Source: Centroberyx gerrardi
Lineage: Eukaryota; Chordata; Actinopteri; Beryciformes; Berycidae
DNA length: 64,000 bases
NCBI RefSeq assembly: GCF_048128805.1
Contig: NC_136005.1
Location: forward strand, 20,238,260 to 20,302,259
Direction of reading: 5' to 3'
In this document: one piece after another, positions 1 to 64,000 of the stretch
Position numbering within the stretch: the first letter of the stretch is position 1
Layout: every line of letters starts with the position of its first letter
The notes under the pieces: model-generated
Databases searched by the model: none
Told to the model about the DNA's origin: nothing
The model's input: only the letters and a program-made list of their open reading frames with translations
Program-made: the position numbers and the translations under genes

Positions 1-115
1 AAATTGGTTTCAGGATGTGCTTGCAAAAAAACAGCCTGCATTTATCTCTTATGTATGTCAGTGAGTTAGGGTTATTTGAAATAAAAAAATACATGTAGAA
101 ATGTTATATACACAC

Positions 116-2286
116 CCATGGCTGCTTCCTTTGTGAGTTGCCCATGATATTTGGAGCATTCACTGAGCATGGCCAGCAGCTGCTCCACACTGTGTTGCCC
201 TGGCTGGCAAACAAAAGCATGTGCACAGCGTTTTGTGTGAATGGTGGCTGGCCGGATGGTCTCTGTGCGGCCGTGCCTGAATGCTGCAGTGCTGCAGGAC
301 TCATATGTGGCTACTGTCTTTCCGTATTGCCTCAGGAAGCCCATTTGAAAAGCCAGCTGGGCTATAGCATCTGGACTTAACTTGCTCTTCTTCAACTGTT
401 CCTTCCCACCCTTCTTAAACTCCATGGCATCAATGGTGAGTTTTGACACAGCTGCATGAAAGTTCTCCTTGGCTTTCAAAATGCCATTCTCCAGCTCACT
501 GTCCAGGTTGAACTGGAGTCTGCGCACAGCAGAGGCTGAATCCACAGCAGCAGCAGCAGAGCCAGGGTTTACCAGCGGCTTCTCTGTGGTGTCTTTGAAG
601 ATCTCATTCTGGAAGCGGAGCACGGCTACACCATCACCCCAAGAGTGCTCAAAATTGATGGCTGCCTGTCCATCTTTGGCCAGAATGATGCTGAAGGACT
701 TGTCGTACCAACGGTTGCATCCATCACCATGCAGCATGTTGTGTGAGATGTGAATATGGTCCCGCATGCTCTCATCGTCGAGGCAGAGACAGAAGAGGGC
801 GCTATCGACAATCTGCAGAGCCTCTCCATTTCCAGCAGCCAACAGCTTGTCCCTCAACCCGGCCCACACATCCCTGTTCTCACTGGTCAGGACCCCAAGA
901 GGAAAGGCAGGTGCTGGCGTCGGGTCGGACAAGATGTACTGCAAGTGTGACTGGATCTCTGCAGGATTCACCAAATTCCCGTCCCTGTCTACTACGTCAA
1001 ATGCATACATGTTGCCTTGCCTCATCACTAGGAGATGCTGTGCTTTCTCATCGGTGAAGAGCTCATCTCGCCCGTGCTTGGGGATGCGAGTGGAGTTGAA
1101 GAGGCGAAAGTACTGCGACATGTCCAGGGGGTAAGCATTCACCATGTAGGCTCCATACCAAGACAGCGAAGAGGGGACCCAACGGATGAGCTTCTTGAAG
1201 CCGTCTGTGTCACTCTTAGCTGGGTTGAGGTGGAAAACCTCTGGCTCCAACAATCCAGCTCGCAGTGTCTTCATGAAGCGGACTGCAGAACAAACCATAT
1301 TGGTCCCCCGCACAAGCTGGTCGTTGTACTCCGTCTTCGGGTCAGGATTGAAGGACATGAAGGGATTGAAGTTAAGCACAACAGAGTCACGTGCAGACAG
1401 GTACATGTCAAACCATGGTCCTGAAAGATAAGATGTGAGTAGACCAAATTAATTTCTGCTCATATGCATTACAAACACCTGCTGATATTCAGCTACTTCA
1501 CACATTCACCTGAAATGTAGCTGGTGTGCTTATTGTTCTTGTCCTGAGCGACAAGTTCTTCATGCAGCTGTTTCCCCACACCACTCTGGAAATCCTCAGC
1601 AAGCTTCTCTGTTGTTCTGAGGGCACATAAAAGGTTGTTGCAGCACAGATTTGAAGAGTTAGGTTTGAGCACGGCATCTGAATCTAGTAATCAAATGAAA
1701 ATGTTGATTTCCTTGCGCTCACCTGAACTGGTCATCATCCAGAAGTGGCCTCTGAGCAGCTAAATACCTCCTGATACTATCTTCCAGTTTCGGTACGGGT
1801 AGCCTAAACAGTTGATACAGGATTAATGCAATAGAAAATCAACAGCCTTACAACTCTTATTTTCAGTCTGTGTATCACCGCCCCCTCGTGGCCTTCCTGT
1901 GCTCGAGCTCAAATCAATTGTGCACTTTCACCTACATTCCTCTTACAGCTTAATGGGTCACCTTCTTTACATTAGACCACCTATATGCATCTGACATTTC
2001 CAAGGTAATGTGTGTTCATTGATACTAATAGCCGAATTTGATAAACATGTACTGTAATGTAATAACGTTGAACACGACAAAATTCACATTCAGCTCCTTA
2101 CCTGGGCAAACTCTTCTGATAATGCATCGATGGCACAACACTTTGGTGCAGGTACTCATTTTTGCTGCTGTAGTTTCGCTTATCGATGACCAATGCAGCA
2201 GTCCTTAAATGTTTTAGACTCCCAGATTTCCTTAGAGAGGCACTGCATTGCATTGAAAGCAGATTTGCCATTCTACTAGCGAGCAA
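116..2286 (-). CDS. cpt2: Carnitine O-palmitoyltransferase 2, tandem copy A (3' end outside window)
   Basis: CPT2 is the mitochondrial inner-membrane enzyme that turns acylcarnitines back into acyl-CoA for beta-oxidation. Exons on the minus strand are 2286-2102, 1803-1723, 1616-1510 and 1420-116. All junctions are GT/AG with matching phase and give 559 codons plus one base. The last exon (family sequence GQGFDRHLF onward) must lie left of base 1. The N-terminus is a basic, Ser-rich presequence followed by the family motif [14 protein letters not shown]. Exon 4 carries the conserved carnitine acyltransferase core, including NMLHGDG, the catalytic motif EHSWGDG (Asp codon at 633-635) and [14 protein letters not shown]. 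At most sites where the two copies differ, this one matches the human protein as I recall it, so it is the likely functional gene. It lacks four residues (GSSA) present in the presequence of copy B. ATG 2286 is the first in-frame Met; a second at MANLL is possible. Confidence 0.93.
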
Positions 2287-2631
2287 CCTCTTCTCTTCTT
2301 CTTCGTATCTAGCTAGCGACCTGACTACCTGATGAGATTTAATCGAAGTTCAACACACTGGAAAGCCGTAATGGAAAAAAGCAAGAATTAAAAAGGCATC
2401 CGCGTCACTTGCTGTCACTCTAAGTTAGCGCCAACTGGCATTAACTACTTAACTAACTAACCTATTTGATCCCAAACCAGTCTGCCAAGTCTTAGTATGC
2501 CTTTAGCCAACGTTACAACTGCGTCTTATAAACCTACACCTCTGACTGGCTGCAAACACAGATGAATATCAGAGACCAAAATATATTATTTAGAACGAAT
2601 GCCACAACAGGAAGTTCAACTGACAAGGAAA

Positions 2632-2641
2632 GTCACGTGAC
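2632..2641. promoter_or_regulatory. CACGTG palindrome (E-box) upstream of cpt2 copy A
   Basis: A perfect 10-bp palindrome, GTCACGTGAC, lies 346 bp upstream of the copy A start codon. This is the form bound by USF, MITF and TFEB type bHLH factors and matches the CLEAR consensus. TFEB control of lipid catabolism is established, but binding here is inference. Copy B shows no counterpart, because its upstream homology to copy A is interrupted at about 13263. Confidence 0.4.
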
Positions 2642-2651
2642 AAATTCTTTT

Positions 2652-2688
2652 GCTTCTTCTTCTTCTGCTTCTTCTTCTTCTTCTTCTC
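2652..2688. repeat. TTC trinucleotide microsatellite
   Basis: Runs of TTC with two TGC interruptions lie about 370 bp upstream of cpt2 copy A. This is a simple-sequence tract with no coding role seen. Confidence 0.85.
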
Positions 2689-2944
2689 ATACAATTTCCG
2701 GCAGACTAGACACTGAAAAGCATACTGCTGCCCCCCATCGTCCATGAAAACATTGAAATTCTCTGTCTATAACCGAGGATCCTGCAATGACTACCTTCTT
2801 AGTCTTCTTTATCTTTCACCCTCTCATGAGGATGATTTTAGCCAAAGTTTGAAACAAGTTGCAGTTTCCCCAATTCCCCATTCATGCAGCATTTGCAGTG
2901 GGTGAGTTCTCTGCAAGCTCTGTTGTTCTTCAAATAAATAAATA

Positions 2945-3755
2945 AAACATAGGCCATTCAATATTAACATATTGCATTTAAAAGCTCAAACCTGTATCAC
3001 TGAAAAGCTAATTTCTAAATTCAAACCTCAAACAATTTCCAGTCAAATGTCCAACATATTTGTGTATTATGTAGAGAAAGACAGGCATTTGTCCCTTTCC
3101 AGCAGGCACGTGCAGAGGGGGGGAGGCTCTGGGTGCTTGGGCACCTGTCCCTTTTCCCTTAATTGAACAAAATGCCCCCTAGCTAGCTAGCTTGATGCTG
3201 CTGCTAATAGTGACTTTCTTAGCCCAGTAGCCCAGATTCTCGTTTGCTTACATTTTTTCATTTTACATATTATATAGTGAGTGGCTGCAAGACGCCCTTG
3301 AAAGCAAGAAGGGCGAAAGTAAAAGAGGAAGCAAAGCAGGAGGCAGCTAGAGGGACTCAAGACAACAGGTGAGAGGCAGACTGGGGAGTCAGACGGTGGC
3401 AGGGCTAACTTACCTTCATATTCATCATGCAAGGAAAAAAATAGTTTGAGGAAGATAAGAGATGGAAGCAAATTTAACAGATGAGTAAAATAAAGGGATA
3501 TAACAACACCACATTGCTGCACTCCTAAAACACAGAGATTATTCCACAGACTGTTTGACACTGTGGATGCCCCTTTTCTCATTTGAGCACCTGCCTCTGA
3601 AGAACTCTCTGCACGTCCCTGCTTTCCAGTATTCTTCAACTGATGGTCCACTTGTCAGGGTTCTGGGCATAACAGACTTTCCATTTCCAACGTGTTGTTA
3701 CAGCAGGCCTTCTGGCCAGCAGAGAGCAGTGTCTTCTTGGTTGGTGGATGGTGCT
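2945..3755. repeat. Upstream flank of the cpt2 duplication, copy A side
   Basis: Stretches here match 17484-17766 upstream of copy B in the same order and orientation. Shared pieces include a CAATATTAACAT stretch, a TGTGYATTATGTAGA stretch, and a run ending at the GGCCAGCAGAGAGCAGT block. The copy A side is longer because the hAT element at 3103-3621 sits inside it. Similarity appears to stop after GGTGGATG on both sides, which would put one duplication boundary near 3755 and 17766. Confidence 0.65.
3103..3621. mobile_element. Non-autonomous hAT-type element, 519 bp
   Basis: The element is bounded by terminal inverted repeats reading CAGGCACGTGCAGAG and, from the other end, CAGGGACGTGCAGAG. 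It is flanked by the 8-bp duplication CTTTCCAG at 3095-3102 and 3622-3629. An 8-bp target duplication is diagnostic of the hAT superfamily. The paralogous site upstream of cpt2 copy B (about 17626-17634) has a single unduplicated version of the target, so this insertion postdates the duplication. A long minus-strand open frame inside it does not resemble a transposase. Confidence 0.85.
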
Positions 3756-6700
3756 TTGAAGGGCAGGTCTTCAAAGCACAAGGTTTGCATTTCACATCCC
3801 AGATCTACCATCACCAAGTCATGAATAGCCAACAAAAACCTGTCAATGCTATCAGGATGATGTAGGCTATACGTTAGTGAAACCATTTTGAGGTTGATGA
3901 ATTATACTTTATCTGATAGCACTGTCCTCCACGGGCGTAAGTTGCTGGAAAAAAAACAATGATTTGATGTCTGAAATCTTCATACCTTCATTAGTTAAGA
4001 TGTCAAACGTTTTAATATCTCAAAAACTGAATGTAAAGTAGATAAAAATGTACAACTGCAATTGGACTGATGACTTGACCCTGTCAAATGTTCAACGTAG
4101 ATTCATAAACTAATGAACATTACTGTCAATACTCTCAAGATGATGTTTGTAGAGCCATGATGAAATTCATTGATTGATAATGACTGATTAATTAACTACC
4201 GTATTAGAGTTCTAAAACAACCATAGGCAGTATCAAAATACTTAAGTTACCTTTAGTTCTTTTCTCCTCAAATAAACTATCAGAGGTGTTAGGCTCCATA
4301 GGTAAAGCACTGCCGCTCGAGCTGAAGATTGTGGGTTCAAATCCAAGCCTATCCTTTTTGAAGTCATGAACTGCCAAGAACAATTATAGTCATTGTCATA
4401 TTTTCCAATAGAAAGTTCAGCCATTGTGAATAATTTACAAACGATTTACATCACATTTCTTTCAAAGGCCAGAATTACCACACCAGCGGTCACACTGTCA
4501 TAAAATAATTTCTTTTTTATCCTGTGTCTGTTGGTTATCTGGTTATCTGTTGGTTAGAATGTCTGGCTAACAATAAGTCCAGTTAGTACACTCTGTCTAC
4601 CAAACTTCATGCATAAGCTAAATGCACTAACGTGTTTGGAATTAAACAGGTTGTCATGGGAAATTGTTTCTTCAATCTGTATTCAGATTGTATGCTATTA
4701 GATTTTGGCTACTTGAAACATTTTTATTTAAATATGTTAAATTCAGATCTTTCAGTGTGCTGAACCAAATGTCACAAATGCTAATTACATTTTATCATAT
4801 TGTCAATAGACAATGTCACTCTATGGACATTATCGACATTAAAACACTGTGGAAACACCCAGAGGAACTCATTTATGATCTTATTGAGCATGACTAACCA
4901 GAGGCATGATCCATATGTGACATTGTCAGTAGACACAGGCAAAACACTATAACTGTAAAAAAAAAATTAAAAAAAATAAAAAGCCTGTCCCAGTTTAAAA
5001 TCCTTTGGTACAGTAACTGTCTTGAGTTTGCTCAACTTCTTGGAAAAAGATCTCATAACTACAGATTGAAAGTTTGCAGAACAAGCTGTAATGTTGGCTT
5101 AACAAATACATTTAAGTCAGGAGAACTAATCATTTACTGTTCATTTCACATGAAGGAAGTTGATGCAACAAAACCTAAGCAGTTATACGAACTCCATATG
5201 GCAAGTTTGTCAAAGAAAGTTGGATGGGTCATTGCATAATTGAGCCCACTTAAAGTTCTGTATCCAAGTTATTCACATTTTGAATTTGAGAAAACTCAAG
5301 ATGTGTATTGTAAACAGTTACCAAAACATTTTATGTTGTGCAAGCAAACTTACATAGGTATTTTAATCAATAACAAATAATTTTAAGTTGAATGAATAAA
5401 AACAACAGCATTTTAAGAGAAATGTAATAAACACCCGTTTCCCGTTTCCGACTGGGTCGCATTACATTGGGCCATATTAACTTTACTCGTAAACCTAGAG
5501 TATTTTACAGGCCTGTTTTGACATTTATGTAAATTCTGTTGTGTATTGCTGTTTCTGCATTGTTCAAAACAATTCTTCACACTGGAAGGTATATTGTTTA
5601 AACAATTATGGCCACTCTTTCAGTATACATAGACCATAAAAGGTTCCTATAGTTTAATGTTATGTTACTGATAGATCAAACCTTTCCCAGTTTACCCTAC
5701 TTTTATACCAGTGAACTCTCCTAAAAGGATTAAACCTAACATGTTTACAAACTTCATAAATTGAAAATAATAATAAATAAACACAAGACAAACCAAAAGT
5801 ATGTGTTTCAAGCTTCAGCTGTTGTATGGTGTTTGCAACTAGAAGGTAATAAATCAACCATAATCTCTCCTATGATGTTGAGAGCGTGTTTTTGAGTGAC
5901 AGGACTCTGTTTGAGCACCAACCACCAAGGTACACCAAGAACACCTTCTGAACAGTCTCAAATATACAAAAATACATACAGTATATTTTCAAGTTTCAAC
6001 TATTTGAACTAAATATTTCAAGTGGAATAACCTAACAACAGAATAGGGGTTCAGACAATGAGTCAAAACATCCTGTGTCAATTTTCTACATAAATTATGT
6101 TGGCGTGATTGTTTATTTCAAGCTCTGGCAACTTTTTGGGGATTTCTTATGCCAACTATCACCTCCATTGATTCCAGTAGGCACTAACAAATTTAGAGAA
6201 ATAGTCCACCAGGGCCAAACGCCCATAATGACAGGACTGGAGATCAACCTCATGTCTCTCCAGAAATTCAATTCCCTCTGCTAAGGCACAGAATCTGTCC
6301 CCGATCTGTAATGGCATAGTTTCTAAGGTACTGCTTCGGAAATATATTTTCATTGCAGAGAATAGTTGAAGGTCTGTGTGAAAAGGCTGTAGATGCATAA
6401 AGTATGTTAGGAGTTTTCTGAATATTGGCCATATTACTTGTTTAATCCTTAATCACACTAACCCACAGCCAACACATCACCACAGTGAGTATAGTGCAGT
6501 ACTACGCCAGAATGGACAAAGCTGTAAAATGAAGGTGTAAGCTTCAGTGATAATTAATGTAGCCTAGTGGAAGGTTGGTATATGACATCAGTTTGAATAC
6601 AACAATTTTTCCATTATTTCACAGATGTTTGATGCAGTTTGTCATTACACATTAATAGGCCTACTACAACTTTTGTCCACAGTCAAGGCCTAAGATGAGG

Positions 6701-6861
6701 AAAGTTGGATGTTTTCCATTTGTGGTTTAATTAACAGAATGATAATTTTATGTCACATCATACCTACAGTAATACGCAAATCCCTTCAAATTCCAACCTT
6801 TACATACATACAATGTACATACAATGTTACCATTTCAGAAAAAGCATTTCAACCCAGGTGC
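3756..6861. other. Intergenic DNA, AT-rich, no gene recognised
   Basis: No splice-consistent coding segment or recognised protein similarity was seen on either strand. The only structured items noted are a tRNA-like SINE remnant near 4286-4350 and scattered A/T runs such as the one near 4957-4982. Confidence 0.5.
4286..4350 (+). repeat. tRNA-derived SINE remnant
   Basis: The segment has an A-box-like TTAGGCTCCATAGG and, about 37 bases on, a near-consensus B-box GGGTTCAAATCC. These are the internal promoter parts of a tRNA or tRNA-derived SINE. The would-be acceptor stem ends do not pair, so a working tRNA is unlikely. The call is tentative. Confidence 0.35.
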
Positions 6862-7864
6862 TAGGGGTGTAACGCTAATGCCATCTGTATCTGTTTAGTG
6901 CCACTATTTGTATCTGTATTCGTATCTGTATTCGGATTTAAACCGGAAGTGGGCGTGTCGCAGGTATACTATTGTAAGTGAAGTAGGCTACTTATAAAGT
7001 TGACATAATGTTGTTAATTTGGCCAAACGGGATAAGGCAGAAAACATGCATGAGACTGTTTTTTCCTTGTTTTATGCAATGTGTAACATTCCTTTGCAGG
7101 CAGACTTAGTGAATTTCGGTCCAGTTTGTATGATTTTGGAGATGAATCTGCTATGCTTGGTTGAGCAGGACAGTGATTAGGGCAGCTAGTTCCCAAAGCC
7201 AAAAACCCAAATCAAAACTGTTTTATCTACTATTTCATGTACAATGTCAACATCACAACATCACCAACATCAAATTATGAAACTGCTGTCCACCAATCAA
7301 TGTTTTCTCAAAGCCAAAACGAGGCTACCAACATCATGTTAGCCTGCTGAATCAACCAAGTAAAGTTAGGCTAACATTGACTCACCACCAGTGGACTCTT
7401 TGGCGAAATTCTTGATGATCTTGGAGTAATGTTAACTATAATGTTAGTCCAATTTTAGAGAGATGAGATGAGACGCTCCTGTGACATTGTTCTTGTACAG
7501 AACAAGCACAGATCCTGTCCAGGCCCACGGCGTGTGTTGAATTCAGTTCAATTCAATGCAAACATTAAAGTCTGTAGGGCAGCAGAAAACAAGTTTTGAG
7601 CAAATTGTGGAATTTTAAGTTTCACTTTTGTTTTCACCGGGCCATTGTGGGAAACACTGCATCTCTTAGCCAAAGACGCCCTCTAGAGGCCTGACGAAGC
7701 GTTGACTGTCTGCCTGCCTGACCTGAATATGTCTCTTGATGCCCTCGGCTGTGCCGTGAGAAAAAAACGTATATTGTGCCTCCCATTTGGATGACATTCG
7801 TATCTGATTAAGACGCATTATTCGTGCATTCCAAATAATGTATTCGTATTCGTTTACATCCCTA
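6862..7864. mobile_element. Non-autonomous hAT-type element, 1,003 bp
   Basis: Terminal inverted repeats read TAGGGGTGTAACG on the left and TAGGGATGTAAACG on the reverse of the right end. They are flanked by exact 8-bp direct repeats CCAGGTGC at 6854-6861 and 7865-7872. No intact transposase frame is present. It ends only about 200 bp beyond the cpt2 copy B stop codon, so it may fall within or next to that gene's 3' UTR. Its right part (about 7499-7755) is repeated in inverted orientation at about 56335-56800, inside slc1a7. Confidence 0.88.
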
Positions 7865-8064
7865 CCAGGTGCTATATTTCTCAATCTTTTTTTCTGAAGA
7901 CTGCTGTTGGCTTATTTCCAAAACACTAAAACGCTAAAACGCTAACTTTATCTTTGCCCAGAAATGTTGGTCAACAAACCTGAGGTGGAGGATGACTGCC
8001 CTCACATTCACTGTATAGTAAAACTGCTTTTTTTCTCCTTGGGGATGAGAAACACATTTCTTCC

Positions 8065-11000
8065 TTAGCTGATAGGCTTTCCTTCCAGGACAGTGAAGAT
8101 GTCCTCTAAGGACTTGTGGACACACTGCAGGAACTCATGGACGTTGCGAGCCGGGTAGCTAGACACGGTGCACATGATCCAGTTGTCATGAACGCTGTAG
8201 CCCACACCGAACCCATCAGGCACCACCGGGGCAAAGCCACCAAGGTTGATAGCTGGACTTGTGAGGGTGCTAGTAAAGAGGATGTTGTGGTTGATAGTAA
8301 CGTAAGCCGGGTCGTTGTACCAGCTATGTAGAGCCTGGCCCTTTGAGTTGGCCAGGTATTGCAGGGAAAACAGATGCCGGTCAAAACCTTGGCCTGGTGA
8401 GAGAAATTAAAAAAGGCATTGAACTATCATTTATTTCATGAGTTGTACAACATTATAGTATAGCTCATATGATGTTGATGTTCGATATGTTGTGCCAAAA
8501 ACTGATATATTGGTCTAACACTTGTTGCAGTAGTGGCCACGTTCAGTGCACTAATACCATTAAATGTGCCAATAAGTGAATTAATCACCTCGGTTGTAGG
8601 TTAAAAAATGTGGATATAATATCAAGATTTGATACTGTTAGGGGTTTTATGTCTCAAATAATTTCATTGTTCAAAATCATGAAATCAAGTACACCATAAT
8701 TCCCTAGTTTTTGCTGGCACGGCACAACAGTGGGCCTAGTTACCTTAGCCAGAATTTTCTCTGCTGTTAATACACGTTTGATTAGCAAAGTTGACTGCAG
8801 GCTCTTGACTCACACAAAAAATGCAAGAACTGAAATGAAAATTGCTTCAAGGATATGCTTTCATATTTAATTAACAACAGAGGCTGCATTTATTTCTTAT
8901 GTATATCAGTGGGACAACCTACTGAATATTTCAGGGTGTGATAACTTGTAATCTGCATGTAGAAATGTTATATACACACCCATAGCTGCTTCCTTGATGA
9001 GTTGCCCATGATATTTGGAGCATTCACTGAGCATGGCCAGCAGCTGCTCCACACTGTGTTGCCCTGGCTGGCAAACAAAAGCATGTGCACAGCGTTTTGT
9101 GTGAATGGTGGCTGGCCGGATGGTCTCTGTGCGGCCGTGCCTGAATGCTGCAGTGCTGCAGGACTCATATGTTGTCACTGTCTTTCCGTATTGCCTCAGG
9201 AAGCCCATTTGAAAAGCCAGCTGGGCTATAGCATCTGGACTTAACTTGCTCTTCTTCAACTGTTCCTTCCCACCCTTCTTAAACTCCATGGCATCAATGG
9301 TGAGTTTTGACACAGCTGCATGAAAGTTCTCCTTGGCTTTCAAAATGCCATTCTCCAGCTCACTGTCCAGGTTGAACTGGAGTCTGCGCACAGCAGAGGC
9401 TGAATCCACAGCAGCAGCAGCAGAGCCAGGGTTTACCAGCGGCTTCTCTGTGGTGTCTTTGAAGATCTCATTCTGGAAGCGGAGCACAGTTACACCATTG
9501 CCCCAAGAGTGCTCAAAATTGATGGATGCCTGTCCATCTTTGGTCAGAATGATGCTGAAGGACTTGTCGTACCAACGGTTGCATCCATCACCATGCAGCA
9601 TGTTGTGTGCAATGTGACTGTGGTCCCGCATGCTCTCATCGTCGAGGCAGAGACAGAAGAGGGCGCTATCAACAATCTGCAGAGCCTCTCCATTTCCAGC
9701 AGCCAACAGCTTGTCCCTCAACCCGGCCCACACATCCCTGTTCTCACTGGTCAGGACCCCAAGAGGAAAGGCAGGTGCTGGCGTCGAGTCAGACAAGATG
9801 TACTTCAAGTGTGACTGGATCTCTGCAGGATTCACCAAATTCCCGTCCCGGTCTACTACGTCAAATGCATACATGTTGCCTTGCCTCATCACTAGGAGAT
9901 GCCGTCCTTTCTCATCGGTGAAGAGCTCATCTCGCCCGTGCTTGGGGATGCGAGTGGAGTTGAAGAGGCGAAAGTACTGCGACATGTCCAGGGGGTAAGC
10001 ATTCACCATGTAGGCTCCATACCAAGACAGCGAAGAGGGGACCCAACGGATGAGCTTCTTGAAGCCGTCTGTGTCACTCTTAGCTGGGTTGAGGTGGAAA
10101 ACCTCTGGCTCCAACAATCCAGCTCGCAGTGTCTTCATGAAGCGGACTGCAGAACAAACCATATTGGTCCCCCGCACAAGCTGGTCGTTGTACTCCGTCT
10201 TCGGGTCAGGATTGAAGGACATGAAGGGATTGAAGTTCAGCACAACAGAGTCACGTGCAGACAGGTACATGTCAAACCATGGTCCTGAAAGATAAGATGT
10301 GAGTAGACCAAATTAATTTCTGCTCATATGCATTACAAACACCCCGTTTCATGCTGATATTCAGCTACTTCACACATTCACCTGAAATGTAGCTGGTGTG
10401 CTTATTGTTCTTGTCCTGAGCGACAAGTTCTTCATGCAGCTGTTTCCCCACACCACTCTGGAAATCCTCAGCAAGCTTCTCTGTTGTTCTGAGGGCACAT
10501 AAAAGGTTGTTGCAGCACAGATTTGAAGAGTTAGGTTTGAGCACGGCATCTGAATCTAGTAATCAAATGAAAATGTTGATTTCCTTGCGCTCACCTGAAC
10601 TGGTCATCATCCAGAAGTGGCCTCTGAGCAGCTAAATACCTCCTGATACTATCTTCCAGTTTCGGTATGGGTAGCCTAAAGAATTAATGTAGGATTAATG
10701 GAATAGCAAATCAATAGAGCAATCCAGATTTGAGTCCTAAAACCTGGATGTGAAAAACTACTTGTAACCTACTGCTTGCTGCAGGGTGTCTGGTAAGAAC
10801 TTGAACCCGACGTCTGTTTACAATCCTAGAATATTCATTGAGAAACCAGTTGAATATGATTTTGAATGTGTGGTTGTTCCAAAGTACACACAGAAATTAA
10901 AGAAATCGAGAATGAAAGGGAAACATTGGCCTTGTTTACACTGGAAGTAAGTTTGTTTTTTTGTTTTTTTTAAAAGCTTTTTTTATTTCAATCATAATGT

Positions 11001-13211
11001 ACAAGACTGACAGCATTAACATTATGAATAAATGAGAGACATTAAAAAGCAAAGCAAAACTCAGTACAGAAATATAACAAGTATTTTTGTTGAAAAAAGC
11101 TTCATAATGAGTTAGTAAATTCAAGCTCTTCCAATCCTTCAATAAGCTCAGAGACTCTTAGTTCAATTAGGAAGGGAAGTAAATTAGGTGAAGACTTTCT
11201 GCTTGTGGATAAAATATTTTGCATGTTGAATACGAAAGTTTACAATATATTCAATAGATTTGTTGTCAGGGTTGTCATAATAACATCGACTATCTTTCTG
11301 TATAAAATTATCGGTAAGATCTGTTTTTGGAAGGTGAGATAGAAGTTGTTGTGAAAAAAGAAATAGTGAAAAAAAATGCCCCCCAAAAAAGGCTTAACAT
11401 GCCTTAATGAGCTAATATTGAAATGAAAAACCATTCCACTTGACTAGAGCCCAAAAAAAATGTCTACAAAAGAATGTCTACAAAAATCTTTAATTCAGGC
11501 ATTGGGGGGAGATGCTGTGGTTGTAAATTTCAAGTTAAAAGTAAATCAGTAACATGGTCAAAAAAAAAAAAAAGGAAAAAAAAAAACTAACAAGAAACCC
11601 AATTGAAAGTGAATGGAAATGATTGAGCTTAATGAGGCTTAATACAGTTTAATTACCTAAAATGGATCAAGAAATTCTGAAATGAATAAGGGGGACAACA
11701 TATCCTAATAATTTACTACCATCAAAAAGAAAACACTGGGTAAAAAAACAGAAATAATTGTAATTAAATAATCATGTGGTAAATTCCCCTAAATCCATTA
11801 AATATAAGTAGTAAGTAAGGTAAGGTTGGATGAAATAAAATGTATTTTAAGTGTACTTAGTCATAAGACTTGCTATGATGCTATCATTTTAGGTTTACAT
11901 GGTTATGCAAGGAATTCAAATAAGGTAAACTCCTACAGAAAATATTAATTGTATCTGCTCTGATGTTTATCAAACAACACGGACCTCTGCTGAGCCCCTA
12001 GCTTGGAGCCTTGTTAAGGCTACAAGCCTGAGGACCCAGACCCAGTTTGGCAGTTTTTAGAAACCTGGCAGAGAGATTTTTTTTTTAAGTTGTCACGTAA
12101 TGCTTTCTAATTAACGATGTGATACCTCGTTAATTAGACAGTTGTGGGTAAAATCTTGGTTATGCCAGCCGGAACAGCTTACTTACTCACTAGTTAATGT
12201 TATGTTACAGTGTGGATAGCCTACACACAGTTACATTCATCCACGGACACTCCCATGTAAAAATATAAAGTACAAAACGATTTATTCACAATACCATACC
12301 ATAGGCGAATCCACAAGGCAGTACTTATGCAGGAGTAAAAATGTAATAACTAAAGCAAAAAATAACGTTAAAACACAAAATTACCATTATAGTCTAAAAG
12401 TACATCCAGGAGGAACAGAACACTGACCAGAGAGTTTCTTAAAGAGACAGTACGCTACTATATTACCTACATAAACAATAAATGGTGATTCAATTATTTT
12501 ATTTTTTAATTATGTTTCAATACAAGGAACTAGGCTATACTACACTAAACAAAGATATGAAGACTATGTTTACAGTAGAGATAAGAAAGCATAAAAGGAA
12601 AAATTCTCCAATATAGGTTTGGCTCATACAACAGTTTTACTAGGCTGTATATTGATGCAAATTGTCCATATAAGTATTTTTTTATGTAAAAGACAGCAAC
12701 ATAATATTTGTAGTAGCTTGTAGCCAATGTGTAGCCTCTATTGTAATACAGTGAATTGGAACTTGATATATAACCTTTTTTTTTATACCACTACAACACT
12801 GGCTACAACCCCCTCTCCCTTGATGGAGAGCAGGCTGAAGTTAGCATTGGTGATGACCAATTTAATTTCTTTTGAGGTTTCTGACAAATGCTAACTCTTC
12901 ACTTAAAACATATTTTTTTGTGGTTAATTGACACTAATGTTACTCCGAATTTGATAAACATGTACTGTAATGTAATAACGTTGAACTTGACAAAATTTGC
13001 ATTCAGCTCCTTACCTGGGCAAACTCTTCTGATAATGCATTGATGGCACAACACTTTGGTGCAGGTACTCTGCTGAAGACCCATTTTTGCTGCTGTAGTT
13101 TCGCTTATCGATGACCAATGCAGCAGTCCTTAAATATTTTAGACTCCCAAATTTCCTTAGAGAGGCACTGCATTGCATTGAAAGCAGATTTGCCATTATA
13201 TTAACAAGCAA
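8065..13211 (-). CDS. cpt2: Carnitine O-palmitoyltransferase 2-like, tandem copy B (complete, altered active site)
   Basis: Five minus-strand exons, 13211-13015, 10675-10595, 10488-10382, 10284-8980 and 8393-8065, join with GT/AG sites and consistent phase. They give 672 residues plus TAA (human CPT2 is 658). The N-terminal presequence is followed by [14 protein letters not shown]. Exon 4 matches copy A at all but 12 of about 435 residues by hand count. The catalytic His is about residue 387. The Asp four residues later, present in copy A and human (Asp376), is Asn391 (codon 9497-9499, EHSWGNG). The STS motif (human 588-590) reads FTS, with Phe603 at codon 8275-8277. Other changes at conserved sites include TVTTYES and QLIKEAAMG. 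No stop or frameshift is present. Identity as a CPT2 paralogue is certain; catalytic competence is doubtful. No canonical AATAAA is seen between the stop and the hAT element downstream. Confidence 0.93.
10745..12880. other. Expanded intron 1 of cpt2 copy B
   Basis: Intron 1 is about 2.3 kb in copy B but only about 0.3 kb in copy A (1804-2101). The extra DNA is AT-rich with poly-T and poly-A runs (about 10960-10985 and 11560-11587). No coding frame or clear element ends were recognised. Similarity to copy A resumes near 12945, just before exon 1. Confidence 0.6.
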
Positions 13212-13262
13212 TCTGACTACCTGATGTGAGTTTATGGAATGCTATAATGGAACAAGCACGTA

Positions 13263-13346
13263 AATAAATGAAAAATTGTGTGTGCAAAGGTAAGTGCACC
13301 CCTTGAGCTGAATTGTGTCACTGACAAATATTTGATCAACATTTCA
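13263..13346. repeat. Left arm of an inverted repeat pair bracketing a 3.9 kb insertion
   Basis: This segment, from AAATAAATGAAAA through GCACCCCTTGAGCTGAAT to AATATTTGATCAACAT, is the imperfect reverse complement of 17131-17213. The outer ends point outward symmetrically, like terminal inverted repeats. Similarity to the copy A upstream region ends exactly where this arm begins. No target duplication was found. Confidence 0.75.
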
Positions 13347-15073
13347 TATCTTATGCTGTTCAGATGTGTAACAGCCCTCCCACTCTATTGCTTTCTTCCT
13401 GCTGTTTGTGCTTCCATTACAGGTGACTGACAGGCAGAGTTGGGAGTGTCATCGGTGCTGATGTAGGGCCCCTGGGATGGGTGAATCCCAAGTTATTTAA
13501 GATGGCTTCTCTCTCCCTCTTTCTCTCTCTCCTCTCCACCCTTCTGGATGGTTTGAGCTTACAGTATGCTCCCCTTTTTGTTCTTTTCTCCCACCATACA
13601 ACACCCTCACACCATGCTTTACACTCATCGCTGCAATACATACATTACTGACTTTACAGACTTACACACTTCTTTTTTCCTTAGGATAATTTAGTTATTT
13701 AGTTTACCATAAATCATTTGTTGTAATACTTTGGTCTTCCTTTTTGTCAAGTCCATTGAGCCTGGGCTGTGACATCCTGGTTGGCTGAGCACGTGCATGC
13801 AAATTTCAGTGCGCTGAGGCGACTAGATGAGTGGTTAAGCCAATAAAGCCCTGTTAGGGCTCCACCTGTGATCATATAGAGTTACAATGTGTAACTATCG
13901 TTCTTAAACAACTTCACATCAAGCACAACCAGGCGTCGGTGTATCATGCGCAAAGCCAGGGTGTGCTTGAGCAGTTTCAGACTTTGAAGTCTTAGTTGCG
14001 CTTGTAGCAGGGAACACTGTTCCTGACTGGATTCCACTGCATCCCTAGTAGGATCCATATAGTAGTAGGATCCCATATATGGTAGTGACAACTCCTCCCA
14101 CTAGCAACATTTCAATCAGTGCAGGTAGTATAAATAGGAACTAGTTTGGTAGCTGCGTGCACTCCTTCTCTGTCTGCTGAGCCAATGTTTCCCCCTGCTG
14201 TGGTCTTTCTGTTTAATTTCTCACCTTGAGACTGTTAGCTTTCCTGATGGTGGCCATTCCCCATGTCTGCTTTGGGTAGTAGCAGACGGTCATTCAGCTG
14301 AGGTACGATTCTGGTTGTAATCGGCCCGTGAAAGTCAGACTTGGTCTCTGCCACCGCTGCTGTTTTGCCTGAGTTGAATTGTTTTTAGTTTTAGAGTGTG
14401 TTCACAGTGCTGCTTGCCGCTGTACGAATTGTAACGGTGTCTGTGAATTTCCCCCTGGGGCATGTGTTTTGGAACTTTAGTAGGATTCTACAGTGGAGCT
14501 GAGTGCCGCCCTGGTGGGGGTTAGTCCGGTCCCTTCACTGCATGCTGAGTACGAGCACTGGGCACCTTGTAAGCTTGGTTTTGCTGTGGTTCAAATTGGT
14601 TTTGCTGTGGTTGTACGAGTGAGTATTGCACCCCCTGGGCATCCGCCCTCATAGTCTCAAACCCCCCTTCAGTGGCCCTCACCCACTCTAGTGTTTTACT
14701 ATCCTGCTTTTAGTCTATCCTAGTTTTATACAGAGACTGGAAGTAGTTTTAATTAAAAGAAGATATTGTATTTTGTGTACTTGAATAAACTATTTTTCTA
14801 CTGCTGGCATAATAGTTTATGGCAGTCTTATTTCAGTGTTTCCTAACCCCCTTCTTCCCCAGCTCCTTCCAGTCTCCTTTTCAAATTTTAATAAATAACA
14901 TTTTTTTCATTTGGAAACACGTCTCTGTCTTCCTTTAGTGGATGAACCTATGCGTTACTACCTTGGGTATTTAGTCTAGTACTTATTGTGATATTTCCTT
15001 GGGTGAAATTCCCAAGGTGGCGTTGTTTGCTTCCCCTTTCCTTACCACCATGTCACACACGCATATTGTACAG
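13347..15073 (+). mobile_element. Non-coding part of the insertion, possible LTR or leader DNA
   Basis: No coding frame was recognised. A TATA-like stretch (AGTATAAATAGG, about 14129-14140) is followed about 640 bp later by AATAAA-type signals (about 14783 and 14889). That arrangement resembles the U3 to R order of a retroelement LTR. It lies upstream of the gypsy coding remnants. A second LTR copy was not found, so the call is tentative. Confidence 0.3.
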
Positions 15074-15570
15074 ATTTGGGTGGCGACTGGGAAGAAGGGT
15101 TGCCATGGTTACTGTTGTCTGCTAGGGAGGTGGTACAGGAGAGTACGGGCTTTAGCCCAAATGACTTGGTCTTTGGGCATATGGTGCATGGTCCGTTAGC
15201 TGTACTGTCTGATGGTTGGAAATCAACACAACCCCCACAAAACGTATTAAGCTATGTCAATGGGTTTAGACATAGGCTTTATGCAGCACTGGAACTGGCA
15301 AAATTGGAGGCTGCACAAGAAAGAATGATGCGGCTTTATGATTGGCGTGTAGAACTTAGGCAATTCAGTCCAGGAGACCAAGTTTTTGCTCTGTTGTCTA
15401 TTGTTGGGTCACCAGGGTTCCAGGCGAAATATACTGGTCCTTTTGATGTAATACGGCAAATCTCCGAACAAAACCATTTGATAGAGACGCCAAATCGGAG
15501 GAAGTCCAAGGCTGTGCCACATTAATCTTCTGAAACCTTACTATGCTTCTTCAGTATAGAGGATCCTGAA
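15074..15570 (+). pseudogene. Ty3/gypsy integrase C-terminal fragment
   Basis: The frame reads like the end of a retroelement integrase. It has the region around FSPNDLVFGH, the basic stretch MMRLYDWRVELRQFSPGD, and a GPY/F-type module ending KYTGPFDVI. A one-base frame change near 15505-15510 moves the continuation (LCHINLLKPYYAS) into another frame. The catalytic core is absent upstream. It lies before, not after, the RT fragment, which is unusual for gypsy elements. Confidence 0.75.
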
Positions 15571-15670
15571 GTAACAACGTGATGTGGCTGTTGGGGTTCA
15601 GTGAAGTCAATGAAGAAGCCAATGCTTCTATTGTGTCAGTCCTGAGGAACGTGAGCATCTGGAGTCAGAA

Positions 15671-15845
15671 GTGAAATATATTTTAGAGAATAATATCGCT
15701 GAACCTTCCAATTCCAGCTGGGCCTTGCCGTGCGTTTTGGTTAAGAAAACGGACTTGACGTTTAGACCTTGCACGGATTTTCGCAAGGTTAACAATATAA
15801 CTAAGCCAGACTCCTTTCCTCTTCCTCGAATGGAAGACTGTGTAG
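15671..15845 (+). pseudogene. Ty3/gypsy reverse transcriptase N-terminal fragment
   Basis: The translation contains FRPCTDFRKVNNITKPDSF followed by PLPRMEDCVD, the conserved start of gypsy-type RT. Similarity stops after about 15845, before the catalytic YxDD block, so this is a dead remnant. It follows the integrase fragment by about 100 bp. Confidence 0.8.
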
Positions 15846-16481
15846 ATTGTCGAGGAAAGTCAGCACGACTCAGACTCGGTTTAAGAGTGTCCAAAGTATG
15901 GTCTATTTATTGCACATGCATGCATGGAACAGTGTACAGAGCAAGAGGGTCTAACAAAGTCTGCTCTTCTGAGGTGGAGCAGCCAAAATACAGTGTAACA
16001 AACAAAAACATCGCCTGACATCTGAGCTCACTCGACCTAAGTGGTAATTTTCTAACTAACTTGGGAAAGTTAGAGACAGACTGTGAGGAATAGGGAGTAC
16101 ATGTCTGTGGTCGTATTTTGACATTGGCCAAGGTCGTTGGCTTTGACACAATTGAGATATGTGAGGCGCCTAAGCGTCTGAATAAACAGGTCAGCTATAG
16201 GTTAGGTGTCTCTTTAAACCAAGGTACAGAGTAAACAAGATAGCCAGGTGTTGCTCAGATGTAAATTCACAGGTTCATGTTAAAACACGTTTGGTCAAAT
16301 CCTATGATTGAGATAGATTATCTAATACATTGGTTTCATAATAATTAGTATATTCATTCTTATCGTGATCGTATAGGTAAAACACTAGATATGATTGAAA
16401 GGTATGGTTTGTATTGGATTCCGTCTATTGTCTATGATAAATCAGTGGTCACCACACAGGTACCTAATTCGGAGATGACAG
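15846..16481. other. Unrecognised DNA inside the gypsy remnant, replacing the RT core
   Basis: The missing RT core should lie here, but the roughly 640 bp show no RT similarity in any frame. It may be a replacement, an inserted element or decayed sequence. No target duplication or inverted ends were identified. Confidence 0.5.
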
Positions 16482-16802
16482 ATGACGGGGGTTGATCAGC
16501 CAATTGGTTATTTTTCCAAAGAGTTGAACTGCTATCAATTGAATTATTCCATCATCGAAAAAGAAGCTCTTACACTTATTTGGGGTCTCCAACATTTCAA
16601 CGTGTACATCGGGTCTGGTGTGGCTTCCTTGGTGGTCTACACTAACCATAACCCCCTCATGTTCTTATGGTCGTTACAAAATCCCAACCAATGGTTAATG
16701 AGGTGGGCTTTATTTTTGCAACCTTACCAGTTGGACATCCGCCACATTAAAGGCGTAGATAATGTGCTCGCAGATGCTCTGTCCCGTGGGCCTTTGCCAT
16801 GA
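16482..16802 (+). pseudogene. Ty3/gypsy RNase H fragment
   Basis: The frame contains GYFSKELNCYQLNYSIIEKE, then VYTNHNPL, and ends HIKGVDNVLADALSR with a stop soon after. This is the gypsy RNase H domain and the end of its polyprotein. A TDHNPL form is usual, so an acidic residue appears to be lost here as Asn. Coming after IN and RT and ending in a stop, it makes the element order IN-RT-RH. Confidence 0.8.
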
Positions 16803-17130
16803 GTTGTCACATCACACACGGTATCCAACTTTGCCTCCTCCAATTTCTGTCTTCTGTCGTCCTCCCTCCTCTTTGCTCCCAGGATCCGGGTTGCTGAGAT
16901 GAAGTCCACTGAGCTGGGCAGTGGCAGATATCATATTCAGGTTGGATCTGTAGGTCACATTCCACACTATACTCATGTTTTCTGAGTTTGAATCCATCCC
17001 ACACCCTGAAATCCGATTCCATTGAGACCTGTTATCAACTTTTGTTTGCTAAAAAAATTTGAATGGCAAATAATGTTCAGAACCTAGAGCTACAGCCTGA
17101 ATATGACATCTGATATGTTATATATATCAT

Positions 17131-17213
17131 ATGTTGATCAAATATTTGTCAGTGACGCAATGTAGCTCAAGGGGTGCACTTACCTAGTTTGCATCCTAAT
17201 TTTCATTTATTTG
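17131..17213. repeat. Right arm of the inverted repeat pair bracketing the 3.9 kb insertion
   Basis: This is the reverse complement partner of 13263-13346, sharing the GATCAAATATTTGTCAGTGA block and AGGGGTGCACTTACCT. With the left arm it encloses the gypsy remnants. Confidence 0.75.
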
Positions 17214-17483
17214 AATTTTCTAACTTATAAAATATATATATAAAATTATATGGTGAGAGATGATTGAGATGAAACTCAAAATTCAAGTAGTGCAAATTAT
17301 TTCATCCATTGTCTTCTTTACAATGAGCACAATTGCTGACCTAAACCCCTGACCTAGAAATTTAGGCTGCAGTCAGTTTCAAGTTTTAAAGGGTCATCAA
17401 GACAATGACTTCTGATTATTCGTTATCTACCAATCACTTTTTTTTTCACATTTGCTATGCCCCATTTAAGAAATATTCCATAG

Positions 17484-17766
17484 CCCATCCAATATTAACA
17501 TATGACCTATAACATATGACCTATCAAACCTATAACATTTAAAAGCTAATTTAAAGGTTTAAACCTCAAACCATAACAATTACCAACATATTTGTGCATT
17601 ATGTAGAAAAAGGCAGGCATTTGTCCTTTTTCAGGTATTCTCTATTTGGCTGTGGTCCACTTGACAGGGTCCTCCTGGGCATAGCAGACTTTCCTTTTCC
17701 AATGTGTTGTTACAGCAGGCCTTCTGGCCAGCAGAGAGCAGTATGTTCCTGATCGGTGGATGTTGT
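17484..17766. repeat. Upstream flank of the cpt2 duplication, copy B side
   Basis: Matches 2945-3755 in order and orientation but lacks the hAT element of copy A; the corresponding site near 17626-17634 is an empty target. A run of C at about 17990-18004 lies just beyond the apparent end of the similarity. Confidence 0.65.
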
Positions 17767-18499
17767 GGCCCCTGGTTCAAGCTGTGTGGTCTCTGCTAAC
17801 CCCACACCTCTACTACAGGAAAACAGACAGACTCTCATAGCAGCACAACATTGGCTGGCTTCCTGTGGCTTGGCAAGCATTCAGCCTATCATTTCTGTTG
17901 GGTGAGAGAGTAATCAAGCCAGCTTGAGTTTGACGCTTGGCCTTAAACCCTCCCCCACCCACTAACCTCTGCCACCAGCCACAGCAGACCCCCCGCCCCC
18001 CCCCCAGCCTCCCTGCTCTACAAATGCAACACAAGCTGGGAGTTAAGAGGGTGACAGTTCACTGCCTCCATTAGACTGATGAGATTTTCTGACGCTCGCC
18101 TCTACTCGTAAGACTGCTGTGTACATTAAATGCAGTGTCATTAGTCAACCTGCCCTCTTTGCACACTATTCTACACATTTATTCTCTCTTATCTGGCTGT
18201 CTGATTATATGATGTCCAACACCTGGCCATCAGTGCACCCATCAAAACACTATTAACCTCCAGCTCTTGTATAAAATATGTTGTGTGGGTAATGAAAATT
18301 GTGTGGCTCGGCAGTTGAGTCAATGGGTGAAATCATGATGTGTTTTTGTATCTGTTGTTTCTATTACATAATCATATTGCTCCATACCTAATCACATGAA
18401 TCCAGATGAGATAATCAGTTATACCTAGTAGCCAAGAATGAGGCAAGAAGCTTGAACTTTGCTAATAATTGGTGTCTTTTTTTATTTTTTTTTCCCCAG

Positions 18500-18673
18500 A
18501 AGAGGATTTTGGAGAAACAGATAAAAAGAAATCCTGCTGCACAACCATCAACCCTCTGCCCACAACCGGGGCCAAGGAAGGGTTTTTGGAACGTGGCAAT
18601 CTTGGATGGGGATTTTCAGGATGTGGATGTCTTCGCAAACTTTTCAAGCGATGGGAAAAGAATGGAAACCTAG
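18500..18673 (+). other. Exon-like open segment with strong acceptor, unidentified
   Basis: A pyrimidine-rich tract ending TTTCCCCAG is followed by 57 in-frame codons and a TAG at 18671-18673. The sequence starts KRILEKQIKRNP and ends FSSDGKRMET. It resembles a terminal coding exon in form, but I recognise no family and see no upstream exon. A second frame is also open across much of it, so it could be chance. It does not encode the SCPx thiolase domain. Confidence 0.2.
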
Positions 18674-19240
18674 GAAGCAAGGATAGCCTGACCTCAGTGA
18701 GAAGTATTTGCATCACGTCTCAAAGGCAGTTAAAGACAAACAAACAACAAACTCCCAACATTTTTAGCATTGGGATATGACAAAATCTTTCACAAAACCA
18801 AACCCTGAAATACAATAGGCAAGTATTTTGTGCTTCACTGTTTCTTAACCTCAAATTCTCTCACACTAACCTTATTTAACCCTACTTGACTATGGAACAA
18901 GCCGTTCTTAGGCCTCTTTTAAACATGTTTGTGAACTACCCCTTTAAATGTAGGGAGCTTACTTTCTGATTGAAATAGCATTGACATAGACCGTATAGTG
19001 AACATATAATAAAGTATCTGGACCTTTTTAAATTTACTTTGGTTAATTTCAGGGAAATTTGTGGTCGATACTCGTTTGCAGAAAACACAATCAATGTATC
19101 TGTCATCGACACGTCGAGTCTGAGGATCAGGAGGAGAGGAAAGAAACAAGGAAGTGTCGTTAGCGAACAGCAAGCAGCCGCGACCACATCGCCGGTCTTT
19201 TGAGGCAGTGTTTGTCAATTTACCTAACGTTACAATCAAA

Positions 19241-22200
19241 ATGCCTGAATTACAGACGGCGAGGTGAGATTACTTAACGTTATGTAGTCTAATTTTGACA
19301 TTTTGGATGGCTAACGTTACTTGTTATTGAATAATTAATCGAGGTCACCCTCTCTGTCCTGGCTGTGGTGAAGGCAGGCTAACCTAACCTGCCAAGCTAT
19401 GCTGAGGCAAATAAACCACTAGTTTAATTTGTGTAACGCTCATTTGTACATTCATTCGAGCCTGTGGCTAACATTAGTTTTCTAACCGACCGTTGGTTAG
19501 AGCTTAGGTCTGTTTGGAAGCTTAAAATCAATGGTGCATTCATCTACAACCAACAGTTATTTACCAACTAGTGCCATGATATTTTGTTATTCGTTTTAGA
19601 AAGGTCAAACCAGGGTCTTGAACAGGTGCTACTTTGCTAAATTCAAGCTGGGTAATTCTGCAACCACCACTGTTAGCCCTAAAGGGACGCTAGATGGCTG
19701 TGCCATTTGTTGTCCCAATTAAAACCCCTTTTCCACCAGGAAACTTGGCTAAGAACTTAGACCCAAGAATTGGGAAACCTAAAATGTACAGTTGAAATAA
19801 AACAGACACAGGGCTTAAATTCTAGGGCCTAGGTTCCTGGGGCTTAGCTAAGTCCCCTAGTGGAAAAGGGGTTGTTGTACAGTGCCAACCTCTTCTCAAC
19901 TGTCTGGAAAATGTGCATAAAGATGTTGGCATGTTGGCTTTAGGCCATTCCAGGCGCATCCCGCTGTGCAATGTGCACCCAGCATTGTGTAGCCGGAAAA
20001 AGGCAAGGTTGACGTTTAGACACACCAACTGTAAACCAGGTAGTGATGTCAGATCTGGAGGCCACAATCTTGATGCACCTGATCCATTAGTGGGAGTGAT
20101 AATCGAGAGGATTTTGTGTCCTGTGTCACCTCAGTATTGGACAGGTGACTGGTGGGTGCACTTACTGATCAAGTAAGTGTTTGGCATTTAGGCCTACATG
20201 AAAAAAACAAAGTGTACACATGCTGTATATTATGAAATTGAAAAGGGTACACACACGCCATGTTACACAGTGCGTTAAGTCAATATAATAAGAATCAACT
20301 TCAGTGTTTGCTAGGTTATTATACTATATTTGTTTTTTTTGGATGACCATGAAAGTTTGTTTGTTTTGCGCTTTTGTCTCTGTATCTCTGTCTATCCCTT
20401 TATGAGGAGTGTGGACCTCATTTCTCTCTCACACTTTGCTTTTGTCCTAAACAGGCAGAGGATTCGAGCAATTGACACCAGTGCTAGTGATGGATTGGAG
20501 GGGTTCAAGGCACATGCTGTGTTCCAGGAAATTAACAAGAAGCTTCAGGAGGTGATTGCATGCTTTTCAATAGAATAAAATATTACAGCCACAGACCTTG
20601 GTGTTTTTGGTAATTATTTGCTCTCAGACAAATGTCCGGTAAAGTTTTATTTTCTTTGACATGCCAACTATTTTGGAATTATTTCAGAAGTGGCCTACAG
20701 CTTGATATAAGTTTAATTATTAAGCAACTGTTTTCTCCATCCAGTCATCTATTTCTAAATAGGAAACCTAGGGCTATGTCATACTAAAGCATTGGCTTAA
20801 AGCTTAGTGATGGCACATTTGGATCAATTCCCAAACTGGAGTTATTTCATATCACAAAATAAGTTTATCTTATTTTGTTTGATTCAATCAGACAAATGGT
20901 TCACTCAAAAACTTTGTTTATCAGCAGTTGCCTTTTCTGACCTCAATCGTACCAGATCACAAGCTGGAAGACAGTGTTGTCTGAGGAATGAATCCGCTTT
21001 GTCATCAGTGAGAAAATGGCAACAGTGGACCGGTCTGGATGCTTATAGAGATGGTTTAGTGGAAGATCTCAGTCAAAGTAGGCCAATGATCAGACACAAA
21101 GATTTAAAGCTTATCCAGCTTGTCCTACTTTTGACTTTACATATTTGTTAAAAGTTGACACTGAAGGGGGATTGTCTGTTTCCTATTAGGATCCCAACAT
21201 TTTTAGGCAGATTTAGTGTGCTATTCCAAACCAATGAATTCCTTACCTTGTTTATCCTGCGCTATGTAGGTTTAGACTGTCAGTTTATGATATGTTTGGA
21301 CTATCGAGTCCTCTTCATGGTCTCCTGTAGTTCTATAATATAGAAATATTCCCCATGCTGTACATATAACATTATCTTAATTCTACAGAGTAACTCCATT
21401 AATGCTCACTTAGCCTGAACAGACCATTTATCCCTTGCAATGGATTTTCAGTGCTTTATTTTACATATTTCAAAGGACGACTACAACCTTAATGTGTTAA
21501 GGAGTGAAAATATTCAATTTTCATTCCACAACTTCAACCAAGAGAACATTACAGTAAAACCTTGTGAGAATAGAGGTATGGTTGTGAAAATTAAATGTTA
21601 AGAATTCTGAAATACATTGAAGAGCTTCTAATGATAAAAATGAAACATGAAATGTATATGAAACACACTTCAGAACACTCTGAAGTGAAATGCTTGATAT
21701 TGCATGTATTGGTAGCGAAATTCCAGTTGCTGCACAAAATGAATGAAACAGTCCCATTTCACATTTTCTGCTCTTTATGTACATTTGGTAGTTCAGAAGT
21801 CATAGATTTGGATAAACAAGGGTTTGTTGTATTTAACATTTTTGTGTACTTTGAACAGGATGGGGAGCAGTTTGTGAAAAAGATTGGGGGAGTTTTTGCC
21901 TTTAAAGTGAAGGAAGGACCAAATGGACAGGAGGGAACTTGGTTTGTGGATGTAAAGAACGGCAAGGGTTGTGTTCACAATGACTCAGGTGAGAAAACAC
22001 ATGGGGCTGGAAAACAATATCGGACCTTCCTGTTATCTCCAGATGAAATTATAATGTATTAATATGCAACTGTGTGGAAATGCAATTTCAAGTTAAAGGG
22101 CTATCTGCAGATTCTGAGCAGTTTTCCATCTGAACTGTTTTCGTTTGCCTTGGGTGCTCAGGTTAATCTTTGTTAGTGTGATTTGATTAGATTTTTCATA

Positions 22201-25200
22201 TTTATGAAATGAATTTCTAACTCTTGACATTGCCTTAATATCACCAAATGTCTGCAAGCCATTGAACAATTATCACTATACAATATGAGAATGGGACAAA
22301 AGACGTGTTGGTCTATAAGATAAAAAAAAAAGCCCCACCAAGATAGATTTTATTATTGAAATTATTTTTGAATTAAGCATTGTGGTAATAACATTTATGG
22401 CTTCTCCTCCATCTCTCCCTCTCAGATAAGAAAGCAGATTGCACCATCTGTATGTCGGATGCAGATTTGTTGGCCTTGATGACAGGCAAGATGAACCCAC
22501 AGACTGTGAGTATTCAGCCTCGGTGTGTCATGAGCTCTTGGATTAGACTCATTTGCATGCATTTTTGGTAGTTTTTCTCTGTTGATTAACTGCTTTCATT
22601 AAATGCCATTCTTTGCTTATTAACCTTGTCTGCTTCAACTGTTTGCTCACTGTTTCCTGACATTTAATTGCATGTCTGTATTTGAGATGTTTAGCGGTTT
22701 ACGTTTTAATAAGTCATTGATTTCCTCATTGCCGTCACGCATAATTCTAGACTAAGGCTCTAAGTCAGAGTTGGCACACACGAGTCGTGCACCTACGTCC
22801 TGCCAAGACAAAAACTAAGTGAGACCAGATATTGTAGCTTTGATTTGGGGTGGTGCAGCAGAGAATATTTAAATTATCCCTCTCTCACGCCTGCCCACTG
22901 GGCTGCCAGGTTTCTGACATAAGCAAGTGGATTGATGCTCTTCAGTGGGCCAGTCACATTCTCTGTAAGAGAAGCACTTGCCTGTAATTTTGATAAATTA
23001 AAAATTCTATCGGCCTAAAAAGAAACAATGTAGACCAAATAGGCCTAAAAGTTGTGCCATATTTCCAATTATATGATATGATTTCATAAATTAGCATATT
23101 ATATGGACTTGCATCATTGCATTGTTTGTTCATTAGGCCTATTATAGCCTAATCTATGTTTTTATTTAATTTGATTACAGTAGCAAGTGCTATAATTTGT
23201 AAATGGCTTGAGGTTGCCAAGGATGCCTATATTGAATACAATATCACGTGAAATAATATTGAGATTGAAGATTCAATGTCCGCAGTTTGATACAGCGGCC
23301 CTTTAACAAAATCGAGGGCAGAGTACTACTTTTATTTAGGACTGAAGCTATATGCATACGTAGGGGTTAGACACAATAACAGAAATATTCATACTGTATA
23401 TTATATATGAATATCAAGTACGTAATAAGGAGAAAGTCCACCCTTTGCTCTCAGAAAAGCTTCAATCCTCCTTGTAATGCTGTCATACAAGTCCTGAACT
23501 GTCACACACCATCACAGGTCCACCACCATGTGGCAACAGACATTGTGTTTTGAAGGCAACCTTTGGCTTTCATCTGGATGGAGGAAAAACAGATAAAGAT
23601 GACTCATTAGACCATATTACTTTGATCAGGGGTGAGGGTTTTGTGCTCCTTACACCAGGTTATGCATTTTTGTGCATTAGACTTGGATGCAAGCAGTTTC
23701 CGATGGCAGCTATAGCATAAACACCGGGGTTGTGAAGCTCACAATGTACATTCTTTCTGAGGCTGTGTCACGATTCAACTTTGTGGAAATTTCTGAGAAA
23801 TGCAAGAATCTTAATATCAAAGGAATAGTTGATCCAAAAGTGAAAATTTTGTCATTTTCTACTCACCCGCATGTCAGTGGAAACGGAAAGAAAAAAAAAT
23901 GTGTGTTGAAACTGAAATTATTCAGTGTTCAAAAAAGGGCAAAAAATTACCATAAAATTACTCCATGCAGTATAATCCAAGTGTTTCTAAGCCAAACCAT
24001 TGCACTTTGGGTCCAAAAGTCCAATATTTACCTCATTATCTCCTAGATTTTCCCCACTCCCCTGCAGCACTCTGGTGGAAGAATCTTGCTGCCTTCAAGT
24101 GCTCCTCGTAAGCTCCTACTTCTGAGTTTGAAAGTCGTAAACACAACTTGTTGCATATTCAAGTAGTTTTTAGTCAGAAATAACAAAAAATTTACCCTGA
24201 AATAAAAGTAGATGATGGCTATTTTAGAAACAAAGTGGTACAGAGCTACTTTGTGCTGCAACAGAAGAATGAAGAGAATATTTGCGTCACTTTTGTTAAT
24301 AGTTAATACAATAAGTTGCTGTATATGCAAAATCTGCATGTATATCAAAAAGTTAAACAAAAGACTGAGAATGTAATTTTGGCATCTCGGGTATCATGTA
24401 AAACTTGACATTCCGATTTGTATTTATCACTCTATTTAGTTGTTCAAGCACGCTCTACTCGTCCGAGAGCATTTGAAGGCACCATCTGCTTGCTGCTGTT
24501 GTGACTGAGATAATGAGGTAAATATTGGACTTTTGGATCCCATTCTGTGAAACAATGAATAACTGAACATAGAAGTTCTATTAAAGGTCCCATATCATGT
24601 AAAACAGGATTTTCCCTTGCCTCTGTGATTATAAAGGAGTTGGATGTGCTATCTAAACGTTGTGAAAGTATCAAAACGCACGGTAGCCAACTAAATCCAC
24701 ACAATCCATATTAGAAAGCCGAGCCTCTAAACGAGCCGTTTGGACTTCCGTAACTTTGTGGCATCACAAAGGTTCGCTCATTATCATTTTTGTAAGAAAT
24801 AATAGGCTAACAAGTGTTTTTTTCAAATCAGTTGAGCGGTTGTCATTGTTTATTACCGGAGAGTTTTCTCTACCTGATGCTGCCTGTTCTGCCGTGTCTG
24901 CGGTGTCTCACGTTTCACTCTTGAAACAGTTAGCCAGTCAGAACAGAGGGGTCATTAATATTAATAAGCCTTAAAGACACAGCAACAGAAACAGCCTGTT
25001 CTTGGCAAGGCTCAGAGAGATGCTGGAAAATGAACATGGAAAAATGGATTGAGCGTTTTTGGTACATGACACCACACAAACAGCTTTTAATGGACCTCAA
25101 GACATAAATTAAAACACTGGGAAGTATAGAATATGGGACCTTTAAGAGGGAGGATATAAAACGTCCTGTAGCAAGTCACTTTAAAGGAATAGTTCTCCCC

Positions 25201-26789
25201 AGTTAGCTATAACTATTACACTGCGTTTATCTGCCGGTGGGAAGGTCTGACATCCAGGACTTTCAAATTGGCTGCAGCTAAACAATTTGATCATAAACCT
25301 ATCATCTGCAGTCTGTATCCTCTCTATCAAAATCAATATTATGACCCTTGGCATGTAAATTTGGGAATTTTGAATGCCATGTTCTATTGACATATTCAAG
25401 AACATTCTGGGTGCTATACATCTATGTGTTAATATACACTTGTCCATTCTGGCCATTGTATTTCTATGTCAATTATCACAGCTGTGTATGTCCAACCCTC
25501 AGTATACAGTACGTTTTCTGGCTTGTATTTTGTTTTGACGCTGATGATGGCATAAACTGAAATGTCTGTCTTTATTTGTTTTTTGAGCACTTTTTGCACA
25601 CAGCTCACTTCTTTTTGTATCTCTCAGTCAGGCATGAAATAAATCATCATCATCATTTAAAGCTACATTCACTAAGAGTGGAATGCGCACCATGTAGAAT
25701 CACCCACACAATTACGTCAAATATGGACGTAATTTAGTGGCGAGTCTGCATGGTTCTCATTTCACGGGTCTGCCGGACCGGCAAATTCCGTCCATAATCG
25801 CCGTAATATCTATTGTGGTTGATTCTACATGGTCCGCATTCCAATCTTAGTGGATGCAGCTTTAAATCTCAGCTCCCCTCTCTTTTTTTTTTAATGCTGT
25901 GTGTGGGAACTCTTTGTAACACTATTGCAGTAAAGCAATAAGAAATGAGCCCCAGGTTGGTTGTATTGGATGAATGATGCTGTGGCACACCTCACTACTG
26001 TGACCAAATAAAACTCTTTGAGAAAGCTCCTTTTACATGCACTGCCCAGAAAACTAGTCACTGCACTGTTTTTTGTTATAAAGGATAGCCGTAGGAGCTC
26101 TCCAATAACACAGTCAAGAATTTTTCCAATGCTTTAGCCATCATTATTTAGAAATTTGGAAAGGTTGTTTCTCTTTGCGTGATGTTTTTGATACAAAGGC
26201 AAGATTTATGTTTTCAATTCTTCCATCTCAGTGTTATTAGTCACATGTCAAGGGGGGAGAAGGCCTTCCATTTTCTTCTGAGGACAGTGTTTATATTTCT
26301 TATTCTGAGAATTTTTGCTCCCTCAGATTGGTCAAATTATTACCTGCTGATCTGATTTCTCTTTTTAAGCTGTTTTTTTTTCCACACACATTCATCGCTC
26401 TAACACTACCCTCGCTGTGCCTGTGTGCCATGCACAGTTTCCTACCCTTTCATAAGCCGTTGTTGCTGTTGCCCCACTTTCCCTGGGTTGAGTTAATCTC
26501 TCACTTTAACCCTTTAAACGAGCCTCATGTAGTTCCCTCCAGCACAGACTTAACCACACATATTCCTCTTAATATTCTAGCATACAATGGGTATTTGTTT
26601 TTACCCCAGAATGTAGAGGAGCCCAACTACAACAAAAATATCATATCTATTCAAGATTGTTGGTGTGACATTCTCTCTCATTCTGATTCCCAGGCATTTT
26701 TCCAGGGCAAGCTGAAGATCACAGGGAACATGGGACTGGCCATGAAGCTGCAGAACCTGCAGCTGCAGCCGGGCAAAGCCAAGCTGTAG
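19241..26789 (+). CDS. scp2: Sterol carrier protein 2, short SCP2-domain form
   Basis: Five exons, 19241-19263, 20455-20551, 21859-21988, 22426-22505 and 26694-26789, join with GT/AG sites and correct phase into 141 residues plus TAG. The protein starts [19 protein letters not shown], a leader like that of mammalian pre-SCP2 (143 residues). It continues with [30 protein letters not shown], a DKKADC exon with LMTGKMNP, and finally [19 protein letters not shown]. The C-terminus AKL is a peroxisomal PTS1 signal. The single SCP2 fold binds and moves fatty acyl-CoAs, sterols and phospholipids. No SCPx 3-ketoacyl-CoA thiolase exons were found between the cpt2 start and this ATG. The locus therefore appears to encode only the short form, as expected for one of the two teleost scp2 paralogues. 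The GC-richer DNA at about 19090-19240 is the likely 5' UTR and promoter. Confidence 0.93.
19723..19873. mobile_element. Foldback MITE, 151 bp, in scp2 intron 1
   Basis: The ends are inverted: AACCCCTTTTCCACCAGG on the left and AACCCCTTTTCCACTAGG on the reverse of the right. Partial pairing continues inward through CTTGGCTAAG and CTTAGCTAAG. No open frame and no certain target duplication were seen. Confidence 0.7.
24581..25145. mobile_element. Non-autonomous DNA transposon with TTAA ends, 565 bp, in scp2 intron 4
   Basis: The segment starts TTAAAGGTCCCATAT and ends ATATGGGACCTTTAA, so an inverted repeat of about 11 bp is bounded by TTAA on both sides. TTAA duplications are typical of piggyBac, but the family is not certain because the ends are short. 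No transposase frame is present. Confidence 0.6.
25656..25866. mobile_element. Near-palindromic foldback MITE, about 210 bp, in scp2 intron 4
   Basis: The first 60 bases or so (TTTAAAGCTACATTCACTAA and on) are nearly the reverse complement of the last 60. They share GTGGAATGCG or TTGGAATGCG, ACCATGTAGAATCA and related blocks. The element could fold into one long hairpin. TTTAAA marks both ends. Confidence 0.75.
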
Positions 26790-27489
26790 ACCTCAGTGCA
26801 CTGAATAGGGGTAATGTTTCTATACGGCAGACTTAACCACTAAGAATTTAACTACGAGACTGGTTTCAGCTAAGCATTTAGGGTCTGCTCCACAACAACC
26901 TCTCTCATCACTGGACTGAATCCCTCTCCTTCCAGTGGAGTGAAAGATGGCCTCACCATCCTGGGGATCAGTCAACCCCGCCAATATGACTGTGGAGAAG
27001 AGGATAGATGGACAGATAATTAATTCTCTACTAAAGTCCTTGTCTCCCAGCCCCTCTCATGATAATAGGCACACTAGAGTAGAGAGAGGCGCTCCCTACT
27101 TTGTGATACTAATTAAGTGATTTGTTTTGTCTGTAATGAAATCTTTGAAACATCCGTATTGATTATGTCCACTGGTTTGTTTTGCTTTTCTCAATAATTT
27201 TCCTTGGTTGCTAATGAAATTTTTCTTCAAGTGAATCATGCCTCGTAATGTTTTAGGAGCAGAGAGTGCAAATTCTTGCTGAGTCATTTTCCGTAATCCT
27301 GGAGACAATGAAACACAACAGTCAAGTGCCTTGTCTCAGATTTGCACTTTGGCTCTAAGGTTTTTAGCCAAGGTACCGCAACAGTGCAGATATGTTTTCA
27401 CTGTAGCTCTTTATTAACGGATGGGTTTGGAACAACATAATTTTCTCCTGTGCTATCATTATTGTATGAGTCTAAAAAGATTTCTACTA

Positions 27490-27637
27490 AATAAATTTGT
27501 TTTTGCTGTAACATACTTTTGGTGGAATTGATTTGGATCTGTTTTTCTGCAGCAGTAATTGTATTTAGCACACACCCTTGATCACTTAGGAACTTTGTAG
27601 GACTGTATTTCTAATATTTTTTCCAGACATAAATAAA
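27490..27637 (+). terminator. Candidate scp2 polyadenylation signals
   Basis: Canonical AATAAA occurs at 27490-27495 and 27632-27637, about 700 and 840 bp after the scp2 stop. They are the first convincing plus-strand signals noted downstream. Usage is inferred. Confidence 0.45.
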
Positions 27638-30600
27638 AAGCTCAGTTCAACGTAAGTTGCCACAGACTCCCAAAAGTGGCCTCATTCATGCTTGAGCACA
27701 GGTTATCTATTAAATGGCACATAAAACTACCTACAACTTGCTGGCCCTATTCTTGATGGAAAAGGCTTCTTGACTTTTATGATCAAATGTTTATGATGAA
27801 TTTATGAATGATGTTGAGGAAATGGAAATATTGGCCAGATGTCCTAACATGACCTTCAGTGTTTTTTCAGTGCGAACGGTGCCATGTTCAGGGAATAGAA
27901 GTTTAATTCAGGGTATGTAAGTGCTTCCTGACAGATCTTTGGCCCTGGTTTGAAAGGATTGTGTCAGTTGTGTAACTTTGACCTTCCATAATAATGTCCC
28001 ACTGTTCAGACTTAATAGTGCTTTGATGTCACTGTCAAATTGGCTGAGCCTGTGTGTATGTTCCCGGTTTGGAGGACCTTCCACTTTCCAACACTGCAGT
28101 GACCTGGTTCCAGACTGCCACGCTGTAGTTTTTCCTTTGTAAAGAGTGTGGCTAAAACACAAATCTGTTAACTAGCTTTGACCCAAATTCCATTGCAGTA
28201 CTGGCTTGGCTCTTTCAGTTCTCCTCTGGATCCTACTCTGCAGTCAGAATGGAGTTTTTTCATTGGTCACTTGTGACTGCTTTTAGGACATGAGATTTCA
28301 TTAGTTTAATCTTTTTTTTCTCTGTATTCTGTAATGGAACATTCAAAGTCGAAAGTTCTTTACTGTACTTGAATTTTTTTTTTTTTTAAACAATTTTTTA
28401 GCTATCATCAACTTCCATATAGGGTATTTGCATAAATTGTTCTTTTATTCAAAATATTATAACTAAAATGTTACAACTAGAATAATCTGCGTGACTTATC
28501 ACATACAAACTGAGTTTATTTGCAAATGTTAAAAATCATTTCAGCAAGAATGTTGTTATCTCAATTACCTTTAAAAAAAAAAAAAAAAAAAAATGAAATG
28601 TGAGGGTAAAAGAAAGACAAGATGCTGAAAGAAATAATGAAATCACAGTAATTAAATCAGTCATCATTGTCCACCACAATGAAAACGGGGGGCGGGACTA
28701 TGGATACAACGTTTGTTTACTTGTCTGTACGTCACGCACAATTTCTCGGACGCTGCTGATTGGATTTTCACAAAACATCAGGGAATGATGCGTCTCATTG
28801 CTCCATTTTGTCATTTTTAAAATTGCACTGATTGGTCTAAGGGGAGCGCCACAGAGTTTAATTGTATGTCATGCACAATATGTTGGACTCCAATGAATGG
28901 CACCTCCTCTTCCCCTCTCCCTGCAACATACTATCAAGAAACATGAAGTAACATATTTTCTACTTGTTGCCCCACTACAACTGTGCATCATTCGTTGGGG
29001 ACAACATGTTTACTGTTTCTTGTTCACCCTTAAATTGTCTTGTGGGACATCTGGGCTCCTCAGCTTGCCCTGTTGCCACTGTGACCCTGCAATGATGTCG
29101 TCAAAATTAAAAAACAAAAAAACAAAAACAAGGATCTTGCGGATTACCACTTTAAGGGTTTATTCGATTAGTGAATTAGCAGAGCTGGTTAGATAAACAG
29201 TGATGACTAAGACTGGAGAGCAACAGCTGAGAAGCTTCTTTGGGCACTGTTCATACACACACACACACACACACACACACTGGGGTGGGATTTGAAGCCT
29301 TTCTCTTGGTCAGCTCTTGTGTGGTTGTAAATGAGACAAGAGAGCTGCCCATCAAAGAGTGGTGCTCACTGGAGGCTATGGTGTTCAAATAAAGGATTAA
29401 AAACATTAATCGATTATAAAATGCTGACCGGGCTTCTGCTGTGTGCAAACAATAGGCAGAATCACAGCTTTAACTGATAGAAACTATATACTAAGTAGAA
29501 TTATGTTCTCTATTAAAGATATATTATCATGGTACCTTGTTCTCTAGGGCTGCTTGACCACCTCTGTCCATGTTTCGACACAGTCACTAGTATAATTTCA
29601 TTTTTGGAGAGTATGCATTTTTTCATACAAAAATGTAGAGATCAGTGTAGTCTACGGTCCCAAGATTCCCTACTGGTCAAGAAAGTGTTTGTGATCGCTG
29701 CCCCCTCTGTTCCAGTGCTGCAGAACGACTTGAAACTTAAGCAACTGCAACCTGTCACCGAGTTCAAAACAGTGCAAGAAGCTGTGTAAGATAAATCTGC
29801 TGGAGTGGATGATGCTTTGAATAAGTTGTTGGAATATGTTCCACTGAAACAGCAGAAACGGTTATTAGAAACACTCATCGGTGACCAGAACCGGGGAAGA
29901 AAGGAGAGCTGGCCTGGCACAACGTGATGAGTAATGAAGAGAGTATGGAGCGGAACATGTTTTCTCCTGTCCCTCCTGTCCACATTTGGGAAGGTATTAG
30001 AGGCTACAAACTGAGGTCTGCAGCACGTGATCCGTAAGTGAGATTCCCAGAACACCTTCAGACTCACGAGCCACAAGGGACTCAGTATCTTCCCCCTGTT
30101 CAAGCATTCATCGCCGTCTTCATTCTTCCCTCCGCTCAGTGGCTGAAGATCCTTTTGAGAGAGAGGGATTCTAGGAAAATACACTTCCAGAAACATCACT
30201 TTTTTTGTTCCACTTTAAAACCATTTTTTTTTTTTCAGTTTGTTTTTTTCACTTTCCACTCCACAGAAAAATATACTATACTATAGAAAAAGTCATTGCA
30301 ACTGCTTGAATACATGTATGGAGTGCTATTGACAGAGTATATTGTATAGAGGCCATTGAAGTGGTTGAAGTTAATCTCTCACTTTGTACTCCTTAACACT
30401 GTGTGAGATGAAAGGAAAACTCAGGGTGATGGCACCTTGAAAGAGGTGATTGCTGCCACTGTTCAGTTTCAAAAGCTTATGATGGTAACTTCTGCTGCTA
30501 CTGTTGGCAGTGTAATTTATCCCTGAGTGCAAGCAGCAATGCATTTTTATTCTCTCCTCAAGACGTTCGATTCTGATTTCTCTCCCTGATGCTATATGTC

Positions 30601-33367
30601 CTGCTGTGTGCATCAATTCCTACTGTGTCTAGTGGAGGGCATTCAGAGATTTCCAATTATATCACTTGTGAGTGTATTAGTTTGACAGTTTTGACATTCA
30701 AAAAATGTCTGGTAAATGTGATGGAAAATAGTAATTTCATGGGTGTAAATCAAGATTGTTCGAAACAATAATAGACTGGTAAGGTATCAAATAGCTATAT
30801 AGATAGATACCTATTTGACACCTAAGACCTGTGCATGTCCTCTATTTTTCAGCTGCTTTATTCATATGCCTTCCATCCAGAAACAATTAACAGTGGTAGT
30901 GCAAATGAGAAACACAAGCCTACATACTCAGACACAGATTGTTAAAATTATTAGTATCCAGAAGCAGCGGGTGAGAATGAGGTCATGAAAACAAGCAAGA
31001 ATATAACTTAATGTTTTTGTTGACTATGAAATAACCCCAAACTCCTGCAAATGTATATTTTAAGTAACAGTGACTTGTGCTTTCAATGCAACACATTTTA
31101 ATGATAGCAGATGTTCAGACATTGAGCCTGATGGGAGGTAGGCCTGTTGAAAAAGAGACTTAATCCAGAAACACGTGGGACATTAGATCACATCCTGTCG
31201 CCCCTTTTTGGCAGACACTTCATCCACTTCCACATCTTCCTTTATTGTTGAAATATTTATGAAAACTCATCTGGTCTTTTCACCAAATGAAAGTTATCTC
31301 AGATCATATAACAGCCATAATTTTATTGTTTTTTCAGGTAGAAAGCAAGGGGCTTTTAAAAAAAATTTTTTTTAAATAACATCTTTTATCAATCGTTAAT
31401 CTCCTCTGCTGCAATGGTCTAAGATTCAGTTTGGAGAACAAGACTATGTTTTGATCTTTTGCTGCTTAGGAATTTCATCTCTACCCCTGGCTTAATCATG
31501 ACTTTTTCTTCACACAGCGTTCAAAGAAAATCCAAGATGCATGATCCAGCATATCTGTTTGAAGTGATCTGGCTTTTGACTGCATCCAAGTATTTCTCAT
31601 CCCATCTAAATGAATATAATCTCAATTGAATCATGTGGGATTGGAAAGGTTTTGTTGAAAGGAAAATTTACCACAAAATCTACCAAACAAAGTAATCACA
31701 ACACGAAATGATTGCATCTCTACACTGAAACTGGAAAGACCTGCCACATTGTGGAAAAAAAGGCAATACTAGGAAAAAAATATGAGGAAAAAGCAAAGAA
31801 TTTGTGCTTTTGGCTCCCATTCAGGTCAGAGCTGTCTCTCTTACTCACTCCCTTCCTTCCCTCTCCCCCTATCCCCCTTCCTTTCTTTTTCCTCACTTTC
31901 CCTCTCCCACTCCCACTCTCTCTCACATCTGGAGGGTATCTGGTGTGGCTGTGACTCCTCGCTTGCTATGGGACAGTCTGTGTTTGGACTGGACGTCAGA
32001 CTTCACTGGATTTCAGCAAACGTTGCTTGGAAGGGGTAAAGTAGCCCAGCACAGCGTTAATACAGGATTTACTGACAGTGTGCATGTTTTACGGATGGTG
32101 CATGATGTTAGATTGAGCTGGAATGAGCTTTCAATGTCAGTGTCAATTGCATTCACCCTTGCGTGACATTTTTGGCATGTGGACAGTATTTCAAATGCTC
32201 CAAACTTTTGTAGGATACAGTGAAGCCACTTATTGTGGTTGTATAGCTATAAACTGGGCAAGCAGACGTCTGCTCTGCTGGGGACGAGCTGAACACCATG
32301 AAAAGAAGATGATGACTTTTTTTAAAAATGCTCTTGCCAGCGCCTCTGGAAATGAACAGTATTCTTACTTTAGGGGTATGAATTAACTTGAGTGTTGTTG
32401 ACTTAGTGAAAGGCTTTTGGAGCTATTCCCTGACTCTCCATGGTGTGATGTATTTATTGTAGGCAGGGGTGACATCGCACAGTGTTTATGGGCAAGTGCA
32501 CAGGCTCTTATTTGTTTTTCATTTGCTGTGGGTGCGTGCATGCTTGTGTATGGATTCTGTGGGGCTGTCTGTGTGTGTGTGTGTGTGGGTTTTTCTCGTA
32601 GGTTCGCCACAGACCTCTGGTATAGTTGTTGTGGTGAGAGAGGCAGGGAAGGCAGTTCTGATAGATGGATGGCTTTTAGAGGTTTGCCTTGAGAGCTGAG
32701 TGCCTGTCTGGAATATTTCCATCAACACTGGCGGAGATGATTAGAGAGCTTTTTCCTGGCTCTACCAAAACACTGTTGTCCCTGACCCAGTCAGCCAGTT
32801 GTAAAAGGCAATTTCATTTCATTTCTAGATATTTTTTTAATTAGAAAGATTTGTATTCACTTGTATAAACGGGTTTGGAATGTTTTGGAAGTATTACATA
32901 AAGGGATTTTAGTTTGTGTGTGTGTGTATGCGTGTGCGTGTGTGTGTGTGTGCGTGTGTGATAATGCTTATGAGGTGATTGGAAAGCAGTAAGCGAGTCA
33001 GCTGTCATGATGCCTATCTTCTTTCTCCAAATCAGCCCTTGCAGTTGGTGAGGACTGAAGCTTCAGACGCAGCAGAGAGAGAGGAGGCAGAAAGCCGGCT
33101 GTCTTCTTTCTTGGCCTGGTGTGTAAACAATGGCAACTCTCCATCAATACGATACCTTCATAGGCCCAATCATGTTCAAAACTCATCAGTTGTTTTCTAG
33201 AGTGTTTAGAAATTGCCTCACAGGGAGTGATCAAGTTTACTGAACTGAAGGGAATTGAAATAAACTGAATGAATTATAAAGCAGAGCAGAAAAATATAGC
33301 CAATTGTATTATTCTGCAGCATGAGATTGCGGTAAGCAAATACACATTGTAACTCCTTTTTATTTAG
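27638..33367. other. scp2-podn intergenic region, no complete gene recognised
   Basis: The stretch holds a 21-base poly-A run (about 28572-28592), a CA repeat (29254-29280), TG tracts (about 32571-32588 and 32915-32958) and scattered repeat-like DNA. A coding-like segment near 29650 is listed separately. Non-coding first exons of podn could lie here but were not defined. Confidence 0.5.
29654..29930 (+). other. Coding-like segment with one in-frame stop, unidentified
   Basis: One frame reads LVKKVFVIAAPSVPVLQND, then KLKQLQPVTEFKTVQEAV, a TAA at about 29787-29789, and continues DKSAGVDDALNKLLEYVPL and QQKRLLETLIGDQNRGRKE before further stops. The amphipathic, lysine- and leucine-rich composition on both sides of the stop looks protein-like. 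I recognise no family. It could be a decayed retrocopy, a transposon gene fragment or chance. Confidence 0.2.
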
Positions 33368-33900
33368 TTTAAAGCTACCATATGCAACTTTTCGCCTTGA
33401 GGCAGAGATTGTATTGTTCATCCAACTCTGCTCCCCCTCAGTTGGTCAAGTTCCTGCCTCAACACTTGTCACTCATCTTGATAAACTGCCCACCTTGAGA
33501 CCATCTAGCCTGAGGCTGAGGTAGTCAGCGTCCGTAAGGCCGCCACAGGCGTCGCAGAAGCAGCCAATCTGCAAAAAAAGAAAAAGCGATGCAGATGTTC
33601 TCCTGTGTTTTTGAACAGGCTGTGTCTGCCGCATGTTTAGATTTGCCGTTCTTTCATTTCTGTTTTCCGGCATTGTTGTTGTTGCTATGACGTCCCTGCG
33701 ATTGATAGCCACAATCCAGCCCACTGCTGGCCACGCCCACAACAAACGCTATACATCCCAAACATCAATGAAAAGCCAATTACCAGGCAAATAGGGGGGA
33801 TTTAGACATGCACATACAGGGTCACAGACACAGACTGATAATATATTTATTTATTGTTATGTTAATGTTAATGTTAAAAAGTTGCATATTGTAGCTTTAA
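33368..33900. mobile_element. Foldback-type MITE, about 530 bp, directly upstream of podn
   Basis: The left end TTTAAAGCTACCATATGCAA and the right end, reversed, TTAAAGCTACAATATGCAAC are inverted copies with about 25 pairable bases. It lies about 100 bp before the podn start codon and carries an exon-like segment on the minus strand. The AAAGCTACAT-type ends resemble those of the element at 25656-25866, so the two may be related. Confidence 0.65.
33494..33568 (-). other. Exon-like 75-bp open segment inside a MITE
   Basis: On the minus strand a pyrimidine tract ending TTTTTTTGCAG is followed by 25 codons. They read IGCFCDACGGLTDADYLS and then LRLDGLK, ending AAG before GTGGGC. The segment is GC-rich against an AT-rich background, is open and phase 0 at both ends, and has acceptor and donor sites. 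It may be a host exon captured by the element. No parent gene was recognised. Confidence 0.25.
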
Positions 33901-34000
33901 CAAGATTTTGTTGCCAATAACAAAATCCTCCATGAACTGATGTTTTCAACTGCACTTTCCTGTCTCTGTGCTTATGCAACAGGAGAGCTGAATAGTGGAC

Positions 34001-34463
34001 ATGACCTTTCCCAAGCATTCCGTGTTGCAGGCCCTGAGCGTGCTGCTCTTGGCCTGGGCGTTGGTCCGTTGCCAGGCCCCTCTAGAACCAGAGGAAGAGG
34101 AGGAGGAGGAAGAGCCGATAGAGGAGACAGACATCTCAACGGCGGTGACCAAAGCCAAGCGGACTGTTTGTCCGCCACAGTGCAGCTGTACGACAGAGGG
34201 GGCAGTGGACTGCGCCGGGGTCGACCTCACCGAGTTCCCCAGCGAACTTTCTGAGAACACCCGCCAGCTCTCTCTGCAGGTCTCTCTCTCTCTCTCTCTC
34301 TCTCTGTCTGTCTCTTGTGTTGTGAGCAAGCGTGTGTGTGTGTGTGGGTGGGTGTGTGTGTGAGTGAGTGTTTATGGGTAGTATTTTTTTTATATTGAGC
34401 ACACTGTGGCCCCTTCCTGGAATCTCTTAGGCAAGATGTTTCATTAAAGAATGTCGAAAGTCA

Positions 34464-34504
<41 letters not shown>

Positions 34505-35660
34505 ACTCACTCTTGCATGATTGCACATGCACAACTGAATACACAGCCACGTTATAATTTTGCATAGATAATTAGCAGTGGAGAAGAAATTATAATTATA
34601 TTATGTTGAGGTGAATTAAATCCCTCAGCAGTATCAAAACTCATTGAAATAGTGACAAATATTCAAGCTTAAAAGATCTTTTTCTATCTGTCCAAGCCCA
34701 TATTGGTGACACACAGTTATACCTGGTTTCTCAGATGACCAGTGTCTGCTACATTTTCTGCCATTATATCATCATCTGTGTTTTTTGTCTCCTGATGCCA
34801 GAACAACCAAATTGAGGAGGTAACTGTGGAACAACTTTCTCATCTGTATCAGCTTGAGACTCTCAACCTTCAGAACAACTGGCTCACCACACACGGTAAA
34901 GCCACAAACACAATATAAACACCTAGCGAGAACCTGGCGTACGGCACGGGTGCAAATTGCGGACACGCCGTCTGCAAGCTTGTTCCTGCTGTTGAATTCC
35001 TGTTTGTCTCGGAGCCTCTGAATGTCCAGTCAATTTGCAACAATTTTGTTCTGTCAAACAGTTAAACAATTCTGCAGCTGGACTGTTTTTTAACCACCCA
35101 CTTATGATTTAAAGATTCCTTTCATGTGTGCCGCTTGCTTGATTACAACTAAATAGTCCTGTTTTTGGCTTGTGATTATAAGTTTATTCATTTTGTTTAA
35201 TTGAATACTTTTTGAAAGGTGTGTTTGCCTCTTTACAGGCCTGGAAGATGAAGGGTTTGAAGTGCTGGAACAGCTGGCTTATTTATACTTGGCAAATAAT
35301 AAGGTGAGTCATACACAAAACTTCCATGTATCAAAATGTTTCTTTTCACTGCTCCCTTCAGCTCTGCTAACATGATGTGAGGAACTGCAGGTCTATCTGG
35401 TACAGCTGCATCTCTCAAGACATGCATATTCTATTCTATTCTATTCTATTCTATTCTACTCTGTTGTGCCAGTGACATTGTGCCAGCTGCCTGTTTGTTG
35501 CCAGGGAGAGAGGTGGCAGTCAACGCCCTGATATTCACCCCCCTCTCACACACTTTGTGTGAGCTTATGCTTGTAATCACTTACAGTGTGTTTGTGCCAG
35601 CTGGTCAGAGCTGAAATGTTACTGGCATCCAGACCTTTTTGGACAGAGAGATACAGAGAG

Positions 35661-35729
<69 letters not shown>

Positions 35730-38710
35730 AAAGAAAAATGATGGACAGATTTGTTTGTGACTTAAAAGGGATGAATAGGCAAAGGGGATGCAGGAAGAAT
35801 AGAGGATTTTTAAGTGCTCGCTAAGCCTCAAAGACACCCATGTTGCTTTAATCCATAAACCATGTTATAAAGGAGAGAGCTCTAAACCCATATGAACATT
35901 AAAATCTAATCTCACTAGCGCTTCTCGGTTTTCTATATTCTCTGCCATTTTGTACAATATACGTTCATTCTGGGAAGAGTGACTAAAATGAGGAAAACCA
36001 TGCCTTTAGATGAAGGGGTGAACACAGCCTGCCATACAGTATGTCTGCTGCGTAACACCCATTTGGCAAAAAGTAGTGAAAGTGTTCATTTGTATTGGTG
36101 CCATTTCAATTATTCCACTTCCATGGAGAAGAATGGCTGGCTGTGTCAGAGTAAAATTGTCCATTACAGCCAGTGAAATACAAGAAAAATCACCTCCTGA
36201 CATCGTCGAAGAATGAAAACGTTGTGATAATTTGTGATTCATGCCAACTTTCCTTGTCCTTGCAGCTCACTTCAGCACCCAAACACTTACCACCCTCTTT
36301 GGTCAGCGCTGATTTTGCTGCTAATCAGCTTACAAGGATCTATCCGTATACATTTGGCCAGAAACCACATCTGAAGTAAGAATGTGTGTGTGCGTGTGTG
36401 TGTGTGTGTGTGTGTGAATTTACCTCCTGTTCCTGGAAGCACATCCATTTGCACACTGCTGTTTCCCCTCGCTCATGGCTTCCTATCCCTCCTTCTCCCA
36501 GGTCTGTGTACCTCCATAACAACAAGCTGACCGATGCAGGGCTTCCAGACCAGATGTTCAACGGTTCTGACCGCTTGGAGATCCTCATCATGTCCAGCAA
36601 CTTCCTGCGCCTCGTGCCCAGGAACCTGCCCGCCACCCTTCACCGGCTCCATCTGAAGGTCCAACACTACATCAACAAGCGTCTTTTCTTTTCTTTCTTT
36701 TCTTTTCTTCAACCATGCAGATCAAAACAAATTATCATTGATAATGAGCACAGTTCCTACTTGGAATATGGTGATGATGATTACATCATGTAATGATAAA
36801 GAGTTTCGTTCCAAAATGAGATATCCTCCACAAAAATGAAACCAATATGGGAGAGTGTCCCATATTGACTGCTGGCATGAAAACTACATTATGGGTTAGC
36901 ACTGAAATTGGAAGTCATTTTAAGACATTTTCCTATAAAATAATTCATTTTTTGAGGACAGAATCATTTAGGTTTTTCAAATATTGCCTGAATTTCAGAC
37001 AGCAACATTTTTCCAAAATGGATATGCTGTTTATCATTTTGGAATGAAACCCCTATAATTGTTCTTGTTGCTTGGTTTACAGAGTAACAAACTGGAGAAA
37101 ATCCCAGCAGGGGCCTTTGACAATTTGTCAAACCTCAGAGAGCTGTACCTACAGAACAACCTTCTCAGCAACGAGGGCATGGACAACGAGACCTTCAGGT
37201 GGACAGAAACCTTCACACACAAAAACACTCAGCTGAGGGACACATATTGTCACTGTATCTCTATGGCAATGTGGGATGTAAAACAAGAAACGCTTATCAT
37301 TACTTAAGGATGTGTTTTTAAGTGCACACCAGACAAGAACATCCACTCATCAAAGACTGTTTGACAAGGCTAGATGATTCATTTTGAGGCAGTAGAGAGA
37401 GCACACAGCGCACACGCAGTAAAAGGACAGACAGCTGATTTAATGACTTCCGCTTTCTCCTGGCAGCCATCTGAGCAGTCTGGAGTGTCTGGACTTGTCA
37501 AACAACAACCTGAGTGTCGTCCCCAAGGGTCTGCCTCGCAGTCTAGTGCTCCTGCACCTGGAGAAGAACTCCATCCGCAGCATCCCCGGAGACGCTCTTA
37601 CTTCCGTCCGAAACCTCGAGTACCTGCTCCTCCACAACAACAAGCTCCGCTCACGTTCCATCCACCTCACCGCCTTCCAGGTACGCTCCTTCAGCTGTTT
37701 CACATCATCCCAGGTCTCCCTTGGAAAAGAGATTTTGAATTTCAATGGGACTAAAAAAGGCAAAACAAATTGTCTTCAGGTTGTTTTGCAGCACTACAGC
37801 ATTGCACTCAAATTGAAAGCACTGATTGTAAGAGAGGGCATGTATTCAAGTACTTCTTTGCCTGCATCTGATGCATTTTGAAGTTTTTGAGATCTATTGT
37901 GCACAGTAAAAACAGTCTTTGGCACTCATAAATCGGTATTTCTAATTTCACTAGGGCTTGAAGAAGCTGCACACGCTCCACATGTACAACAACCTGCTGG
38001 AGCGTGTTCCCAGGGGCCTGCCTCGCCGCGCCAAGACCCTCATGCTGCTCCACAACACCATCTCCGAAATTGGCCGCAACGACCTGGTCATGCTGTACAC
38101 CCTGACGGAGCTCAACCTCAGCTACAACCGCCTGACCAGCCCGAAGATGCACCGCGAGGCCTTCAGGAAGCTGCGCCTGCTGGAAACCCTGGACCTGTCG
38201 GGGAACGCTCTTCATTCGCTGCCCCAGGGCCTGCCCCGCAGCCTGCAGGTGCTCAAAATCAAGGACAACCAGCTGAGCTCCATACCGGACGGCTCGCTGA
38301 CGGGCATGCTGAAGCTGCGAGAGATCTACTTGAGCAACAACCAGCTGAAGCTGAACTCCATCTACCAGGGAGCCTGGCTGGAGCTCAGTGCGCTAACAGT
38401 GAGTGGCTGAAACAGATTCCCACTTTTCTGCCAGATATCACATAATCATAACCAGGTAAAACGGCGGGAAAGAGACGCCTGTTTCAGTAAGTATCTTGTT
38501 TCTTTTAGACACTAGACCTGTCTGGCAACCAGCTGTCACACATACCGTCTGACCTGCCTGAGTCTCTGGAGTACCTTTACCTGCAAAGTAACCGCATCAC
38601 CAGTGTCCCCGCTTCGGCATTTGAAGGCACACCAAACATCAAAGGCATCTTCCTCCGGTAAGAGTCGCGAACACTCTGTGCTTGCAATACAAACACAGTT
38701 ACACACGCAC

Positions 38711-38763
<53 letters not shown>

Positions 38764-39799
38764 AGTTCTTATAAAGCCAAAGATCATTTTCACAACCAGC
38801 ACAAAAGCCCACTTGAATTAAAGGAGCAATTTTAGCTCAATAGCAATTCTGACGCACTTTCATACTATACACACACACACACACTACTGATAATTATTGT
38901 TGGCTCTGTAAGATTGATTCTGAATGTAAAGTTAATGGGTTTTTCTATTTCACGGTAGCCACATGACATGCACAATAGGGGATATGTCTTCGCCTGACAC
39001 TGAGTGTTGCCCGTCCTTGGGGCTTTCATGGAAATTTGATGGGTTGTCCCTTACATAATAAATTTCCTTTCCATTTGGATTGATCTCGGCCGAGGAGATG
39101 ATTATACAAGTGCCACAGAGGAATGACTGTGAGGAAATTAGTGGTTTTGTTTAGACTGCTCTGCAAGTCTGCAAGAGACAGCTGCAGTTGGGTCGTCGTA
39201 CACCAGCGTTCTCTCCCTTTTCAATGATATTTTAGAATCGTCTCAGAGTGAGTTTAGGGACAGTGAAACGGATTTATTTTCTTCTTGTGAAAGTCTACCT
39301 GGAGAAGAACCCCTTGTGGTAAAGTTTTACAAATACCTCCTATGGTTTCCTGGTCTGTTACGAATCCATCCAAATTTTATTGAGCATTGCAGTGTAGCTT
39401 CATTTTGCAGAGTAATGTGGTATCTAATCTCACCACCTCCTTCATCCCATGTGCTCGCAGCAAATATTCCACATCGGTCTTTTCTGCATAGTGCTCTAAC
39501 CCGCAAATATTGCAGTTTTACTCAGTGGGTGGACAGCAGAGCATTTTCGGACAAGTGCTTTCAGGGTTGTGTCTGTTTGGTTGTCAGTCTAACCCCAACT
39601 TAGCTGCTTTATGGGTTGTGTTTATGGGCCCTGACCCCATCCAGGCTGTTGTGCTCTTCATGCTGCTCATAGCAGCTGCTGCCACATGAGTTTGAAAATG
39701 TTTTTCCACCAAATCCCCCCACAGCTGGGAGCCTTTGGCCTGAGCCAATTTAGAGCTTCTGGAATGCTTGCATCAGTGGGGGTAGGGGAAGGGGGATTT

Positions 39800-39830
<31 letters not shown>

Positions 39831-40386
39831 CGCGTGTTTGTTGCTAATTGCGTTAGTGTTCATGTGTATTATATGTCGGTTAGTTGTTCAAGTTCATGGG
39901 CAGCATATGCAAGCATTTTCACTGATTAATGAAAAATAGAGTAGATGCAGTTTACGCCAGGCGTTTTGGAAAAATTGAAGACGGGCTTTGATGTTAAGTG
40001 AATGACTGTCTCTCTGATAATAACACTGGAGTGGGTGCAGCTCAGTGTGACACAGAAGTGATGCTCAACAGATGGGTCCTACTGTACTGATCCCTGGCTA
40101 TCAAATGCTCCCACTGACAGATGTGATTTGTAAATGCCACCTGTTGTCTATGGATCCTCTTCTCTGCAAGTTAGGATTTTTGGATTCAGCCTGTGAAACC
40201 TCAATCATCAAAACACACACTATTTTGATGAATGCATCTGTTTTCCCCTCCAGGTCTAACCGCCTGTCTGTGGACTCGGTGGATGAGAGCTCGTTCGCCC
40301 ATCTGACCAACTTGCAAGTTCTGGATATCGGCTCAGGCAGCGCCGACCTCCCCTTTAAAAGAGACGAGACGGTGGAAGACGACTAG
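34001..40386 (+). CDS. podn: Podocan, secreted small leucine-rich-repeat proteoglycan
   Basis: Ten coding exons, 34001-34279, 34802-34895, 35239-35303, 36266-36375, 36502-36658, 37083-37198, 37467-37680, 37955-38398, 38509-38657 and 40254-40386, join in phase to 586 residues plus TAG. ATG 34001 opens a signal peptide with the hydrophobic core [12 protein letters not shown], followed by an eight-Glu acidic run (about residues 31-38). The cysteine cap CPPQCSC...C (residues 57, 61, 63 and 71) starts an SLRP N-cap. The rest is tandem LRRs with LYLQNN, VYLHNN and LHTLHMYNN type units. The order matches human podocan as I recall it, as does synteny with scp2 and slc1a7. The paralogue podnl1 is the main alternative. 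The protein is expected in extracellular matrix, where podocan binds collagen. The first-exon donor is GTCTCTCT, part of a TC microsatellite. An acceptor at 33980-33981 implies an upstream non-coding exon. Confidence 0.93.
34280..34313. repeat. TC microsatellite starting at the podn exon 1 donor
   Basis: A run of TC dinucleotides begins immediately after the exon, so the donor site reads GTCTCTCT. Other tracts in podn introns are TC 34467-34499, ATTCT 35427-35458, GA about 35650-35728, GT about 36383-36415 and CA 38702-38761. Confidence 0.85.
39798..39835. repeat. GT/GC alternating purine-pyrimidine tract in podn intron 9
   Basis: (GT)n passes directly into (GC)n, giving GTGTGTGTGCGCGCGCGCG. 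Uninterrupted alternating purine-pyrimidine DNA of this kind is a classic Z-DNA-prone sequence. Confidence 0.8.
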
Positions 40387-40412
40387 ATGAAGCAGGAGGA
40401 GCAGGAGACATA

Positions 40413-41273
40413 AATAAAATATGCTCATCGTAATTGTCATGGGACTGCATTGTTGCAAGGACAGAAAGGGCTTTTAAATGGAAATGAACCTGTGAATGGC
40501 TGTGGCAGTCATTTCCCAGGTGCATTATTGTATTGAATGGCAGATTCACGTATTTCTGGTGCAGGATACCGGATGAAGTTTCTTTTGTTTCCATCTTTTA
40601 TGTTTTTTTTGGGCTGGTTAGAATTGCCTCCGCATATCTTTATATCTGAGCTTTTGTTCTTGACAGTTGTTATGTAACATCTCATCATCTAAGAAGTATT
40701 TTTGTGCTTTTCTCTATAAAATACGTTAACAAAATCAATGTGAAATGTCTAAATGTTTCAGAATCAAGACCCAAAATGAAGAGTGAAAATAGGAAAGACT
40801 TATGTTGATCACACTGTGTGTGTGTCTTTCTGTGCTTTGCTCTGTGTCACCTTGTTAATGCCTTGTCACCCCGGCTTAAAAATAGATTTTTACGGGAAAT
40901 ACTGTGAAAAAAATTGTTTTTAACCTATTTTAACACCTAAGGTAGCAAAGCGAACTACCTGACTCTCATCAACAAAGGCACAGTACTCTCAAACTGTTGA
41001 ATGTAACTTCAGTGTAAGAAATACTATCCTAAATCTAAAGTCATTTACAAATGGTTGCAAATGTGACAGCGAATATGAATGAGGTGTCCCAGTGGGTGGC
41101 ATTAATCTTGGACTAGCAGTGATTTGTCTACAATGTGGAGGATTGTGGATATCATTGTTGTTATGCTAATCCTATATCATGTGCTTGTGAATGAAATATT
41201 CCAAGCAGAAAAGCAAGTTCAACCTATCTGGAGCTCTGATCCATGCTGCTACTGCCTCCCTTTATAAAATAAA
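40413..41273 (+). terminator. Candidate podn polyadenylation signals
   Basis: AATAAA is found at 40413-40418, only about 27 bases after the stop codon, and at 41268-41273. The distal one would give a more typical 3' UTR of about 0.9 kb. Usage is inferred. Confidence 0.4.
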
Positions 41274-43520
41274 GATATCAACTATTTTTGTATGACATCT
41301 AAAATACTCATGCTATTACACTCACTATATTGCTATGAATGCGGTGTTACTTTCACATACAGCATTATTGTAATGTCACATTTACAGTCATCAAGCACAG
41401 CAATAAATTATTTGAAAAGGTTAAAGAAGATTGTGTGTTTCCTGACATTCACCGGAACATCCAATGTTTAACACCGCAGACAATGGAAGCAAGTCTCACT
41501 GAGCAACCACAACATTCACCAGAAAACTCCTTTGAAATCTTTTTACTCGTGGAACACTTCAGTTTTGAGCATGCTGAGGAAAATCAATGAAAATCTGTCA
41601 GGCCATGAACAATCAATTCACAACAACTTCCACCGGATATGTCATTTTTTTTTCATTGAATCCAGTTATTGGTTCAAAAGTGTCACATCTATGCCATAAA
41701 TATACTGCTATTCTCCTTCATATTTTACATGAAAACTGTTGTGGACAGAACTCAAGTCTCTTTTTTTAAATTTTTTTTTTTACCCCCGCGGGGAAATCTA
41801 TGGGCAATATAGTTCCATTATGTTTTTCCCTGAATATATATTAACATTAATCCCAAAGAGAATAGGCATGACAGAGATAATTAAATGTGCTGCATTTCAT
41901 TCTGTACTTGATAGACTCAGTGATGATGCCACTCATCAAGTCAGACATTGTTTCATACCTCAGTATGTCAGTAGGTTCCTTCACATGGGGCAACATCATT
42001 GCTCAAGAGAGGTTATGTATCTCCCATATAAAGATATATGCAGTTTGTACAGATATTCTGTCTCATATCAAAAACAAGGACGAGTTATCTCAGAAAGACC
42101 AACACAACTCAGACGACCTGCTATTGTCTTGCCATGAGGAAGATGTTGGCAGCCTGATGCATGATGCACATTAGAATACAAACTGCTGCTCAAGTCAAAG
42201 CACTCAGGAATCTCTGGCAGTAGATGTGCGCACAGCTGACAAAAATGAGTGACCAGCTACATGAAAAATATAGTATCTGACAGAGCAAATTGGACTCACT
42301 TACACTGAAATGTACAATGTGACATATTGTACTGACAGACATTATCTGCACATCTTTGAACATTCCACTTTAACAGAATGTTCTCGATGCAAACCTTGCA
42401 TGAATATTATATATGCATATCAACTGATAGCAATTCACACGCTTCAAAATAAGTTTATGTAGATATAGACATTGTCAGATCTGGAAAAATTGTTGTTGAA
42501 TATCTTCCAAATAGTTGAGAAAAACAAACACACCCACCAAACAAACAATCATAAAACAAGGACCACTTGGTTCATGTGAAATTACAAGTGGTGTTTGCAC
42601 TTTTCAGGCTGTTCAAGTGCCAGGAAAGCTGAATTAAAGCAAGTGCTCCTGAGGTTGTTCAAATATTTGAAGCCATTTAAATATATTTTAGCCCAGGTAT
42701 GAATGGTGTAAAATGGCCATGAGGGAAGGTGATGTTTCTGACCAATCTTTTTCAGTCCCCCACCCCCTCCCTGTCATTGTCATCTGCCTAGCACCACCAG
42801 CATTTTTTAAGGCAAAATTAAACAATTAGGGCATGTCACTTTGCCTCCAGATCACTTGAGATTAGGCTCAAATCAGACACTTGCTATTCTATCTTCTCTA
42901 TTTCATGACACAGACAAGTGGCTGCTTGCACTATAGTAAAAAAAATAAACACTTGCCTTATTAACAAGTGTTGCACGCTGAGACAAATAAAAGATGCAAT
43001 TAAGAAATCATATAAAAGGTAGGTATCAAATAGAAATCAAATGCAATGCAAATATTCACACCTATTTACATAATTTGACTATTTTCGTACTTTCCCTCAC
43101 ACCCATAACAGAAGGATGGCCGCCTCTCAGTGCAAGCTCACCCATAGGTCCAGACCCAATGTGTTTTTGCAGACCAAACACACTGATATAAATCCTTTTT
43201 CGTCTCAGAAAATCCATTGTCATCGCATTTTTTGTCCCGTCTCACAACGTGTTGCCATCAAGAATCCTATCACTGACCAAATCACAGCTATGATGAAGAT
43301 AAACCTAGAGCTTCCCACTGAAATGCTTTCTTCTTAGTTCATTATTTACGCTCACATAGGAGGAAATCTTGTCACTGACTTTATATTTTTCCCCCAAATA
43401 AGCTGATAGATACAGGTGAGCTTGGTACGTTGTCCTTTTGTCTCTAATGGCGTCCTTTGCTCTGAGGCTCTCATCAATGCGACTATGCAGACGACCCTGA
43501 TGTTAGAATTGAGGAGGAGG
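41274..43520. other. Convergent podn-slc1a7 intergenic region and 3' UTRs
   Basis: podn (plus) and slc1a7 (minus) converge here. No coding exon was recognised. Part of it is presumably the slc1a7 3' UTR, but no canonical minus-strand AATAAA stood out close to the stop. Confidence 0.5.
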
Positions 43521-63539
<20,019 letters not shown>

Positions 63540-64000
63540 CTGTAATAGGGAGGAAAAGAAATGACTAACTGATGATCACAGGTAAAATGAAGGGGAGAGT
63601 TGGAGGAGCGGAAGCTGTAATGAGTTATCATCAACTCCGCATATTCCCAAAAAATACATGAAAAGGATATGATGTTACATTAGCTGCTCAGAGAGTAATT
63701 CTATTATTCTTATCATGGTATTACATTGTGGCCCTGGGGGCATCAAAAGACAAATTCAGTGTGCTATTAAAGTTCACCATGGTGTACAGCACTTCAGGAA
63801 ATATGTTTTTTACAAATCAGGTTTTTATCATTATCTAGCAGTATCTAACTATAGCTGCAATTTTTCACAAAATTGCATAATCCTCTTTGAAATTCACATC
63901 ACATCAAGACAGGAGAACATACTTTCTTCATCCATTTAGTTTGCATGGATTGTTGTGTTACAGTGATGTATAGAGGTATACAGTATATAGCTACGTCTTT
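63540..64000. other. slc1a7 intronic DNA at the right edge
   Basis: This is sequence upstream of the first slc1a7 exon in the window. No exon or repeat with clear boundaries was recognised. Confidence 0.5.

Follow-up and report, generated by a model that had tools for sequence, protein, structure and literature searches.

In the stretch of Centroberyx gerrardi DNA analysed here, one member of a tandem cpt2 pair, copy B, is read at about even odds (a probability near 0.5) as an old duplicate whose CPT II catalysis would be compromised and which would now evolve under relaxed constraint, its frame perhaps kept open partly by gene conversion. The window, as we call the whole stretch, is 64 kb inside a 34-Mb contig of a 779-Mb genome, and its two cpt2 genes lie head to tail on the minus strand. 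Established directly are the sequence facts, the contrast in age between exons and flanks, and the excess of changes in copy B. The two genes are built as follows, the last exon of copy A lying in the stretch directly left of the window (L044):

13015–13196, minus strand: copy B exon 1, with the start codon, the presumed mitochondrial targeting region and a 12-nt in-frame insertion
10595–10675, minus strand: copy B exon 2
10382–10488, minus strand: copy B exon 3
8980–10284, minus strand: copy B exon 4, whose enclosing open frame matches Pfam Carn_acyltransf
8065–8393, minus strand: copy B exon 5, with 13 of 108 residues unlike copy A
2271–2102, 1803–1723, 1616–1510 and 1420–116, minus strand: copy A exons 1 to 4, spanning 116–2271
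9497–9825 of L044: copy A exon 5

The four introns of copy B all run from GT to AG, and its exons join into a single open frame of 667 residues plus a stop, with no stop inside. The five exons, splice sites and open frame of the original prediction are thereby borne out, although its count of 672 codons was five too high. Once exon 5 is added from the left-hand stretch, copy A is whole as well, with an open frame of 663 residues, and exon junctions and phases are identical when the two copies are compared with each other. The human CPT2 gene also has five exons. The only coding indel between A and B is in frame; a 12-nt insertion in copy B exon 1 (13071–13082) adds Gly-Ser-Ser-Ala after the presumed targeting sequence and is not in copy A. 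A search of copy B for the marks of a disabled pseudogene (stop, frameshift, broken splice site, intron loss) found none of them. The frame at 8906–10288, which holds exon 4, matches PF00755 (Choline/Carnitine o-acyltransferase) with an E-value of 1.9e-126 and a score of 423 bits, the cut-off being 22.3. In the genome search, exon 4 and exon 5 were each found at two places, without any further cpt2 copy, and a tandem cpt2 pair in fish is named in no title listed by our literature searches on fish cpt2 duplicates.

Elsewhere in the window, a frame at 21595–22062 matches a sterol-carrier (SCP2) domain (E 3e-5) and leucine-rich-repeat frames lie at 37–38 kb, an arrangement that we take to resemble the human CPT2 neighbourhood (SCP2, PODN). 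Retroelement frames are represented by a reverse transcriptase frame at 52780–54513 (Pfam RVT_1, E 1e-38), by a second set of RT-like frames at 59231–62879 that was judged by eye, and, at 15007–16018, by an integrase-like frame with a match below the curated cut-off and, after it, an RT-like frame again recognized by eye. An open frame with a proline-rich stretch lies on the minus strand at 43521–44033 and has no Pfam match at E 0.001.

Two codons of copy B alter the active site:

9497–9499, minus strand: AAT (the plus strand reads ATT), Asn386 of copy B, corresponding to CPT2 residue 376
8275–8277, minus strand: TTT (the plus strand reads AAA), Phe598 of copy B, corresponding to CPT2 residue 588

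Both had been predicted and both stand on direct reading of the gene strand. Alignment with rat CPT2 confirms their equivalence to Asp376 and Ser588; Asp is found at 376 in copy A and in rat, and Ser at 588 in copy A exon 5 and in rat. The numbering offset to the human and rat proteins is the same at both sites, as claimed, but amounts to 10 rather than 15. At these positions, the PDB chains of rat CPT2 have EHSWGDG and LSTST. As for what an active CPT II is expected to carry, copy B has the catalytic His372, has Asn in place of the acid at 376 (His-x3-Asp/Glu), and reads Phe-Thr-Ser at the STS motif (588-590), which is Ser-Thr-Ser in copy A and rat. Arg498, Thr499, Thr589 and Ser590 are retained together with His372. 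Mutagenesis of rat CPT II reportedly implicated Asp376, together with His372, in activity, the mutant being to Ala; literature searches for Asp376/His372 mutagenesis returned nothing on it, and we know of no assay of D376N itself. The two changed residues are real, but counting only two was too low: exons 4 and 5 hold 25 amino-acid differences between A and B, and damage confined to two residues is thus ruled out.

How strictly are these sites kept among distant relatives? A scan of bacterial genomes with a single protein as query found no relatives; an alignment-based scan matched 82 stretches, 41 of which encode relatives. Column 376 is Asp in all 41 and Asn in none, Arg498 is likewise kept in all 41, and His372 is kept in 40, so that residue 376 is conserved at least as well as the catalytic histidine. 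At column 588, 33 relatives have Ser and five have Asn, Cys, Ala and Thr occur once each, and no residue is aromatic. Across the bacterial relatives and rat, nine of 544 columns are invariant, 376 included; three of the nine (349, 353 and 354) belong to the pattern used to fetch the relatives, to which 376 does not belong. Of the 29 columns in which 38 or more of the 41 relatives agree and the rat residue is the same, copy B deviates at 376 alone. PDB chains shown have Asp at this position in CPT2, choline acetyltransferase and carnitine octanoyltransferase; carnitine acetyltransferase, like copy B, departs from Asp there, but its Glu is acidic, unlike the residue of copy B. If the 25 replacements of exons 4 and 5 are placed at random, however, at least one of the nine invariant columns is struck with a probability of 0.35, so the strike by itself does not show selection for loss, and D376N as proof of selection is ruled out.

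Given the invariance of 376 and Arg498, Asn376 would lose an ionic contact near His372, and Phe588 would place a bulky ring beside Thr589-Ser590. The B protein would retain the carnitine acyltransferase fold. With Asn in place of the acid at the fourth position beyond the catalytic histidine, and with bulky Phe replacing the serine that opens the STS motif, its long-chain carnitine acyl transfer is probably strongly impaired or abolished. In combination, Asn376 and Phe588 would most likely cut carnitine acyl transfer severely; Asn376 alone may be milder, because the rat mutants reportedly made were to alanine. In the part of PMC3731235 available to us, His372, Asp376 and Ser590 are among the residues contacting a docked drug and His372 is named as catalytic; for carnitine acetyltransferase, the accessible text of PMC11852590 has the histidine take the proton from carnitine or CoA.

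It is unlikely that copy B is a working CPT II, with activity lowered and not abolished, that adds dosage or a tissue-specific isoform. Such an enzyme would fit the open frame, the retention of the five residues named above, the isostery of Asn with Asp, and residues Thr379 and Ile543 of copy B, which are the commonest bacterial states (23 and 18 of 41). It fits poorly with the bacterial relatives, none of which has Asn at 376 or an aromatic residue at 588 (0 of 41 for either), and with human Ser588Cys, which is listed beside Ser590Asn and Arg560Gln in a table of variants in the accessible part of a review on CPT II deficiency (PMC7221885). Residue 560 is Gln in copy B and Arg in copy A; its match to the human variant is weak evidence, because column 560 varies in bacteria (Arg in 4 and Gln in 10 of the 41 relatives).

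The tandem duplication is old, judging by what surrounds the exons. Alignable intron 4 and 3′ flank show 137 differences between A and B in 786 aligned sites (17%, K ~0.20), a count that omits two intron 1 pieces and the 128 columns directly after the stop, which look converted; 17% may be too low, because local alignments favour similar stretches. The intron 1 pieces show 16 mismatches in ~134 aligned bases (about 12%), and the 128 columns show four mismatches and are 94% identical. Introns 2 and 3, in contrast, have no substitution in 195 aligned bases and a single 8-base indel. This difference in divergence (p 6e-15) rules out a recent duplication of the entire unit. The duplication also reaches well past the 3′ ends of the genes, 8758–9303 of L044 aligning with 6263–6863 of the window over 607 columns at 74% identity, gaps counted. 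"Very early decay", one of the states suggested originally for copy B, needs revision in view of a K of ~0.20.

Within the genes, synonymous distance between A and B is 0.037 in exons 2 to 4, 0.048 in exon 5 and 0.029 in exon 1. Since exons 2 to 4 and introns 2 and 3 are nearly identical while intron 4 and the 3′ flank have diverged, the near-identity is best explained by gene conversion, which would have left islands of difference behind. The 25 base differences in exons 2 to 4 (13 nonsynonymous and 12 synonymous, dN/dS 0.30) are clustered, 12 of the 24 gaps between them being 12 bases or less against a mean of 4.5 in 20000 random draws (p 0.0001). One such island surrounds the catalytic motif:

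9488–9620, minus strand: island of 10 A/B base differences, affecting residues 336, 339, 361, 367, 376 and 379 as well as silent sites

Beyond it, 311 coding bases pass without an A/B difference. The islands also bear on whether the two codons could be artefacts of sequencing, assembly or haplotype, or else rare alleles that this one individual carries. A single assembly is the source of both, but each change sits within a clustered island of many A/B differences, and the two copies, whose introns and flanks differ, are on the same 34-Mb contig; an artefact is thus highly improbable.

The replacements are unevenly spread, in place and between the copies. They are denser in exon 5 (13/108) than in exon 4 (12/435; p 0.0002), and exon 5 has 14.5 nonsynonymous against 3.5 synonymous A/B differences (dN/dS 1.22). 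Judged against rat, 17 of the 25 replacements in exons 4 and 5 arose in B and four in A, and four are unpolarised (17 against 4, p 0.007); individual calls may err because rat is distant, and three more replacements in exons 1 and 2 lie outside this set. Over the five exons, 31 sites have G or C in A and A or T in B, against 13 with the reverse (p 0.0096), and CpG is lost ten times in B against once in A (p 0.012), both directions being set by comparing A with B, without an outgroup. A copy released from constraint and mutating in the usual way would show such a pattern.

The regions upstream of the two genes differ as well. Ahead of the ATG, the two copies share similarity over a short stretch. 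The 351 bases upstream of copy A have a single genome match, which is that sequence itself, and no counterpart was found at B. A repeat is found close to the start of copy B:

13262–13367: dispersed repeat of ~105 bp, starting 66 bases upstream of the copy B ATG

A 191-base query from upstream of B gives 41 matches including itself, 39 of the others to the dispersed repeat, which thus has at least 39 other genome matches, one of them inside the window at 17124–17212. Around the start, the CpG observed/expected ratio is 0.65 (16 CpG) in A against 0.15 (4 CpG) in B. Because the upstream sequence of A was not found at B and the repeat adjoins the B ATG, copy B may be without the promoter of copy A.

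The faster replacement in B, the exon 5 dN/dS, the loss of CpG and the missing A-like upstream sequence lean to relaxed constraint. The dN/dS of 0.30 in exons 2 to 4 would count against it, although part of that value reflects constraint on A. Is the open frame itself a sign of selection? In simulation, the frame stays free of stops after 30 random substitutions in 36% of cases and after 120 in 2.7%. The intact frame is weak evidence of selection, because more than a third of the 30-substitution simulations stay open and A can repair B by conversion. The conserved frame with a damaged catalytic site that had been proposed is supported, and the original choice among pseudoenzyme, altered specificity and decay narrows to two readings: an old duplicate that drifts under relaxed constraint, and a protein that is functional but has an altered active site.

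In the preferred reading, copy B would have arisen as an old head-to-tail tandem duplicate of cpt2, and its frame would have stayed open through its former function and through conversion with copy A. After the last conversions, it would have evolved under relaxed constraint and may be becoming a pseudogene. Copy A would supply the CPT II activity, and expression of copy B is probably low or absent.

Less likely, though possible, is that copy B is a functional paralogue whose active site has changed. Copy B could then be a pseudoenzyme, binding carnitine or acyl-CoA or acting as a partner of copy A, or an enzyme of altered acyl specificity, and selection against conversion at the active-site islands would explain their persistence. 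Five of the 25 replacements (residues 376, 597, 598, 615 and 624) fall within a pocket of 23 residues taken from the available part of PMC3731235, where 1.06 would be expected, on a list that includes residues picked for a mammal/nematode difference (hypergeometric p 0.0026; circular shift, which keeps clustering, p 0.015). This enrichment leans to altered function, and plain drift would not predict it. The gathering of replacements in exon 5, the clustered differences of exons 2 to 4 and the persistence of an intact frame in so old a duplicate also agree with a functional paralogue, and CPT1C, called a pseudoenzyme in the accessible text of PMC5934389, offers a precedent. On the other hand, an exon 5 dN/dS near 1 is as expected of drift, random conversion tracts also yield clustering, the GC-to-AT and CpG changes bear the signature of decay, the upstream sequence of A was not found at B, and the choice of residues for mammal/nematode difference weakens the pocket list. 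More specific, and doubtful, is that B is an expressed mitochondrial protein of CPT II fold that has gained a different ligand, another range of acyl groups or a part in regulation, selection barring conversion in the islands; the remodelled active-site positions would then be Asn376, Phe588, 597, 598, 615, 619, 622 and 624.

Among known systems, copy B resembles CPT II itself (rat structures 2deb, 2h4t and 4eyw), with 305 of 436 exon 4 residues and 72 of 107 exon 5 residues identical to rat, a PF00755 match and the catalytic histidine kept. It differs from CPT II in Asn376, Phe588 and 15 other B-derived replacements in exons 4 and 5. CPT1C, like copy B, is a carnitine palmitoyltransferase paralogue; it is described as fast-evolving and, in mammals, as no longer mediating mitochondrial long-chain fatty acid transport, in the part of PMC4589379 available. 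The same source places its origin in the early vertebrate genome duplications and its mammalian location in the ER, whereas copy B is a local cpt2 duplicate.

As CPT1C shows, a paralogue called a pseudoenzyme can arise within the carnitine acyltransferase family. If only relaxed decay is at work, copy B would represent an ordinary phase in the life of a duplicate. A natural CPT II with Asn376 and Phe588 beside an intact twin provides a ready test of both residues, and the cpt2 pair could likewise serve to test the origin of pseudoenzymes in this family and how conversion spares or erases active-site differences in tandem paralogues.
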